Assembly (NCBI GenBank): GCA_013813715.1
Contig: JACCRF010000041.1
Location: 1 to 64,000 of the forward strand
Reading direction: 5' to 3'
DNA length: 64,000 nt
DNA from: Gemmatimonadaceae bacterium
GTDB lineage: Bacteria; Gemmatimonadota; Gemmatimonadetes; Gemmatimonadales; Gemmatimonadaceae
This document shows, piece after piece, positions 1 through 64,000 of the stretch (the stretch's first letter is position 1; the number at the start of each line of letters is the position of its first letter). Made by a program: the position numbers and the translations under genes. Below the pieces are notes generated by a model. It was not told the origin of the DNA and made no database searches. It saw only the letters and a program-made list of their open reading frames with translations.

Positions 1-2
1 TC

Positions 3-179
3 TATTCAACGGATGTGGACAAGGTCGAGTCGCAGCACGTGCGGCATCGCTCATTTACAAACTGGATGACGGCAAACCGGCCGGAGTTTCATCGCGAAAG
101 GGTTATTCCCAACCCGTATCCCGGGACACGACCTCAACAATCCAACGCCGCGTTCTTCTGCTTCCGCAGAATGAGCTGA
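3..179 (+). CDS. C-terminal fragment of a protein cut by the window edge, possibly a SAM methyltransferase
   Basis: An open frame runs from base 3 to a TGA at 177-179 and gives 58 residues with no start inside the window. The end reads AAFFCFRRMS. That is how many class I SAM-dependent methyltransferases of glycan loci end, with a final beta strand carrying aromatic residues before a short basic tail. The other two forward frames are less protein-like. The fragment carries no catalytic motif, so the family is a guess from the tail and the neighbourhood. It runs in the same direction as the amidotransferase that follows after a 213-base gap. Confidence 0.4.
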   Translation, partial: YSTDVDKVESQHVRHRSFTNWMTANRPEFHRERVIPNPYPGTRPQQSNAAFFCFRRMS

Positions 180-392
180 CGGGATCAATTTTTACGACAT
201 CGTGATTTGCGCGCAGTGGAATCGATGGCGTCATTTACAAGCGCATGCATGAATCTCCTTCGCCGCCGGCGGCCATTCGTCGCGATCGGTCGAGCTGCGT
301 GAGCGAGGACCTCAAAAGCCGCGCTATATTGAGACTACGCCCGCCCATCAGCTAACCGCTTCGACGGTTGTACTCCGACGTTCCCAACGGTC
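180..392. other. Intergenic spacer before the first amidotransferase
   Basis: This 213-base gap has no convincing open frame. It contains a TATATT at 325-330 that could serve as a -10 element for the gene starting at 393, but no good -35 hexamer lies at the usual distance. No terminator hairpin with a T-run was seen after the upstream stop. I see nothing else in it. Confidence 0.35.
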
Positions 393-1586
393 ATGCCTAA
401 GACAGTAAACGTCCCGCCAGTCGCCGGGTCGATCCCAATTCGCCCGACTCCCGCGCGGTATCGCAGATGCAGCATCTCAGTGCTCGACACGCGTGACGAC
501 CCGATGATGCGGTTCGACGCGGAGGGCCGCTGCCATTACTTCCATGAGTACGCGGAGGCCGAGCGGCTGCATGTGCGCGCCGGCGCTGAGGGACGCGCAG
601 AGCTGGAGCGGTTGGCGGATAACATCCGCGCGACGGGTCGCGGCAAGCAGTACGACTGCATCCTCGGCCTGAGCGGCGGTGTCGACAGTACCTACGTCGC
701 CTGGCAGGCGAAGCAACTTGGCCTTCGCCCGCTCGCGGTTCATTTCGACAATGGATGGAACAGCGAGCTGGCCGTCGGCAACATTGAAAGCATCGTGAGC
801 AGGTTGGAGTTCGACCTGTTCACCTACGTCATCGACTGGAACGAGTTCCGCGACCTGCAACTCGCGTATCTGAGGGCGTCGGTGGTGGACATCGAGGTGG
901 TCACCGACCACGCGATCGTCGCGACCCTATACCGGCTGGCCGCGAAACATGGAATTCGGCATATCCTCAGCGGCACGAACGTAGTGACCGAGCAGGTTCT
1001 TCCGCCGCATTGGGTTTTCAACAAGACAGATCACGTGAACATCCGGGCCATCCACCGGGAGTTCGGAACGTCCCCTCTCAAGACATATCCATTCATGGAT
1101 CTGAAGGTCAAGAAATACCATCAAATAGTGAGGGGAATCCGCAGCCATGCCATTCTCAACCTCGTGGACTACAACAAGGCCGCTGTGAAGCGCCTGATCG
1201 CTAGCGAGCTTGGGTGGCGTGATTACGGGGGTAAACACCATGAATCGATTTTCACGCGTTTTTATCAGGGCCATATCCTCCCTGTCAAGTTCGGCGTAGA
1301 CAAGCGAAAGGCTCATCTTTCCAACCTGATTTTTTCCGGTCAGATGACTCAGGCGGAAGCGCTCGCTGAGCTCGAACGGCCAATCTATAATCCCGCCCAG
1401 CTTGCCAAAGACCGCGATTTCGTCCTCAAGAAACTGGAGCTCGGAGAGGCGGATTTTGCGGAGCTCATGCTTCGCCCACCGCGGCCCCACACTGATTTCG
1501 CGTGCGAGCGGTCGGTGTACGCGGAGTACCCCATGCTTCGCCCGTTTCGCGGAATGGCTGAGCTGCTGAAAACCGCGATCAAGTAA
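393..1586 (+). CDS. N-acetyl sugar amidotransferase, WbpG/PseA family, with a degenerate zinc-binding region
   Basis: Probably an ATP-dependent amidotransferase that converts an acetamido group of a sugar to an acetamidino group. The PP-loop SGGVDS lies near residues 94-99 and is followed by a conserved region ending HFDNGWNSELA. In this family the N-terminus usually carries two Cys-x-x-Cys pairs. Here the pairs read C26-S-I-S29 and C47-H-Y-F50, so one cysteine of each is lost. The paralogue at 43837-45039 keeps all four. The length of 397 aa is normal. The start is the only ATG near the family N-terminus. The glutaminase and channel partners HisH/HisF are not adjacent but occur at 45-46 kb. 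The WbpB, WbpD and WbpE homologues follow directly, which is the gene company of WbpG in Pseudomonas O-antigen loci. Confidence 0.85.
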   Translation: MPKTVNVPPVAGSIPIRPTPARYRRCSISVLDTRDDPMMRFDAEGRCHYFHEYAEAERLHVRAGAEGRAELERLADNIRATGRGKQYDCILGLSGGVDSTYVAWQAKQLGLRPLAVHFDNGWNSELAVGNIESIVSRLEFDLFTYVIDWNEFRDLQLAYLRASVVDIEVVTDHAIVATLYRLAAKHGIRHILSGTNVVTEQVLPPHWVFNKTDHVNIRAIHREFGTSPLKTYPFMDLKVKKYHQIVRGIRSHAILNLVDYNKAAVKRLIASELGWRDYGGKHHESIFTRFYQGHILPVKFGVDKRKAHLSNLIFSGQMTQAEALAELERPIYNPAQLAKDRDFVLKKLELGEADFAELMLRPPRPHTDFACERSVYAEYPMLRPFRGMAELLKTAIK

Positions 1587-1653
1587 GCCGCGATGACCGA
1601 GATCGCTGGCGGCGGAATTAGCAATCTGATCTCCATCCAGAACATGGTTGCGC

Positions 1654-2703
1654 ATGTCTGACAACACCGGGAGCGGCGTCTTCTCATCCGATCTGCGCTT
1701 CGCCATTGTTGGCTGCGGGCGCATCGCGGGCCGTCACGCCGAGCAGATCTCCAGGGTAGGGCATCTCGCCGCGACCTGCGATGTGATTCTCGACCGTGCC
1801 CGGGAGCTGGCAGCTCCGCACGGCGCGCAATGCTACGCCAGCGTGGAGGAGATGCTGGGGTCCGGCAATGGCTTCGATGTCGTGGCGATCTGCACTCCCA
1901 ACGGCCTGCATGCAAAGCACGCGATCGCGGCACTGGGACACGGATGCCACGTGTTGTGCGAGAAGCCGATGGCGATCTCGGTCGCCGACTGCGGGTCGAT
2001 GATTCAGGCAGCGGAGCGGGCGAACCGGCGCCTCTTCATCGTGAAGCAGAATCGATTCAATCCGCCCGTCGCCGCAGTCAAGAAGCTCCTCGACGAGGGC
2101 CGGCTCGGCAAGATCTACAGCGTGCACCTCAATTGCTTCTGGAACCGGAACGCGGACTACTATCAAGACACGTGGAAAGGCACGAAGGAGATGGACGGCG
2201 GCTCACTCTACACGCAGTTCAGCCACTTCATTGACCTTCTGTACTGGCTGGTTGGTGACGTGAAGGATGCCTTCGCGGTCGTAGACAACTACGCCCACAA
2301 TGGCATCATCGAGTTCGAGGATGCGGGCGTGGCGGCCCTCCGCTTCCACAGCGGAACGCTTGGCTCGATCAACTTCACGATCAACTCGTTCGAGCGGAAC
2401 CTCGAGGGCTCGTTGACCATCTTCGCCGAAAAAGGAACCATCAAGATCGGAGGTCAGTACCTGAACGAGCTTGAGTACCAGCGTATCGAGGGATTCGAGA
2501 TCACCGACCTGCCCGCGGGAAATCCCGCCAACAGCTACGGCCATTACCAGGGCTCGATGTCCAACCACGGTCTCGTCTACGACAATCTCGTGGATGTCCT
2601 CCGCTCCGGCGGGGTGATCGCTACCAATGGATTCGAAGGACTCAAGACGGTCGAGATCATCGACAAGATCTACACCGCCGCCCGCCGTGAAGCCTCGCAT
2701 TAG
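1654..2703 (+). CDS. Gfo/Idh/MocA-family sugar dehydrogenase, WbpB-like
   Basis: NAD(P)-dependent dehydrogenase, probably oxidising C3 of a UDP-N-acetyl-glucosaminuronic acid to the 3-keto sugar in the diamino-uronic acid pathway. The Rossmann motif VGCGRIAGRH is near the N-terminus, and the family signature CEKPMAIS holds the catalytic lysine at about residue 104. The C-terminal part is the alpha/beta oxidoreductase domain. The length of 349 aa is typical. An in-frame TTG lies two codons upstream, and I prefer the ATG at 1654. The last 17 bases overlap the next gene. The order dehydrogenase, acyltransferase, DegT aminotransferase matches WbpB-WbpD-WbpE. The substrate is inferred from context only. 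Confidence 0.85.
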   Translation: MSDNTGSGVFSSDLRFAIVGCGRIAGRHAEQISRVGHLAATCDVILDRARELAAPHGAQCYASVEEMLGSGNGFDVVAICTPNGLHAKHAIAALGHGCHVLCEKPMAISVADCGSMIQAAERANRRLFIVKQNRFNPPVAAVKKLLDEGRLGKIYSVHLNCFWNRNADYYQDTWKGTKEMDGGSLYTQFSHFIDLLYWLVGDVKDAFAVVDNYAHNGIIEFEDAGVAALRFHSGTLGSINFTINSFERNLEGSLTIFAEKGTIKIGGQYLNELEYQRIEGFEITDLPAGNPANSYGHYQGSMSNHGLVYDNLVDVLRSGGVIATNGFEGLKTVEIIDKIYTAARREASH

Positions 2704-3169
2704 AACCGCCGCCATCCGGAATGTCCGCTTCGGTGAGAACGTCACAGTCGTCGAGCCGGTGAACCTCTACGAGTGTGAGATCGGCGACCATTCCTTCGTC
2801 GGACCTTTCGTTGAGATTCAGAAAGGCGCAGTGATCGGGAGCAACTGCCGCATTCAATCGCACGCTTTTATCTGCGAGCTGGTCACACTGGGCGACCATT
2901 GCTTCGTCTCGCACGGAGTGATGTTCATCAATGACCTTTTCTCGACCGGCGAGCCGGCGGGCGGCGACCAGTCCCTTTGGAAGCGGACTTTAATCGGCAG
3001 CCACGTGTCAATCGGCACCAACGCCACCATCCTCCCAGTGCGCATCTGCGACGAGGTAGTCATCGGTGCCGGATCGGTGGTGACGAGGGACATCTCCGAG
3101 CCGGGGATCTATGCCGGTAATCCGGCCCGCCTCATTCGCCGGCTCTCACCCTCTCCCGAGGCGGGCTGA
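2687..3169 (+). CDS. Left-handed beta-helix acyltransferase, WbpD/WlbB-like
   Basis: Probably a UDP-2-acetamido-3-amino-glucuronate N-acetyltransferase. The 160 residues are built almost entirely of hexapeptide repeats, for example VGPFVEIQKGAVIGSNC followed by VTLGDHCFVSHGV and VIGAGSVVTRDI. The frame stays open upstream to 2627, but that stretch is the shadow of the previous gene. Homology-like sequence begins at PRIRTAAIRNVRF, so GTG at 2687 is the likely start, overlapping the upstream gene by 17 bases. The stop is one base before the next start. The family uses acetyl-CoA, and donor and acceptor here are inferred from the WbpB/WbpE neighbours. Confidence 0.85.
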   Translation: MKPRIRTAAIRNVRFGENVTVVEPVNLYECEIGDHSFVGPFVEIQKGAVIGSNCRIQSHAFICELVTLGDHCFVSHGVMFINDLFSTGEPAGGDQSLWKRTLIGSHVSIGTNATILPVRICDEVVIGAGSVVTRDISEPGIYAGNPARLIRRLSPSPEAG

Positions 3170-3170
3170 C

Positions 3171-4331
3171 ATGGAGTTCGTGAATCTTCACGCCCAGTAT
3201 CTGGGCATCAAGGATGAGATAGATGCTGCGATTGCCACGGTGATTCGCGAGTCGTCGTTCATCCGCGGCCCCCACGTGGACGAGTTCGAGATGCGCTTCG
3301 CCGAGCTGGTCGGGGTGCGGCATTGTGTGTCATGCGGCGACGGCACGGACGCCATTTACATCGCGCTACGTGCGCTGGGCCTCGGCCAGGGTGACGAAGT
3401 AATCACCACCGCTCATACCTGGATCGCGTCGGCAGAAACGGTGACGCAGGCGGGCGGGCGCGTGGCCTTCTGCGATACCGAGGATGAATACTATTGCATT
3501 GACCCGCTCCGCATCGAGCGGCAGATCACGCCGCGCACGCGTGGAATAATCGCGGTGCACCTGTACGGACAACCGGCGGACATGGATCCTATTCTCGAGT
3601 TAGCACGGCGTCACGGGTTGTGGGTAATCGAGGACTGCGCCCAGGCTCATCTGGCGACCTACAGGGGCCGTGTTGTCGGGACGATGGGCGACGCGGCGAC
3701 CTTCTCGTTCTATCCAGGCAAGAATCTCGGAGCGATGGGGGATGCCGGCTGTCTCGTCACGAATCGTGGCGACGTTGCGGAATTCGCCGCGCTCTTCGCG
3801 CGGCACGGCGGCAAAGGCGAGCATGTGATGGAAGGGATCAACAGCCGGCTGGACGGGCTGCAGGCCGCCATCCTTAATGTCAAGTTGCGGCACCTTCGCC
3901 GGTGGACCGCCGAGCGGCAGCATCTCGCGGCGCGGTACGATGAGCTGCTCGCCGACATCCCGGGGATTCGCACGCCAATGCGGCGCGCGGAATGCGAGCA
4001 CGTCTTCCATCTCTACGTGATCCGGAGCCAGCGGCGCGACGCATTGCGCGAGCGCCTGCACGAGCGCGGAATCCCGACTCTCATCAACTACCCGAAGGCT
4101 CTGCCGTTCTACCCGGCATACGCGTACCTCGGGCACACTCCTGCTGATTTTCCGGTGGCATACCGACATCAGGGTGAGATCCTCTCGATTCCTCTTTATC
4201 CTGAGCTGGAGGCGAGCCAGGTCGAGGCGGTCGCAGACGCGATTCGATCATTCGAGGCACCGGCCCCGAGACGGCCCGCAGGCGTGCACCAAACGCGCGG
4301 TGTTGCGGCCGGGTCGTCGAAGCGGGATTGA
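3171..4331 (+). CDS. DegT/DnrJ/EryC1-family aminotransferase, WbpE-like
   Basis: PLP-dependent aminotransferase that would aminate the 3-keto sugar made by the dehydrogenase at 1654-2703. The family landmarks are present: CGDGTDAIYIALRALG near residue 55, VIEDCAQAH (Asp for the PLP nitrogen) and FSFYPGKNLGAMGDAG, where the lysine forms the Schiff base. The length of 386 aa is normal. The ATG at 3171 follows the upstream TGA by one base, and the longer reading from 3111 would only overlap the acyltransferase. The C-terminal 20 residues are basic and low in conservation. Together with the two genes upstream it completes a WbpB/D/E-type set. Confidence 0.9.
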   Translation: MEFVNLHAQYLGIKDEIDAAIATVIRESSFIRGPHVDEFEMRFAELVGVRHCVSCGDGTDAIYIALRALGLGQGDEVITTAHTWIASAETVTQAGGRVAFCDTEDEYYCIDPLRIERQITPRTRGIIAVHLYGQPADMDPILELARRHGLWVIEDCAQAHLATYRGRVVGTMGDAATFSFYPGKNLGAMGDAGCLVTNRGDVAEFAALFARHGGKGEHVMEGINSRLDGLQAAILNVKLRHLRRWTAERQHLAARYDELLADIPGIRTPMRRAECEHVFHLYVIRSQRRDALRERLHERGIPTLINYPKALPFYPAYAYLGHTPADFPVAYRHQGEILSIPLYPELEASQVEAVADAIRSFEAPAPRRPAGVHQTRGVAAGSSKRD

Positions 4332-4364
4332 TGCGGGGGAGCATCTATCACCGCTTCCCCCGTG

Positions 4365-5555
4365 ATGTTTCCTGATACCGTGAGCGAGGTTTCGCTCTTT
4401 GCCGGCCAGACGGTTCTTCTCATCTCGCCTCAATCGTGGGAAGGGCTGACGCTCTCGAAGCACCACTACGCCGTCGCCCTCTCCGAGGCCGGCGCGCATG
4501 TTTTCTTCCTCAACCCGCCGTCGGGCGGCGCGTTGCGTCCGCGGATCACGAGTGTTCCTGACGCGAACGTGAAGCTGATCGATTACAGGACCATAATGCG
4601 GGCCAGGCGTTTCCTGCCCCAGCGCCTGCACGACGCACTGGAGACGGTGCAGGTGTCGCTGATCGAACGGCAGATCGGACGGAATCTCGATGTCGTCTGG
4701 AGCTTTGATCCGACGCGCTTCAGGAATCTCCGCGCTTTCCGGTCGAACCTGCGCGTGTTCCACGCCGTTGACCGGGTAGAGGAATCGGCGCTCCGGCCGA
4801 TCGGAACGAGCGCCGACGTGGTGCTCTCGGTCTCGCGTCTCATTCTCGACGACTTCGCGGAGGTCGGAACCGCAGGTTTCCGCGTGAATCACGGACTCTC
4901 TGTCGATTTTGAACGAGCTGCCCGCACCCGCCTCGACGAACTGGCCCGTACCCCGGGACCTTCTCCGTCACCGCCGTACAAGGTCGGTTACGTGGGGAAT
5001 CTCCTCCACCCCGCCATCGACCACGCGGCCTTCTCCCGCATCGTCACCGCGACGCCGGAAGCGGAGTTTCACATCTGGGGCCCGTACCAATATGCGCATC
5101 TCAACTGGAAACACTCCGGCGTTCCGGAGGTCGTGTCGTTCATTGCGTTTCTTCAGAAGCGGCCGAACGTCCGGCTGCACGGCCTCACGCATCCGCGCGT
5201 GGTCGCCGAGGGTCTTGGGAAGATGGATGTCCTGCTGACTTGTTACGATTCGGAGCGCGAGTTGAACCGGGGATCAAACAACCACAAGGTTCTCGAGTAT
5301 CTCAGCACCGGCAAACCAGTCGTGACCAATCACGTCTCCGAGTACATGGACGCAGGCATTCCCCCCGGCCTGTTGTCGATGCCCGGAACGACGGACAACG
5401 CGGAGCTGCCCGGCATGTTCCGGCAGGTCATCGAAACGCTGGACGAGCTGCACCGCGTCGAACTGCAGGAACGGCGGATTAGTTTCGCGCTGTCCAACAC
5501 CTATTCCGGAAAACTCCGGGAGATAGAAGGGATCGTCGGAGCCCGGCTGCGATGA
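4365..5555 (+). CDS. GT-B glycosyltransferase (group 1-like)
   Basis: Probable cytoplasmic glycosyltransferase acting on a nucleotide sugar. The N-terminus LLISPQSWEGLTLSKHHYA resembles group 1 enzymes that begin with an acceptor-binding Rossmann fold. A second Rossmann half begins at VGYVGNLLHP, about residue 205, and near the C-terminus NRGSNNHKVLEYLSTGKPVV matches the donor-binding loop typical of the fold. The length of 396 aa is usual. A GTG lies one codon before the ATG at 4365. The stop overlaps the next start as ATGA. Sugar specificity cannot be read from the sequence. Confidence 0.8.
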   Translation: MFPDTVSEVSLFAGQTVLLISPQSWEGLTLSKHHYAVALSEAGAHVFFLNPPSGGALRPRITSVPDANVKLIDYRTIMRARRFLPQRLHDALETVQVSLIERQIGRNLDVVWSFDPTRFRNLRAFRSNLRVFHAVDRVEESALRPIGTSADVVLSVSRLILDDFAEVGTAGFRVNHGLSVDFERAARTRLDELARTPGPSPSPPYKVGYVGNLLHPAIDHAAFSRIVTATPEAEFHIWGPYQYAHLNWKHSGVPEVVSFIAFLQKRPNVRLHGLTHPRVVAEGLGKMDVLLTCYDSERELNRGSNNHKVLEYLSTGKPVVTNHVSEYMDAGIPPGLLSMPGTTDNAELPGMFRQVIETLDELHRVELQERRISFALSNTYSGKLREIEGIVGARLR

Positions 5556-7264
5556 AGCTCACCGGCAATCTCGACTGCGACCGTTTCGACTACGCCGCGC
5601 GATGCGTGTCGAGGCTCGGACAGAGTGGCAGCCTCGTATTCGACATTGGTGCCGGAGCGGGGGCGATGCGTGTTCCGATCGAGTCGGCCGGCCACCGTTA
5701 TGCTGGATTCGACCTGGTGCCGGAAGCGCCGGAGGTTCGGAGATGGGACATTGAGGAGCCCCTCCCCCTAAACGAACGAGCAGACGTTGTGCTGATGCTG
5801 GAGGTGATCGAGCATCTCTGGAATCCGAAGAAATGCCTCGACCACGTGTCGGCAGTTCTCCGCGAGGGGGGACACCTCGTTCTGACGACGCCCAACCCGA
5901 GGTGGAGCAGGGGGCGATTCGATCTTCTCATCCGACACGAGATGTCGTGTTTCACGGAACAAGACCTCGAGTTGAATCATCATGTATTCACGAGCTGGCC
6001 GCACGTCATCGGCAGGCTGCTCGCATCGAGCGGGTTCGAAGTGACCGAGTATGTCACCCTCGAGAGTCGGCTGGAGTGGCCAAACCGGCCACTCACGCCT
6101 TCGTACCCGGCTCGTGTCGTGAAGCACCTGCTGAGCCGGTTGATTGAAGCAAGGGACCCGGCAGCGAAGGGAATGGGCTACGGTGTGGTCGCAGTGAAGA
6201 ACTCAGCCGTGGCAGGTGGCGCCGGCGGCACCCGGGCCGCCCCGCTCAGTGCTTCGAATGTTAGAAACCCGAGCGATCTCTTTCTCTTTTTCGAGGAGCC
6301 CGAACTCGATCGCTGGCTTCCCTTCGACCGCCATCCGAGGCGAATCGTCCGCCGGATCCTGAGAGGCCCGTCTCAGATCGGCGGCGTGCAGCGCTGGTTT
6401 CTCAACCTTTGCCGCGGTCTTGACCAGATCGGAGTCGCGTACAGCGTGAACGACTACGACCTGATTCGGCGCCGCGATGACGCTGTTGCGTTCGTGATCG
6501 GCAAGTCCCACGTCATCGGGAAAATTCCTGCCGGAGTGCCGATTGTTTTCGGACCGGGCGTGGACTCGCACCCGTGCGCCAACGATTTCTGGCGCACTGC
6601 GGGGATCGTCCACCTGTTGATCTCGTGCGACTGGTTCGCGCAAATGTACGGGCGCGACCTTCCGGTGCCCATTCCGATAACCGTCTGGCCGGCTGGTATC
6701 GACATGGATCTCTGGCGGCCGGGGCCAGCCTCCGGACGCAGTCGCCAGGTGATAGTGTACGACAAGGTGCGATGGGAGCGAGACCTCTACGAGCCCGAGC
6801 TCATCGAGCCCGTCGTCGCCGAACTCACGGCGTCAGGCTTTGAGCCGGTGGTGATCCGATACGGGAGTTACAAAGAGGAAGACTATCGCCGCATGCTGCA
6901 GAACGCGCTGGCGATGATCTTTCTCTGCGAGCACGAGACCCAGGGTTTTGCCTATCTGCAGGCCCTGTCGTCGAATGTTCCGATCTTCGCCTGGGACAGA
7001 GGCGGCGTATGGAAAGATCCATCGTACCATCCCCAAAGGGCGATTTTCGGACCAGTGACCTCCGTGCCGTACTTCGATGAGCGCTGCGGCAGAAAATTCG
7101 CGACGACCGAATCGTATCGTCGCGGACTGCGCGAATTTCTCGGAAAGGCAGGCTCCGGAGAATTTCGGCCGCGGGCGTACATTGCCGATGCCCTGGAGCT
7201 CGGGGCAAGCGCGCGAAGGTTCACCGAAATTGCGGCCGGAATACGGGCCTCACGGAGCGTTTGA
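5552..7264 (+). CDS. Fusion: class I SAM methyltransferase plus GT-B glycosyltransferase
   Basis: One 570-residue frame holds two enzymes. Residues 1-215 are a methyltransferase: motif I VFDIGAGAGA at 29-38, an acidic second motif AGFDLVPEAP, and LVLTTPNPRWSRGRFD near 109-123. A Gly/Ala/Ser-rich stretch at about 217-238 looks like a flexible linker. Residues 240-570 resemble a group 1 glycosyltransferase, with IGGVQRWFLNLCRGL at about 276-290, the donor-side AGIDMDLWRPG, and a late ETQGFAYLQALSSNVPIF. The start overlaps the previous stop (ATGA) and the stop overlaps the next start (TGATG). No frameshift is needed. The likely result is coupled chain extension and methylation, but acceptor and position are unknown. 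Confidence 0.8.
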   Translation: MKLTGNLDCDRFDYAARCVSRLGQSGSLVFDIGAGAGAMRVPIESAGHRYAGFDLVPEAPEVRRWDIEEPLPLNERADVVLMLEVIEHLWNPKKCLDHVSAVLREGGHLVLTTPNPRWSRGRFDLLIRHEMSCFTEQDLELNHHVFTSWPHVIGRLLASSGFEVTEYVTLESRLEWPNRPLTPSYPARVVKHLLSRLIEARDPAAKGMGYGVVAVKNSAVAGGAGGTRAAPLSASNVRNPSDLFLFFEEPELDRWLPFDRHPRRIVRRILRGPSQIGGVQRWFLNLCRGLDQIGVAYSVNDYDLIRRRDDAVAFVIGKSHVIGKIPAGVPIVFGPGVDSHPCANDFWRTAGIVHLLISCDWFAQMYGRDLPVPIPITVWPAGIDMDLWRPGPASGRSRQVIVYDKVRWERDLYEPELIEPVVAELTASGFEPVVIRYGSYKEEDYRRMLQNALAMIFLCEHETQGFAYLQALSSNVPIFAWDRGGVWKDPSYHPQRAIFGPVTSVPYFDERCGRKFATTESYRRGLREFLGKAGSGEFRPRAYIADALELGASARRFTEIAAGIRASRSV

Positions 7265-8553
7265 TGGAGCGCGTCCTCATCCTGTCTGGTCTCCAGCTCA
7301 GCACCAATCCGCGAGTCGTAAAGGAGGCAGATACGCTCGCCACCGCGGGCTACGATGTGGAGGTCGTCGGCGTGGCGCTCGATCCCCAACTCGTCGCCCG
7401 CGACAAGCAGTTGTTCGACGGGAAACAGTGGCGCTACACGACGCTCCTCGATGCCAGCTCTCACGAGCTCCGTGACCGGTACAGGTGGGCACAGGCGCGC
7501 ACACGGATGCGCGTCCTGTACGAGGTGCATCGGCGCTTCGGAGTGAGCAGCCCCAGGCGGCTGGGCTACGCAGCATCCGAGATGCGTCGGTATGCGCTCC
7601 GCCACCCGGCCGATCTCACGATCGTGCACAATCCACAGGGTTTGTGGGTTGGCGTGGAGCTGCTGCGTCACGGGCGAAAAATCGCGGTTGACTTCGAAGA
7701 CTGGTACTCGGAGGATCTTTTGCCCCAGGACAGGAGTGGATACACGGCAGAGTTGCTCAGACGCCTCGAAGCCATCGTGCTGCGAGGTGCGGCATACTCG
7801 AGCACTACATCCCGGCGACTCAGCGAGGCGCTCGCATCGTCGTATCAGTGTGTTCCGCCCGTGGTACTCTACAATTCCTTTTCCTGGGCGGAGCGCGCCA
7901 GCATTGATGGCGAGGCGCGCGATCGCGTGGATCCCGGGCTTCCGTCGGTCTGCTGGTTTTCACAGGTGGTGGGACCGGGCCGCGGGCTCGAAGCTTTGAT
8001 GGACGCTCTGCCATCGGTAAACGTTCTGTTCGAGATCCATCTGCGCGGCAACGCCAGACCCGCCTACAGGGACGCTTTGCTGACGCGAGCCCCCCAGGTC
8101 TGGCGCGACAGGATACACTTCCACGATCAGGTGCCCCACGCCGAGCTCCTCTCGCGACTCGCTGAGCACGATCTGGCTCTTGCGGGAGAGCTGCCGGATT
8201 GCAGGAGCAGGGCGCTCACCATCACCAACAAGGTGCTTCAATACCTCCTGGCCGGCGTGCCGGTGCTCGCGAGCGACACCGAAGGGCAGCGTGAGGTAGC
8301 CGAAAGGGCCAACGGAGCCGTGGCTTTGTTCGCTGCCGGAGACAGCGAGAGTTTGGCCGCGGCAATCGACCGTATGCTGTCGAATCCGGAGCTCCTTCGC
8401 GAAGCGCGCGAAAAAGCAGCCCTTGCCGCCGAGCGTCATTTCTGCTGGGAGCGCGCCGCCCCAATGCTGCTGGACCAGGTGCGCCGGGCGCTTCCCACCG
8501 GGGTTGTCACCGAGCGCGTCGACGGCATTCACGCGCGTCCGGGCACTCGATGA
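7264..8553 (+). CDS. GT4-family glycosyltransferase
   Basis: Predicted retaining GT-B glycosyltransferase. The N-terminus ERVLILSGLQLSTNPRVVKEADTLA is the usual start of group 1 enzymes, with an acceptor-side glycine loop and RVVKEA helix. The donor half contains the VLQYLLAGVPVLASDTEGQREVA segment used for nucleotide recognition. The length of about 429 aa is normal. A TTG lies one codon upstream, but ATG at 7264 overlaps the preceding TGA and is preferred. The gene end overlaps the deacetylase start as ATGA, so the block from 4365 to 10684 is probably translated as a coupled unit. Substrates are unknown. Confidence 0.85.
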   Translation: MERVLILSGLQLSTNPRVVKEADTLATAGYDVEVVGVALDPQLVARDKQLFDGKQWRYTTLLDASSHELRDRYRWAQARTRMRVLYEVHRRFGVSSPRRLGYAASEMRRYALRHPADLTIVHNPQGLWVGVELLRHGRKIAVDFEDWYSEDLLPQDRSGYTAELLRRLEAIVLRGAAYSSTTSRRLSEALASSYQCVPPVVLYNSFSWAERASIDGEARDRVDPGLPSVCWFSQVVGPGRGLEALMDALPSVNVLFEIHLRGNARPAYRDALLTRAPQVWRDRIHFHDQVPHAELLSRLAEHDLALAGELPDCRSRALTITNKVLQYLLAGVPVLASDTEGQREVAERANGAVALFAAGDSESLAAAIDRMLSNPELLREAREKAALAAERHFCWERAAPMLLDQVRRALPTGVVTERVDGIHARPGTR

Positions 8554-9380
8554 TGCGCGGCACAATGGCGAGACTCGTCCTGCGCCGTATGACATCGCGG
8601 AACGAAGACCACTTCATTCTGATGTATCACCACGTCGGGCCTATGGACCGGCTTGGATCCCTCTCGCCCTACGTCGTCACTCCTGCCGCGTTCGCTGCGC
8701 AGCTCGCCGTCATCGAGGCCAGACGGCTCGAGGTGGTGACGCTCGGCGAGCTCGTTGCCGCGACCTCAGGTGAGCGCGCCCTGGAACCCAGGGTCGTTAT
8801 AACGTTCGATGACTGTCCCCGCGAGCTGCTCGACGCGGCGGTCCCGGAGCTCGAGCGGCGAAACTGGAGAGCCACTTTTTTTGCCGTGTCGGGAAAGGTC
8901 GGAGGCCATAATGACTGGGACGTGAAGCGGGGATCCCCGCGGGTGCCACTGATGGACTGGAGCGATCTTCGTGAGCTCGCCGCGCGGGGACACCAGATTG
9001 GCGCACACGGCTCGTCTCACACCAGCCTCAGACGCTGCACACACTCCGAGGCTCGCGCCGAGTTGACGGGTGCACGGGAAACAATCGAGCAGAAGATGGG
9101 GACAGCGGTGCGCTCGCTCGCCTGGCCGTTCGGCGACATTCCCGACGGGTACGCGGGTCTCTGCGAGGATGCGGGATATGACGCCGCGTGTGCGATATTT
9201 TCGATGTCGCGCAAGGTCCTGAGCGATCCCTTCGCAATTCGGAGAATCCTGGTGAGCGAGAGAGACGTTGGACTGCGCATGCGCGTCAAGCTCAGCCGGT
9301 CGTATCTCCGGGCGAGGCCGCTGATCGTGGATCGGCGGGCGCTGAAGAGTACGGGCGCGATACCCGGACGAACAACTTGA
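8550..9380 (+). CDS. Polysaccharide deacetylase, NodB domain (CE4)
   Basis: Metal-dependent de-N-acetylase expected to remove acetyl groups from amino sugars. The NodB signature is complete: TFDD at about residues 88-91, the metal-binding HGSSH near 151-155, and WPFGD further on. The 276 residues include about 40 upstream residues (LMYHHVGPMDRLG) typical of the family. There is no signal peptide or membrane segment, so the enzyme probably acts in the cytoplasm on a lipid-linked or monomeric sugar. Its place between two glycosyltransferase genes with overlapping ends supports a role during unit assembly. The downstream gene begins with a TTG inside its stop codon. Confidence 0.9.
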   Translation: MMRGTMARLVLRRMTSRNEDHFILMYHHVGPMDRLGSLSPYVVTPAAFAAQLAVIEARRLEVVTLGELVAATSGERALEPRVVITFDDCPRELLDAAVPELERRNWRATFFAVSGKVGGHNDWDVKRGSPRVPLMDWSDLRELAARGHQIGAHGSSHTSLRRCTHSEARAELTGARETIEQKMGTAVRSLAWPFGDIPDGYAGLCEDAGYDAACAIFSMSRKVLSDPFAIRRILVSERDVGLRMRVKLSRSYLRARPLIVDRRALKSTGAIPGRTT

Positions 9381-10684
9381 GAAAAGCTCTCATCGTGAGC
9401 CCGCGGTTTCCTCCCGCGAACGCATCCGACTGCCATCGTGTGCGGATGATGCTGCCGCATCTCGAGCAGCATGGGTGGTCCGCTGTCGTGCTCTGCGTGA
9501 GCGCCGAGGACAGCGAGGACGCGCGGGACACCGAGCTTCTGCGCACTGTGCCGGCCGTCACCGAGGTGGTGACATGCCGTGCGATTCCAGAGCGGTGGAC
9601 CCGGCGGCTCGGGTTCGGGAGTCTGGCCCTGAGGTCAGCCCTCTTTCTCGGTGCCGCGGGAGACCGTCTGCTGCGCGCCGGCGGCTTCGATTTGGTTTTT
9701 TTTTCCACGACCGAATTCGGCGTTCTCTCACTGGGCCCGAGATGGCTTCGCAGGTTCGGCGTTCCGTTCGTCGTCGATCTCCACGACCCCTGGGTGAATC
9801 CGTACTACGTCGAGAACAACGTCAGGCCTCCTGGGGGACGCTTCAAGCACACCCTCCACCAGGCGGCAGCGCGTCGTCAGGAAGAAAGGGTGCTGAGAAA
9901 CGCGGCGCACATCATCGCGGTTTCTCGCGAATACCCCCCGTCACTCATGCGGCGCTACTCCACACTGCCCGAGTCCAGGTTTTCGGTGGTTCCTTTCGGC
10001 GGAGCCAGGCGTGATTTCGAGTTTGCCCGGCAGACAGGTTCGGTACCGGCGGCGATCTCCCCCGTAGACGGGCGCCGTAACTGGGTGTATGCCGGGAACG
10101 TGAACCCCGCCATGTTCAAGGTTATTCGGGCGTTCTTTTTCGCGTTCAGGACGGCCAGAGAATCGGGCATTCTCGATCCGGACTCGGTTCACCTCCACTT
10201 TGTTGGTACGGATTACGCCCCGGGAAAGCGCGCCCGGGGCCGAGTCGCTCAGCTCGCCAAAGAGTGCGGCGTCGCTGACAATGTGCACGAGTATCCTGAA
10301 CGCGTTGGATATCTTGAGACGGCGCGATGGCTGCTGAATGCTGACGCCCTGCTGGTGTTCGGATCGGAGGAGCCGGGGTACACTGCGTCGAAGCTGTATC
10401 CCTACATCCTCGCCGAAAAACCCCTGCTCACTGTGTTTCACGAGGCGAGCTCGGTGACGGACGTGATGCGGGAAACGAGCGCCGGCGTGTCGGTGACATT
10501 CGGCACCGGCACTCCCATCGAGGAGATCGCGCGGCGTGTCATGGACAGCTGGTTCGTGCCACGCAGGTACTCGACTCCACCGGCAACATCGTGGGAGGCA
10601 TTCCACCGGTACTCGGCTGAATCAATGACGGAGCGTGTCGCCCGCATCTTCGACGGCGCTGCGCTCGCCCGGCCTGCAATCTAA
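9377..10684 (+). CDS. GT4-like glycosyltransferase
   Basis: Probable GT-B glycosyltransferase of about 435 aa. Conserved-looking sequence starts at LRKALIVSPRFPPANASDCHR, which is encoded from a TTG at 9377 that overlaps the previous TGA as TTGA. The open frame runs further up to 9188, but that part is antiparallel-free shadow of the deacetylase gene. The acceptor half carries FVVDLHDPWVNPYY, a pattern seen in enzymes related to WbuB/WcaI-type transferases. The donor half has YAGNVNPAMFKV and ASKLYPYILAEKPLL. The specificity is not readable. Confidence 0.8.
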   Translation: MRKALIVSPRFPPANASDCHRVRMMLPHLEQHGWSAVVLCVSAEDSEDARDTELLRTVPAVTEVVTCRAIPERWTRRLGFGSLALRSALFLGAAGDRLLRAGGFDLVFFSTTEFGVLSLGPRWLRRFGVPFVVDLHDPWVNPYYVENNVRPPGGRFKHTLHQAAARRQEERVLRNAAHIIAVSREYPPSLMRRYSTLPESRFSVVPFGGARRDFEFARQTGSVPAAISPVDGRRNWVYAGNVNPAMFKVIRAFFFAFRTARESGILDPDSVHLHFVGTDYAPGKRARGRVAQLAKECGVADNVHEYPERVGYLETARWLLNADALLVFGSEEPGYTASKLYPYILAEKPLLTVFHEASSVTDVMRETSAGVSVTFGTGTPIEEIARRVMDSWFVPRRYSTPPATSWEAFHRYSAESMTERVARIFDGAALARPAI

Positions 10685-10695
10685 CCGCACGCGAG

Positions 10696-11916
10696 ATGAA
10701 CGCGGTTCGCCCGCTCCGGCTCGCGATTGTCACCAGTCACCCCATCCAATACAATGCTCCGGCTTTCCGTGCTCTCGCCGCTGAGCCCGGACTCGATGTT
10801 CGCGTCTTTTACGAGTGGGAGGGGCCAGGCCGCACGATAGACCCTGGCTTTGGCCATGCAGTTACGTGGGACGTGCCGCTGCTCGACGGCTACGCGCACG
10901 TGTTCATACCCAATGTTGCCCGCGAGCCCGGAAGTCATCACTTCCGCGGAATAGACAATCCGGCCCTTGTCGAAGAGATCCGGGCCTGGTCTCCAGACGT
11001 CCTGCTGGTATACGGCTGGGCGTTCGTCTCCCACCTCCGCGTTCTGCGGGCGTTCCACAGAAGGGTGCCGATTCTCTTCCGCGGCGATTCAACGCTCGTT
11101 GACCATCGAAGACCCGGAGTCGCGGTCGCTCGCCGCGCATTGCTCCGCTGGGTGTACCGGCACGTGGACGTCGCGCTTTATGCGGGTACGCTGAATCGAG
11201 CCTATTACCGCGCCTGTGGCGTCGGCGAGCGAAGGCTCGTGTGGGCGCCGCACGCAGTGGACAACGCTCGATTCTCCGCTGACGCGATCCTCAGGGAGGC
11301 GGAAGCTCGCGCATGGCGCGCGCGGTTGGGAATCGACGACGGCGACACAGTATTTTTGTTCGCCGGAAAGCTCATGGACGCCAAAGAGCCGGCGACGCTG
11401 CTCCGTGCATTTGTCGGGGTGCGCCGCGAGAGCACCGGCCGGGCGGTGCACCTCGTATTCGCCGGTGAAGGGGAGCAGTCTGCGTCACTCCGCGAACGGG
11501 CAGCCGGGCGCACCGACGTACATTTTCTCGGATTCCAGAATCAGGCGGCGATGCCGACGGTCTACCGCATCGGTGATGTGCTGGTGCTTCCGTCGCGTTC
11601 GGAGACGTGGGGCCTTGCAGTTAACGAAGCAATGGCATGCGGTCGCGCTTCGATAGTGAGCGATCGCGTCGGATGCGGCCTGGATCTGATTCGCTCCGGG
11701 ACCACCGGATTCGTATTCGAGCACGGCAAGCCCAAAAGCCTCGAAAGCGCAATGTCAAAGATCATCGGCGACCGGGGTCTGCCGGCGAAAATGGGTCGCA
11801 ATGCCTTGGCACAAACGGACAAATGGTCGATCCCGGCATACGCGCGAGCCGTCACCGCAGCGGCTCGCTCCCTCGTCGGGCGTGCAGACACGACGCGAAA
11901 AGCCTTGAGCGATTAG
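10696..11916 (+). CDS. GT4-family glycosyltransferase
   Basis: Predicted GT-B glycosyltransferase of 406 aa. It opens with IVTSHPIQYNAPAFRALA, a well-known start of group 1 enzymes in polysaccharide loci. The donor half contains FLFAGKLMDAKEPATLLRAF and ends with the E-x7-E region SRSETWGLAVNEAMACGRA, in which the two glutamates bind the nucleotide sugar. The gene starts 11 bases after the previous stop, with ATG at 10696 as the obvious start. A 66-base gap separates it from the polymerase gene. That gap holds a small GGCCGG/CCGGCC hairpin without a T-run, which is unlikely to terminate transcription. Confidence 0.88.
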   Translation: MNAVRPLRLAIVTSHPIQYNAPAFRALAAEPGLDVRVFYEWEGPGRTIDPGFGHAVTWDVPLLDGYAHVFIPNVAREPGSHHFRGIDNPALVEEIRAWSPDVLLVYGWAFVSHLRVLRAFHRRVPILFRGDSTLVDHRRPGVAVARRALLRWVYRHVDVALYAGTLNRAYYRACGVGERRLVWAPHAVDNARFSADAILREAEARAWRARLGIDDGDTVFLFAGKLMDAKEPATLLRAFVGVRRESTGRAVHLVFAGEGEQSASLRERAAGRTDVHFLGFQNQAAMPTVYRIGDVLVLPSRSETWGLAVNEAMACGRASIVSDRVGCGLDLIRSGTTGFVFEHGKPKSLESAMSKIIGDRGLPAKMGRNALAQTDKWSIPAYARAVTAAARSLVGRADTTRKALSD

Positions 11917-11982
11917 TATGTTTCGTGATGACCGAGCGCATTTCCTGCCGGCCGGCTGAACCCGGCCAGACCTGATCGCACA

Positions 11983-13473
11983 GTGGGATACGTGCTTCTT
12001 TACTTGCCCTTCGGCGTGGCCTGGCTTCTCCAGGATTCTCCCACCGCGTCGTACGCCGTCGCGTGGACGGGCTCGCTCTTCATAATCTGGGCAACAGTTT
12101 CGGGCAGAGTGCGGCGGCTCCCCCCCGATCGCTCGCTATCACTCCAGCTTTTTCGGCCGATAGTCTTCACGCAGATCGTTTTCGCCGGCTACAACGCTCT
12201 GTCGTCGATTTTCTATTTCGTGTCGCTCAGACAGGAAGAGCTCGCGCTGACTGCGGGCGAGTGGGCTTCTCCGGCACTCGCCGTCACCGCGGAGGCGCAA
12301 AGCTATTACGTCCTCGCTCATGCAGGTGTAGTAACCGGAATTCTGCTGTTGATGGACTACCGCGATTCGGGGCGATTCCGCCTGGTGGGACGCCTTGGCG
12401 CGAACCGGATGCTCATCACCATTGCCGTAGTTTTTTTCGTGGTAACCCTTGGCCTGAGTTTTATTCCCGGGATGAAGCAGGTCACTTTCCGCACCCTGAA
12501 CATCGCCGTCGTTGCGTCTGTTCTCAGCTTCGCGCTCTCCCTCATACACCGTGAGGGAACGCTCATCGTGCTCAACGCGGCGCTGTTCGCCGCCAACTTC
12601 GCTGCTGCGGTGCTCCGTGGATGGAAAGAAGACGTGCTCGTGCTTCTGCTGCTCTTCTTCGCCGCGCTGTTCCCGTATTATCGGCGTGCCACCGTCACCG
12701 TCGGGAGCGTAGCGCTTCTTCTCTTCGTGCTTATTATGCCCGCATACACGAAAGTGTATCGAAGCCTCGCGTGGTACGGCGAGGCGACGCCGGCCGCAGC
12801 GGCGAAGATCGCGTACGACCAGGTGATCTCCGGAAAGATGGACCTGGGCCTGGCGACCGAGGAATTCCTGGAAGGAAGGCTTTCCGAAATCGGGATGTTT
12901 GTCCGTTACATCAACCAGGTTCCGGAGAACCGGCCCTTTTACGGCAGTCAACTCGTGGTGCAAGCGGCGTCGAACCTCGTTCCGCGCATCGTGTGGCAGG
13001 ATAAGCCGAATACCGAGATCGTCGTCATGGAGCGCGTCTATGAGAACGATATCTTCTCACGGCTTGCCATCATTTCCGCAAAGCCGCAGTACGTCGTCGA
13101 CGGTTATCTGAGCGCCGGAATTCTCGGGGTACTCTTCGCATCCATTTTTTACGGTTTGCTTGTGTCTCTAATGTCGCGACTGGCTGAACGCTGGTTCGGC
13201 GGTTACACCTTCGGCAGCGGCCTCGTATACGCGGCGCTGTTTCCCATCTTCTGGCGCGGGAACGCTTTCGAGTTCTTCTTTGGTACGGTTTTCTGGAGTT
13301 TCGTTCTGATGGTGGTGCTTTTCCAGGCCGGACGACGCTTCCATTTTCTCGTTCCCGCCGCGCGTCCGTTGCGGCGCGGCGTCGTACCCGCGTGGAGTGG
13401 AGCTCGAGGCTCGAGCTGGCCGCAGCCAGTCAGCCCGATTCTGCCCGGCGGCCAGTCTCAAGGGCAGCATTGA
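11983..13473 (+). CDS. O-antigen polymerase-like membrane protein (Wzy-type)
   Basis: Polytopic inner-membrane protein of 496 aa with roughly ten to twelve hydrophobic segments, beginning with YVLLYLPFGVAWLL. A longer hydrophilic loop at about residues 260-355 contains NRPFYGSQLVVQAASNLVPR and WQDKP. Such a loop, late in the protein between membrane spans, is typical of bacterial Wzy polymerases and related EpsG-like proteins, which join repeat units in the periplasm. Sequence conservation in this group is poor, so the call rests on topology and context. The start is a GTG at 11983. The stop overlaps the next glycosyltransferase as TTGA. The 40-residue C-terminal tail is rich in Arg, Pro and Gly and probably cytoplasmic. 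Confidence 0.65.
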   Translation: MGYVLLYLPFGVAWLLQDSPTASYAVAWTGSLFIIWATVSGRVRRLPPDRSLSLQLFRPIVFTQIVFAGYNALSSIFYFVSLRQEELALTAGEWASPALAVTAEAQSYYVLAHAGVVTGILLLMDYRDSGRFRLVGRLGANRMLITIAVVFFVVTLGLSFIPGMKQVTFRTLNIAVVASVLSFALSLIHREGTLIVLNAALFAANFAAAVLRGWKEDVLVLLLLFFAALFPYYRRATVTVGSVALLLFVLIMPAYTKVYRSLAWYGEATPAAAAKIAYDQVISGKMDLGLATEEFLEGRLSEIGMFVRYINQVPENRPFYGSQLVVQAASNLVPRIVWQDKPNTEIVVMERVYENDIFSRLAIISAKPQYVVDGYLSAGILGVLFASIFYGLLVSLMSRLAERWFGGYTFGSGLVYAALFPIFWRGNAFEFFFGTVFWSFVLMVVLFQAGRRFHFLVPAARPLRRGVVPAWSGARGSSWPQPVSPILPGGQSQGQH

Positions 13474-14618
13474 GGCTTCAGATATGGGCGCCAGGCTTTT
13501 CGCGGTTTGGGGGCGGAATCGGAACATTCAGCCGCGACCTGGCGACCGGGCTTCGGGATCTGGGCCACGAGCTTCGGCTGTTCGGTAAAGCCGATCTGCC
13601 TGGCGAGTGGGACGGCATGCCCGTCTGGGGTGCCGGAAAGTACTCGAGGGGACTGCGCTCACCGATCTTCGCTGGCGCCGTCCTCGCCGCGTCCGCCCGG
13701 CACCGGCCCGATCACGTCATCAGCACTCACCTGAATTTCGGCGCGGTCGCCAGGCTGGCTAAGCGCGGCACCGGTACCTCCTTCACGCTCGTGGCGCACG
13801 GGATAGACGTCCACGACGCTCTTTCCCCCGTGCGCCATGCCGCGCTCCGGTCGGCCGACCGGGTGATCGCTGTGAGCGCTTGGACCCGGGCACGGGTGCT
13901 TGGCCTCGGGGGCATCGATCCATGCCGCGTGGTAGTGCTGCCCAATACGCTCGATGAGACCCGATTCACAATCGGCTGCCGATCGGGGGAGCTCGCGAAA
14001 CGCTACGCCATCCGCCCCGAAGAAAAGGTCGTGCTTACAGTAGCGCGTCTCTCTTCGAGCGACAGGCATCCGGGCGATGGGGGCCCCAGTACCGAGCGGG
14101 CGGGCGGGTACAAGGGGTGCGACAGGATGCTTCGTGCGCTACCGGCGGTTCAGGCTGCTTGCGGACCGGTGAGATACTTGATTGCCGGGCACGGGAGCGA
14201 TCGAGGGTATCTCGAATCAATTGTTCGCGAGCTTGGCCTCCACGACTCGGTGACGTTTGCCGGGTTCGTGCCCGACACCGAACTGGCTGATCATTACCGC
14301 CTCGCCGATGTGTTCGCGATGCCGAGCACTGGAGAGGGCTTCGGAATCGTGTTTCTCGAAGCAATGGCCTGCGGCACTCCCGTGCTTGGCGGCAACCGCG
14401 ACGGTTCGGTGGATGCCCTTGATGGCGGCCGTCTCGGGCGGCTAGTTGATCCGACAAAGGTGGATGCCATCGCTGAAGGACTCATTGCTCTCCTGGGGCG
14501 CGACGGTCCGCCGCTGTGGTTCCACCGGGATGCCCTGCGTGCTGCCGTCATTGACCGATTCGGACGGGCCGTTTTTCTTGCATCGCTGGGGGCGCTGTGG
14601 CCCCTGACCCTACACTAG
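13470..14618 (+). CDS. GT4-family glycosyltransferase
   Basis: Probable GT-B glycosyltransferase of 382 aa. Protein-like similarity begins at LRLQIWAPGFSRFGGGIGTF, encoded from a TTG at 13470 that overlaps the polymerase stop as TTGA. A GTG at 13392 would add 26 residues of shadow. The glycine loop GGGIGTFSRDLA binds acceptor or phosphate. The donor half shows VLTVARLSSSDR and ends with the E-x7-E motif TGEGFGIVFLEAMACGTPV. About ten residues after VLTVARLSSSDR a short insert, PGDGGPSTERAGG, sits where the family usually has Y-K-G-x-D, and YKGCDR follows the insert. It may be a loop expansion. The acceptor is unknown. Confidence 0.88.
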   Translation: MRLQIWAPGFSRFGGGIGTFSRDLATGLRDLGHELRLFGKADLPGEWDGMPVWGAGKYSRGLRSPIFAGAVLAASARHRPDHVISTHLNFGAVARLAKRGTGTSFTLVAHGIDVHDALSPVRHAALRSADRVIAVSAWTRARVLGLGGIDPCRVVVLPNTLDETRFTIGCRSGELAKRYAIRPEEKVVLTVARLSSSDRHPGDGGPSTERAGGYKGCDRMLRALPAVQAACGPVRYLIAGHGSDRGYLESIVRELGLHDSVTFAGFVPDTELADHYRLADVFAMPSTGEGFGIVFLEAMACGTPVLGGNRDGSVDALDGGRLGRLVDPTKVDAIAEGLIALLGRDGPPLWFHRDALRAAVIDRFGRAVFLASLGALWPLTLH

Positions 14619-14631
14619 CCCGGAGACCGCG

Positions 14632-16422
14632 ATGTGCGGAATTGCCGGCTGGTTCGGCCGTTCGACGGACTGTGAGGCGGGCGCGCTGCTCGAAGCACTT
14701 CGGCATCGCGGACCGGATGGCGAGGGATTCTGGCGCGATCCCGACGGGCGCGCACTGCTCGTCAACACCCGCCTCGCCATTCTCGATCCTTCGCCGGCAG
14801 GGGCGCAACCAATGTCCTGCATCGTGTCAAACCGGGACGGCGCCGAAATGCGGATCGTCTTCAACGGTGCGATCTACAATTTCCGGGAGCTCCGTCGGGA
14901 GCTCGAAGCCGAAGGCGAGACATTTTCGGGCGAGTCGGACACCGAGGTAATGTTGCGCCTGCTGGCGCGCGACGGGCCGGCGGCGCTCCCGCGGCTGGCC
15001 GGAATGTTCGCCTTTGCCCTTTACGACAGCCAATCCGGGCACGCTCTCCTTGGCCGTGACCCTTTCGGAATCAAGCCATTGTACTACGCCGAGGGCGATG
15101 GAACACTCGCGTTCGCATCGGAGGTGAAGGCGCTTCGTGAATGTCTGACGGTGGGAACGGTTTCGTCTCCTGCTGCGTTGAGGGACACTCTCGTTTGGGG
15201 AAGTGTTCCCGAACCGTCGACCGTGGTGGACGGCGTGCGTACCCTCCCGGCGGGCTGTTTCCTGGAATGGGATGGCACGAGCGCCAGAATCGCGCGCTGG
15301 CATCACATCGAGTTCCGCGACTCTTCGCCGCCGTTGAACGCGGCGACCGCCACGCGCGCGGCTCTGCTCGAGTCGGTTCAGCGCCATCTCGTGAGTGATG
15401 TTCCGCTGGGAATCTTTCTCAGCGGGGGTATGGATTCCACCGCTATTCTGGCCCTTACCCGAGAGTCACTTGGCCGGAACGCCGACATCCGCACATTCTC
15501 CATCGGTTTCGCCGACGCCGCTTATGACGAGTCGGCGATTGCGCGGCGAACCGCTGCGCACTTCGGCGCCACCCACACGGAGTGGAAGATGAGCGCCGCC
15601 GAGGTTCGAGATCAGACCGCAGGCTATGTCGCTGCGATGGATCAGCCGACGATAGACGGATTGAATACGCTGAGCATCAGCAAGCTCGCCCGAACACATG
15701 GTGTCAAAGTCGCGTTCTCGGGCCTTGGAGGCGATGAAATGTTCGGCGGATACGGCTCATTCCGGAACATTCCCCGCCTGGTTCGCATGCACAGTTTTCT
15801 CGGACCCTTGCGCTCGGTCGCGGCTGCGGCGCTCGATCGGGCTCGGCCGGGCTCCCGGTGGAGGCGGCTCGCGGAATTCTTCGACGGTGACGGGGGCTCG
15901 CTGTCAGCGTTTCATGCGCAACGAGGGATTTTCACGGAGGCCGAAGCGCGCGAGCTCGTGCGCGGTCTGACCGGCGATGATCCGGGCCCGGCGGACTGGT
16001 CGTTTGGTGCCCTGCCTGCCGACCTCCGGGACACGGCCAGCCTGCTCGAGATCACGCGATACATGCGCAACCAGTTGCTTCGCGATTCCGACGTGTTCAG
16101 CATGGCCAGCGGAGTCGAGCTGCGCGTTCCATTCGTGGATGCGCGGTTGTTCGACGCGATATCCGCGATTCCTGCAGAGGTGCGGCTCGAGAGAGGCAAA
16201 CAGCTTCTATTCGACGCGGTGCCTGAGATTCCGGTTTGGGTGCGGGAGCAGCCGAAGCGTGGATTCATGTTCCCTTATGAGCTGCTCAGCGATGAGTTCG
16301 CAGAAATGGCGGCAGATCAGAGGGCGACGGTCCCGATGGTCACGTGGTACCGCCGGTGGGCATTCGCGGCGGTGGCAAACGCCGCCGAGCAGATCCCACG
16401 GCCGGCGCCCGCGATTCTTTGA
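14632..16422 (+). CDS. asnB: Asparagine synthase (glutamine-hydrolysing)-type amidotransferase
   Basis: Two-domain AsnB-family protein of 596 aa. The N-terminal class II glutaminase starts MCGIAGWFG, with the catalytic Cys2 exposed after Met removal. The C-terminal synthetase domain has the pyrophosphate loop SGGMDSTA at about residue 264 and the SGLGGDEMFGGY segment. The length and both active sites look intact. AsnB-like proteins are common in polysaccharide loci, where they are thought to amidate a sugar carboxyl group or another acid instead of aspartate. The uronic acid made by the WbpB/D/E set would be a possible substrate. Its position between two glycosyltransferases argues against housekeeping asparagine synthesis. 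Confidence 0.85.
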   Translation: MCGIAGWFGRSTDCEAGALLEALRHRGPDGEGFWRDPDGRALLVNTRLAILDPSPAGAQPMSCIVSNRDGAEMRIVFNGAIYNFRELRRELEAEGETFSGESDTEVMLRLLARDGPAALPRLAGMFAFALYDSQSGHALLGRDPFGIKPLYYAEGDGTLAFASEVKALRECLTVGTVSSPAALRDTLVWGSVPEPSTVVDGVRTLPAGCFLEWDGTSARIARWHHIEFRDSSPPLNAATATRAALLESVQRHLVSDVPLGIFLSGGMDSTAILALTRESLGRNADIRTFSIGFADAAYDESAIARRTAAHFGATHTEWKMSAAEVRDQTAGYVAAMDQPTIDGLNTLSISKLARTHGVKVAFSGLGGDEMFGGYGSFRNIPRLVRMHSFLGPLRSVAAAALDRARPGSRWRRLAEFFDGDGGSLSAFHAQRGIFTEAEARELVRGLTGDDPGPADWSFGALPADLRDTASLLEITRYMRNQLLRDSDVFSMASGVELRVPFVDARLFDAISAIPAEVRLERGKQLLFDAVPEIPVWVREQPKRGFMFPYELLSDEFAEMAADQRATVPMVTWYRRWAFAAVANAAEQIPRPAPAIL

Positions 16423-16423
16423 T

Positions 16424-17590
16424 TTGAGGGTCTTTCTCGCGGGAACGAGTTTCCTCCCGGGCTACGGCGGGCCCGCGCGTTCCGTGTCACGCCTTGCGAG
16501 CGCCCTGGCTGACGCTGGAGTCGAGGTTGGTCTCTGGGCGCCAGATGCGTCCGCCAGCAGCACGCCGCTCCTGCCGCCGCATTCTGAGGTGATGCGCCTC
16601 GAGGGATCAGCGGCAGATGGTCTCGACGATTTTGGTACGCCGGATATTCTGCACGACAACGGTCTCTGGAGAGCGCACAATCACCGGCTGTCTGACCTGG
16701 CCGAGAGCCGGCGCATTCCGCGGATCGTGAGCACGCGTGGCATGCTCGAGCCGTGGGCAATGGGTCACAAGAGCTGGAAAAAGCGTTTTGCCTGGCGTCT
16801 TTACCAGCGGAGTGATCTCGGACGTGCAGTCGCTCACCACGCCACGGCGGCTGCCGAGGCGGCGAATGTCGAGCGATTCCGCCTGGGCGTGCCGGTGCGG
16901 ATGATTCCAAACGGCGTCGACATTCCGGACGTCGCGCAAGATTTCGTAGCGCAGAGTGCTGACGCGGAAGGCGTTGCGGCGGAAGGTGCCGCGGAATGGC
17001 CGCCCGATCCGGAATCAGCCGTGAGAACGGCGATTTTTCTTGGGCGGATCTACCCGGTTAAGGGGCTACCGATGCTCGTCGAGGCGTGGGCACGGGTCAG
17101 GCCGGCGGGCTGGCGCCTGATCATTGCCGGGCCCGACGAGTCGGGGCACCGGGCGGTGATCGAGCGAGCGGTGCGCGCCGAGGGAATCGGTGACAGCGTT
17201 GCTTTCGCCGGACCGCTCCTCGACACGCCAAAGAAAACAGCGCTCCTCTCGGCCGACCTGTTCATTTTGCCAACCCATTCGGAAAGCTTCGGCATGGCGA
17301 TAGCGGAGGCGCTCGCGCACGGACTTCCGGTGCTGACGACCACCGGCGCGCCATGGCCGATGTTGTCACGTCGCGGCTGCGGGTGGTCAGTCAATCCAAC
17401 AGTGGAAGGAATCGCCGAAGGGTTACGGGAGGCTACCAATCTCGATTCGCGTACTCTCGGTACGATGGGCGCGAGGGGTCGGGCTTTCGTAGCCGAAGAG
17501 TTTGGCTGGCCCCAGACGGCCGCTCAGTTCATTGAGCTCTACCACGAGCTGAGGGCAGGTACCGGGTACCGGGTACCTGGTAACGGGTAA
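16424..17590 (+). CDS. GT4-family glycosyltransferase with a repeat-encoded C-terminus
   Basis: Predicted GT-B glycosyltransferase of 388 aa. The TTG at 16424 lies one base after the AsnB stop and starts LRVFLAGTSFLPGYGGPARS, where GYGGPARS is the glycine loop seen in many group 1 enzymes. The donor half has AIFLGRIYPVKGLPMLVEAW and the E-x7-E motif HSESFGMAIAEALAHGLPV. The open frame extends upstream to 15977, but this overlaps asnB and is shadow. The last ten or so codons run into a heptamer repeat, and the stop codon itself lies in repeat unit 5. A change in repeat number would therefore alter the protein tail. Confidence 0.85.
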   Translation: MRVFLAGTSFLPGYGGPARSVSRLASALADAGVEVGLWAPDASASSTPLLPPHSEVMRLEGSAADGLDDFGTPDILHDNGLWRAHNHRLSDLAESRRIPRIVSTRGMLEPWAMGHKSWKKRFAWRLYQRSDLGRAVAHHATAAAEAANVERFRLGVPVRMIPNGVDIPDVAQDFVAQSADAEGVAAEGAAEWPPDPESAVRTAIFLGRIYPVKGLPMLVEAWARVRPAGWRLIIAGPDESGHRAVIERAVRAEGIGDSVAFAGPLLDTPKKTALLSADLFILPTHSESFGMAIAEALAHGLPVLTTTGAPWPMLSRRGCGWSVNPTVEGIAEGLREATNLDSRTLGTMGARGRAFVAEEFGWPQTAAQFIELYHELRAGTGYRVPGNG

Positions 17591-17606
17591 CGGGTAACGG
17601 GTAACG
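17558..17606. repeat. Seven tandem copies of a GGTAMCG heptamer across a stop codon
   Basis: Three units of GGTACC(G/T) at 17558-17578 are followed by four units of GGTAACG at 17579-17606. The array spans the end of the glycosyltransferase gene, whose TAA is at 17588-17590, and ends eight bases before the end of the convergent gene at 17614. The unit length is not a multiple of three, so copy-number change shifts the frame. The GGTACC units are palindromic. No T-run follows, so this is not a standard terminator. Confidence 0.9.
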
Positions 17607-17613
17607 GCTTCTC

Positions 17614-18870
17614 TCATCGTTTCGCGTGTCCGTCGTATCGCTCCAGAATGCCGATGGCGAGAGCGTTGTAGTCAGGATTCGACGCCTCGTAGCCCGGAGT
17701 TGCCATTCCTCCGGCCGTCCCGTAAAGAGAAGGGAATCGGTCGCCGGCGAGAGAAATTCGAGTCGTATATGCGAGCGCGCCGAGTCCGGTGAGCGTGAAC
17801 CAAAGCAGATAGGCAGTGAAGGCGAGGCGCACTTTCCGGCGGTCGGCAAGCTCACGCACGAATGGCGCCGCGTGCCTGATTAATAGAGGGATTGCGGGCA
17901 TCCACAGCCGTACATCGTGGTGTGGCCAGATGAAGAGGATCGCCAGGAACGCCGCCAAGTAGACGCCGGCCGGTCCTGGCGGCCCTCGCCGCCGCGTCGC
18001 AAGCAACACCAGCAAAACGGCTGGCGCTCCAATCCAGGCGAACAGCGGATTGATTATCTGGAACTTCGAGCCGGGGAGATTCGTCGCGAGCTCGCCAAAC
18101 CCGTGCAACATGCCGGGGCCGCGGCGCAGCAGGTGCGCCCACAGGCTGTATTCGCCATATATCCAGCCAGCCTCGTCGAGATATGCGACGATGGGTTGCC
18201 TGACTGACGGTGACGTGAAAAGCGCAAACAGCAGCACGCACCCCAAGACCGCTGCGGCCACCTTGACCCTTCTGCTCGCCGCGCGGTGCTGCTTTGCCGC
18301 GAGCACGCACGCCCAGATGAGCGCGGGCACCAGTGCCATGCCGATGGTGCGAATGCTGATGGCGAATGCCGTCAGCAGGAAACCGGCAAGAAGCAACGCT
18401 ATCTGCCTCAAGCCATTTGGCCTGGTACTCGCGCACATGGCAGCGACGGCGAGTAGCGATACGCCGAAGTACGCGGCTTCCGGCAATGGCATCGCTGCGC
18501 TGCGCACGACGGGGACCGCGAGAAGCGCCAGACATAGAGTCCACCGCCGGTCGTTATCGGAACGCCAGCCCGGGAGGTGCCACAAAGCGAGGATGCCCGC
18601 GCCGAGGAAGGCGCAGTTTGCGAGGATAAACCAGAATGTGGCTCCAAGCCCGGCTCGATCCAGAAGGGCCAGGATTGCCGGGTATCCGACAGGAAATCCA
18701 ACGGGAGGCGGCGGCAGGCCATCGGCGAGACTGGTCACGATCTGGAAATAGCGGACGGCGTCACTATTGAGGCGAAGGCGGGTGGCTGTCTGAAGGAGGT
18801 ACACGGCAGCCAGTCCGCCAAGTGCTACTCTGAAGATCAGGGTCCCGCGATCCAGCGTCCTCGAATCCAT
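17614..18870 (-). CDS. Polytopic membrane protein, GT-C-like (ArnT/PMT-type fold suspected)
   Basis: Integral membrane protein of about 418 aa with roughly nine or ten hydrophobic segments. After the first span comes RLRLNSDAVRYFQIVTSLA. An acidic residue in the first periplasmic loop, followed by an aromatic residue, is usual in GT-C transferases that use polyprenyl-phosphate sugars. The PVGFPVGYPAILALL segment fits the same pattern. I cannot assign a family with certainty. The ATG at 18870 overlaps the stop of the MauE-thioredoxin gene as TGATG, and a GTG lies one codon upstream. The two are probably one operon. It ends facing the heptamer repeat. Confidence 0.6.
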   Translation of the reverse strand: MDSRTLDRGTLIFRVALGGLAAVYLLQTATRLRLNSDAVRYFQIVTSLADGLPPPPVGFPVGYPAILALLDRAGLGATFWFILANCAFLGAGILALWHLPGWRSDNDRRWTLCLALLAVPVVRSAAMPLPEAAYFGVSLLAVAAMCASTRPNGLRQIALLLAGFLLTAFAISIRTIGMALVPALIWACVLAAKQHRAASRRVKVAAAVLGCVLLFALFTSPSVRQPIVAYLDEAGWIYGEYSLWAHLLRRGPGMLHGFGELATNLPGSKFQIINPLFAWIGAPAVLLVLLATRRRGPPGPAGVYLAAFLAILFIWPHHDVRLWMPAIPLLIRHAAPFVRELADRRKVRLAFTAYLLWFTLTGLGALAYTTRISLAGDRFPSLYGTAGGMATPGYEASNPDYNALAIGILERYDGHAKR

Positions 18871-19847
18871 CACGAAACGCTGGACGGGGCGGCCCTTTCC
18901 TTTCGAGAAGTTTCGGCAGCCTCTGGGAAGAAGGCCTGCCTGAACCGCTCAAAAAAATCCGAGGGCATGGGCCCCACCCATACTCTCTGGATTCGGCCGG
19001 CGTCGACGAGCACAGTCGTCGGAACCGCCTCAGCAAGGTGGCCCATCAGCGTCTGCGAAACCGACGCCATCTGAAACCGGATGCCGCGCTGATTGACGAA
19101 TGTCTCGAGCCGTTCCGTGGACGTGGCCACCACACCCACAACCGTCGGAAGGACTGGAGACTGATCGACGGCATTAAGCACTCTGACCCACTGCTGGCAA
19201 TGCGGGCAGGCCTGACCCAGGTAGGATACCAGAACCTCCCCGTTAACTCCTCGTGTCGCCGAACCTGCCCAGGAGTGTCGCCAGCGCCGTCCCACTTTGA
19301 GGCGGGTCGTGTCGAGCAGGGGACGGCCATGCCTTGCGTTGAAGCGCTGCGTCCACGCCGCGAGCGCGACTGCCGAGAGGGTCGCCCCGAGAACCGCTAC
19401 CTGTTGCAAGGATGTGAACTGGGTGTCGCGGGCGCGATCGAGTGCCCCAACCACGAGGCAGGCGAACAGGAAGTTCAGTCCCACGCTCTGTCCAATCGAC
19501 GGTCGTATGAATCCGCCGTAGCACCCGCAATCCGACACGCGTCCGCTGTGTACGCCCCACCAGCTCGCCGCCGAGAGAACACACAGCAGGATGAGCGTCA
19601 CAGGAAGAACGACGCTCGGCGCAGCGCCGAGGAGGAGCGCCACTCCCCAACCTGCTTCCAAGCCCGCGGCTGCCGTGACGGCGGTCGCGAGCAGACTGTT
19701 CGGAACCCACCCGAGGTTCGCCAGGTGGCGGAAAAAGGTGTGGGGCGTTATTGCCTTGATCACCGCTGTCCACAGAAAGACAGCGCCCACAATGCGCGGG
19801 CCAAACGCAAACCAATCAAGACTCGCAACGTTCGGAATGAGCGTCAT
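18870..19847 (-). CDS. MauE/DoxX-like membrane domain fused to a thioredoxin-fold domain
   Basis: Protein of 325 aa. Residues 14-166 contain about five hydrophobic segments and the motif D106-C-G-C109 followed by YGG. That cysteine pair before a Gly-rich turn is the hallmark of MauE-type proteins. Residues 200-310 look like a thioredoxin fold, with C214-P-H-C217 as the redox pair and VPTTVLVDAGRI carrying the expected cis-proline. Five spans with the N-terminus inside would place the thioredoxin domain in the periplasm. In methylamine utilisation, MauE and MauD are separate proteins needed for the disulfide-rich small subunit of the dehydrogenase. Here equivalents are joined. The gene is divergent from a cassette that ends in a ten-cysteine protein. 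Confidence 0.75.
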   Translation of the reverse strand: MTLIPNVASLDWFAFGPRIVGAVFLWTAVIKAITPHTFFRHLANLGWVPNSLLATAVTAAAGLEAGWGVALLLGAAPSVVLPVTLILLCVLSAASWWGVHSGRVSDCGCYGGFIRPSIGQSVGLNFLFACLVVGALDRARDTQFTSLQQVAVLGATLSAVALAAWTQRFNARHGRPLLDTTRLKVGRRWRHSWAGSATRGVNGEVLVSYLGQACPHCQQWVRVLNAVDQSPVLPTVVGVVATSTERLETFVNQRGIRFQMASVSQTLMGHLAEAVPTTVLVDAGRIQRVWVGPMPSDFFERFRQAFFPEAAETSRKERAAPSSVS

Positions 19848-19937
19848 GCAGATAGCTTTTGAAGGATAATGCGGAAATCCACGCTGCGAGCGGCAACGAA
19901 CTCGATCGGGCGGACTACCTCGTCTTCACACTGATCG
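19848..19937. promoter_or_regulatory. Divergent intergenic region of the peptide-maturation cassette
   Basis: These 90 bases separate the MauE-thioredoxin gene (minus) from the nucleotidyltransferase gene (plus), so promoters for both must lie here or inside the genes. No strong -35/-10 pair is evident. A 21-codon frame from an ATG at 19870 has no coding support. The arrangement suggests joint control of the two arms. Confidence 0.35.
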
Positions 19938-21107
19938 ATGTTGCCTGAGACTGAGCTCGTCAAAGCGCTTTGCCGTGCACCGCTTTCGACCGCGGCGAAA
20001 CAGCGGATCGGTGCACTGCTCGAAAGCCCCCTCGACTGGAACGCAATTTTCGCTCTGGCCGCACGATGGGAGCTCGAGCCTGTTGTGTTCTCAAATCTAC
20101 GTTCACAGTATCATGAAGCAATCCCGAAGCACGTTATCTCGAGAGTCATTGACCGGGGGCGCGAATCACGGGCATTCGCTCTTTCCCGTACGCTGATCAT
20201 GGTCGAACTTGTAAAGCGCTTCGAGGATGCGGGGATCGCTGTGATCGTGTTGAAGGGCCCGGCAGTTGCGATCGCTGCCTATGGTGATCCGTCGCTGCGC
20301 ACCTTCGGCGACATGGATCTACTCTTAAAAAAAGGCGACATGGTGGCGGGAAGGGAGCTGCTGCTCTCGAGTGGCTACGCGCGCGACTATGATGCGGTCG
20401 TCGAAGACTGTCTGATTCGCGACCAGCACGCACTGGAATTCTCCGGACCGCGGGCGAAGGTGGAGCTGCACTGGACTCTCCTTTCGCGCCATCTCAGGCT
20501 GGATTTCAACGTGGATGAACTTTGGGGCTCCGCGCGTCGGATCCAGGGCGCCGGAGCGGAGATGCGCGTCCTCGCGCCACATCACTCTTTTCTGTTTCTC
20601 TGCGCACACGGCGCGAAGCACGAATGGCTGCGGCCAAGATGGATGTGTGACGTCGCGCAGCTCTCCGTTCGTCTCTCGCACGAGGAGGCGAAGCAGGTCA
20701 TGCAACTGGCCGACAGCACCCACTCGAGACGAATCCTCGCCCTTGGGCTCCGGGTCGCGCGGGATGTCCTGGGCGCCGACGATTCACCATTCGATCCGAA
20801 CCTTCTCGTTCCGGAAGCAGACACGCGCCGGCTTGTAGACAAGGCGCGGAAACAACACGATGCGGGAGATCCCAGCCCCATGAACGGCAGCGCGGTGCCG
20901 CAATCCTCGTTTTCCCGTCTGGAGCCTGGCCTCCCCGCGCTCCTCTATTGGGCCAGCGCGCGCGAGCGCAGGCTCGATCAGGTCGCATGCATCGCGCGCG
21001 TTTTTTTCGTACCCACGGAGAAGGACAGAGGGCCTCGCGTCGTCGGCTGGCTGCTGCGTCCCCTGCGCCTTGCAGTGCGTGCCGCACGAACGGTGGTTGC
21101 GAGGTGA
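19938..21107 (+). CDS. Nucleotidyltransferase-family protein (NTP_transf_5 type)
   Basis: Protein of 389 aa. The core motif LKGPAVAIAAYGDPSLRTFG continues as DMDLLL, with K106 and the acidic pair D125/D127. This is the minimal nucleotidyltransferase signature of the uncharacterised NTP_transf_5 family. The region HALEFSGPRAKVELHWTL and LCAHGAKHEWLRPRW also match that family. Such genes often sit beside HprK-like kinases and PqqD-like proteins, in lasso-peptide clusters and in other unexplained clusters, and the same trio occurs here. The substrate is unknown. It could nucleotidylate a peptide or a small molecule. The stop overlaps the kinase start (TGATG), so the two are co-translated. Confidence 0.75.
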   Translation: MLPETELVKALCRAPLSTAAKQRIGALLESPLDWNAIFALAARWELEPVVFSNLRSQYHEAIPKHVISRVIDRGRESRAFALSRTLIMVELVKRFEDAGIAVIVLKGPAVAIAAYGDPSLRTFGDMDLLLKKGDMVAGRELLLSSGYARDYDAVVEDCLIRDQHALEFSGPRAKVELHWTLLSRHLRLDFNVDELWGSARRIQGAGAEMRVLAPHHSFLFLCAHGAKHEWLRPRWMCDVAQLSVRLSHEEAKQVMQLADSTHSRRILALGLRVARDVLGADDSPFDPNLLVPEADTRRLVDKARKQHDAGDPSPMNGSAVPQSSFSRLEPGLPALLYWASARERRLDQVACIARVFFVPTEKDRGPRVVGWLLRPLRLAVRAARTVVAR

Positions 21108-21937
21108 TGCCACCGTCCCGCCTATCCCCAGTTGACCCTTCCGAGACGAGTGAGCTTTACATCGAGTTCGACGGAGCACAGTTGGTTGTGAAGACTGACG
21201 ATCCGGAGGCCCGCGACTACTTCCGGCGCCATTTCCTGCACATGCTCGTTCCGCGCGTTACCGCGAGCGTTGGGGATCTCGAAATTCTGCGCTGCGAGTC
21301 CGGCTACACACTTCGAAGCGCCGAAACCAGGAACTTGCCGCGGGTCAAACTCGAGTCGCTTCTTCCTCTGGCAAAAGATGAGGTCCGTCTCCAGTTCATG
21401 CGGTCGCGTCCGGACTTGCTGTGGCTCCATGCCGGAGCCGTGGAACGGCATGGAACGGCCATTCTTCTCGCCGGACCCTCTGGCCAGGGGAAAAGCACTC
21501 TCGCCACTCTGCTTTGCGAGCGAGGCTGGAGCCTTCTGTCGGACGATATCGCTCCAGTTCGAATGGATGCTGACGAAGTACTTCCTTTCGCGCAGTGCCC
21601 GGTTCGGAGGATCCCTCCTGGACGCGAGGTGCAGCCGAACGAAGTCCTCGCACTCGACCGGCAGCCGGTGCCGATCGACGCCGAGTGCATCCGCTGCGAT
21701 CCCGTGCGGATCGGGGGCATTGTCTTCCTTAGATTCACCCACGGCGCCTCGACGGAGCTGTCGCGGTTGACGCGCGGCGCGGCGGCTTTCGAGATGCTGC
21801 GCAACGCGACGAATTTCGTCGACCACAAAAAAGAGGGCGTCAGGCGAGCCGCTGAAATGGCACGCGCATTACCTGCCTTCAGACTGATCTACGGGTCCCC
21901 GAAGGACGCCGTTCCGCACCTCGATACGCTCGCATGA
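21107..21937 (+). CDS. HprK-related serine kinase-like protein
   Basis: P-loop kinase-like protein of 276 aa. The Walker A motif GPSGQGKST lies at about residues 123-131 and is preceded by WLHAGAVERHGTAILLA, the strand and turn found in HPr kinase relatives. An acidic SDDIAP follows at about 145-150. The protein is shorter than true HPr kinase/phosphorylase and lacks its N-terminal domain, as in the HprK-like kinases of peptide clusters that phosphorylate a precursor peptide. The ATG at 21107 overlaps the previous stop, and the upstream open frame to 20948 is shadow. The probable substrate is the Cys-rich PqqD fusion just downstream, but this is inference. Confidence 0.75.
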   Translation: MPPSRLSPVDPSETSELYIEFDGAQLVVKTDDPEARDYFRRHFLHMLVPRVTASVGDLEILRCESGYTLRSAETRNLPRVKLESLLPLAKDEVRLQFMRSRPDLLWLHAGAVERHGTAILLAGPSGQGKSTLATLLCERGWSLLSDDIAPVRMDADEVLPFAQCPVRRIPPGREVQPNEVLALDRQPVPIDAECIRCDPVRIGGIVFLRFTHGASTELSRLTRGAAAFEMLRNATNFVDHKKEGVRRAAEMARALPAFRLIYGSPKDAVPHLDTLA

Positions 21938-22177
21938 ATGGCCAGAAACTTGCTTGATCGCCGACGAGTGCGATGTTGCAGCCCAACGAATGTCAGCGAG
22001 CGCACCCGGGTCACTTAATGAATTCCGAGAAGCTCAACCGGTAACGCTTTGGTAAATCTCAGACTTTTCGTTAGCGGGCGGGCGAAATTTTTGTTTGCGC
22101 ATGGGCGTCCCGGGTGTAATTTTATCTGTCGTCGAGAGTCGAATGCATTCGCTCAACCTTTGACCCTGGTATCTAGC
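21938..22177 (+). promoter_or_regulatory. Leader region before the PqqD-Cys-rich gene
   Basis: The stretch is richer in A/T than its surroundings, especially at 22060-22125. The segment TTTGCG (22094-22099) and TAATTT (22117-22122), 17 bases apart, is a weak but possible -35/-10 pair. The frame is open from 22049, but the translation there does not look like protein. The gene may therefore have its own promoter, separate from the kinase gene. Confidence 0.35.
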
Positions 22178-22750
22178 ATGAAATCGCTTCCTGGCATCAG
22201 ATCTGGCTTGTTGCGGCACCCGCTCGACCAGCAGGTGCTCGTATATGACTCGCGTGACGATCGCGTGCATCTGCTCGATCCCACTACTGCCTGCGTGCTC
22301 GACCTGCTCGAGGAGGGCGGCTGGACCCGCGAGGGCATCAGCGCCGAACTGGCTGTGCGACTGAACGTGACGCCGAGTGATGGGTTCCTGTCGCTGGCAC
22401 TGGACGAGCTTCGAAAGGCGGACCTGCTCGACGAGCGGGTGACGGCGCCCTCGCCGCTCGCCGACGTCAATCGCCGCGAGCTGGTGCGAAAGCTGGCGAT
22501 GACAGGTGCAGCAGCGTTCCTCATCCCCACAGTGATGACGCTTGCGGCGACCCCTGGATATGCTCAGGGAACGCTGTCGCCCAACTGCGCTCCGTGCACC
22601 GCCGACGCACAATGCGCGATTGGTAATTGCAACAATTTCGGTGCATGCAGCGAAAACAACGGCGACAGACCGACCGGCGGAGACTGCTCCGGGGTTGGCG
22701 GGGGGGCCTGCTGCTCGGGCGTTTGTTTGAACAACACCACCTGCGCCTAA
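22178..22750 (+). CDS. PqqD-like domain fused to a Tat-like segment and a ten-cysteine knottin-like tail
   Basis: Protein of 190 aa with three parts. Residues 10-87 resemble the PqqD winged-helix peptide-binding domain, with QQVLVYDSRDDRVHLLDPTT followed by a helix-rich end. Residues 99-130 read RRELVRKL, a hydrophobic run AMTGAAAFLIPTVMTLAA and TPGYAQ, which looks like a twin-arginine signal ending at a cleavage-type site but placed inside the protein. Residues 137-189 hold ten cysteines (C137, 140, 146, 151, 157, 170, 178, 179, 183, 189). The end pattern C-x7-CC-x3-C-x5-C resembles inhibitor-knot peptides. Start ATG at 22178 is chosen because the PqqD domain begins right after it. No family of this architecture is known to me. 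A fused leader-binding domain and exported cargo is the simplest reading. Confidence 0.8.
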   Translation: MKSLPGIRSGLLRHPLDQQVLVYDSRDDRVHLLDPTTACVLDLLEEGGWTREGISAELAVRLNVTPSDGFLSLALDELRKADLLDERVTAPSPLADVNRRELVRKLAMTGAAAFLIPTVMTLAATPGYAQGTLSPNCAPCTADAQCAIGNCNNFGACSENNGDRPTGGDCSGVGGGACCSGVCLNNTTCA

Positions 22751-22836
22751 GAACTGTCCTCGTCGCGCGATCATTGATCTTCGGTGGCGTGACGGGGGCG
22801 GCTGTCGACTACCCTGTAGAAGCGCTTTCTGGTTTT

Positions 22837-22868
22837 AGCCCCATCCCACACCCGGGGTGGGGCTTTTT
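22837..22868 (+). terminator. Rho-independent terminator after the Cys-rich gene
   Basis: AGCCCCATCCC (22837-22847) pairs with GGGGTGGGGCT (22854-22864) to form an 11-base-pair stem with one G-T pair and a six-base loop. Five T residues follow directly (22864-22868). It lies 87 bases after the stop at 22750 and is the clearest terminator in the window. It marks the end of the peptide cassette. Confidence 0.9.
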
Positions 22869-23058
22869 CCGTTCAAGGAGCATGCAGCGTTGGGGTTCAC
22901 CCCAGGATGCCGCCAACCGGTCCGGTACGTGCCGGCTCAATCCCATGACGACAAGACCTGTGTGATTGCGCCGTAACGACGGTGTGGATGCCGGTTCCGC
23001 TCCATGTCGCGATCAAACGCCGATGCGCCGCTGTGACGCCGGTTAGATTCCCCCGTCG

Positions 23059-23841
23059 ATGCTCGACTTCCACAACCATCTCATGCCCGCCGTTGACGAC
23101 GGCGCGGTCGACATCGACGAATCGCGGGTCGGGTTCGAGATGCTGCGCAGTCAGGGCGTCCGCGAAATCATCACCACTCCGCACCTGCGCGGATCTCTTA
23201 CCGACCGCCCGCGAGAGCTGAAGGGGTTTCTTACCGCGCTCGATGAAGCATGGGGATTACTCGAGGCGCTCGCCGATTCAGAGTTCCCGGACATCCGCAT
23301 CGAGCGCGGCGTCGAGCTGATGCTGGACATTCCGCGACCGAACCTCGATGACCCGAGGCTCCGTCTCGCCGGTACTTCGTACGCCCTCGTCGAGTTCCCG
23401 TTCATGGCGGTGCCCCCACACAGCACTCTTGCCATCCGGAATATCACCGAGAGCGGGTGGGTTCCCGTCATCGCGCACCCCGAGCGATACGCCAACATGC
23501 CTGAGAATTACGATCTGGTGAACGACTGGCGGGATGCCGGCGCCTTCATCCAGGTCAATTCGGGCTCGCTGCTCGGCTACTACGGCGCCGGTCCCCGCCG
23601 GCTCGCCTGGGCGCTACTCCAAACGGGGAGCGCCGACTACCTGTCGAGCGATTACCACTCGCGCGGCAAGTGCGCTGTCGCTCAGTGCGCTGACGTCTTG
23701 AAAGGCGCTGGAGGAGTCGTTCAGCATCGTGCTCTCACGGTCACGAATCCGCGGCGGCTCCTGGCCAACCAGTCGCCCATACCCGTTCCCCCGCTTGAAA
23801 GCGGCGAACCTCCGCTCTGGAAGCGCATGCTTCCCTGGTGA
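23059..23841 (+). CDS. PHP-type protein-tyrosine phosphatase, CpsB/YwqE family
   Basis: Metal-dependent phosphatase of 260 aa that in other bacteria removes phosphate from the tyrosine kinase controlling polysaccharide chain length and export. The PHP metal-binding motifs are visible: FHNHLMPAVDDGA with H5 and H7, TTPHLRG, VIAHPERY and SSDYHSRGK. The length is usual. No matching BY-kinase (Wzc/CpsD) is encoded in the window, so its partner lies elsewhere. It stands alone after the terminator with about 190 bases of spacer in front, and its end is three bases from the end of a convergent gene. Confidence 0.9.
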   Translation: MLDFHNHLMPAVDDGAVDIDESRVGFEMLRSQGVREIITTPHLRGSLTDRPRELKGFLTALDEAWGLLEALADSEFPDIRIERGVELMLDIPRPNLDDPRLRLAGTSYALVEFPFMAVPPHSTLAIRNITESGWVPVIAHPERYANMPENYDLVNDWRDAGAFIQVNSGSLLGYYGAGPRRLAWALLQTGSADYLSSDYHSRGKCAVAQCADVLKGAGGVVQHRALTVTNPRRLLANQSPIPVPPLESGEPPLWKRMLPW

Positions 23842-23844
23842 CGC

Positions 23845-25194
23845 TCACGGTCGCTGAATGTCCGCCACGACCGCATCCGCCACAATTCGGTATCCGTCCT
23901 CGCTATAGTGCGAACGCCTCCAGATCCAGAACGACAGCGGATCGGCGTGCCCCGAAAAAACCGCAGCAACGTCCGTTACGGGGATGTTCGCGGCGCGGAC
24001 GCGCCGCATCACTTCACGGTGCACAGCGGCGGGATCGTGTTCCTCGCCGAGCGACGTTGCCATCCGCCGGTCGTACCGGCGCCGCTCGGGGAGATACACG
24101 AAGTGTAATCTGCCGCCCCACGACTCCACCTCGCCTTTAACAATCCGGAAAATCGAGCCGAGTCGGTCGTAGTCGTGCCTTGGAGTGGCGGGCCGCTCAC
24201 TCGCATCGAGGCTGAGCGCGGTCCGGAGCCCGCGAAGGAGCAGCACCCTCCGAAGTTTCTCCTGCGTGGTGAAGCGCCGCGGGCCGGCGGCGATCACCGA
24301 ATCCCCATACCTGGCGAGCGCGCTGTCTATCTCGCGGCCGCGCGCGGACAATCCCTGCGTGAACGTAGAGTCCTCGTAGCGCGCCATCGGCGCGAGTGCT
24401 TCGGCGGCGAGGTCCTCCATGTCGTTGCCCTCGTAGAAGAACCATACGACTGTGTGCGGCCGCTTCTCGCGCACGTACTCGCGTATCGCCGCCAGCTCGG
24501 ACAGTGGCCCTGCACCGGCAACGCCGACGTTCAGTGTGCGCGGAATTGCCCGCCGTATGAGCGCAGCGAGCTGCCGCCCAGGCGCGACGCATTCACCGTG
24601 CACGAACGAATCACCGACGAGGGCGACATCGATGGAGTCGCTCCAGATTCCGGGCGGATTGTTGAATCCCCGCTCATCGCTCTCATAGATCACGTCAGTA
24701 CCGCTCTCGTTGCAAAGCAGCGTCACCGCTCTCGAGATCCCGCCCAGCGGGACAATCGGGAAGCGCTCATGCCTCCGCACGCCAGCGATCGGGGAATCGC
24801 CGTAATCGAATTCCTTTGGCGGTAGAAAGGGATACGCTCGAATCCCCTTCGCGCGGAGACCGGAGACGGCAGTGGCCCGGTTGTCGCGCCAGACCACCCG
24901 CGTTCCCATGAGATCGAGCTCCTGCCTGTCCGGGACGGTGAGCATCAGCTCTGCCGCGACCACGGCGAGCGCGACGGGAACGATCATCGTGACAAGCGTC
25001 ACCTGAACGCTTCCCGCCATTTTCGACGCGACGAGGAGCGTTGCGGCGACGACGAGCGGGATACCCAATACCATAACGCTTCTACCGGCGCCGAGCGACG
25101 CGCCGAAATGGTACGCGCCGTAGGCAACGGCAAGAAGGAGATAAAGGCCGCCAGTGCGCAGCACAAAGCCCGCAAAGCGCTCGGCTCTCGGCAT
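23845..25194 (-). CDS. Membrane-anchored SGNH/GDSL hydrolase
   Basis: Protein of about 449 aa. Three to four hydrophobic segments in the first 110 residues anchor it in the membrane. They are followed by a hydrolase domain with ALVGDSFVHGECVAPG (nucleophile Ser), the FFYEGNDMED block and SHYSEDGYRIVADAV (catalytic His in the last block). This is the SGNH layout of esterases and O-acetyl or O-acyl transferases acting on glycans. ATG at 25194 is chosen. The longer frame to 25302 would overlap the next gene upstream. The DUF5989 gene directly upstream is a usual companion of such SGNH proteins. Confidence 0.8.
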   Translation of the reverse strand: MPRAERFAGFVLRTGGLYLLLAVAYGAYHFGASLGAGRSVMVLGIPLVVAATLLVASKMAGSVQVTLVTMIVPVALAVVAAELMLTVPDRQELDLMGTRVVWRDNRATAVSGLRAKGIRAYPFLPPKEFDYGDSPIAGVRRHERFPIVPLGGISRAVTLLCNESGTDVIYESDERGFNNPPGIWSDSIDVALVGDSFVHGECVAPGRQLAALIRRAIPRTLNVGVAGAGPLSELAAIREYVREKRPHTVVWFFYEGNDMEDLAAEALAPMARYEDSTFTQGLSARGREIDSALARYGDSVIAAGPRRFTTQEKLRRVLLLRGLRTALSLDASERPATPRHDYDRLGSIFRIVKGEVESWGGRLHFVYLPERRRYDRRMATSLGEEHDPAAVHREVMRRVRAANIPVTDVAAVFSGHADPLSFWIWRRSHYSEDGYRIVADAVVADIQRP

Positions 25195-25228
25195 TGGTGG
25201 CGTCACGCCCGGATCGATTGCGATGGGC

Positions 25229-25498
25229 TCAGGACGAACGCGGAGGACCAGCGGCTGAGGCCCTCGGAACCGCAGGGGCCGATCGACGCAGAGCACGAGC
25301 AAAAGCCGACAAACGCGCAGCAGGCTTGTACGTCGCCTCTGGCGCGGTCTGGCTGTAGATGAAGGGCGCCAGTGCCGAGCGCTGCGAAACCATGAAAAGC
25401 AGCAGAGCCAGGGCGAAGAAGAAAATCAGCAGTGGAAGGAGCCACAGGCGCTTCTGCGTTCGCAGAAACGTGCCCAGCCCAGAAAAAAAGGATTTCAT
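25229..25498 (-). CDS. DUF5989-family single-span membrane protein
   Basis: Small protein of 89 aa. It starts MKSFFSGLGTFLRTQKRLW, then has a hydrophobic span LLPLLIFFFALALLLFMV and the family end APFIYSQ. Known DUF5989 proteins stop soon after the PFIY block. This one continues for about 35 residues rich in Ala, Arg and Pro, which may be a real tail or a misplaced stop. Relatives usually sit between a carbamoyltransferase and an SGNH hydrolase gene in glycan or natural-product loci. Only the SGNH partner is present here. Its function is unknown. Confidence 0.75.
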   Translation of the reverse strand: MKSFFSGLGTFLRTQKRLWLLPLLIFFFALALLLFMVSQRSALAPFIYSQTAPEATYKPAARLSAFARALRRSAPAVPRASAAGPPRSS

Positions 25499-25628
25499 TC
25501 GCGAAGTCTAACCAGGCACTCAACACTTTCGCACCGCGGTAATGTCTCGGATCTCCCGCGCCCACGGATCTGCGTCTCCTTGTGGCGGAACCATTCACCC
25601 TTCGTTTTCACCCGGTAGATTCCCGGCG

Positions 25629-26636
25629 ATGAAAGCCCGCCGCGTGATCCTCTTCGCCTTGTTTTTTCTCATCGCCATGGGCCTCGGCTATCCTACGCTG
25701 TCGCGCTATTCTCCGCGCGAGACCGTTGGACTGTGGGACACGAAGAGTTACGCCGCGATGGTGGAGGGACGGCCCGCTCGAGTTTACTGGCATCAGCACC
25801 GCGTGCTGATTCCGGCCCTCGCCCGGCCGTTGCGCGCAATTGCGGAGGGCAGGATCGGCAAATGGGATCCGACGGCGTTTTCCCTTCTCGTCGTCAACAG
25901 CCTGTTCGTCGCGTGGGCTGCTCTGCTTCTGGTGAGCATCGGGACGCGAGTCACGGACGATCCGGTGGTCGCGCTTTCTGCGTCTCTTCTGTACCTGCTT
26001 TCGTTCAACATTTCGAACCTTGTGCTCGCCGGGCTTGTCGATTCCGTAGAAGCCTGGGCAATGCTCGCCGCAACGTGGGCACTCATCTCGGGGCGATGGG
26101 AATTCCTTCCGCTCATAGGAGCCGCCGCAGCGGCCGGCAAGGAAACGAGCATCGTGTTGCTCATCGTGTTCTGCATCACATGGTACTTCGCACTCTACCG
26201 GCGAGAGGAAGAAACGCGCGGGTTGCCAGCAGCGCTGGGGGTCATGATTGGAGCTCAGATCGCGACAGTCGTCGCAATTCAGTCCGCGTTCATGGGCCGG
26301 ATTGTACCGCCGCAGGATCTGGTTACCGGCCCCAGAATGCTGCTGTGGCTTGACACGCCCCCGTTGGCGCACGTCTTCAATCGGGAGATGCTGTACTCGT
26401 TCGGATGGATGTTCCCGCTCGCTCTCCTCCGGCTTGGCCGGCTCCCGCGCCCGTGGATTCTTTCCTCGGCGACCACTCTCATCGCGATTTCAGTCATCGC
26501 TGTCCGGTTTGCTGTGCGGGGCAACATCAACCGCCCGGCTTTCAACGTGATCGCCCCAATGTTAGTCCTGTCAGTTGCGCTTCTTCTCGCGGAGTCGCTG
26601 AGACCAGCCAAGTCATCCGGGAAAATCACAGATTGA
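25629..26636 (+). CDS. Polytopic membrane protein, GT-C-like, function unknown
   Basis: Protein of 335 aa with roughly eight hydrophobic segments. The N-terminal span VILFALFFLIAMGLG is followed by a periplasmic-type loop with GLWDTKSYAAMVEGRPAR and HQHRVLIPALARPL. The W-D-x-x-x-Y arrangement after the first span resembles the catalytic loop of GT-C enzymes, but I cannot place it in a named family. The ATG at 25629 directly precedes the first span, and a longer frame from 25542 is less likely. The 130-base gap on its left separates it from the divergent DUF5989 gene. The MBOAT gene follows after 25 bases. Confidence 0.6.
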   Translation: MKARRVILFALFFLIAMGLGYPTLSRYSPRETVGLWDTKSYAAMVEGRPARVYWHQHRVLIPALARPLRAIAEGRIGKWDPTAFSLLVVNSLFVAWAALLLVSIGTRVTDDPVVALSASLLYLLSFNISNLVLAGLVDSVEAWAMLAATWALISGRWEFLPLIGAAAAAGKETSIVLLIVFCITWYFALYRREEETRGLPAALGVMIGAQIATVVAIQSAFMGRIVPPQDLVTGPRMLLWLDTPPLAHVFNREMLYSFGWMFPLALLRLGRLPRPWILSSATTLIAISVIAVRFAVRGNINRPAFNVIAPMLVLSVALLLAESLRPAKSSGKITD

Positions 26637-26661
26637 TTGTCGTTTTATCTTTCCGCCCTAC

Positions 26662-28119
26662 ATGCTCTTCAACTCCTTCACATTCCTGATTTTCTTCCCG
26701 GTCGTGGTGACGATCTACTTCGTCATTCCCCACCGTTACCGCTGGACGTGGCTGCTTGCCGCGAGCTGCTACTTCTACATGGCGTTCATCCCGGTCTACA
26801 TCCTGATCCTGTTCTTCACCATCGGGATTGATTATGTCGCGGGGATACTGATTGAGAACGCGGAGGGTAAGCGGCGGAAATCATTTCTGGTGATGAGTAT
26901 TGTTGCGAACGTCGGCGTTCTCGCCGTCTTCAAGTACTTCAACTTCCTGAACGCCAACGCCGAAGCCATCGCCGCGGTGTTCAAGTGGCCGTACGGAATT
27001 CCCGCGCTCGATCTCATCCTTCCGATCGGCCTCTCGTTCCACACGTTCCAGGCGATGAGCTACACGATCGAGGTGTACCGCGGCCGCCAGCCGGCCGAGC
27101 GCCACCTCGGCATTTACGCTTTGTATGTGATGTTCTTTCCCCAGCTCGTGGCCGGTCCCATCGAGCGCCCGCAGAATCTGCTTCCTCAGCTCTATCAGAA
27201 GCACGTCTTCGAGTACGACCGCGTCGCGAACGGGCTCAGACGGATGGCCTGGGGTCTGTTCATGAAAGTCGTCATCGCCGATCGCCTCGCGCGCTACGTG
27301 AACCCCGTGTACAACGACATCGGCAGCTTCGAAGGACTCACGCTCGTCCTTGCGACGGTGTTTTTCGCGTTCCAGATCTACTGCGACTTCGCGGGCTATT
27401 CGCACATGGCCATCGGCGCTGCCGAGGTGATGGGGTTCCGGCTGATGCGCAACTTCAACCGGCCGTACCTCTCGCAGTCAATTGCCGAGTTCTGGTCGCG
27501 CTGGCACATCTCGCTGTCTACGTGGTTCCGCGATTACGTCTACATCCCGCTCGGCGGAAACCGCGTGGCCGTGCCGCGCTGGTATTTGAACCTGTTCGTG
27601 ACATTTCTGCTCAGCGGCCTCTGGCACGGCGCGAACTGGACGTTCGTGATATGGGGGGCGCTCAACGGCTTCTACCTGATCATGTCGCTCGTCACGGCCG
27701 GTATCCGCGGTCGCATCGCCGCGGTGGTCGGTCTCGTGCGGCATCCCAACGCGCACGCGGCGCTGAGAGTGCTCGTGACGTTCGGGCTCACCTGTGTGGC
27801 GTGGGTGTTCTTCCGCGCAAACTCGCTTGGTGACGCGCTGCACGCATTCACCGGGGCTATCGCGCGGCCCACGTTGCACCAGGTGCTGCCCGACATACTG
27901 CGCGCCGAGGGAATCACGAAGCTCGAGGTGGCGTACTCGGCGATGTTGATCGTCGCGCTGATCCTGTTCGAGATCATACAGAGGCGGGTGAACGTGCCGC
28001 GGCTGTTCGAGGCGCAGCCGGCATGGGTTCGATGGCCGGCGTACTATGCCGCGTGCATGGCCATCTGGCTGTTCGGTATCAGCGGGGAAGCGAAGGCCTT
28101 CATCTACTTCCAGTTCTGA
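26662..28119 (+). CDS. MBOAT-family O-acyltransferase (AlgI/DltB-like)
   Basis: Integral membrane acyltransferase of 485 aa with about ten or more membrane spans, starting MLFNSFTFLIFFPVVV, the classic AlgI-type N-terminus. The family core FWSRWHISLSTWFRDYVYIP and the catalytic histidine in LSGLWHGANWTFVIWG are intact. AlgI-type proteins pass an acyl group across the membrane so that a periplasmic partner can place it on a polysaccharide. The partner is likely the SGNH-like protein encoded 91 bases downstream. The enzyme probably O-acetylates the locus product, and the acyl donor is inferred. Confidence 0.93.
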   Translation: MLFNSFTFLIFFPVVVTIYFVIPHRYRWTWLLAASCYFYMAFIPVYILILFFTIGIDYVAGILIENAEGKRRKSFLVMSIVANVGVLAVFKYFNFLNANAEAIAAVFKWPYGIPALDLILPIGLSFHTFQAMSYTIEVYRGRQPAERHLGIYALYVMFFPQLVAGPIERPQNLLPQLYQKHVFEYDRVANGLRRMAWGLFMKVVIADRLARYVNPVYNDIGSFEGLTLVLATVFFAFQIYCDFAGYSHMAIGAAEVMGFRLMRNFNRPYLSQSIAEFWSRWHISLSTWFRDYVYIPLGGNRVAVPRWYLNLFVTFLLSGLWHGANWTFVIWGALNGFYLIMSLVTAGIRGRIAAVVGLVRHPNAHAALRVLVTFGLTCVAWVFFRANSLGDALHAFTGAIARPTLHQVLPDILRAEGITKLEVAYSAMLIVALILFEIIQRRVNVPRLFEAQPAWVRWPAYYAACMAIWLFGISGEAKAFIYFQF

Positions 28120-28210
28120 TATTGATGGACGCAGAGACACAGCCCGCTTCGCGGCGCAGAGGGCGCAGACGGGACGAAGGTACGGAACACACTGTGACGC
28201 AGAGTCGCAG
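28120..28210. repeat. Spacer with CGCAGAG-type repeated motifs
   Basis: The 91-base gap carries several near-copies of a purine-rich motif: ACGCAGAGACACAG, GGCGCAGAGGGCGCAGACG and GACGCAGAGTCGCAGA. Similar motifs occur at about 60950-60990. They look like a degenerate intergenic repeat rather than coding sequence, although the downstream frame is open through them. Confidence 0.45.
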
Positions 28211-29209
28211 ATGGTCATGAAGCTCATTGTTCGCATTTCTGCGCTGACCCTCGCCATCATCGTCACTGGCGCGGCGATCGGACAGTATGACGTGCGCGCG
28301 TCGGACGACAACTACCTCGCCGCTGTGCTGGAGAAGGACCGGCTCATCAGGAACACGCCGTCGCCGAAGATCATACTCGTCGGAGGGTCAAACCTCGCGT
28401 TCGGCATCGACAGCCGGATGATGCAGGACTCGCTCGCGATGCGGGTGGTCAACATGGGGCTCTACGCGAAGCTCGGGCTCCGGTACATGCTCGCTCAGGT
28501 GCGGCCGTACATCCGGGAGGGCGACATCGTGCTCGTCGTTCCCGAGTACGATCAGTTCTACGGGTCATTCGCCGACGGCGATAACACGCTCAATACGGCG
28601 CTGCTCTACGCGCCCGCCGACCGGATCGGCGACTTCGTGCGCGCTTACTCAGTGATAGACGTCGTTCTCCGCCCGCGAGTGGAGAACGTGCGGCGGTCGT
28701 TCATGCAGGCAGCGGCGAGTGCGCTCGGCGTGAAGGACCGGTACTTCCCCCCCGACACCAATCCGGTCTACAACAGGCGTTCATTCAACCAGCTCGGCGA
28801 CGTCGTCACGCATCTCGAAAGGGAGGGGAAGGATCCCGACTCGCTCTACGTTGGGGCGCTGCCGCCGCACGCGAATTTCAATGAAAGGGTTCTCGACGAT
28901 CTCAACGCTGTCGACGAAGTCGCGCGAGAACGCGGCGCGAGATCGTTTTTTTTGTTTCCTTCCTACCTCGACAGTGCCTACACTGTCAACGCGGCGGCGA
29001 TAGACAGCCTGCAACGCGAGCTTGCCCGCGGGACCGCGATGGCGGTCATCGGCAAGCCCGCCGACTTCGTCTTCCCGGGTGCGCTCTTCTTCGATACCCG
29101 ATACCACCTCAACAAGCGCGGCCGGGAGCTCCGCACCGTCAAGATGATCGAGACAATCAGGGGCCGGATTGGATATACAGTGGCACCTGCTCCTCAGGAG
29201 CTACGTTGA
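28211..29209 (+). CDS. SGNH-like periplasmic partner of the MBOAT acyltransferase (AlgJ/AlgX/DltD-like role)
   Basis: Protein of 332 aa starting with a signal-anchor, KLIVRISALTLAIIVTGAAI, which would place it in the periplasm. KIILVGGSNLAFGID contains the nucleophile-type serine in a G-G-S-N context, as in DltD- and AlgJ-like proteins. DTRYHLNKRGRELRT near the C-terminus supplies the D-x-x-H pair of SGNH enzymes. Its place after the MBOAT gene fits a two-protein O-acylation system. ATG at 28211 is chosen, with another ATG two codons later. The frame open to 28046 upstream is shadow and spacer. The 3' end overlaps the convergent GT2 gene by 53 bases. Confidence 0.8.
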   Translation: MVMKLIVRISALTLAIIVTGAAIGQYDVRASDDNYLAAVLEKDRLIRNTPSPKIILVGGSNLAFGIDSRMMQDSLAMRVVNMGLYAKLGLRYMLAQVRPYIREGDIVLVVPEYDQFYGSFADGDNTLNTALLYAPADRIGDFVRAYSVIDVVLRPRVENVRRSFMQAAASALGVKDRYFPPDTNPVYNRRSFNQLGDVVTHLEREGKDPDSLYVGALPPHANFNERVLDDLNAVDEVARERGARSFFLFPSYLDSAYTVNAAAIDSLQRELARGTAMAVIGKPADFVFPGALFFDTRYHLNKRGRELRTVKMIETIRGRIGYTVAPAPQELR

Positions 29210-29927
29210 TGGAATCGGGCTGCGTGATTCGTTGCGCGCGCGGAGGAAGCAGATTGGATTTTGCGATGTGCCAGAAGGCCGCTACGCCATCGCGCCAGCC
29301 TATCTTCTTGCCCTCGGCGTAAGTGCGGCCGTTGTACGAGATCGAAATCTCGTAGATCCTCGCCTTCGACTGCGCGAGGCGAGCGGTGAGCTCGGGTTCG
29401 ATCCCGAATCTGTCGCTGGTGAGCGGCAAACTCTTCATGAGATCTGTACGGACGACCTTGTAACAGGTCTCCATGTCCGTAAGGTTCAGGTTCGTCAGCA
29501 TGTTCGAGAACATCGTGAGCATGTGATTGCCGACGCTGTGCCAGTAGTAGAGAACGCGGCGTGTGTCACCGGTGAACCGACTGCCGAACACTGCGTCGGC
29601 CCTGCCATCCAGTATCGGCTGGATGAGCCGCGCCAGGTCGTTCGGGTCGTACTCGAGGTCGGCGTCCTGGATCACCACCACGTCGCCCGTGGCGAGCGCG
29701 AGCGCTGATCGTACCGCGCACCCTTTTCCCCGGTTTACTGGATGCACGATGAGCCGGTCTATTCTGCCACTGGCCTCGAGCTGTTGGAGAATTTCGCGCG
29801 TTCCGTCGGTGGACGCGTCATCGACGCAGATGATCTCAGCTTTGACGGCGGCCGACCTGACGCGGTCGACGGCGCGGCTGACGGTCGCGCTCTCGTTGTA
29901 GACGGGCATCAACACGGAAACTCTCAT
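29157..29927 (-). CDS. GT2-family glycosyltransferase, polyprenyl-phosphate sugar synthase-like
   Basis: GT-A fold enzyme of 256 aa. It starts MRVSVLMPVYNESATVSRAV, then IICVDDASTDGTREIL and the metal-binding VVIQDADLEYDPND. MFGSR-type sequence (AVFGSRFTGD) and a C-terminal IYEISISYNGRTYAEGKKI match dolichol- or undecaprenyl-phosphate mannose/glucose synthases. It has no C-terminal membrane spans. The ATG at 29927 is preferred over a TTG five codons upstream. It lies in a minus-strand operon after a methyltransferase and the CapD-like dehydratase. The product would feed GT-C enzymes, several candidates for which are encoded nearby. Confidence 0.88.
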   Translation of the reverse strand: MRVSVLMPVYNESATVSRAVDRVRSAAVKAEIICVDDASTDGTREILQQLEASGRIDRLIVHPVNRGKGCAVRSALALATGDVVVIQDADLEYDPNDLARLIQPILDGRADAVFGSRFTGDTRRVLYYWHSVGNHMLTMFSNMLTNLNLTDMETCYKVVRTDLMKSLPLTSDRFGIEPELTARLAQSKARIYEISISYNGRTYAEGKKIGWRDGVAAFWHIAKSNLLPPRAQRITQPDSINVAPEEQVPLYIQSGP

Positions 29928-29946
29928 TGGAACCCAATGCAAATAG

Positions 29947-30684
29947 TCACTTTTTGCTCGCGATCGCGATCAGGCTCTGTCCTGCCGGCGGCTCGACGAT
30001 GCTCTCCAGCCGAAACACCCACGGCACGACGACCCGATCGTAAAACATAGCCTCGCGCGTCGAGATCGCCTTTTTTTTAAGAACGCGCCCCGCGAGGAAC
30101 CACGCGAGCACCCCCGGCATGTTGACGTAGCTCAGCCGCTCGATCGTCCACCCGGCTCGCTCGATGCATGCGCGGAGCGAGCGCTTCGTGTAGCGCCGGA
30201 AATGCCCGAAAGCGGTATCCAGCGTTCCGAAAATGGAAGGAGTGGCGGGAACGTACAACAGCAGTGCCCCGCCTTTGACGACTGACGCATAGGCGTTCGC
30301 GACGAAACTGTCGTGGTCCTCGATGTGCTCCATCACGTTCACGGCGACGAGGGAATCGGCGGGCTCGAGCTTCAGCGTAGGCTCGAGGTAGGCGCGGGTG
30401 GTGGTGACCCGCGGGTCACCGGCGAATCTGCGCTCGAGGTGCGGGAAGGTGTTGCGCGCCGGCTCGAGGGCGACGAGCCGCTTCACCGACGGAACACCGA
30501 GGATCTGCTGGGAAAACGTTCCGATCCCGGCACCGACTTCGATGACGCTGTTGCCGAGCCAGGGAGCGAATTGTCCGGTCAGCCAGCGGTAGTAGTTTTT
30601 TGCTTCGGCGAGAGCGTCCAGCTCGGAGCCGGAATACGAAAACTTCGGTGCGCCCAGTGGCGACCGTCGGGCGTCGACAGCCAA
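29947..30684 (-). CDS. Class I SAM-dependent methyltransferase
   Basis: Methyltransferase of 245 aa. Motif I is VIEVGAGIGTFSQQI, followed by the acidic LVALEPARN, VAVNVMEHIEDHDSF and a post-motif GGALLLYVPATPSIFGTLD. The start is a TTG at 30684 that follows the stop of the dehydratase gene without a gap, so translation is probably coupled. The same arrangement of a methyltransferase next to a GT2 polyprenyl-phosphate synthase occurs in many bacterial glycolipid loci. The target is unknown and could be a sugar or lipid. Confidence 0.85.
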   Translation of the reverse strand: MAVDARRSPLGAPKFSYSGSELDALAEAKNYYRWLTGQFAPWLGNSVIEVGAGIGTFSQQILGVPSVKRLVALEPARNTFPHLERRFAGDPRVTTTRAYLEPTLKLEPADSLVAVNVMEHIEDHDSFVANAYASVVKGGALLLYVPATPSIFGTLDTAFGHFRRYTKRSLRACIERAGWTIERLSYVNMPGVLAWFLAGRVLKKKAISTREAMFYDRVVVPWVFRLESIVEPPAGQSLIAIASKK

Positions 30685-32586
30685 CTACGCCCGCCTGAAG
30701 CTCTCTGTCCGCGTCTCTTCCTCGTGGCTCATCGTGCCGTGCGGATGGAAGTCGGGCACTAGCGCCTGGAGCATCTTTCGGATTTCGTCTTCAGAGCGCC
30801 CCGCGTCGGTGGCCCTGGTCAACAAGTCGATACGCTTGACTGTGCCCTCCGCCAGCAGGCCATTGCGCGCTCTCAGCACCTTCGGGTGGTCGGTCGGTAG
30901 CACGTTCTCGGCCGTGAAGAACATCTCCTCGTACAGCTTCTCGCCCGGTCGGACGCCCGTGAACTTGATCTCGATGTCGGCATCCACTTCGAGGCCGGAC
31001 AGCCGGATGAGATCGGTTGCGATGTCAACGACTCTGATCTGCTCGCCCATGTCGAGGACGAACACTTCACCGCCCCGACCCAGCGCACCTGCCTGAAGCA
31101 CGAGCTGTACCGCCTCGGGAATAGTCATGAAATAGCGCCGCATCTCGGGATGAGTAACAGTCACCGGCCCGCCGGCGCGAATCTGCCGGAGAAATGTCGG
31201 CACGACGCTCCCTCGGCTGCCGAGTACGTTTCCGAACCGCACCGAGACGAAGTTGCGGTGGTGCTTCGTCGCCGCATTCTGCACGAGCTGCTCGGCAATT
31301 CGCTTGGTCGCCCCCATCACGCTGGTTGGGCGCACCGCCTTGTCGGTCGAGATGAGAACAAAATGCTGGACGGCCGATTCTATTCCAGCGTCGACGACGT
31401 TGCGCGTACCGGCAACGTTGTTCGTTACTGCCTCGAGGACGTTGTCTTCCATCAGCGGCACGTGCTTGTGAGCCGCGGCGTGGAAGACGGCGTGCGGGCG
31501 ATACTGCTGGAAGATGTAGAAGATGCGCCCGCGGTCGCGCACGTCGGCGATGACGGGGATTATCTCCACATCAGGGAAGCTGAGCGTCAGCTCCTGAAAG
31601 ATGTCGAAAATGGAGTTCTCGCCGTGCCCCAGCAGAATGAGGCGCGAGGGTGCGAGCCGCGCGAGCTGACGGCAGAGCTCGGCGCCGATGGAGCCGCCAG
31701 CACCGGTGATCAAGACCGTCTCGCTCGTCGCGAGCTCGGCGACCGCGGCGAGGTCGGTCTCAACAGTGTCGCGACGCAGGAGATCCTGGATCTCGACTTC
31801 GCGAAGTCCCGTCGCGTTGCCCTGGCGCGAGATAATCTCGGGGAGACTCGGCACCGTGCGGGTGGTGATGCCGCAACTAAGCGCGGCGCGCACGACCTGC
31901 CGGATTACAGTGCCCGGCGCCGACGGCATGGCGATAATGATCTCGGCCACACCGTATCGCTCGACAATTTCGGGTATATGGGCGAGCGGTCCGAATACCG
32001 GGAGGCCGGCGAGCATGTGGCCGTGCTTTGTCGCGTCGCTGTCCACGAAGCCGATCGGCTCGAGGCCTAGCTGAGAGCTCGCGAACAGTTCCTTGACGAC
32101 GAGCTTGCCCGCGTCGCCCGCCCCGGCGATGAGAACACGCTTCCCATGGTCATCCTTCCGCCGGCGCATGGAACCCTGGCGGGTGATCCTCACCATCAGC
32201 CGTGGAAGGGCGATCAGGGCGGCGGTGAGAAAGGTGTCAATGAAAACCACCGAGAAGGGGACGCGAGTGGCGGTGAGCTTGAATAGCGGCAGAACGACAA
32301 GTCCAGCGAGAGCGCACGCTACACCGCCGCCCAGGCCAGCCAGGAGGATCGGCTTGAGCTCGCCGACGCTGGCGTGGCGCCACAGGCGCCGGTACATCCC
32401 CGTGGCGAAGAAAATCGCCAGCCTGAGCGGCACCGAAAGAGCAAGATATACGACTACTAGACGAAGATTCTCGCTGATCCACTGCGGCTGCTCGAATCGC
32501 ACCACAAATGCGATGAGCGTAGCAGCAATCACAGACACCGCGTCGATTGCGAACAGGTGCCTGTTTCGGAGTGACTTGAGGCTCAA
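30685..32586 (-). CDS. Membrane nucleotide-sugar 4,6-dehydratase, CapD/WbpM/PglF family
   Basis: Protein of 633 aa with four N-terminal membrane spans, then a Rossmann domain (RVLIAGAGDAGKLVVKEL, about residue 150) and an extended SDR domain starting VLITGAGGSIGAELCRQL near residue 285. The SDR active-site stretch reads LISTDKAVRPTSVMGATKR. WbpM and PglF relatives turn UDP-GlcNAc into the 4-keto-6-deoxy sugar used for QuiNAc, FucNAc or bacillosamine. The start is a TTG at 32586, directly before LKSLRNRHLFAIDAVSV. It leads the minus-strand operon and diverges from gmd. Confidence 0.93.
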   Translation of the reverse strand: MSLKSLRNRHLFAIDAVSVIAATLIAFVVRFEQPQWISENLRLVVVYLALSVPLRLAIFFATGMYRRLWRHASVGELKPILLAGLGGGVACALAGLVVLPLFKLTATRVPFSVVFIDTFLTAALIALPRLMVRITRQGSMRRRKDDHGKRVLIAGAGDAGKLVVKELFASSQLGLEPIGFVDSDATKHGHMLAGLPVFGPLAHIPEIVERYGVAEIIIAMPSAPGTVIRQVVRAALSCGITTRTVPSLPEIISRQGNATGLREVEIQDLLRRDTVETDLAAVAELATSETVLITGAGGSIGAELCRQLARLAPSRLILLGHGENSIFDIFQELTLSFPDVEIIPVIADVRDRGRIFYIFQQYRPHAVFHAAAHKHVPLMEDNVLEAVTNNVAGTRNVVDAGIESAVQHFVLISTDKAVRPTSVMGATKRIAEQLVQNAATKHHRNFVSVRFGNVLGSRGSVVPTFLRQIRAGGPVTVTHPEMRRYFMTIPEAVQLVLQAGALGRGGEVFVLDMGEQIRVVDIATDLIRLSGLEVDADIEIKFTGVRPGEKLYEEMFFTAENVLPTDHPKVLRARNGLLAEGTVKRIDLLTRATDAGRSEDEIRKMLQALVPDFHPHGTMSHEEETRTESFRRA

Positions 32587-32871
32587 GACGTTTTTTCTGG
32601 CTTTGGGTAGTTCTACTTCAAAAAAGCATCGTCACCGGCGGGACCTGCCAAGCAAGCTATGTGCCCGGCTCAATCTACGCATAAATGACTAGCGCACAAT
32701 GCGGATGTCACGGATTGATGCGGACTTACGGATTTTCTCCGACGCCCGTGACGATTGACTGGGGCGGCGGCAGATGTGACATTTCCGGAGCTGATCCTTC
32801 ACTTGCAAACTGTTGTCCGAACGCCCCCGTCCGTCCGGGCTCCGGCGTCGCGCCACACCCCCGATGACTTG
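32587..32871. promoter_or_regulatory. Divergent intergenic region between the CapD-like gene and gmd
   Basis: This 285-base gap must carry promoters for both directions. On the plus strand TTGACT at 32755-32760 is a good -35 hexamer, but the sequence 16 bases later (TGACAT) is a poor -10. The open frame from 32755 reads through without protein-like sequence. T- and A-runs near 32590-32630 make the left end A/T rich. No hairpin with a T-run was found. Confidence 0.35.
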
Positions 32872-33963
32872 ATGAAAACCGCGCTTATCACAGGCGTTAC
32901 TGGTCAGGACGGCGCCTATCTGTCCCGGCTACTGCTGGCCAAGGGCTACATTGTCCACGGTCTCAAGCGCCGTGCCTCGCTCTTCAATACCCAGCGTGTG
33001 GACGGCATTTACGCCGGCCCGCAGGATGTGCATGCGCGGTTCGTGATGCACTATGGCGACCTGACCGACGCAACCAATCTCATCCGGATCATCCAGGAAT
33101 CGCAGCCGGACGAGATCTACAATCTCGCCGCGCAAAGTCACGTTCAGGTCTCGTTCGAGACGCCCGAGTATACCGGGAACGCTGACGGGCTGGGAACTTT
33201 GCGCCTGCTCGAGGCGTTGCGCATTCTCGGAATGATGGAGAAGGTGAGGTTCTACCAGGCTTCCACCTCGGAGATGTACGGCAAGGTTCAACAGATCCCC
33301 CAGACGGAATCGACTCCCTTCTATCCGCGCTCGCCTTACGGCGTCGCGAAGCTCTATGCCCACTGGATCACGGTCAACTACCGCGAGGCGTGGGGCATCC
33401 ACGCCTCGTCGGGCATCCTGTTCAATCACGAATCTCCTATTCGTGGTGAGACCTTCGTGACCCGGAAGATCTCAATGGCGGTCGCCAGAATTCGAGAGGG
33501 ACAGCAGGACAAGCTCTACCTTGGCAACCTCGACGCGAAGCGCGACTGGGGTTTCGCCGGCGATTATGTGGAAGGGATGTGGAAGATGGTCCAGCACGAC
33601 GCTCCGGACGACTACGTTCTCGCGACCGGCGAGGCGCGCACGGTTCGCGAGTTCTGTGAATGTGCGTTCGCGCGCGCCGGCATCGACCTTGTGTTCCGCG
33701 GCGACGGCTCGGCCGAGGTGGGCGTGGATTCGGCGACCGGACGTGAGGTGGTGGCGATCGATGAGCGATACTACCGCCCGACCGAGGTGGATCTGCTAGT
33801 CGGCGATGCCACGAAGGCAAAGCGTGAACTCGGTTGGGTTCCCAGGGTCGGCTTCAACGAGCTGGTGGAAATGATGGTGGACGCCGATCTCGCTGCGGTT
33901 CAGTCGGGTACGCCGTTCACGATCGAATCGTCGTATGCTGCGTTGCACGCGCTGGTGAAGTGA
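32872..33963 (+). CDS. gmd: GDP-mannose 4,6-dehydratase
   Basis: Converts GDP-D-mannose to GDP-4-keto-6-deoxy-D-mannose, the branch point to GDP-L-fucose, rhamnose and perosamine. The 363 residues contain the cofactor motif [14 protein letters not shown], the active-site TSEMYGKV and [12 protein letters not shown] with the Y-x3-K pair, and the family-specific [16 protein letters not shown]. The length and all motifs are standard. ATG at 32872 is the natural start ([14 protein letters not shown]), and the open frame upstream lies in the promoter region. The GDP-L-fucose synthase follows with a GTGA overlap, which points to fucose or a derivative in the glycan. Confidence 0.97.
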
Positions 33964-34928
33964 GCGGCCGGGTGGCAAGACGCTGCTTCGTCGCCGGGCA
34001 TCGCGGCCTGGTCGGTTCCGCGATCGTGCGGGCGTTGAAGACAGCGGGGTACGACGAACCCGTTGTGCGTTCGCGCTCGGAACTGGATCTGCTGGAGCAG
34101 AGTGCCGTCCGGCGGTTCTTCGACGACGAGCGCCCTGACGTCGTGTTCTTCGCGGCGGCGAAGGTGGGCGGCATTAATGCCAACAACAGCTATCGCTGGG
34201 ACTTCATCTACGAGAATCTGCTGATCCAGACAAACGTGCTTGGCGCCGCGCTTGCGGCCGGAGTAGACCGGGTCGTGTTTTTCGGGAGCTCGTGCATCTA
34301 TCCGCGGCTCGCGCCACAGCCGATAAAAGAAGAGTATCTGCTGACTGGACCGCTCGAGGACACCAACGAGCCGTACGCGATCGCGAAGATCGCCGGCGTC
34401 AAGCTCGTGGAGGCGGCCAACTCGCAGTTCGGCACCCGGTGGCTCTCGCTTATGCCCACCAACCTCTACGGTCCCAACGACAACTTCGACTTGCTCAATT
34501 CGCACGTTCTTCCCGCGCTCATCCGCAAGTTCCACGACGCGAAGCGTGGGGGTCAGTCGGGCCGCGACGCTCTCGTGACTCTCTGGGGCCATGGGACCGC
34601 GCGCCGCGAGTTCCTGCACGTTGACGACGCGGCGAACGCGGCGCTGGCGCTGATGGAATCTGGGGCCACCGGATTGTTCAACGTCGGATCGGGCGAAGAC
34701 CTGACGATTCGCGAGCTGGCTGGCATCGTTGCGGGCGTCGTGAGTCATGACGGTCCGGTCGAGTGGGATGCATCGAAGCCGGATGGAACTCCGCAGAAGC
34801 TGCTTGATTCTTCGCTGATTCGGGCGACGGGATGGACGCCCCGGATCTCGCTCGATGAAGGAATTCGCTCGACTTACGCCTGGTTCACGGAGGCGCAGGA
34901 GTCGCGGCTGGCGAGGCTCGCCAGTTGA
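33960..34928 (+). CDS. fcl: GDP-L-fucose synthase
   Basis: Bifunctional 3,5-epimerase/4-reductase that finishes GDP-L-fucose from the gmd product. The N-terminal [17 protein letters not shown] binds NADP(H), [14 protein letters not shown] is specific for the family, SSCIYP gives the catalytic serine and [10 protein letters not shown] the Y-x3-K pair. [10 protein letters not shown] and the later histidine region are also present. The length is 322 aa from a GTG at 33960 that overlaps the gmd stop. A second in-frame GTG at 33972 is possible. The downstream gene overlaps by TTGA. Confidence 0.95.
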
Positions 34929-36058
34929 CCCGCCCCCGCGTGAACGAGCCGCTCGGCGTTCCTCCCACGGAGCCGACGCAGAGCGACGCGCGCCGGAGTC
35001 CGCTCGTTCCGGAGGAAATCTCGGTCGTAGGTCTCCTCAACGTCCTTCTGCGATATCGCGTCCTGATAATCCTGCTGCCGCTCGCGTTCGGATTCCGCGC
35101 CGGGCTCAGGAGTTTCACCGCGCCCTTATCGTACACGACGGTAGCCCAGTTCATGCCGAAGGGCGGGCGCGGGCAAAGCCAGATCAGCGGAATCGCCGCG
35201 CAGTTCGGAATCCCCGTCAGCGGCGGCGAGGGATCGCAGTCCTCGCAGTTCTACATGGACCTGCTCGAATCGAGGCCGCTTTTATCCAAGGTCGCTGACG
35301 AGAGATATACCGTGCAGCGCGACAGCACGATGTTCACCGGGAATCTCTACCAGATCTTCAAGGTCAGCGAGCCGCGGGCCGCGGTGCGCAGAGTGAAAGT
35401 GGTCGAGCGGCTCCAGGCCGCCATCAGCGCGACCACGTCGGCGAGGACCGGCGTCATCACCGTGACCGTCCGCAGCAGCCGTCCAGAGCTCTCGCAGCAG
35501 ATCGCAACAAACCTTCTCGAGCAGGTGAATGTCGCAAACCTCGCGCGCCGCCAGGAGCAGGCCGCGGCGGAGCGGGGGTTCGTCGAGCGCCAGATGGGCG
35601 AGAAGCGCGCCGAGCTGCGCATGGCCGAATCGGAGCTGGGGAGCTTTCTCGAGCGCAACCGGCAGTGGCGCACGTCGCCCCAGTTGACGCTTGAGCAGGG
35701 GCGGCTCCAACGCGCGGTGGACATGCGCCAGTCGATATACACCAATCTGCTGCAGGCGTACGAGACCGCGCGCATAGAGGAGGTCCGCGACCTCCCCCTG
35801 ATCACAATCGTCGAGCCACCAGAGGCGGCGGTCGTGCCCGACGTCAAGGGCGGAGTTCGCAAGACCCTGATCGGGATGATCACCGGCCTTGTGCTCGCGA
35901 TCGTGCTCGCGTTCGTGCTCGACAGGATGGCGAGGAACCGTGCGGCGCAGACCGATGATTTCCGGGAGTTCGCGCAGTTGAGCCGGGAGGCGATGGGCGA
36001 CCTCACGCATCCCTGGCGCCCGGTGGCGCGGGTCTTCAGATCGCGACAGAGAACGTGA
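34925..36058 (+). CDS. Polysaccharide co-polymerase (Wzz/KpsE-like)
   Basis: Inner-membrane protein of 377 aa with a span near residues 40-55 (VLIILLPLAFGFRAGL), a large periplasmic part with long helices (about 195-265, rich in Glu, Arg and Gln), and a second span near 320-338 (LIGMITGLVLAIVLAFVL). This is the Wzz/PCP layout. Directly upstream of an ABC exporter pair, it fits the KpsE-type PCP that links an ABC transporter to the outer-membrane channel. The alternative is a Wzz chain-length regulator working with the Wzy-like protein at 12-13 kb. Start TTG 34925 overlaps the fcl stop. The short cytoplasmic tail has no kinase domain. Confidence 0.8.
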   Translation: MTRPRVNEPLGVPPTEPTQSDARRSPLVPEEISVVGLLNVLLRYRVLIILLPLAFGFRAGLRSFTAPLSYTTVAQFMPKGGRGQSQISGIAAQFGIPVSGGEGSQSSQFYMDLLESRPLLSKVADERYTVQRDSTMFTGNLYQIFKVSEPRAAVRRVKVVERLQAAISATTSARTGVITVTVRSSRPELSQQIATNLLEQVNVANLARRQEQAAAERGFVERQMGEKRAELRMAESELGSFLERNRQWRTSPQLTLEQGRLQRAVDMRQSIYTNLLQAYETARIEEVRDLPLITIVEPPEAAVVPDVKGGVRKTLIGMITGLVLAIVLAFVLDRMARNRAAQTDDFREFAQLSREAMGDLTHPWRPVARVFRSRQRT

Positions 36059-36927
36059 CGGCTTCCGCGACCGTAGCTGCAGCGGGCCGCCAGCCGGATC
36101 CCGGCCGCCGCCCGAGCGTAGTGATTCAGCCGACCAGCGGGTGGGCAGCACTGAATCTACGAGAACTGTGGACGTACCGTGATCTCCTGCTCATTCTCGC
36201 GGGAAGAGACGTGAAGCTCCGCTACAAGCAGACGGGTCTGGGCGTGACGTGGGTGATTCTCCAGCCGCTCGTTGCCGCGCTGATCTTCACGATCATGTTC
36301 GGCCGTTTCGCAAAGCTGCCGAGCGACGGACACCCTTACATCGTTTTCGTGTTCAGCGGCGTCGTCGTATGGAACTACTTCGCGGCGGTGCTCCAGCGCG
36401 CGGGCAACAGCCTCATCACGGATGCGCGGCTCATCACCAAGGTCTATTTCCCGCGACTGGCGATCCCACTCGCAAGCGTGTTTTCAGCACTGGTCGATCT
36501 TGCCGTTGCGCTTGGCGTACTCGGCGTGCTGATGCTCGTTTACGGCATCATGCCGACCTGGAGAATTCTGCTGCTTCCGTTTTTCATCGGTCTGACGGCA
36601 GTGACCGCAACCGGCGTGAGCCTATGGCTCTCAGCGCTGAACGTCCGCTACCGGGATTTCGCCCACGCGATGCCGTTCATGCTCCAGGTTTGGATGTTCG
36701 CGAGCCCGGTCGCCTATGCGACGAGCATCGTGCCGGAGCGGTGGCGCCTTCTGTACAGCCTGAATCCCGCGGTGACCTTCATCGAGGGCATGCGCTGGTC
36801 GGTGCTCGGAACAAGCTCGATCGAGCCGGCGATGGTCGTTCTCACGTCGATTGTCGCGCTGGTCGTGTTCATCGGCGGCGCGTTCTTTTTCCGGCGCGTT
36901 GAGCAGGGGTTCGCAGACTCCGTATGA
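36055..36927 (+). CDS. wzm: ABC-2 polysaccharide export permease (Wzm/KpsM/TagG-type)
   Basis: Membrane subunit of 290 aa with about six spans. The N-terminal amphipathic stretch LNLRELWTYRDLLLILAGRD and the following KLRYKQTGLGVTWVILQPL are the signature of glycan-exporting ABC-2 permeases, as is the late RDFAHAMPFMLQVWMFASPV. It moves lipid-linked finished or nearly finished chains to the periplasm with the ATPase encoded next. It starts with GTG at 36055 over the PCP stop (GTGA) and ends over the ATPase start (ATGA). Confidence 0.92.
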   Translation: MTASATVAAAGRQPDPGRRPSVVIQPTSGWAALNLRELWTYRDLLLILAGRDVKLRYKQTGLGVTWVILQPLVAALIFTIMFGRFAKLPSDGHPYIVFVFSGVVVWNYFAAVLQRAGNSLITDARLITKVYFPRLAIPLASVFSALVDLAVALGVLGVLMLVYGIMPTWRILLLPFFIGLTAVTATGVSLWLSALNVRYRDFAHAMPFMLQVWMFASPVAYATSIVPERWRLLYSLNPAVTFIEGMRWSVLGTSSIEPAMVVLTSIVALVVFIGGAFFFRRVEQGFADSV

Positions 36928-38261
36928 GCGAGACAGCGATCCGGGTCGAGGGCCTGGCCAAATGCTACCGCATCGCGCGCGCGCTGGGCAAGCAGCCCTA
37001 CCGCACGCTGCAGGAAGACGTCATCGCGCTGCCCCGTAATCTCTGGAAACGCGCGCTCGGCCGCTCCGACACCATGGAGACGTTCTGGGCCCTCGAAGAC
37101 GTGTCGTTCGAGGTGACACAGGGCGAGGTCGTCGGTATCATCGGACGCAACGGAGCGGGCAAGAGCACGCTCCTCAAGATCCTGTCGCGCATAACGAATC
37201 CCACCCGCGGACGCGCAGATATCTACGGGAGAGTGGGTGCGCTGCTCGAGGTCGGCACAGGGTTCCACCAGGAGCTGACTGGCCGCGAGAACATTTTCCT
37301 GAGCGGCGCCATCCTCGGCATGCGCAAATCAGAGATTGCGCGGCAGTTCGACGCGATCGTGGATTTCGCCGAGGTGGAGCAGTTCATAGACACGCCAGCG
37401 AAACGCTACAGCAGCGGCATGTACATGCGCCTCGCGTTCGCGGTCGCCGCTCATCTCGAGCCGGAGATTCTCCTCGTGGACGAAGTGCTCGCGGTGGGTG
37501 ATGCGGCGTTCCAGAAGAAATGCCTCGGGAAAATGGAGGATGTCGCGGTCGACGGGCGGACGGTGTTCTTCGTGAGCCACAACACGCAGGCCGTCCGCCA
37601 GCTTTGCGGCCGCGGAATTCTGCTCGAGCACGGACGCGTCGTCGCCGACGGGCCGACCGATTCCACGCTGACGGTCTACAACCAGAGGCTCCGTGAAATG
37701 CGAGTGGACGCCGAGACTGGCGTCAACAACCCGGAAAACAGGCGCGGCTCGGGGGCAATCCGCTTCACCGGTGTTTCGGTAGAGGACCTTGGAGGTGCCG
37801 AGCGGTACACGTTTGCGATGGGAGATACGATCCGGCTCCGTCTCTCGTTTACGGTGCATGCGCCGATGCGCGGCGCGGCCGTCGTCGTCGCCCTCCGTTC
37901 GGGGATGTCGCGCGAAATCGTGACCTCGGTGCGGCATGTCGTGACCGAGCGGGAACTGGCGCCCGGCGTGTCGTCCACGGTCGTCATCGACCTGCCGAAT
38001 GTCTACATCCGACCCGGCGAGTATCCGCTTTACCTGCATCTCGGCGAGGCAATCCAGTCGCCCAAAAACTACGACGTGCTCGACGACATGACGCCGCCGC
38101 TGGTGATCACGGCCGGGGGCCGCGCCCTTCATGACAACTTCGATCAAACTAAGCCGCTGGGGGTTTTCTCGATTCCGTCGCGGATGACGATCGGCGAGGC
38201 ATCCGGCCAGCAAGAGACGGAAGCGCCGGTCGCTCCGCAGCGCCCACACATCGTTCGTTAA
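36924..38261 (+). CDS. wzt: ABC exporter ATPase with C-terminal carbohydrate-binding domain (Wzt-type)
   Basis: ATPase of 445 aa. The Walker A motif GRNGAGKS lies at 74-81, the family-type signature YSSGMYMRLAFAVAAHLEP follows, and the Walker B is ILLVDEVLAVGD. After about residue 260 a separate beta-rich domain is present (RLRLSFTVHAPMRGAAVVVA, then DLPNVYIRPGEYPLYLHL). This fits the Wzt C-terminal domain, which reads the modified non-reducing end of an O-antigen. Such proteins export chains only after they are capped, so one of the methyltransferases or kinase-like proteins in the locus may add the cap. That link is inferred. Confidence 0.93.
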   Translation: MSETAIRVEGLAKCYRIARALGKQPYRTLQEDVIALPRNLWKRALGRSDTMETFWALEDVSFEVTQGEVVGIIGRNGAGKSTLLKILSRITNPTRGRADIYGRVGALLEVGTGFHQELTGRENIFLSGAILGMRKSEIARQFDAIVDFAEVEQFIDTPAKRYSSGMYMRLAFAVAAHLEPEILLVDEVLAVGDAAFQKKCLGKMEDVAVDGRTVFFVSHNTQAVRQLCGRGILLEHGRVVADGPTDSTLTVYNQRLREMRVDAETGVNNPENRRGSGAIRFTGVSVEDLGGAERYTFAMGDTIRLRLSFTVHAPMRGAAVVVALRSGMSREIVTSVRHVVTERELAPGVSSTVVIDLPNVYIRPGEYPLYLHLGEAIQSPKNYDVLDDMTPPLVITAGGRALHDNFDQTKPLGVFSIPSRMTIGEASGQQETEAPVAPQRPHIVR

Positions 38262-38276
38262 TAGCTAATACAATAC

Positions 38277-38954
38277 ATGTCACACCTGCCCACCGTTTCC
38301 CTCGTCATCGCCGTCCGCAACCAGGAGAAGTACATCGGCCGGTGCATCCGGTCGATTCTCAACCAGACTTATCCGCGGCAGGAGTACGAGGTGATCGTCG
38401 TCAACGATGCGAGCACCGATCGCACTGGGTACGCGCTCGAGCTGTTCGAGAACGAGATCCGACTCATCACCAACCCTGAGCGGAAGGGCTTGCCAGGGTC
38501 GCTCAACATCGGGATCAAGTCGGCCCGTGGAAGATTCGTGGTCCGCATCGACGGCGACGACTACGTCCATGCGGAGTACCTCAATGTGCTGTCGATGCAC
38601 CTGACGATGAACCCGGCGATGGATGCGGTATCGTGCGACTATCATCTCGTGGGTGACAACGAGCAGGTGATCGAGCGGGTCAACGGCGCCGAAAGGCCAA
38701 TCGGCTGCGGAATCATGTTCCGCATCGACCAGCTGGTCGAGCTGGGTCTCTACGACGAGCAGTTCCTTTCGCACGAAGACCGCGACCTGCGCATCCGTTT
38801 CCTCGAAACGCATCAGATCCACCGCGTCGCGTTGCCGCTGTATCGCTACCGACGCCACGACGAGAACATGACGAACGACCATGGTGCGATGCATGGCTAC
38901 CTCAAGGACCTGGAGGCCAAGCACGGCATCGAGAAAGCCAACAGCAATGCGTGA
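38277..38954 (+). CDS. GT2-family glycosyltransferase
   Basis: GT-A fold enzyme of 225 aa, short but with all main motifs: [34 protein letters not shown], the metal-binding [15 protein letters not shown] and a final [13 protein letters not shown] (catalytic acidic residue). The C-terminus is short, without a membrane tail. The ATG at 38277 is 15 bases after the Wzt stop. Its end overlaps the NeuB-like gene by eight bases, so it may transfer the nonulosonic acid or its neighbour sugar. This is a guess from position. Confidence 0.88.
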
Positions 38955-40014
38955 GCTCAGGCTGGGATCGCGTCTGGTGAGCGACAGGTCGCCGCCGTAT
39001 GTCATCGCCGAGATCGGCGTGAATCACGGGGGATCGATCGATCTCGCGATGCGGCTCATTGACCTCGCGAAAGAGGGCGGAGCCGATGCCGCCAAGTTCC
39101 AGACCTATAAGGCCGCGTCACTTGCGTCCCGGCACAGCCCGGCCTATTGGGACCTCACGAAGGAGCCGACCACGAGCCAGTTCCAACTCTTCCAGAAATA
39201 CGATGCATTCGGCCCCGACGACTATCGCGCGCTCGCCGACCACTGCCGGGAATCGGCGATTGATTTCGTGTCGACCCCGTTCGATAGCAGCGCGGTTGAG
39301 CTGCTCGATCCGCTGGTGCCCTTCTTCAAGATTGCCTCGGCCGATCTCACCAATACGCCGCTGCTCCGCCAGGTGGCATCGCACGGCAAGCCGGTCGTGC
39401 TGTCCACCGGTGCGTCAACGATGGAAGAGGTGCGTGAGGCCGTGGCGACGCTGGAGTCGGCGGGGTGCGGCGAGCTTTCGCTCCTCCACTGCGTCCTCAA
39501 CTATCCCACTGCCGACGAGAATGCGAACCTCGGCATGATTTCAGGGCTCAAGGTGGAGTACCCGAACATGGTGATCGGATATTCCGATCATACGTTGCCC
39601 GATGAGGGAATGACCGCCCTCAGTACTGCCTATCTGCTCGGCGCGCGGGTAATCGAGAAGCATTTCACGCACGACAAGTCGCTGCCTGGTAACGACCACT
39701 ACCATGCGATGGACGTTCACGATCTCAAACGATTTCTCGCCGGCGTCGGGCGCCTCGTCGCGATGATTGGCGCGAGTGATACCAAGCGATCTATCGAGTC
39801 CGAGGAAATCTCGAGGCTCAACGCCCGCCGGAGCATCGTGCTCGACGCCGACGTCGAGGCCGGGACGAGTCTCACCGAGGAAATGATCACGTACAAGCGG
39901 CCTGGTACGGGGGTTAGCCCCGTGCACTGGGACGCGATCGTGGGGCGCAGGGTGGGACGCAGTCTGGCGCGCGATCACGTGCTCCAGTGGAATGATCTGG
40001 CTCCGCAGGAATGA
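38947..40014 (+). CDS. NeuB-family nonulosonic acid synthase (first copy)
   Basis: Condenses phosphoenolpyruvate with a six-carbon amino sugar to form a nine-carbon sialic-acid-like sugar. The 355 residues contain [52 protein letters not shown] and [15 protein letters not shown], all typical of NeuB. The C-terminal 60 residues ([13 protein letters not shown]...) form the SAF/antifreeze-like lid. ATG at 38947 is the clear start. Whether the product is Neu5Ac, legionaminate or pseudaminate cannot be read safely. A second copy lies at 50894-51958. A cytidylyltransferase follows after 45 bases. Confidence 0.92.
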
Positions 40015-40059
40015 CCGCTCTCGCCGACTCGACGCCGTCCGCCGCCCGCTGAGCACATA

Positions 40060-40800
40060 GTGAGCAGGACCGTCGCGATCGTCCAGGCACGGATGGGCTC
40101 CCGGCGGCTCCCCGGCAAAGTGCTCCTCGATATCGCGGGGCAAAGCATGCTCGAGCGGGTCGTGAGGCGGGTGCAGCGAGCGGCGCTCATCGACCAGACC
40201 GTTGTCGCCACGTCGACGAGTACCCAGGACGACGCGGTCGTCGCGGAATGCGACGACATCGGTGTCGCCGTTGTCCGCGGAAGTGAACTCGACGTACTCG
40301 ATCGCTTCCGCGACGCCGCGATTGCTCATGATGCGGCGATTTGTGTGCGTGTGGGCGCCGACTCGCCGCTGATCGATGCCGCAGTATGCGATAACGCGGT
40401 GTCGGCGCTGCGTGATTCAGACCCCCCGGCTGACTACGCCAGTAACAAGATCCGCCCTACGTATCCCCTTGGACTCGACGTCGAAGCGTTCACCCGAGGC
40501 GCACTCGAGCGCGCGTGGGTAGGCGCCCGCGACGCATACGAGAGATCGCACGTGACGATCCACATGTACCAGACATCGGGCGAGTTCCGCGTGCTGGCCG
40601 TGCGCGATACGGTGGACCGCCACTACTGGCGATGGACGGTGGATACCGCGGACGACCTCGATTTCGCCCGCCAGGTGTTCGCGCGCTTCTCGGGGAGCAA
40701 CGAATTCGGGTTCGCCGATGTGGTGAAGCTGATCGAACGGGAGCCGCATCTCGCGCGCATCAATGCCCACGTGCGGGCAAGGGACGTCGTCGAGGGATGA
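40060..40800 (+). CDS. SpsF/NeuA-like cytidylyltransferase
   Basis: Nucleotidyltransferase of 246 aa, probably making the CMP-activated nonulosonic acid. The N-terminus VAIVQARMGSRRLPGKVLLD is the family's nucleotide-binding loop. VGADSPLIDAAV supplies the metal-binding aspartate and RWTVDTADDLDFARQVF is the usual end block. It is the SpsF branch, which is shorter and less well studied than true NeuA. The start is GTG at 40060. Together with the NeuB gene before it, it resembles the SpsE/SpsF pair of spore-coat and other surface-sugar loci. A hairpin follows the stop. Confidence 0.82.
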   Translation: MSRTVAIVQARMGSRRLPGKVLLDIAGQSMLERVVRRVQRAALIDQTVVATSTSTQDDAVVAECDDIGVAVVRGSELDVLDRFRDAAIAHDAAICVRVGADSPLIDAAVCDNAVSALRDSDPPADYASNKIRPTYPLGLDVEAFTRGALERAWVGARDAYERSHVTIHMYQTSGEFRVLAVRDTVDRHYWRWTVDTADDLDFARQVFARFSGSNEFGFADVVKLIEREPHLARINAHVRARDVVEG

Positions 40801-40812
40801 AAAAAGCCTGAT

Positions 40813-40832
40813 GGCGGAATCAAGTCCGCCAG
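40813..40832. other. Short perfect hairpin in the gap after the SpsF-like gene
   Basis: TGGCGGA (40813-40819) and TCCGCCA (40826-40832) form a seven-base-pair stem with a six-base loop. On the plus strand no T-run follows. A run of A lies just before it, so it would look like a terminator only for minus-strand transcription, where there is no gene. It may be an mRNA processing or attenuation element in the 101-base gap before the aldo/keto reductase. Confidence 0.4.
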
Positions 40833-40901
40833 CCGTCGTTCTGTTCGAGCCTGAGGCCGGGACCACCGCCTGTGGCCGGCAGCCGGTAGCGGGGTAGTTC
40901 T

Positions 40902-41786
40902 ATGCTCAGTCGGTTCGTGCTGGGGACGGTCCAGCTCGGCAAACCGTACGGCCGCCGCCGGGCGTACCCGCTCATGTCCGAGGCGCATGCGTTCCGGATT
41001 CTCGATGCCGCATGGGGCGCGGGTGTTCGCGCCTTCGATACCGCCGAAGCTTATGGCGCTTCCGCGGCGCGACTCCGCGCATGGAGTGAAGCGCGCGGTA
41101 ATGCCGGAGAGCTCGAGGTGGTGACCAAATGCGCCGTGGACTTCGGCGGGCGAGCGCCGGCAACGATTGAAGACAGCGCACATGCGGCTCTGACGCGCTT
41201 CGACACGGCCGGCAGTGTCGTGCTCCTGACGCATGGCGCTGTCGGAGCTGATGCGTGGGGCGTCGTAAAGTCTGTAGCAAACAAGTTTGGCGCTGGGGCC
41301 GGTCAGAGCGTCTACGCTCCCGAGGAAGTGAGCGATGCCTGTAGCCTCCCGGGAGCCGTGAGGGTGCAGGCGCCGGGCAACGTCCTCGATCGTCGGGCGA
41401 TCGCGGCCCGCGGTGAGTCATCAGTCTCGCTCGACATTCGTTCGGTCTATCTTCAGGGCGTTCTGCTCGACCCTCCGGAAATTGCCGGGCGGCGCGCACC
41501 GGGGGCATCGGGAATCGCCCGGACGGTCCAGGCAGCGGCGGCCGCGCTCGGCGTGGAGCTCGCGCCGCTGCTCGTCGCCGGCGTGCTTGCGAGCCTGAGG
41601 AAGGACGACAGAGTGGTTCTCGGCGTGGACGACGCGACGCAGCTCGAGGTGTTGCGACCTGCGCTCGAGATGGGCGAAGCAACCGTTCGGGAGTTCGAGG
41701 CAGCGATTGGGCATTTGACCGATGAGGCAGCGACGCGACTTGTTCTCGATCCGCGGCAGTGGCCAACCGTTGGCGTTGTCGGATGA
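40902..41786 (+). CDS. Aldo/keto reductase
   Basis: NADPH-dependent reductase of 294 aa with the TIM-barrel start FVLGTVQLGKPYG. The catalytic tetrad is visible as FDTAEAYG (Asp, Tyr), VTKCAV (Lys) and LLTHGAV (His). Members of this family sit beside SpsF-like and aminotransferase genes in nonulosonic-acid and spore-coat loci, where they may reduce a keto group in the sugar chain. The stop overlaps the SpsF-aminotransferase gene as ATGA, so both are made together. The substrate is not known. Residues 110-160 are poor in aromatic residues compared with xylose reductase types. Confidence 0.8.
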   Translation: MLSRFVLGTVQLGKPYGRRRAYPLMSEAHAFRILDAAWGAGVRAFDTAEAYGASAARLRAWSEARGNAGELEVVTKCAVDFGGRAPATIEDSAHAALTRFDTAGSVVLLTHGAVGADAWGVVKSVANKFGAGAGQSVYAPEEVSDACSLPGAVRVQAPGNVLDRRAIAARGESSVSLDIRSVYLQGVLLDPPEIAGRRAPGASGIARTVQAAAAALGVELAPLLVAGVLASLRKDDRVVLGVDDATQLEVLRPALEMGEATVREFEAAIGHLTDEAATRLVLDPRQWPTVGVVG

Positions 41787-43840
41787 AAGTCGTCGCCGTC
41801 ATTCAGGCGCGGACGGCGTCCAGCAGGCTGCCCGGCAAAGTGCTCGAGGCAATCGGCCCGGTGACGATGATCGAGCGACTGCTGGCCCAATTGAGCGGAA
41901 CGACAACCCTCGACGAAATCGTCGTCGCAACAACCGATGATCCCAGCGACGACGACCTCGCGACGCGTCTGGCAGCTCGCGGTGTTCGTGTGTTCAGGGG
42001 CGACGCCTCGAACGTGCTGGCGAGGTACGAAGGCGCCGCCGAGTGGGCGGGTGCCGATGTCGTTGTTCGCTTGACGGGCGACTGTCCGCTGCAAACGCCG
42101 GACACGGTTGACGAAGTCGTGACCGCATTCCTCGCAGCGGGGGCGGACTATGCCTCGAATACCGAGCCATACAGCAGGCCGGATGGCCTCGATATCGAAG
42201 TATTCAATAGAGATACTCTGACGCGGGCAGTGAGGGAATCGCGGCCGGGGCCCGATCGTGAGCACGTCACGCCGTTCATGCGGCGGAGCGCTGGAGTCCG
42301 GCGTTTGCACTACTTACATTCAACCGGGCCGGATGGAGCGAACGCGCGCTGGACGGTTGACGACCGCGCTGACCTCGAGTTCGCGCGCGAGGTCTGGAGA
42401 AAGCTGGATCTCGCCGGACCGGGTCCCCACGATTACGAGACGGTAATGACGGCAGCAACCAGTGTCGCGCCAACGAATACCGGCGCAGTCAGCAACTTCG
42501 GATACTACAGGTCGATTCACGAGGATTCCGAAGCCGGCAAGGCGCCATCTCTTCGACTCGACCAGAGCGAGGCGTGGCTCGCCAGAAGCAGCCGCGTCAT
42601 TCCGGGCGGCGCCCAGACCTACTCGAAGAGCTGGCGCCAGCACATTCGCGGCGTTTCGCCGATTTTTCTCGAGACCGGACGCGGGGCGCGCGTCTGGGAC
42701 GTCGACGGCAACGAGTACGTTGACCTGGTGCAGGGCCTGCTGCCCAACATTCTGGGGTACGCCCACGCCGACGTGGATCGTGCGGCGTATGAGCAGGCTG
42801 CCAAGGGCCACAGTTTCTCTCTCCCGCACCGGCTCGAAGTCGAGCTGGCGGAACGACTCACCCGGCTGATCCCGTGCGCGGAAACCGTTCGTTTCGCCAA
42901 AAACGGATCGGATGCAACGTCGGGTGCGATTCGCGCGGCGAGAGCGTTCACGAAGCGCGACCGTGTCGCGATCTGCGGCTATCACGGCTGGCACGACTGG
43001 TACATCGGGACTACATCGCGGTCGGCAGGAGTACCGCGCGCCGTTCAGGAGCTCTCACACACGTTTGCCTACAACGACCTCGGCGCGCTGGAGGAACTGC
43101 TCGATTCGCATCCGGGGGAGTTCGCGGCCGTCATCCTCGAGCCGTTCAACTTTGTGTGGCCCGCGGACGGCTACCTCGACGGAGTGAAGGAGATCGCTGG
43201 CAGGCACGCGGCGATACTCATCTTCGACGAAATCTGCACCGGCTTTCACTTCGGTTTGGGTGGCGCGCAACGCCTCTTCGGGGTGACGCCTGACCTCGCC
43301 ACCTTCGGCAAAGCGATGGGGAACGGCTACCCGATCAGCTGCGTAGCCGGCAGGCGAGACATCATGGACACGTTCAACGACATTTTCATGAGCTTCACCT
43401 TCGCCGGCGACGCTTCGGCGATGGCGGCCGCCACTGTCGTTCTCGATGTCCTTGAACGCGGCGATGCGTACGCCCGCATGAAAGCCGCGGGTTCGGCACT
43501 GGCCGATGGCGCGCGCGTTCTCGCCGATCTCTCGGGGCTGGGCGCTCGATTCGTCACGCAGGGCCATCACAACTGGCTGCTCCTCCGGTTCCTCGATGAA
43601 TCGGGGCTGGACGATCCCGTGCTGCGCGCCCTCTGGCTGCAGGAAGTGACGCGCCGCGGCGTTCTCCTTATTTCGACGCACAATGTTTCCGCCGCCCTCG
43701 AACGCGCCGAAGTAGAGCACGTCCTCAGGGCCTATGCGGCGGCGTTCAAACGTGTTGGCGAACTTGTCTCGTCGGGTTCAGCCCTCGAGCCACATCTCGA
43801 CGGTCCGATACCGACGCCGGCTTTCCGGGTGCGCGCGTGA
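41783..43840 (+). CDS. Fusion: SpsF-like cytidylyltransferase plus class III aminotransferase
   Basis: Protein of 685 aa with two enzymes. Residues 1-228 are a second SpsF-like domain, opening VVAVIQARTASSRLPGKV, with LTGDCPLQTPD and RWTVDDRADLEFAREV. A linker of about 25 residues follows. Residues 255-670 are a PLP enzyme of the glutamate-1-semialdehyde aminomutase type: FAKNGSDATSGAIRAAR, FDEICTGFHFG (Asp for PLP) and FGKAMGNGYP with the Schiff-base lysine at about 510. Both halves look active. The fusion suggests that an amino sugar is aminated and then activated, or the reverse, on one chain. The start overlaps the reductase stop and the end overlaps the amidotransferase (GTGA). Confidence 0.88.
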   Translation: MKVVAVIQARTASSRLPGKVLEAIGPVTMIERLLAQLSGTTTLDEIVVATTDDPSDDDLATRLAARGVRVFRGDASNVLARYEGAAEWAGADVVVRLTGDCPLQTPDTVDEVVTAFLAAGADYASNTEPYSRPDGLDIEVFNRDTLTRAVRESRPGPDREHVTPFMRRSAGVRRLHYLHSTGPDGANARWTVDDRADLEFAREVWRKLDLAGPGPHDYETVMTAATSVAPTNTGAVSNFGYYRSIHEDSEAGKAPSLRLDQSEAWLARSSRVIPGGAQTYSKSWRQHIRGVSPIFLETGRGARVWDVDGNEYVDLVQGLLPNILGYAHADVDRAAYEQAAKGHSFSLPHRLEVELAERLTRLIPCAETVRFAKNGSDATSGAIRAARAFTKRDRVAICGYHGWHDWYIGTTSRSAGVPRAVQELSHTFAYNDLGALEELLDSHPGEFAAVILEPFNFVWPADGYLDGVKEIAGRHAAILIFDEICTGFHFGLGGAQRLFGVTPDLATFGKAMGNGYPISCVAGRRDIMDTFNDIFMSFTFAGDASAMAAATVVLDVLERGDAYARMKAAGSALADGARVLADLSGLGARFVTQGHHNWLLLRFLDESGLDDPVLRALWLQEVTRRGVLLISTHNVSAALERAEVEHVLRAYAAAFKRVGELVSSGSALEPHLDGPIPTPAFRVRA

Positions 43841-45039
43841 GCCTGCCGCTGCCAGTCGCCGCTGCCGGCCGCCGTCTCCCGGTGATCGAGCTCGCCCGCT
43901 GTGTGCGTTGCGGACTGCCTGAAACTTATGAGACGATCGAGTTCGATTCTGCGGGCGTGTGCAACATCTGCCGGCAGAGGGAGTACCGCGACGACAGCAT
44001 AGACTGGGCGGCGCGCGGAGCGCAGCTCGCCGAACTCGTCGAGGAGTACCGGGGGAAGTACGAGTACGACTGCATCATTCCATTCTCGGGTGGCAAGGAT
44101 TCCACGTACACGCTGTACCATCTGGTGAGCGAATTCGGAATCAAGCCGCTGGTCGTCCAGTTCAACCACGGTTTCATGCGGCCAACGCTGCTGAAGAACA
44201 ACGAGCGCACGTTCCGCAAGCTCGGTGTTGACGTTATGAGCTTCACTCCCAACTGGAGAGTGGTGAAGCGCCTGATGCTGGAAGCCCTGGTGAGAAAGGG
44301 CGATTTCTGCTGGCACTGCCATACCGGTATCTATTCGTATCCGATGCACGTCGCGCTCAAGTACAACACGCCCCTCATTTTCTGGGGCGAGCCGTCGTCG
44401 GAATACACCGCCTACTACGACTACCGCGACGGGACGATGGAAAAGGTGGATGAGACGCGGTTCAACCGCTTCATCAACCTCGGCATTACGGCAGAGGATA
44501 TGTCGGGGATGATAAGCCAGGATTTCGATTTCGATCCGAGAGATCTGGCGCCCTATACCTATCCCCCGTTGCGAGATCTTCGGAAACTCGGGTACAGATC
44601 GGTGTGTCTCGGCTCATTCATTCCGTGGGACACTCGAAGGCACGCTCAGGTGATCCACGATGAGCTGGGCTGGGAGGGCGATGAAGTCGAAAACATGCCC
44701 CCCGGCATGTACCGGTATGAGAAGATCGAGTGCTACGTCCAGGGCGTGCGCGACTACATCAAGTTTCTCAAGCGTGGCTACCATCGCGTCACCCAGATGA
44801 CCGCCCTCGACCTCCGAAACGGCCGTATCGAGAAGGCGGAAGCCGACCGGCTGGTGCGCGAATTCGAGAACAGGCGCCCGCCCTCGCTCGATATCTTCCT
44901 GGGGTATCTCGGCATCAGCGAGGACGAGTTCAACAGCATCGTGCTGAATACGGTGGTACCGCCTCACCAACCCGATTTCAATGCGATCACTCCCGGCGCA
45001 AAGACGTGGGATTTCGACCTCTGGTACCGTGAGAAGTGA
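43837..45039 (+). CDS. N-acetyl sugar amidotransferase (WbpG/PseA family), intact zinc region
   Basis: Probable enzyme for acetamidino sugar formation, 400 aa. The N-terminal region has the full set C22-x-x-C25 and C42-x-x-C45, and the PP-loop SGGKDS is at 84-89. FNHGFMRPTLLKNNERTFRK and WHCHTGIYSYPMHVA are typical of the family. HisH- and HisF-like genes follow directly, as in Pseudomonas (wbpG with hisH2 and hisF2), where they supply ammonia from glutamine. The GTG at 43837 overlaps the previous stop. Position inside the nonulosonic-acid block suggests an amidino derivative of legionaminic or pseudaminic type, but a diamino-uronic acid is also possible. Confidence 0.92.
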   Translation: MSLPLPVAAAGRRLPVIELARCVRCGLPETYETIEFDSAGVCNICRQREYRDDSIDWAARGAQLAELVEEYRGKYEYDCIIPFSGGKDSTYTLYHLVSEFGIKPLVVQFNHGFMRPTLLKNNERTFRKLGVDVMSFTPNWRVVKRLMLEALVRKGDFCWHCHTGIYSYPMHVALKYNTPLIFWGEPSSEYTAYYDYRDGTMEKVDETRFNRFINLGITAEDMSGMISQDFDFDPRDLAPYTYPPLRDLRKLGYRSVCLGSFIPWDTRRHAQVIHDELGWEGDEVENMPPGMYRYEKIECYVQGVRDYIKFLKRGYHRVTQMTALDLRNGRIEKAEADRLVREFENRRPPSLDIFLGYLGISEDEFNSIVLNTVVPPHQPDFNAITPGAKTWDFDLWYREK

Positions 45040-45043
45040 CGCC

Positions 45044-45682
45044 ATGGGGCACCGGAGGCGTTCCATCGTCGGCATTGCGAACCTCGAGATGGGGAATCTC
45101 CGGTCGGTCGGAAACGCGGTGGATTCCTTCGGCTACGAACACCGTTTCGTCGATACCGCCGACGAGCTGGAATCACTTACGCACCTGATTCTTCCGGGGG
45201 TTGGATCGTTCCACACCGCGATGCGGCGCGTACACGAGCGGGGCCTGTACGAGCCGATCCGGTCCTTCGTATCGTCGGGCCGGCCCTTGCTCGGTGTCTG
45301 TCTGGGCATGCAGCTCCTCGGCTCGCACGGAGACGAAGGCGAGGATACGGTCGGACTCGGCCTCATTCCAGGGATCGTACGCAAGCTCGATCGAACGCGC
45401 GTGGCATCGATTCCCCATATAGGATGGAATTCGGTTGAACTGAGCGCCGACCACCCGCTCTTCGCTGGGGTGCGCGACGGCGCAGACTTCTATTTCGTCC
45501 ATTCGTATCACCTGAGCCCGGAGACGGGAGAAAGCGTTGTCGGCGTTACCGACTGCGGCGAACCATTCGTATCGGCCGCGGCGCACGAGAATGTCGTCGG
45601 CTTTCAGTTCCATCCCGAGAAGAGTCAGGCGAACGGCCTCCGTTTGCTGGACAATTTTTGCGGCTGGGACGGACGTTGCTGA
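45044..45682 (+). CDS. HisH-like glutamine amidotransferase subunit
   Basis: Class I glutaminase of 212 aa that supplies ammonia. The nucleophile motif is GVCLGMQLLG, and the His-Glu pair is in FQFHPEKSQANG near the C-terminus. LPGVGSFHTAM and HIGWNSVEL are standard HisH blocks. The position after a sugar amidotransferase, with no other histidine genes, shows that it serves the sugar pathway. ATG at 45044 is four bases after the previous stop. A GTG at 45029 would overlap instead. The last bases overlap the HisF-like gene. Confidence 0.92.
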   Translation: MGHRRRSIVGIANLEMGNLRSVGNAVDSFGYEHRFVDTADELESLTHLILPGVGSFHTAMRRVHERGLYEPIRSFVSSGRPLLGVCLGMQLLGSHGDEGEDTVGLGLIPGIVRKLDRTRVASIPHIGWNSVELSADHPLFAGVRDGADFYFVHSYHLSPETGESVVGVTDCGEPFVSAAAHENVVGFQFHPEKSQANGLRLLDNFCGWDGRC

Positions 45683-46440
45683 AGAAGAGAATCATTCCGA
45701 TTCAACTGCTGTTGAACGAACGTCTGGTGAAGACGAGGCAGTTCGGTGCGTATCGGGACGTCGGCGATCCGGTCGCAAGCTCGAAGGTCTACAATGCGCA
45801 AAATGCCGACGAACTCGTGTTCCTGAACATCAACCGCTCCGAGCGTCACGTCGAGCCATTGCTGAGTCTGCTCGAGCGGGTTTCCGCAGTGTCTTTCATG
45901 CCGCTTTCACTCGGCGGGGGAATAACGACTTTCGATGCGGCCCGACGTCTCATCACCTCCGGGGCGGACAAGGTAGTCCTCAACTCGGCGGCGTATCGCG
46001 ACATCGGGCTGATTCCCCGGGTCGCGGACTCGTTCGGGTCGCAGGCAGTTGTTGTGGGCCTGGACGTGCGGTTCGACGAGAAGTCGGCGGAATACTCGCT
46101 CTATTCGGATTGCGGGCGCGTCGCGGAGATGGTCGGACTTGACGAGCATCTGGAGCGGGTGACATCGCTCGGTGCGGGCGAGATCCTCGTCAATTCCATC
46201 GATCGCGACGGGACGATGCAAGGCTATGACATTCCGCTCCTGAAGAGGGTAGCCGACGCAGTGCGCGTTCCCGTAATCGGCTGTGGCGGTGCCGGCCAGT
46301 ATAACCATCTCAAGGAAGCGTTTCTCGAAACCCGGGTTAGCGCCCTCGCCTGCGGCAGCCTGTTCAATTTCACCGACAGCAACCCCATTAGGGCCAAGGC
46401 CTTCCTGACCAACTACGGCATCCCCTTTAAGACTGTCTGA
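45676..46440 (+). CDS. HisF-like subunit with an altered active site
   Basis: TIM-barrel protein of 254 aa. The TTG at 45676 gives the expected family start M-L-K-K-R-I-I-P, and the open frame from 45658 is shadow. LGGGITTFDAARRLITSGAD and VIGCGGAGQYNHLKEAF bind phosphate in the family. The first catalytic aspartate of histidine-pathway HisF (CLDVKDG in Thermotoga) is replaced here: the region reads PIQLLLNERLVK. The second (VVGLDVRFD) is kept. Loss of the first one fits a protein that channels ammonia for a sugar amidotransferase and does not make imidazoleglycerol phosphate. Overlaps HisH by seven bases. Confidence 0.9.
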   Translation: MLKKRIIPIQLLLNERLVKTRQFGAYRDVGDPVASSKVYNAQNADELVFLNINRSERHVEPLLSLLERVSAVSFMPLSLGGGITTFDAARRLITSGADKVVLNSAAYRDIGLIPRVADSFGSQAVVVGLDVRFDEKSAEYSLYSDCGRVAEMVGLDEHLERVTSLGAGEILVNSIDRDGTMQGYDIPLLKRVADAVRVPVIGCGGAGQYNHLKEAFLETRVSALACGSLFNFTDSNPIRAKAFLTNYGIPFKTV

Positions 46441-47058
46441 ATGAGGTCCGCGAGAGTGACCGGGAGTCCGGCCGGAGCAGAAGCGAGCGAACGCCGCGCG
46501 ATTTTGGACGGAGAGCGCCTCGCCGGCAACGGGATCTACCTGAGGCTTGTCGAGCTGGCTGACTGTGGAGAGCGGTACCGCACCTGGCTTGGCGATCCCG
46601 AGGTCAATCGGTTTCTCGAGACGCGGTGGGCAGAACATGACGACTGGGCGATCCGCGAGTTCGTGAGCGCGATGCGGATGAGTCTCAGCGACTACCTGTT
46701 TGCAATCGTCGAGGCGGGCGGCGGGCGGCACGTGGGCAACATCAAGCTCGGCGCCATCAACTGGCGCCACCTGCATGCCGACATCAGCTATTTCATCGGC
46801 GAGCACGATGCGTGGGGCAGGGGAGTGGCGACGGAAGCAATTCGCGTCGCCACGCGGTTTGCGTTCGAGCGCCTGGGTCTGCACCGGGTGCAGGCCGTGG
46901 TGTACGCGGACAATTCAGGGAGCGCTACGGCCCTCGAGCGGGCCGGATACGCGCGGGAGGGGGTCGCGCGGCTCAAAGTGCGAATTGGGGATGGCTGGAC
47001 CGACCAGCTTGCGTACGGAATGCTGCGTCCCGAGTCAGTCTCTTCCGACCCTGCGTGA
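46441..47058 (+). CDS. GNAT-family N-acetyltransferase (RimJ/RimL-like, PseH candidate)
   Basis: Acetyltransferase of 205 aa. YLRLVELADCGERYRTWLGD opens the domain. GNIKLGAINWRHLHADISYF is the beta core, and the acetyl-CoA loop is GRGVATEAIRVATRFAFERL. ADNSGSATALERAGYAREGV is the last conserved block. The first 30 residues are extra and disordered. The ATG directly follows the HisF stop. In pseudaminic or legionaminic pathways a GNAT enzyme (PseH or LegH) acetylates the 4-amino group, and this is the only GNAT gene in the block. The link to that step is inferred. Confidence 0.85.
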   Translation: MRSARVTGSPAGAEASERRAILDGERLAGNGIYLRLVELADCGERYRTWLGDPEVNRFLETRWAEHDDWAIREFVSAMRMSLSDYLFAIVEAGGGRHVGNIKLGAINWRHLHADISYFIGEHDAWGRGVATEAIRVATRFAFERLGLHRVQAVVYADNSGSATALERAGYAREGVARLKVRIGDGWTDQLAYGMLRPESVSSDPA

Positions 47059-47129
47059 CGTTATATTGACCCAAAGTTTTCGCCTGGGTCGCAGCATGAG
47101 ACCCCACTAGACTCACAGGAATTGAGCAA

Positions 47130-48824
47130 ATTCTGAAATCGCTGAACCGCTACGCGCGCATCGCGGCGCACACGGCAATACAGAAATCTCCTCCGGCCTT
47201 CCGCGCCCTGTTCAAGCATACCGACGAGCATCGCGCGCGTAAAATGGCGCGGCTGTACGACAGGGCCCTGCCTGCCCCCAACGGGAAGGGTACCATGCTG
47301 TTCTGGGTTCCGGGGGGAATGCCGCTGCTGCTTCATGTCGAAGCATCGATTGCCGCCGCTCTCCGGCTCAGGGGGCACAATGTCCATGCGGTCATCTGCA
47401 ATGCACCGTACCGCGGATGTGCCATCAGAACGGTGCAGGAAGGTGTTCCCATAAACCGGTGGAGGGATGCCTGTCCGGTGTGTACGAAGAAAACAACCGG
47501 GGTTCTCGAGACGATGGGCATCCCGTACTCATACAATGGCGATTTTCTGACTGACGAAGAGCGCGACGAGCTGTGGGACCGCACCGCCGGGTTGACGTGG
47601 GAAACCCTCGATGCGCTGAGCTACGACGGTGTCAGCATCGGGAGAAACGTGCGATCGTCTGTCGCGCGGTACCTCCAGGGCGCGGCGCTGGCCGGCCACG
47701 AAGGTATTATTCGCGAGTACGCCTACAGCGGACTGGTCTCGGCCTGCGCGGCGGCCCGAGCGCTCGAACGTTTCGATCCCTGGCGCGTTTTCATGTCGCA
47801 CGGCACCTACATTGACTGGGGGCCGGCCCTTCACACTGCTTTCGATCGCGGCATACCCGTGACTGGCTGGAAGGCATCGTACCTGTCATGGCATTTCTAC
47901 CTTCGGCATGTCGAAGACCCAGCCCACATCGATTTCAAGAAACTCAGTGCGCAGGCATGGGACGAGGTCAGGGCCACTGATCTCTCTCCGGAGCAGAACG
48001 CGCGACTCGACAAGTTCTTTGAGGATCGCTATCAGAAGCAGATAAGCTTCGACATGAAGCGACCAACGACCTACAGCCATGACGTAACCGACCTTCGCGC
48101 GAAGTATGCGCCAGTCGGCAAGCCGGTGTGGGCGGTGCTCGCCCACATCAACTGGGACAGCGTGTCCGACTACGCGCCCATGGCGTATCCATCGTTTGAC
48201 GAGTGGATGCTCGCCACCATTGCGCAGGCGATCGACGTGCCCGAAGTTCAATGGCTGATCAAAATCCACCCTGTCGAGGCATGGGACAATCCGGCAAGCG
48301 GGGTGCAGCGCCTTATCGAGCGAAATTTTCCGTCTCTGCCCGACCACGTGCGCGTCATTCCCGCCGAGGAGAATATCAGTCCCGCAAACCTTTTCGAGTT
48401 GATTGATGGTGGAGTCACCGTGTACGGAACGGGTGGTCTCGAGCTGGCGCTGAGGGGCAAACCCGTGATTCTGGCCGGCGAAGCACATTACGGAGGGCTT
48501 GGTTTCACACACGAGGGACAAACGCCTCAAGGTTACCGCGATCTTCTGCGCCGGGCAGCTAGTCTCGAGCCGCTTACACGAGATCAGCGATCCGATGTCC
48601 GGAAGTACGCGTATTCACACTTCGTCCAACGCCAGGTGCCCCTCGAGATTGTTCACGATCCGAAGGCCGACTGGTGGGCCCTCCAGCACGAGAAACGCGA
48701 CCTGCTGATTCCGGGGAACGACCCTTTCATTGAATTCATCTGCGACCGGCTTGTTGACGGCCGCGATTTCAATATGGATGAGTCACTCGTCGCGCAGTCA
48801 GGCCGCGCACTGCGGGCGTTATGA
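47130..48824 (+). CDS. Capsule polysaccharide synthesis-like protein (KpsC/KpsS-type), first paralogue, non-standard start
   Basis: Protein of about 564 aa in the family of surface carbohydrate proteins that resemble Kdo-type transferases. The C-terminal half contains WLIKIHPVEAW, whose H-P pair is usual in that group, and VTVYGTGGLELALRGKPVIL, the sugar-nucleotide end. The first ATG is at 47244, but 38 sense codons upstream are protein-like and match the paralogue at 53197 (both read F-x-H-T-x-E-H-R and then K-M). Upstream there is no in-frame ATG, GTG or TTG until the stop at 47097. An AGGA at 47117-47120 precedes ATT 47130 and CTG 47133, so a rare start is likely. The coordinate given is my best guess. 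Confidence 0.75.
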   Translation: MLKSLNRYARIAAHTAIQKSPPAFRALFKHTDEHRARKMARLYDRALPAPNGKGTMLFWVPGGMPLLLHVEASIAAALRLRGHNVHAVICNAPYRGCAIRTVQEGVPINRWRDACPVCTKKTTGVLETMGIPYSYNGDFLTDEERDELWDRTAGLTWETLDALSYDGVSIGRNVRSSVARYLQGAALAGHEGIIREYAYSGLVSACAAARALERFDPWRVFMSHGTYIDWGPALHTAFDRGIPVTGWKASYLSWHFYLRHVEDPAHIDFKKLSAQAWDEVRATDLSPEQNARLDKFFEDRYQKQISFDMKRPTTYSHDVTDLRAKYAPVGKPVWAVLAHINWDSVSDYAPMAYPSFDEWMLATIAQAIDVPEVQWLIKIHPVEAWDNPASGVQRLIERNFPSLPDHVRVIPAEENISPANLFELIDGGVTVYGTGGLELALRGKPVILAGEAHYGGLGFTHEGQTPQGYRDLLRRAASLEPLTRDQRSDVRKYAYSHFVQRQVPLEIVHDPKADWWALQHEKRDLLIPGNDPFIEFICDRLVDGRDFNMDESLVAQSGRALRAL

Positions 48825-48897
48825 CGAATGCCACAATCCGCTTCTGGCGCGGCGTGCACCGCCTGGGGCAGAGCAAAGTGCAACGATAGGATAGCCA

Positions 48898-49899
48898 ATG
48901 TTGAATGGAAAAACGGTCCTGATCACGGGCGGCACGGGCTCGTTCGGGCAACGGTTCACCGAGATCGTTCTCAGGAACTACAGCCCGAAACGACTTATTG
49001 TCTTCAGTCGCGACGAGTTGAAGCAGTCCGAGATGCACATGCGGTTCGGAGAGGAGGAGTACCCGAGCATCCGGTATTTCATCGGCGACGTCCGTGATCG
49101 CGATCGTCTTCACCGCGCCTTCGACGGCGTTGATATCGTTGTCCACGCGGCGGCGCTGAAGCAGGTGCTGGCGGCGGAATACAATCCCATCGAGGCCGTG
49201 AAGACGAACGTTCTCGGTGCGGCCAACGTGATCGATGCGGCGATTGACCGAGGAGTGGCGAAGGTCATCGCCCTCAGCACTGACAAGGCTGCCAGCCCAG
49301 TCAGTCTCTACGGCGCCACCAAGCTTTGCTCTGACAAGCTCGTAGTGGCGGCCAACAGCTACTCGGGAACCCACCAGACGCGGTTCAGCGTGGTGCGCTA
49401 CGGCAACGTGCTGGGAAGTCGTGGCAGCGTTGTCCCTCTCTTCCTGCAGCAGCGGCACACCGGAAAGCTTTCGATCACCGATCCGCGCATGACCCGCTTC
49501 TGGATCACCCTCGACCAGGGGGTGAATTTCGTCCTCAGTTGTCTCGATCACATGTTCGGCGGAGAGATCTTCGTGCCCAAGATTCCGAGCATGAAGCTCA
49601 TCGATCTCGCGCGCGCGATCGGGCCGCAGTGCGACCTGGAGATCGTCGGCCGCCGACCCGGCGAAAAGCTCCACGAGCTCATGGTAGGCGAGGATGACGC
49701 TCAGAACACTCTGGAATACGACGACTATTACGCGATTCTTCCCACGCTTCGAATCTGGAACAGGGACGAGGTCTCGGGTCGGAACGGCGGCCGGCCGTGT
49801 CCCGAAGGGTTTCGCTACAGTAGCGAAACGAACGACCGGTGGCTCTCCGCCGCCGAACTGGAGCAGATGATCGGTCAAGGCAAGCCCGCGCTGCGCTGA
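48898..49899 (+). CDS. pseB: UDP-N-acetylglucosamine 4,6-dehydratase (inverting), PseB-like
   Basis: SDR-family enzyme of 333 aa making UDP-2-acetamido-2,6-dideoxy-L-arabino-hexulose, the first step to pseudaminic acid. The cofactor loop is TGGTGSFGQRF. SRDELKQSEM, FIGDVRDRDRLHRAF and VHAAALKQV match PseB closely. The active site is LSTDKAASPVSLYGATK. Late blocks VVRYGNVLGSRGSVVP and FVPKIPSMK are also standard. The length is right. The next genes encode an RmlD-like reductase and a second NeuB-type synthase, so a pseudaminate-like product is the first choice. Cap5E/WbjB relatives (L-FucNAc) are the alternative. Confidence 0.92.
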   Translation: MLNGKTVLITGGTGSFGQRFTEIVLRNYSPKRLIVFSRDELKQSEMHMRFGEEEYPSIRYFIGDVRDRDRLHRAFDGVDIVVHAAALKQVLAAEYNPIEAVKTNVLGAANVIDAAIDRGVAKVIALSTDKAASPVSLYGATKLCSDKLVVAANSYSGTHQTRFSVVRYGNVLGSRGSVVPLFLQQRHTGKLSITDPRMTRFWITLDQGVNFVLSCLDHMFGGEIFVPKIPSMKLIDLARAIGPQCDLEIVGRRPGEKLHELMVGEDDAQNTLEYDDYYAILPTLRIWNRDEVSGRNGGRPCPEGFRYSSETNDRWLSAAELEQMIGQGKPALR

Positions 49900-49948
49900 A
49901 TCGGGAGTGGCTGAGGCGCGGCGGCTGGCGCACGTGGCGGAGATAGGA

Positions 49949-50890
49949 ATGAAAAAACCGGGCGGCAGGCTGCTCGTTGCGGGCGCCGGCGGCTTTCTTG
50001 GCACTACCTTCACTCGCGAGGCAATCGCCGCAGGGCGGACTGTGGCAGGTGCGTTTTACACGCGCCAGCCCGCTGATTCCCGCACACTCGCCCGCGTTGT
50101 CAACGTCGATCTTTCGCGTCCCGCGGCCGCGCGCGCACTGCTGCGCGATGTGAAGCCGGCATGGGTCGTGAACTGCGCCGGTTTCACGAGCGTCGATGAC
50201 TGCGAACGCGATCCGGAGAGAGCGCGGCTGCTGAATGTGGAGCTGCCGCAGGCGCTGGCCACCGCGTGCGCCGAGGTCGGTGCCGGCCTCGTGCATTTCT
50301 CGACTGATTCGGTATTCGACGGCAATCGCGGCAACTACACGGAGGACGATGCCCCGTCGCCACTCAACGTTTACGCGCGAACCAAACTCGAGGGAGAGCG
50401 CGCCGCCATCGACGCGCTTCCCGATACGCTTGTCATCCGCACGAACTTTATCGGTCTCTCGCCCGCGCGACGCACAGGTCTCGCTGACTGGCTCGCTGGC
50501 AGCTTCGAGTCCGGCCAGCGGATATCCGGTTTTACGGATTGCGTATTCGCCCCTCTCCTGGCCAATGACCTCGCACGCACCACGATGGAGATGATGACCC
50601 TCGGGTTGTATGGTCTTTATCACTTGGCGGCAAGCGATTCATCGAGCAAGTATGAGTTTGCGCGGCTGCTCGGTGCGGCGCTGGGGTGCGACAGCGATCT
50701 CGTCACGCCGGCTTGCGTTACCACCGCTGGGTTTGTGGCATCTCGCCCGCTGAACACTTCGCTTTCGCCATCGCGCGCCGAGTCAGCGCTCGGACGGCGG
50801 ATGGCGTCGGTCAGTGACGCCGTGGCAGGTTACGTCGCGCTGCGTAAGGCGCGCGGGCCGGCTGCGATCAACCAGCCCGCCGAAGCCTGA
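49949..50890 (+). CDS. RmlD-like SDR reductase
   Basis: Reductase of 313 aa in the dTDP-4-dehydrorhamnose reductase family. The N-terminus KPGGRLLVAGAGGFLGTTF binds the nucleotide. WVVNCAGFTSVDDCERDPER and FSTDSVFDGNRG (Ser and Asp) lead to PSPLNVYARTKLEGE with the Y-x3-K pair. ATG at 49949 is preceded by AGGA and preferred to a GTG at 49907. No rmlA, B or C genes are present, so rhamnose synthesis is unlikely. The place between PseB and NeuB homologues suggests reduction of a 4-keto sugar or a similar step in the nonulosonic path. Confidence 0.82.
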   Translation: MKKPGGRLLVAGAGGFLGTTFTREAIAAGRTVAGAFYTRQPADSRTLARVVNVDLSRPAAARALLRDVKPAWVVNCAGFTSVDDCERDPERARLLNVELPQALATACAEVGAGLVHFSTDSVFDGNRGNYTEDDAPSPLNVYARTKLEGERAAIDALPDTLVIRTNFIGLSPARRTGLADWLAGSFESGQRISGFTDCVFAPLLANDLARTTMEMMTLGLYGLYHLAASDSSSKYEFARLLGAALGCDSDLVTPACVTTAGFVASRPLNTSLSPSRAESALGRRMASVSDAVAGYVALRKARGPAAINQPAEA

Positions 50891-50893
50891 CCA

Positions 50894-51958
50894 ATGCCGA
50901 CACTCGAAATCGGTGGCCGAACGCTGGGTGACGAACATCCCACGTATTTCATCGCCGACATCGCTGCCAACCACGACGGGGATCTCGAGCGGGCCGTTTC
51001 GCTGATTCACCTCGCGGCCGAGTGCGGCGCTGACGCCGCGAAGTTTCAACACTTTCGTGCCGAGAACATCGTGAGCAGGCTCGGCTTCGAGACCGCGCCT
51101 CAACTATCGCATCAGCGGAGCTGGAAGCGGTCGGTATTCGAAGTCTACCAGGCGGCGTCGCTGCCCTGGGAATGGACCGGCCGGCTGAAGACGGCGTGCG
51201 ACGAGGTCGGCATTCACTTCTTTTCGTCGCCGTACGATCTCGACGCGGTGGACATGCTGGAACCCCATGTTCCCGCGTACAAGATCGGCTCGGGCGACAT
51301 CACCTGGATCGAAGCGCTCGAGCACATCGCGCGCAAGGGGAAACCTGTTCTACTCGCCACCGGAGCATCGGACATCGGGGATGTCGAACGGGCCGTTACG
51401 GCGCTACTGAGGATCAACCCGCTGCTGCTGCTCATGCAGTGCAACACCAACTACACCGGGAGCACCGAGAACTTCCGCTTCGTCAATCTCCGCGTTCTCT
51501 CAATGTTCAGAGCGATGTATCCCGACCTGGTGCTCGGGCTCAGCGATCATACGCCCGGTCACGCCGCTGTCCTAGGCGCGGTGGCACTCGGGGCTCGGGC
51601 GATGGAGAAACATTTCACCGATGATCGCTCCCGCGAGGGGCCCGATCATCCGTTCTCGCTCGATGCAAGCGCGTGGCGCGAGATGGTGGATCGCACGCGT
51701 GAACTCGAGCACGCGCTCGGCGACGGCGAAAAGATCGTCGAGGCGAACGAGCGGGAGACGGCAGTCATTCAGCGGAGATGCCTCCGCGCCGCGCGCGACC
51801 TGCCCCCCGGCACGGTGCTGGCCGAGGGCGATCTGGAGCCGCTGCGGCCGGCCCCCGCCGACGCGATCTTCCCCTTCGACCGCCACGAAGTAATTGGTCG
51901 CACGCTGGCTCGCGGGCTCGAGCGCGGCGACTACCCCAGATGGACGGATCTCACCTGA
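50894..51958 (+). CDS. NeuB/PseI-family nonulosonic acid synthase (second copy)
   Basis: Second PEP-dependent condensing enzyme, 354 aa. Core motifs are YFIADIAANHDGDLERAV, AAKFQHFRAENIVS, FFSSPYD, YKIGSGDITW, VLGLSDHTPGHAAV and EKHFTDDRSREGPDHPFS. The C-terminal SAF lid starts near RRCLRAARDLPPGTVLA. It differs clearly from the copy at 38947 (IAANHDG against IGVNHGG, QHF against QTY), so the two probably use different substrates. Adjacency to the PseB-like gene makes PseI-type activity the better guess for this one. No sugar hydrolase (PseG/NeuC) is in the window. Confidence 0.92.
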   Translation: MPTLEIGGRTLGDEHPTYFIADIAANHDGDLERAVSLIHLAAECGADAAKFQHFRAENIVSRLGFETAPQLSHQRSWKRSVFEVYQAASLPWEWTGRLKTACDEVGIHFFSSPYDLDAVDMLEPHVPAYKIGSGDITWIEALEHIARKGKPVLLATGASDIGDVERAVTALLRINPLLLLMQCNTNYTGSTENFRFVNLRVLSMFRAMYPDLVLGLSDHTPGHAAVLGAVALGARAMEKHFTDDRSREGPDHPFSLDASAWREMVDRTRELEHALGDGEKIVEANERETAVIQRRCLRAARDLPPGTVLAEGDLEPLRPAPADAIFPFDRHEVIGRTLARGLERGDYPRWTDLT

Positions 51959-53091
51959 AAGTCCTGTACATTTCGCGGGGCTACTCGACGCACGATCGCC
52001 GCTTCCTCGGCTCCTTCGTTCGGTCGGGATGGTCACCCGTTCACCTTCCCCTCCTGGAAGAGAGGCTCGATGCGCGGCCGCTTCCGGATGGTGTCCGGAG
52101 CGTGCGCTGGACGGCCAGTCTGCGCGAGCCGGGCTCTGCGGCCGACTGGCGCGAGCGCCGCGCGAGACTCGTCGAAATAGTCGCCCGCACGCGCCCCGCG
52201 ATAGTAATCGCCGGCCCCGTGCAGTCGGCAGCATTCCTGGCCGCGCTCGCCCGCACGAAACCGCTGGTGGCCGTTTCGTGGGGAACGGATCTACTTGTTG
52301 ACGCCGACGCGACCGCTTTCTCCCGGTTCGTGACGCGGTTTACGCTGGACAATGCTGATGCGATGCTCGGCGATTGCCGCGCCGTGCGCGAAGCGGTTCA
52401 TCGCCATTCATCGATTAGTGACGATCGTATCGTCACCTTCCCGTGGGGGATCGATCTCGATCGATTCCGCCCGGGAGGCTCTTCAGTGGCCGTTCGAGGC
52501 CAGTGCGGCTGGAGCGGCAACGATTCCATTTTCATTTCAACCCGAAGCTGGGAGCCCGTGTACGCAATCGACGTCCTCGTTCGCGCGTTTGCTCTCGTGA
52601 TCAGAAGGATGCCCGACGCACGCCTTCTCCTCCTTGGCGATGGGTCGCGGGAAGGGGAGATTCGCGTCCTGCTGAATGATCTCAGTCTCGATCGATTCGT
52701 GCACGCCCCGGGCCGAGTGACCCATGATCGCCTGCCTGACTATTTTCGCGCCGCGGACGCCTACGTGAGCTCCGCCCTCAGCGACGGCACGTCGGTTTCG
52801 CTGCTGGAGGCGATGGGGTGCGGGCTGCCGGTAGTCGTCGCGGACAGTCACGGGAATCGGGAATGGGTGCGGGAGGGAATGAACGGAGCGCTGGCACGGC
52901 CAGGGGACGCCGAATCGCTTTCCAAAGCAATGCTGCGTGTACTCAGTAACCGCGACTCGGCAACGCATATGGGCGCCGCAAATGTCGCTGCCGCCCGCAG
53001 CCGCGCAAACTGGGACGAGAACTTCCCGAAGTTTGTAAGGCTGGCAGAGAGTCTGGCATCCGGAATTTCCGAAAGGCGCTGTATATATTGA
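51940..53091 (+). CDS. GT4-family glycosyltransferase
   Basis: Predicted GT-B glycosyltransferase of 383 aa. ATG at 51940 overlaps the upstream gene by 19 bases and gives MDGSHLKVLYISRGYSTHDR. The open frame to 51778 is shadow. The middle contains VSWGTDLLVDAD and the strand FPWGIDLDRFRPGG. The donor half has LLLLGDGSREGEI and the E-x7-E region ALSDGTSVSLLEAMGCGLPV. The position right after the NeuB gene suggests that it transfers or accepts a nonulosonic acid, although those enzymes often come from other GT families. A 105-base gap follows. Confidence 0.88.
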   Translation: MDGSHLKVLYISRGYSTHDRRFLGSFVRSGWSPVHLPLLEERLDARPLPDGVRSVRWTASLREPGSAADWRERRARLVEIVARTRPAIVIAGPVQSAAFLAALARTKPLVAVSWGTDLLVDADATAFSRFVTRFTLDNADAMLGDCRAVREAVHRHSSISDDRIVTFPWGIDLDRFRPGGSSVAVRGQCGWSGNDSIFISTRSWEPVYAIDVLVRAFALVIRRMPDARLLLLGDGSREGEIRVLLNDLSLDRFVHAPGRVTHDRLPDYFRAADAYVSSALSDGTSVSLLEAMGCGLPVVVADSHGNREWVREGMNGALARPGDAESLSKAMLRVLSNRDSATHMGAANVAAARSRANWDENFPKFVRLAESLASGISERRCIY

Positions 53092-53196
53092 TTCGCACCC
53101 AGTGTCCGGTACCCAACGAGTGTCATCAGAGACAAGAGCCGAGCCATCGTCCAAGAATCCGCATCGGAGCCCGGCGGGGTTGCCGGTCGACTGCCG

Positions 53197-54948
53197 GTGA
53201 GGCTCGTCAGCGCCGGCTCGATTGACTGGGCGGAACTCTTTCGCCGATCAGCCCCCCTCGGAGTCAGGCGCGCCGCCTGGCGGGCGATTGACGCGCTTCC
53301 GCTCGTCGCTCAGCGCGCGTTCAGGCACACGAGTGAGCACCGGCGCTGGAAGATGCAGCAGCTCTACGCGCGCGAGCCAAGCCCGCTTCCGACCGCGCCT
53401 ACGGTGCTTCTCTGGATTCCAGGTGGAATGCACCTGCTGCTGCACGTCGAGAGCTCGATTGCCGCCGCGCTCCGGCTCCGCGGATACAACGTCCACGCGA
53501 TCATCTGCGATTCCCCCTACACCGCCTGCGTCAGGCGCGAGGCAACTGACGGTATTCCAGTTGACGATTGGAAGCGCATCTGTCCGAAGTGCATCGCTTC
53601 GAACCGCGAGGTTCTCGACGTCATGGGGATACCATATTCGTCCATTGGAGACTTCGTGCCACTCGCTGTCAGGGAGGTGCTGAGAGTCCGCGCGGATCGC
53701 TGCACGCCGGCCAATGTGCTCGAGCTGTCGCATAACGGCCTGCCGATCGGGCGAAACGTCGTGTCGGCCATTACCCGCTACCAGCAGGGACTGTCGGCCG
53801 CTATCGACGACCGTATCGTGCGCGAATACGCCTTCAGCGCGCTGGTCTCGGCAGAAGCGGCTGGTCATGTGATGGACAGATTCAAACCCGCCCGTGTGCT
53901 GATGTCACACGCGGTCTACGTGGACTGGGGGCCGGCGCTGACCGCCGCGCTCAACCGCGGCATTCCAGTCACGGGATGGAAAGCATCATATCTCACCGCG
54001 CGCTTTTTTTTCAGGCACGTGACCGACGCTGAACGGATTGATTTTCATAGCGTCAGCGAGACGGGCTGGAGGGCGCGGGCCGCCAGCCCGTTGACCGACG
54101 ATGAGGAGGCAGACCTCCGGACATTCCTCGATCGCCGGTACCGCCACCGTGTCAGCTTCGATCTGCGCTCCGTCCAGTCGTACACGGGCGATACCGCGCG
54201 CTTTCGAGCGAAGTACGGGCTGGACGCGGCGAAGCCGGTGTGGGGAATCATGGCGCACATCAACTGGGACAGTGTGTCAGACCATTCACCCATGGCGTAC
54301 CGGACGTTCGACGAGTGGATGGTCGACACAGTTGATCAGATATCCCGGATCCCAGGCGTGCAATGGCTGATCAAGATCCACCCGGCGGAGACCGAGAATG
54401 GTCCCACCGATGGCGTACAGCGCCTCGTCGAGTCCCGTTTCCCTGATCTCCCGCCCCATGTGAGAATCATCCCGGCGGGAGAGAAGATCAGTCCACTGGA
54501 GTTCTTCGATCTGCTGGATGGCGGTGTGACTGTCTACGGGACGTCGGGTCTCGAGCTGGCACTGTCGGGTAAACCGGTGATACTGGCCGGGGAGGCGCAT
54601 TACGGGCGGCGCGGATTCACGGAGGACGGGCTGACTGTGGAGGCCTACCGGCGTCTTCTTGCGCGCGCGGATTCCATTGGCCCCTTGAGCCCGCGGCAGA
54701 CCAGCCTCGCCCGGCGGTACGCCTACTCGCTGTTCATCCAGCGTCAGATCCCGCTTCCCGTGGTCCGGGATCCACGCTCACCGTGGTGGGAGCTTCAGCA
54801 CGAAAAACGTGAGCAGCTCGTACCGGGAAACGAGCCCTTCCTCGATTTCATATGTGATCGGCTGATGGACGGTGAAGACTTTATCATGGACCGGCGACTG
54901 GTGGAGCTCGCGGAAGTCGAGCCGGCCGGAAATCTTCATGCCGAGTGA
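53197..54948 (+). CDS. Capsule polysaccharide synthesis-like protein (KpsC/KpsS-type), second paralogue
   Basis: Protein of 583 aa, clearly a duplicate of the one at 47130-48824. Shared blocks include IPGGMHLLLHVESSIAAALR, MSHAVYVDWGPALT (MSHGTYIDWGPALH in the other), VTGWKASYL, AHINWDSVSD, WLIKIHPAE and GKPVILAGEAHYG. A cysteine pair, CPKC, near residue 130 matches CPVC in the paralogue. The family's H-P motif suggests a nucleotide-sugar-using transferase of the Kdo-capsule type. GTG at 53197 is the likely start. The last 11 bases overlap the next gene. The two copies flank the PseB-NeuB block. Confidence 0.82.
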   Translation: MRLVSAGSIDWAELFRRSAPLGVRRAAWRAIDALPLVAQRAFRHTSEHRRWKMQQLYAREPSPLPTAPTVLLWIPGGMHLLLHVESSIAAALRLRGYNVHAIICDSPYTACVRREATDGIPVDDWKRICPKCIASNREVLDVMGIPYSSIGDFVPLAVREVLRVRADRCTPANVLELSHNGLPIGRNVVSAITRYQQGLSAAIDDRIVREYAFSALVSAEAAGHVMDRFKPARVLMSHAVYVDWGPALTAALNRGIPVTGWKASYLTARFFFRHVTDAERIDFHSVSETGWRARAASPLTDDEEADLRTFLDRRYRHRVSFDLRSVQSYTGDTARFRAKYGLDAAKPVWGIMAHINWDSVSDHSPMAYRTFDEWMVDTVDQISRIPGVQWLIKIHPAETENGPTDGVQRLVESRFPDLPPHVRIIPAGEKISPLEFFDLLDGGVTVYGTSGLELALSGKPVILAGEAHYGRRGFTEDGLTVEAYRRLLARADSIGPLSPRQTSLARRYAYSLFIQRQIPLPVVRDPRSPWWELQHEKREQLVPGNEPFLDFICDRLMDGEDFIMDRRLVELAEVEPAGNLHAE

Positions 54949-56464
54949 AGGCGCGGCTGTGCACTCCAACCACGCGGCACCGGTGCGTCTGGTGGGGCTG
55001 GACGACGCGGGCGAGCCTTTTCTGAGCGGTGATCGACTCCTGCGCGGGATATACCCGGGGCAGGCGTCGACCGTCCGCGCAGTGCTCGCCACCTGTGAAG
55101 CCAATGACCTCTTTCAGCATGGCATCGTGCGCACTCGGGAGCTGCCCCGCAGTCCGCATCCCGACCTTTCGTACGAGATGGTGCTCGAACACCAGCGTGT
55201 TCAATTCGTAAGTTACCCGCACGAATGGCCGGGTTCGATGTACAGGGAAGCCGCGCTCTTCCACGTCCGTCTTTACGAGCGGCTTCAGGAACACGGGCTC
55301 ACCCTCAAGGACTGGCACCCGTACAACGTCCTTTTCGAGGGGACGACTCCGGTTTTCGTGGATTTCACATCGATCATCCCGATCGCCGATCTCGAATCAC
55401 AACCTTATCTCAACCGCGGCCCGCGGCCGCGAGGCGTCGCCGCCCTGTGGGACGGTATGTCGCGGGCCATGTACGAGATGTACCGTCTCACGTTCGAACC
55501 GTATTTCGGACTTCCACTCGCGATGATGCACCGCGGTCAGCATGGAGCGGCGCGGCGGCGCGTCTTCGAGACCACTCTCAACGCGGCCGCAAGCGTGATC
55601 ACCCGCGGCGAAACATTCGATGGCGATCTGGCGGGCAGGCTGCGATGCGAAATCAGGGACCGGCTTCTGCGCGGCCTGCTGCTCGAGCGAGGCCCCCGGA
55701 AGCGCCGCTTTTTCGGCAGCGTTCGGCGCAGCATCGAGCGAACGAACGCCGCCGCCCGGCCCAGCGACTACAGCAGCTACTATGAGGACAAGAACGAGGC
55801 GTTCGCCACCGTGCCGTCGCGCGACTGGACGAACAAGCAGCACGGCGTTCATGCCGCGCTGACGCAGTTTCGCCCGAAGACGGTGCTCGATCTGGGCAGC
55901 AACACCGGCTGGTTCTCGATGCTCGCCGCCAGGCTCGGCAGCTCGGTCGTGGCGGTTGATCTCGACGAAGCTTCGATCGACCGGCTGTACCTCGCTGCGC
56001 TGCGCGAGAAACTGCCGGTGCTTCCCCTCGTCGCAGACCTGACGCGCCCGCTTCCCGAGGTTTTCGCGAAGACGTTCGACGACGAGCCATCGCTGTCGCT
56101 GCTCGGAGACGGCCTGCCCCTGTTGAGGACCGCCACCGACCGCCTCCGCTGCGAGATGGTACTTGCCCTCGCCGTCGTGCATCACCTCGCGCTCGGACAG
56201 GGGCTCGACTTTCGCGAAATCGCCGCGACGCTCGGCAGGCTCGCGAACCGGTATCTTTGCGTGGAGTTCGTCGCTATCGATGACGCAATGATCACCGGCG
56301 ATCCGGGCTTCTTCAAGGCGTGGAATGCGGCGGGGGACTCGTTTGGCTGGTATACCCGCGACAATTTCATCACCGAGCTGCGCCATCATTTCTCCGAGAT
56401 CGAGATAGTTCCTTCGTCTCCCGAATCGAGAAGTCTCCTCATCTGCTCGAAGCAGGGGCGGTGA
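54938..56464 (+). CDS. Fusion: protein-kinase-like domain plus SAM methyltransferase
   Basis: Protein of 508 aa. The N-terminal half has LKDWHPYNVLFEG (D125 and N130, spaced like the RDLKPEN loop of kinases) and PVFVDFTSI (D142-F143, like DFG). Spacing and order match the kinase-like fold of sugar kinases such as KdkA/WaaP and aminoglycoside kinases, although the usual nucleotide-binding lysine loop is not obvious. The C-terminal half, from about 300, is a class I methyltransferase with TVLDLGSNTGWFS (316-325) and VVAVDLDEASIDRL. Proteins of the NoeA group have a similar outline. ATG at 54938 overlaps the previous stop by 11 bases. One chain may thus phosphorylate and methylate a chain end. 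Confidence 0.75.
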   Translation: MPSEGAAVHSNHAAPVRLVGLDDAGEPFLSGDRLLRGIYPGQASTVRAVLATCEANDLFQHGIVRTRELPRSPHPDLSYEMVLEHQRVQFVSYPHEWPGSMYREAALFHVRLYERLQEHGLTLKDWHPYNVLFEGTTPVFVDFTSIIPIADLESQPYLNRGPRPRGVAALWDGMSRAMYEMYRLTFEPYFGLPLAMMHRGQHGAARRRVFETTLNAAASVITRGETFDGDLAGRLRCEIRDRLLRGLLLERGPRKRRFFGSVRRSIERTNAAARPSDYSSYYEDKNEAFATVPSRDWTNKQHGVHAALTQFRPKTVLDLGSNTGWFSMLAARLGSSVVAVDLDEASIDRLYLAALREKLPVLPLVADLTRPLPEVFAKTFDDEPSLSLLGDGLPLLRTATDRLRCEMVLALAVVHHLALGQGLDFREIAATLGRLANRYLCVEFVAIDDAMITGDPGFFKAWNAAGDSFGWYTRDNFITELRHHFSEIEIVPSSPESRSLLICSKQGR

Positions 56465-56486
56465 TCATTCCAACCCGGAGTTGTTC

Positions 56487-56774
56487 GTGAGCGTTTCGTA
56501 CGATGAAGTGGAGAAGTATGTCCGTGAGGAAGTAGCTTCTCTCACCAACCGCGATGCAACAGCAGTAGGGCCCGAGACTGTGCTCGTGGGGACCAACCGC
56601 ATCGTTGACTCTGCCGACCTCGTGATGCTGCTTCTTTCCGCGGAGGAGTACACGCGCGAAAAACTCGGAGCGGTGTTCGACTGGACGAGTGACAGTGCTA
56701 TGTCGGAAGCGCGTAGCGTCCTTCGAAGCGTTGGCTCGCTCGCTCGGCATCTGACCGATCTCCAGCCCGCATAG
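56487..56774 (+). CDS. Acyl carrier protein-like small protein
   Basis: Small protein of 95 aa. The segment VGTNRIVDSADLVMLLLSAEE has the outline of the carrier-protein site, with S42 in D-S-A-D-L-V where ACPs have D-S-L-x-L-V. An amphipathic first helix, YDEVEKYVREEVA, and the late helix TDSAMSEARSVL-like region fit the fold. The start may be GTG at 56487 or TTG two codons earlier. The following genes encode an SDR, an AMP-forming ligase and an acyltransferase-like protein, so a carrier is expected. A missing Leu after the serine is the main doubt. Confidence 0.65.
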   Translation: MSVSYDEVEKYVREEVASLTNRDATAVGPETVLVGTNRIVDSADLVMLLLSAEEYTREKLGAVFDWTSDSAMSEARSVLRSVGSLARHLTDLQPA

Positions 56775-56782
56775 CGCCGCTG

Positions 56783-57466
56783 ATGGATACAGTCATCGTA
56801 ACCGGAGCTTCGCGGGGACTCGGCCGCTACTGTGCGGAACGGCTCCACGAGACCGGCTATCGAGTGGTCGGACTCGGCAGGAGCGCGGTCGCCGATGCGC
56901 CTTTCGAGACGCGAGAGGCCGACGTAGCCGACCCGGCTTCACTGGCGCGCGCGCTCGGTGATCTGCGCCGCGACAAGAACGTCTTCGCACTGGTCAACGC
57001 CGCTGGCATTGCGTCAATGAACCTCGTGGTAACCACACCACCGGAGACGGTCAGGCGCATCATCGAAACCAATCTGCTTGGCACCATCTACTGCTGCCAG
57101 CAGGTCGCGCCCTCGCTCATCATGCGCGGCGGCGGACGGATCATCAATTTCTCGACGCTTGGCGTGCCTCTCGCGATCAAGGGCGAGGCGATCTACGTGG
57201 CGTCGAAGGCCGGCGTAGAGGGATTCTCGAGGACGTTCGCGCGGGAGATGGCGCCGTACGGCGTAACCGTGAATACCGTCGCCCCCGGACCGATCGACAC
57301 GGACCTTCTCGACAAGGTGCCGAAGGAAAACGTCGCGGCGGTGGTGCGACAGCAGATAATTCCGCGGCAGGGCGAGCCCGCGGATGTCTGGAACGTTGTC
57401 TCACTCCTCCTCTCGCCGGCGAGCTCCATGATCAGCGGGGAAACGCTGCACGTGGGCGGCGCATAA
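56783..57466 (+). CDS. SDR-family reductase, FabG-like
   Basis: Short-chain dehydrogenase of 227 aa with TGASRGLGRYCAE for the cofactor, LVNAAGIASM, the catalytic serine in NFSTLGVP and YVASKAGVEGF for Y-x3-K. The C-terminal block GETLHVGGA is typical of 3-oxoacyl-carrier reductases. Between an ACP-like gene and an acyl ligase gene it probably reduces a beta-keto acyl group to a hydroxyacyl group on the carrier. A sugar substrate cannot be excluded. It starts eight bases after the ACP-like stop, and the ligase GTG follows its stop directly. Confidence 0.88.
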   Translation: MDTVIVTGASRGLGRYCAERLHETGYRVVGLGRSAVADAPFETREADVADPASLARALGDLRRDKNVFALVNAAGIASMNLVVTTPPETVRRIIETNLLGTIYCCQQVAPSLIMRGGGRIINFSTLGVPLAIKGEAIYVASKAGVEGFSRTFAREMAPYGVTVNTVAPGPIDTDLLDKVPKENVAAVVRQQIIPRQGEPADVWNVVSLLLSPASSMISGETLHVGGA

Positions 57467-58774
57467 GTGCGGATTCTCGAGGGGCTCGGCAGCCGCAACG
57501 CCGGGAACCACGAGCCCTTCCTGATCGGCCCCGGCGGCACCCTCTCCTTCTCCGATGTCAGCCGGTCAGCTGGCGATCACGCGGGTGATCTGTCGCGCGT
57601 AAGGCCCGGTGATGTGGTGGCGCTGATCGGTGACTTCGACGGGCCGACTATCGCCGCGATGCTGCGCCTGCTCGATGCAGGCGTGATCCTCATGCCGCTG
57701 ACGGCGGGCACGCGAGCCGATCACGACTACTTCTTCGAGGCCGGACGCGCGGAATGGGTGATCGATGGGGGACGCCTCGAGCGGCGCAATGTCGCCGGCG
57801 TGGCGTCCGTTCCACTGATCGATGAGCTGAAGGCGCGGCGGCATCCGGGAATCATCTTCTTTTCGTCCGGCACGACCGGCAGGCCGAAGGCGATACTGCA
57901 TGACTTCAACAACTTCCTGGCTCGCTACGCCGTGCCGCGGCCTCCGCTCCGCGCGCTGAACTTCCTGCTGTTCGATCATGCCGGCGGCATCAACACGATG
58001 CTTCACACGATGTTCAACGGCGGCGTCGTGATCGTGCCGTCCGAGCGGACACCGGAGACTATCGGAGCTGACATGGCGGCGCATGCAGTAGAGCTGCTGC
58101 CCGCGACGCCGACATTCCTGCGTATGATGCTGCTGAGCGGAGTGTTCGATTCGACGGCCTTTCCGGCGTTGCGAGTGGTGACCTACGGAACAGAGAGGAT
58201 GGACCAGGGAACGCTCGATCGCCTGTGCGCCAGACTTCCGACCGTTGATTTCCGACAGACTTACGGGCTGTCCGAGCTCGGCGTGTTTCAGGTCAGGTCG
58301 AAGGCGCGGGACAGTCTCTGGATGGGGATCGGCGGAAAGGGAATCGAAACCCGCGTCGTTGACGGAGTGCTGCAGATACGGTCAGAGAACAGGATGCTAG
58401 GCTATATGAATGCGCCATCGCCTTTCGAGGACGGCTGGTACGACACGGGCGACATCGTGGAGCAGGACGGCGACTTCGTCAAGGTCGTCGGCCGCGCTCA
58501 CGAGATCCTCAACGTCGGCGGGCTCAAGATTCTCCCCGGCGAAATCGAGCGCGTCGCGCTGCTTGAGCCCGACGTACTGAGGGCGAAGGCATACGGCGTG
58601 GCCAACCCGATTACCGGACAACACATCGAGGTCATCTGCGAATCGCGGCCGGGCGCGGAGCTCGACCGGCGCAGATTGATGGCGCATTTCCGTGCGCACC
58701 TTCAGAAACAGCTCTCGCCCCACCGCGTGATAATCGGCGAGGTGCCGGTGAGCCACCGGTTCAAGCAGAAATGA
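57467..58774 (+). CDS. AMP-forming acyl ligase (ANL superfamily)
   Basis: Adenylating enzyme of 435 aa, shorter than usual acyl-CoA synthetases (about 500-550) because the N-terminal part is compact. The P-loop-like motif IIFFSSGTTGRPKAIL lies at about 129-145. QTYGLSELG, DGWYDTGD and KVVGRAHEILNVGGLKILP with the late [11 protein letters not shown] (catalytic Lys) are all present. It would activate a carboxylic acid and load it on the ACP-like protein or CoA. The GTG at 57467 follows the SDR stop without a gap. The stop overlaps the AAC(3)-like gene as ATGA. Confidence 0.9.
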   Translation: MRILEGLGSRNAGNHEPFLIGPGGTLSFSDVSRSAGDHAGDLSRVRPGDVVALIGDFDGPTIAAMLRLLDAGVILMPLTAGTRADHDYFFEAGRAEWVIDGGRLERRNVAGVASVPLIDELKARRHPGIIFFSSGTTGRPKAILHDFNNFLARYAVPRPPLRALNFLLFDHAGGINTMLHTMFNGGVVIVPSERTPETIGADMAAHAVELLPATPTFLRMMLLSGVFDSTAFPALRVVTYGTERMDQGTLDRLCARLPTVDFRQTYGLSELGVFQVRSKARDSLWMGIGGKGIETRVVDGVLQIRSENRMLGYMNAPSPFEDGWYDTGDIVEQDGDFVKVVGRAHEILNVGGLKILPGEIERVALLEPDVLRAKAYGVANPITGQHIEVICESRPGAELDRRRLMAHFRAHLQKQLSPHRVIIGEVPVSHRFKQK

Positions 58775-59616
58775 CGTTGGCTACCACCATCTCTTCGCTG
58801 ATCGACTCGATGGGAAGCGGGCCGGTTTTCGTGCATTCCGACCCATTCCGAACCGCGAAGCTCGTCGCGCCCGTGCGCGACCGCAAAGCTTATATCGGCG
58901 CGCATCTTTCGCTTTTGTGCGAATCCGCGGGCGCGCGCGGGCTTTGGCTCCCTGCGTTCAACTACGACTTCCCGAGATCCCGCGTGTTCGACGTCGAAGC
59001 GAGCCCGTCGCAGCTCGGGCCGATACCGGAGCATTTCCGAACGGGCGCCGCCGAATGGCGCACACCGATGCCGATCTTCTCGGTTGCCGGGATTGGTGCG
59101 GAACCCCGGATATCCTGGGGTGAGCAAGCCGATCCTTTTGGGCCCGATTCCACCTTTGCGCGGCTGGTGGCCGAGGACGGCGTGATCCTCTACTACGGCG
59201 AGACCTTTCACTACAACACGATCGTTCATTACGCCGAGCGCGTCACCGGCGGACCGTATCGTTACGACAAGGTTTTCCCGGGCACCGTGATCATGCGTGA
59301 CGGCACTCGCGCCGCCGGCTCGCTCACCTATCACGTGAGGCCACTCGGTACCTGGCTCGACTATGACTGGTCGGGACTGCTGAACGCGGCGCTCGCCGCG
59401 GGCGTTTGCCAACGCCTCGACGAATATCCGGAAGTTCTCGCAGCATCGGCGCGTGACCTGTGTGAGCTGTGGATCGGAGAGATGCGCGACGATCCGCTCG
59501 CGCTGCTGGATGACAAGACGAGAAAATGGGTCGAGCCGGCCCTCGAGGAGCTGGGACGGCGGTTCCTGATCGGAGATTTCGAATCGCCGGAACCCGCATG
59601 GCCGCACGCGTCGTGA
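58771..59616 (+). CDS. AAC(3)-family N-acyltransferase
   Basis: Protein of 281 aa in the family named after aminoglycoside 3-N-acetyltransferases. The N-terminus [14 protein letters not shown] and the middle [20 protein letters not shown] with [11 protein letters not shown] agree with the family core. Members in glycan loci acylate amino sugars, and here the ligase/ACP genes just upstream would give the acyl donor. The ATG at 58771 overlaps the ligase stop. Nothing suggests antibiotic resistance, because the gene is embedded in the surface-sugar operon. The acyl group is unknown. Confidence 0.82.
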
Positions 59617-59644
59617 CGCTGTCCCCAAATCGCGCGGAGAGCTA

Positions 59645-60940
59645 ATGTCGAATACGGGCGGCGACGCCGGCATCGAGATGCATCGCTGGGCTTCCGACCT
59701 GTTCCCCATCTGCCGCAGTCTCACCGGCGACGGGGTTCGCGAGACACTCGAGTACATCGGTGGACTCGTTCCGGGTCTCACTGTCGAAGAAGTGCCTTCC
59801 GGCACGGAGGCTTTCGATTGGACGGTGCCGGACGAATGGAACATCCGCGCCGCGTGGATCGAAAACGAGCAAGGCAGGCGAGTCGTTGACTTCGCGCAGA
59901 ACAATCTGCATGTCGTCGGCTACTCGACGCCCGTTGACGCAGTGATGTCGCTGGCAGAGCTTCAGCCACACCTGCACTCGCTGCCCGATCAGCCGGAAGC
60001 GATTCCGTACGTCACGTCGTACTATGAACGGCGCTGGGGCTTCTGCCTCGCAGATTCAGCGCGACGGCAGCTTGCGGAGGGCCCGTATCGAGTGGTGATT
60101 GACTCCACGCTGGGGCCCGGCTCGCTCACCTATGGTGAGGTAGTTCTCCGCGGGCAGTCGGAGCAGGAGATCCTGCTCTCGACGTACATCTGCCATCCAT
60201 CGATGGCGAACAACGAGCTCTCGGGTCCTGTGGTGACGGCCGCGCTCGCGCGCTGGATCGCCTCGCGCGACCGACGCCTGACGTACCGCATCGTGTTCAT
60301 TCCGGAGACCATCGGCGCGATCGTTTACCTGAGCAAGCATCTCGAGAAGATGAAGGCCAGCACAATCGCGGGATTCGTCGTGAGCTGTGTCGGCGACGAC
60401 CGGGCGTACTCCTTTCTGCGGTCGAGGAACGGTGACACGCTTGCCGATCGGGCCGCGAAGCTGGTGATGAACCATCACGCACCCGATCACGTCGAGTATT
60501 CCTTTCTCGAACGTGGCAGCGACGAGCGGCAGTACTGCAGTCCGGGTGTTGACCTGCCTGTCGTTTCGATCATGCGCACCCGCTATAACAGCTATCCCGA
60601 GTACCACACGTCGCTCGATGATCTGGCTCTCGTGACGCCGTCGGGGCTCGAAGGGGGGTTCGACGCGCTCCGCAAATGCGTCGAGCTTCTCGAGTGCAAT
60701 CGCATCTACCGGGCGACGACGCTATGCGAGCCGCAGCTCGGCAGGCGTGGTCTCTATCCCACGCTCAGCACGCGCGGGACGGGATTTTCGGTGCGCTCGA
60801 TGACGAATGTTCTCGCCTACGCGGACGGTACGCGCGACCTGGTTGACATTGCGACTCTCACCGGCATCAGTCCCGACGAAGCGACGGAGATCGCGGAGCG
60901 CCTCGTGAACGCGGAGCTACTCGAGGCACTGGATGGGTGA
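59645..60940 (+). CDS. DUF4910/DUF2172-type aminopeptidase-like protein
   Basis: Protein of 431 aa with a zinc-peptidase core of the M28-like type. Likely metal ligands are in [16 protein letters not shown] (His, Asn/Glu), VFIPETIGA (Glu), [10 protein letters not shown] (Asp) and [10 protein letters not shown] (His). The start [19 protein letters not shown] is the family opening and the C-terminal 70 residues ([15 protein letters not shown]...) form a small winged-helix domain. No signal peptide is seen, so it acts in the cytoplasm. These proteins are frequent in polysaccharide loci with no proven role. Trimming an aminoacyl group from a sugar amide is one idea. Confidence 0.85.
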
Positions 60941-63236
60941 AGGGACAGACCGCGCAGAGCGCTCGGGCGATACAAAGGGCGCAGAAGAAAACCTGAACAG
61001 CGCGCCCGCCGACACGGATGAAATCTTTGCGTCGTCAGGCTATTCGCCGGGCGTATCCACGGTGTGGGGAGCGCTCGGGCGTTTCGCGCAGCTCACCGAG
61101 CCGCTGTGGGTCGCCGGCCTCGCGTTGGCGTTCATCGTGCGGGGAAGCCAGTGGATACCGACGATCATTCAGCTAGCCGGGCGTGGCGGGCGGGTCGAGA
61201 CCGCGGAGTGGGGCGTCTACCTCCTGCTCGGGACTGTTTTTCCTATGATCGTTGCGACGCTCGGGCTGCTCGCGCCCCAGCGCGTTGATTCGCGATGGAT
61301 GATCGTCGTCGTGTCGGGACTCTCGGCCTTCGCGATCACCTACGGATTGATGTTCCTGTGGCGCGCGGGCGCGGGCTCCGCGCTGGCTGGAGCGGTGATG
61401 GCGACTGTGCTTCTCGCCGGCGCGTTGTTCGTGCGAAAGTCGAAATCGCAGGACGCTTGCCCGCTCGGTCAGGGCGAGATGGCGCTGCTCTGGTTCGTTC
61501 TCTGGCTCGTATCGGTCGCGGCGTTCAAGCTGGCTTCGTGGGCGGCGGGTGCCGGGTGGATAACGCAATCGCCCGCTACTCCCGTCATTCTCACACTGCT
61601 GGCAGCGGCCGCGCTGCACGTGACTGTCATGCGTAGGGGTGCGACCGAGCCCCGATGGAAACTGCTGCCATCGGACGCTCCCGCTCTTCTCCTGTTCACC
61701 TTCCTCAGCTTTCGCACGTATCCGATCGCCGAGTTCTATCACTGGAGCTTCTGGGTAGGGCCGATCGAGGCGGTGAGGCAGGGCGGCTGGCTGCTATGGG
61801 ACGTTCCGTCGCAGTACGGATTCATGAGCATCCTGCTGCCGTCGGTCGTACCGGCGCCAAACGCCTGGGCAGCTCTGTATGCAGTGCAGGCGATTCTCTA
61901 CGCTGTCGTGGCGGCGGGCATGTTCATCGTGCTGCGATCGTTGCGCGCCGGCTATGTCGCGTACCTGCTTGCGCTCGCAGTCACCGCCACGACGCTTTTC
62001 TTCCGCCCACGAGCGGCGTCACTTCTTCTCGCCGCACAGATGACACCGGCGGGCGGCCCGATGCGCTTCTTCTGGTGCTACGTCGTCCTCGCAGTGATCG
62101 CCTGGAAGTTCGTTCGCGGCGACAGGGTCGGAACCTGGATGTTCGCGATCTGTGGAACAGCGGTCTGGCTCGTGGGGGTGGCATGGTCGGCGGAGAGCGC
62201 GATCTACTGTAGCGCAGCGTGGTTCGGCGCCTACGCCGTGTTTCTCATTCAGAACTTCGCACGGCGTGACGACGGAGCGCGGCTGCCCCCGCGGCAGTTG
62301 GCGGTTGCCGTGGCGCTCCCCGTTGTTGCGGTAGTGCTCTGGATAACGGCGACGTCTCTGATCTACAGGGTAATGGACGGGCATCCGCCGGACTGGATGA
62401 GCTACTACGAGTACGCGCTTCTATTCAGCGGCGGCTACAGTGCACTGGTAATCGATCCCCACGGACCCGTCTGGTATCTCGTCGCGCTTTTCGCTCTCGT
62501 CTCCACCGCCGGCATCTACTTTCTGCGTTCGACGCCGCTGCATCCGCGCGTGCTCGTCGCGGCAGGAGCGTGGGGAACGGTGTGGTCAGTCAGCAGCTAT
62601 TTCGTCTCGCGAAGCCACCCGGTGAACCTTTTGAGTCTGGTACCACTCCTCGTGTTCTCCGCCGCACTCGTAGTGCACGCGGCCCGCGGGCTGAGCGACA
62701 GCAGGTGGAAGACTCTCGCGCATCTCGTGTTCGTTCCGCTGCTCATCGTGCCTCCGGCGCTCACGCTGGCGCACCGGGATATTATTCGCGAGCTGAGACG
62801 GCCACAGCTCGCTCCGCGCGCGATAGCCTCGCAGATTCCGCCGATGGACTCCTCACTTGCGTCGCTTGCGGTGGCGGCGGGAATGACGCCGGCCGATCCC
62901 GTTTTTCTTGTGAGCGACGGCAAGTGGATTATGCCGCCGTGGCCGGCGGTGGCTGGCGGCGAAGGCGTGCGCACCAGCGAGACGAGCTGGATGCCAAAGC
63001 CGTACGAAATGATCAGCACCCTGCCGCCGGGTCGGCGGAACGCGTATATGAGTCGTTTCACGGACAGAATGCGCACCGGCGGATGGCTCGTGCAGAAGAA
63101 GAGCGAGCTCAGCCCTGCGTTCGAGGAGCTGCTCCTGCAGCTTGGGCTGACGCACTCGAGAACCAAAGCATACGAGAATGAGAAATGGATCATCCAGCAT
63201 CACGTGCCGCGGCGTAAAGTTTCCAATCAACCCTGA
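60933..63236 (+). CDS. Large polytopic membrane protein, GT-C-like, function unknown
   Basis: Protein of 767 aa with about 13-15 hydrophobic segments and a C-terminal soluble part of about 130 residues. The motif [19 protein letters not shown], about residue 260, is placed in a loop after several spans, and [20 protein letters not shown] follows. G-x-L-x-W-D-x-P-x-Q-Y-G occurs in large membrane proteins of surface-glycan loci that are suspected GT-C transferases using polyprenyl-phosphate sugars. The first 35 residues are hydrophilic and encoded by repeat-like DNA. ATG at 60933 overlaps the previous stop. The GT2 after it could supply the donor lipid. Confidence 0.6.
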
Positions 63237-63242
63237 CGCGTA

Positions 63243-64000
63243 ATGCCGCTCAGAGAGGAATCCACGCGCGCCGTGGAGCGGGTGGAAAGGCCGACGCTGT
63301 CGGTTGTCGTGCCCATCTACAACGAGGAGGAAGTCATCGAGATTCTGCACTCGAGGCTCCTCCAGGTTCTGTCGCCTTCGGTCGCCGCCTTCGAGATCAT
63401 CTTTGTCAACGACGGCAGCAGTGACCGGTCGGCGGAGCTGCTGGACGCGATCTGCCTGTCCGACGTACGGTTCAGGGCCCTCCATTTCTCGCGCAACTTC
63501 GGGCATCAGGCCGCAGTCACCGCAGGCTTGCACGCCGTACGAGGAGATTGTGCCGTTGTCATCGACGCCGACCTCCAGGATCCGCCCGAGCTCGTGCTTG
63601 TCATGCTCGAGAAATGGCGCGAGGGGTACGAGGTGGTCTACGCTCAGCGCGTCGCGCGGCAGGGCGAAGGCATCTTCAAGCGGGGGGCGGCCTCCCTCTT
63701 CTACACGCTGCTGGGCTCGGTGAGTGAAATAGACATCCCGCGCGACACCGGCGACTTCTGCCTGATGGATCGGCGCGTTGTCGACCTGCTCAACGCACTT
63801 CCCGAGCGCAACCGATTTCTTCGCGGGCTCAGGGCTTGGCTTGGCTTCAAACAGATCGCGGTGCCGTTCGAGCGGCCGCCGCGGTTTGCGGGGCAGACGA
63901 AGTATCCGCTCACGCGGATGATCGCCCTTGCCACTGACGCAGTGTTCGCGCTGTCGAAGGCGCCGCTCCGAATCGCCACCTACCTCGGCCTCGCGACCTC
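63243..64000 (+). CDS. GT2-family glycosyltransferase, ArnC/GtrB-like, cut by the window end
   Basis: Open frame of 252 codons from ATG 63243, running off the window. LSVVVPIYNEEEVIEIL, IIFVNDGSSDRSAELL and HFSRNFGHQAAVTAGL are followed by VVIDADLQDPPEL, the metal-binding block. The later YAQRVARQGEGIFKRGAASL, DTGDFCLMDRRVV and GQTKYPLTRM match undecaprenyl-phosphate sugar transferases such as GtrB and ArnC, which normally end in two membrane spans that here lie beyond the edge. It starts six bases after the GT-C-like gene, which could use its product. Confidence 0.92.
   Translation, partial: MPLREESTRAVERVERPTLSVVVPIYNEEEVIEILHSRLLQVLSPSVAAFEIIFVNDGSSDRSAELLDAICLSDVRFRALHFSRNFGHQAAVTAGLHAVRGDCAVVIDADLQDPPELVLVMLEKWREGYEVVYAQRVARQGEGIFKRGAASLFYTLLGSVSEIDIPRDTGDFCLMDRRVVDLLNALPERNRFLRGLRAWLGFKQIAVPFERPPRFAGQTKYPLTRMIALATDAVFALSKAPLRIATYLGLAT

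Follow-up and report, generated by a model that had tools for sequence, protein, structure and literature searches.

The question raised by this locus is whether four genes and a terminator at 18870-22864 of the window, the whole 64,000-nucleotide stretch analysed here, form a maturation system for an exported, disulfide-rich peptide, and of what kind. A preliminary description had placed five features within 4 kb, and profile matches, translation and a terminator hairpin locate all of them there:

18870-19847, minus strand: MauE-thioredoxin fusion (PF07291; ResA profile match)
19848-19937, no strand: divergent intergenic region between the MauE-thioredoxin and NTP_transf_5 genes (from gene coordinates)
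19938-21107, plus strand: NTP_transf_5 nucleotidyltransferase (PF14907), the PsmN/LppN counterpart by context
21107-21937, plus strand: HprK-like putative peptide kinase (TIGR04352) with LHAG (His), GKST (Lys) and SDD (Asp-Asp)
22178-22750, plus strand: predicted RRE-Tat-core precursor, 190 aa (TIGR04353; AlphaFold model; about 30 homologues)
22178-22441, plus strand: RRE (PqqD-like) domain, residues 1-88 (pLDDT; VIA-align)
22472-22564, plus strand: Tat-like signal, residues 99-129, with RRELV, a hydrophobic stretch and a GYA cleavage-type site
22517-22534, plus strand: FLIPTV at the position of the RRE recognition motif, including Pro117
22568-22747, plus strand: predicted core of the precursor (residues 131-190), in which the translation shows 10 Cys
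22571-22573, plus strand: Thr132 at the conserved Ser/Thr column
22837-22864, plus strand: intrinsic terminator, a hairpin with an 11-bp stem followed by a T-run

The reading favoured here, with a probability of about 0.6, is that the last gene encodes an RRE-fused, Tat-exported, disulfide-rich RiPP-like precursor that is phosphorylated, decorated and cut by signal peptidase. The kinase gene overlaps the preceding nucleotidyltransferase gene as ATGA. The terminator had been said to close the unit; the hairpin is present, but the MauE-thioredoxin gene is divergently transcribed and therefore not on the transcript of the other three. The intergenic region at 19848-19937 is a possible shared control region. 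A promoter scan returned no sigma-70-like promoter in the module area including this region, and the 64,000-nucleotide window holds no Rfam family or tRNA.

All four genes occur together in other genomes (loci L018, L019, L026 and L087) and in part at L020, which lies at a contig edge. The pattern thus goes beyond chance, and because the Cys-rich tail also recurs in homologues of the PqqD protein, the module counts as a system. Among 250 genomes of the order, the MauE-thioredoxin fusion is found in 5 and the PqqD-tail protein in 10, and all 5 genomes with the fusion have both (hypergeometric 3e-8, kinship ignored). Within the genus, three sampled genomes carry both proteins and ten carry neither. 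A contig search with the fusion found one new locus, L087; with the PqqD-Cys protein, the search turned up no relatives. Genes for the HprK-like kinase and NTP_transf_5 flank RRE-Tat proteins throughout the phylum.

The AlphaFold model gives the PqqD part an RRE fold, with three strands (residues 11-15, 20-24 and 29-33) followed by three helices (35-46, 51-62 and 68-80) and a pLDDT above 90 across about 80 residues. Its best structural matches in VIA-align are the lasso B1 proteins 5v1v and 6jx3 (Z 11.1 over 83-84 residues), and the matched lasso B1 structure is bound to a leader peptide. In profile searches the precursor reaches 32.9 bits against NCBIfam TIGR04353 (cut-off 35) and on its own 14.1 against PF05402 (cut-off 23.4), whereas homologues exceed the PF05402 cut-off. 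The signal segment is undocked from the RRE in the window model, and the model of the homologue at L058 shows a short strand at 123-126 after the invariant proline (pLDDT about 70). In structure searches with either model, the RRE part dominated the result. Across about 30 homologues, the RRE and the twin-arginine segment are conserved and the tails are hypervariable.

Judged by sequence, the segment after the RRE bears the hallmarks of a Tat substrate, namely a twin arginine, a hydrophobic stretch and a cleavage-type site, and the genome encodes TatC. The twin arginine is present in 24 of 24 aligned homologues, with RK in one later sequence. A genome search with Peptidase_S26 (PF10502) gave a single match, one signal peptidase I on another contig. 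The precursor scores 11.7 against the generic TAT model TIGR01409, under the 16.7 cut-off, and its Tat motif is set back from the N-terminus by about 98 residues, an unusual distance; the segment might simply anchor the protein in the membrane.

The middle of this signal holds a proline in 30 of 30 fused homologues, with V/I at +2 in all 30. The fused forms no longer carry the aromatic residue of YxxP, and the window reads FLIPTV; an LxxP version of the motif has been reported (PMC12710340). In other families only, split loci encode a standalone RRE, a separate Tat-signal peptide and HprK. There, [YW]xxPx[LVIFA] occurs at the corresponding signal position in 5/5, compared with a background frequency of 1.9% of hydrophobic segments. 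The standalone RRE of one split locus (L070) scores 48.4 bits against TIGR04353, over the cut-off of 35.

The window tail contains exactly 10 Cys and, from its sequence, looks like the Cys-rich export substrate it had been taken for. Cys counts are even in 20 of 20 Cys-bearing intact tails, the spacing is CC-containing and cystine-knot-like, and one tail gives a sub-threshold 18.6 bits (threshold 25) against the tachystatin A model. Cys-free tails also occur in the family, and N/Q-rich and K/R-rich tails are present too. Among the closest four homologues, identity is 50-70% in the leader and 13-44% in the core. The column directly after the cleavage site is S/T in 29 of 30 homologues, and the remaining row is shifted by one. 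LppK adds phosphate to Ser3 of its core, within 'AQSNWK', and the S3T variant of LppA showed no phosphorylation (PMC13381572); the window residue at the candidate phosphosite is Thr, not Ser.

The HprK-like kinase scores 86.1 bits against TIGR04352, under the cut-off of 200; its P-loop and His...Lys...Asp-Asp residues are present, an H-K-D-[DE] pattern runs across its homologues, and its relatives in a solved-structure search are HPr kinases. NTP_transf_5, which had been called divergent, is not especially so, with 180.8 bits against PF14907 (cut-off 31.2). It adjoins the HprK and RRE protein genes in most homologous loci, and the solved-structure search gave no match for it. By analogy with LppK, PadeK/PsmK and PsmN (PMC13381572, PMC9266682), the kinase and nucleotidyltransferase probably share one protein substrate, as the preliminary description had suggested. 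PsmN is reported to add a hexose to phospho-Ser (PMC9266682).

The divergent gene encodes a transmembrane MauE domain (53.3 bits against PF07291, over the cut-off of 27) with DCGCYGG and a ResA/TlpA-like thioredoxin domain with CPHC, which matches the ResA profile (E 6.8e-8) and has relatives of the ResA/StoA type. CGC and CxxC are kept in full-length homologues, with a variable CxxC dipeptide (CPHC, CPYC, CPFC, CAHC). That this protein oxidises the Cys-rich core is plausible. The earlier proposal of an oxidation partner has a correlation behind it, since wherever the fusion occurs the tails are rich in Cys. Outside the window's family, however, most loci with Cys-rich tails are without it, the CxxC varies, and positive-inside charge favours a cytoplasmic thioredoxin domain. 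Strict coupling between the fusion and Cys-rich tails is ruled out by 8-Cys operons that are without it.

In the proposed mechanism, the RRE (residues 1-88) would recognise a Pro-centred motif in the hydrophobic part of the Tat signal next to it; this motif is FLIPTV in the window and YxxPxV or WxxPxI in the split relatives. The bound RRE would recruit the HprK-like kinase for phosphorylation of the core, perhaps at the conserved Ser/Thr directly after the signal-peptidase site, and NTP_transf_5 could place a sugar or nucleotidyl group on the phosphate, comparable to the PsmN hexose. The RRE may also mask the signal until modification is complete, in the manner of a Tat proofreading chaperone. 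Such chaperones, for example TorD and DmsD, bind the Tat signal and delay export until maturation is complete; the window RRE would hold back Tat export likewise, although its fold is unrelated and it would act in cis. The peptide would then be exported via Tat and freed of its leader by the general signal peptidase, and disulfides would form in the Cys-rich core with help from the MauE-thioredoxin fusion.

That this constitutes a new RiPP class is a tentative proposal, with the odds against it. Such a class would be defined by a precursor whose own recognition element binds its Tat signal, by core phosphorylation, with sugar or nucleotide transfer, that licenses export, by leader removal through the general signal peptidase, and by a decorated, cystine-knot-like product. 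If the mechanism is correct, the RRE would be joined in cis to the substrate it serves, would also act as an export gatekeeper and would link RiPP biology with Tat quality control. Gemmatimonadota would offer exported mini-proteins that are rich in disulfides and phosphorylated or glycosylated, and NTP_transf_5 action on phosphorylated peptides would become directly testable. The searchable hallmark is a PqqD domain, RR, LxxPx[VI]x[ST], a cleavage site, S/T and a Cys-rich tail. The open-licence literature returned nothing on HPr-rel-A or an HprK-related kinase with PqqD, on PqqD or an RRE with a twin-arginine/Tat signal, or on an RRE fused to a precursor.

Even Cys counts, cystine-knot-like spacing and the sub-threshold tachystatin A match argue against an exported metal-binding peptide, which would carry envelope metal on its thiols like RRE-linked DUF2282 peptides and for which the MauE-thioredoxin fusion would reduce, not oxidise. 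The ResA/StoA-type relatives and variable CxxC dipeptide are consistent with that role, and DUF2063 RREs pair with Sec-signal-bearing DUF2282 precursors (PMC12710340). However, metal binding would leave the kinase and NTP transferase unexplained and sits poorly with the N/Q-rich and K/R-rich tails, which makes it unlikely. Less probable is a role as a structural component or anchor of exopolysaccharide (EPS), in which the kinase and NTP transferase would join the peptide to the glycan through a phosphosugar bond. CpsB and other EPS genes do surround the module in the window, L018, L020 and L087, and both the PsmN hexose on phospho-Ser (PMC9266682) and the frequent location of LPP and paeninodin loci within capsule loci (PMC13381572) fit this picture. 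Yet the homologous operon at L058, in another family of the class, adjoins ribosomal protein genes; the glycan locus, in which the preliminary description had placed the system, is therefore neither intrinsic nor required, and the EPS context is ruled out as a necessity.

The RRE might instead be a relic, the inert N-terminal extension of a Tat-exported Cys-rich protein whose neighbours have other targets. Loss of the YxxP aromatic residue in fused forms would suit this, and RRE binding to the signal is a prediction only; the Pro and V/I invariant in 30 sequences, a leader conserved above the core and the retention of partner genes throughout the phylum speak against a relic, which is slightly less probable than an exopolysaccharide anchor. 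That the locus is a lasso-peptide cluster of divergent type, in which the AsnB-like gene at 14632-16422 serves as cyclase, is largely refuted. Lasso clusters do use an RRE, an HprK-like kinase and an NTP transferase as tailoring genes (PMC9266682), and about 2.5 kb separates the asparagine-synthase-like gene from the MauE-thioredoxin gene. However, that gene is an asparagine synthase by score (395.9 against a cut-off of 267.1, compared with 134 against the lasso cyclase cut-off of 525) and lies outside the conserved module. The B2 leader protease (Transglut_core3), already noted as missing, has no match in the organism's own genome (about 97% complete).

The kinase, NTP transferase and RRE are nonetheless the kit of paeninodin-like lasso peptides and of LPPs, the linear polyphosphorylated peptide RiPPs of lpp clusters in Bacillota (PMC13381572, PMC9266682). 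The statement that the locus belongs to no known RiPP class thus holds in part: the module is neither lasso nor LPP proper, and most likely a variant of phosphorylated ribosomal peptide machinery. It resembles LPPs in its conserved leader and variable core, the predicted removal of the leader by cleavage of the signal-peptidase type, a Ser close to the cleavage site, lack of a cyclase and frequent placement in capsule loci. In contrast to the discrete LPP RRE, the window RRE shares one 190-aa protein with the core; the leader resembles a Tat signal, the core is rich in Cys, MauE-thioredoxin is present, and FLIPTV stands against the LPP leader motif YxxPxVLxHQ. LPP clusters co-encode an archaeal-type SpI peptidase, LppS, whereas the PF10502 search placed no dedicated LppS-like peptidase in the window locus.

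Paeninodin/pseudomycoidin-type lasso systems (PadeK, PsmK, PsmN; PMC9266682) share the His-Lys-Asp-Asp HprK-like kinase, the nucleotidyltransferase and the B1-fold RRE, but the window module is without B2 protease and lasso cyclase, and their phosphosite is a C-terminal Ser whereas the one proposed here is near the core N-terminus. The window kinase and PqqD-like protein match both NCBIfam HPr-rel-A models (TIGR04352/TIGR04353) under the cut-offs, with the difference that the window RRE is fused to a Tat signal and Cys-rich tail. The mauE-containing candidate RiPP families found by decRiPPter in Streptomyces likewise pair a MauE homologue with a neighbouring precursor that has 8 or more Cys; they are unverified candidates, not reported with such a kinase, NTP transferase or RRE-Tat fusion (PMC7794033), and in the window MauE is fused to thioredoxin.

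The module is surrounded by an exopolysaccharide locus and combines a MauE-thioredoxin fusion (MauE-Trx) with an NTP_transf_5 nucleotidyltransferase, an HprK-like kinase (HprK), and a 190-residue protein.

Features of the module and its surroundings in the window
11983-13473, exosortase-Y-type, exosortase-Y-associated Wzy-like protein (461 bits, above the curated cut-off of 420)
18870-22864, whole module, from MauE-Trx to terminator
minus strand, MauE-Trx, divergent from the three genes that follow
19938-21107, NTP_transf_5
21107-21937, HprK-like kinase, its start overlapping the stop of NTP_transf_5
22178-22750, 190-residue protein
22837-22864, terminator
23059-23841, CpsB, just downstream of the module

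Nearby, in this order, are a large minus-strand protein without an NCBIfam match (23845-25302) and a DltB-like MBOAT protein (26662-28119). The modules of the related-genome loci L018, L020, and L087 likewise have a DltB-like gene close by.

The 190-residue protein consists of an N-terminal PqqD-like domain, a Tat-like segment (NRRELVRKLAMTGAAAFLIPTVMTLAATPGYAQG), and a tail with ten cysteines. Residues 1 to ~87 are predicted to form three strands and three helices (pLDDT mostly >90) and match the lasso-peptide B1 proteins 5v1v and 6jx3, both solved with leader peptide bound, at Z 11.1 for 83-84 aligned residues, ahead of PqqD itself (5sxy, Z 8.2). Because of this predicted topology and the B1 matches, the domain is, by its modelled fold, a RiPP recognition element (RRE). 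The window protein falls below the PF05402 gathering score, and its homologues lie above it.

The preliminary description rightly guessed this protein to be the substrate. Among about 30 compared tails, the predicted cores, cysteine number is even (2, 6, 8, or 10) in 20/20 intact Cys-bearing tails, the frame-disrupted L020 tail with three being excepted. A ten-Cys framework occurs in the window and L017, an eight-Cys framework that combines an internal CC with a closing C...C in L021, L057-L060, L062, and L107-L109, and a six-Cys framework with knottin-like spacing (C-x6-C-x6-CC-x4-C-x10-C) in L018, with a similar one in L087. One tail weakly matches tachystatin A, below threshold. Other tails lack cysteine and are N/Q-rich or K/R-rich. 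Tandem RRE-Tat precursor copies with differing tails are present in L023, L024, L065, and L108; those of L023 and L024 have N/Q-rich (e.g., QGQNNNNQGPNQQ) and short tails.

Cores are less conserved than leaders in the RRE-Tat family, with identities of 44% against 70% between the window and L017, and 38% against 62% between two copies within one genome (G196). A conserved leader with a variable core is a RiPP hallmark. Precursors of linear polyphosphorylated peptides (LPPs) are reported to have the same contrast (PMC13381572).

That the genes form a real system, as first proposed, is upheld by neighborhood inspection, which finds all four together in L018, L019, L026, and L087 (a Gemmatimonadetes bacterium nzgw227 contig). 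The PqqD-tail protein is present in 10/250 genomes of the order and MauE-Trx in five, all among those ten; in the window's genus, three sampled genomes have both and ten have neither. RRE-Tat proteins usually adjoin HprK and NTP_transf_5, phylum-wide and in a second family, frequently in the order HprK, precursor, NTP_transf_5. At the contig edge in L020, MauE and precursor are present; the frame-disrupted precursor (606-1062, three cysteines) adjoins a MauE fragment and is either a decayed gene or an assembly error.

MauE-Trx had been cast as the oxidation partner. It does accompany Cys-rich tails, and published work associates mauE homologues with candidate precursors bearing eight or more cysteines (PMC7794033), but that proposal made it too central, as many Cys-rich loci lack it. 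Across 390 phylum genomes, full-length MauE-Trx was found only in the five genomes already counted. An orphan full-length copy (L083:9951-10913, genome G098) lies among unrelated genes, distant from kinase, NTP_transf_5, and precursor. The Trx domain is nearest to ResA/StoA, and its CxxC is CPHC, CPYC, CPFC, or CAHC among homologues. Charge distribution, a crude rule that does not fix the side, puts the Trx domain and CGC loop inside; if MauE-Trx is an oxidant so placed, oxidation would precede Tat export.

The claim that this is not a known RiPP class overlooked a known RiPP kit: like lasso and LPP systems, the module uses an RRE, a kinase, and an NTP transferase. A lasso peptide is rejected, as a B2 protease was not found in the genome and the AsnB-like gene scores as asparagine synthase. 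An LPP proper is likewise rejected, since the window RRE is fused rather than discrete, its locus has no LppS-like gene, and its leader differs.

The window kinase retains the His-Lys-Asp-Asp set needed in lasso kinases (PMC9266682). The LPP-pathway kinase LppK adds phosphate to core residue Ser3, directly past the cleavage site in AQSNWK (PMC13381572). In the RRE-Tat family alignment, the column just after the cleavage-type site holds Ser in 25 rows and Thr in four, against a tail background of 14% S+T. The phosphorylation site in the window is uncertain because its residue there is Thr and LppA S3T is not phosphorylated (PMC13381572). A candidate role for NTP_transf_5 in modifying the peptide is likely by analogy but unproven, since a hexose on phospho-Ser is attributed to the lasso enzyme PsmN (PMC9266682), yet LppN showed no activity in the host used to test it (PMC13381572).

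Nearly every aligned signal segment carries RR, and 30/30 have Pro; V/I follows two positions later in 30/30, and S/T two beyond that in 28/30. A Cys-tailed homologue (L109:5249-6364) has RK for RR. Two other families (L068-L071; L072) are split, with the RRE gene alone and the Tat-type peptide as a separate short gene beside HprK. At the position in the hydrophobic stretch taken by LxxPx[VI] in fused forms, all five split peptides carry YTAPAV, YSAPLV, YAAPLV, YTAPLV, or WAVPAI; since four of them are closely related, they count as about two independent observations. These fit the [Y/W]xxPx[L/V/I/F/A] bound by discrete lasso RREs (PMC13381572), a motif shared by just 1.9% of the loci's other hydrophobic segments; LxxP is a reported variation of YxxP (PMC12710340). 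The most interesting suggestion, and a testable one, is that the RRE may read the Tat signal and license export, for which no precedent was found in the open-licence papers searched. Split loci L068, L069, L071, and L073 also contain a class-I-type SAM methyltransferase-like ORF (e.g., L069:9973-11292), which either separates the standalone RRE from the Tat peptide/HprK or sits next to them and hints at a further modification.
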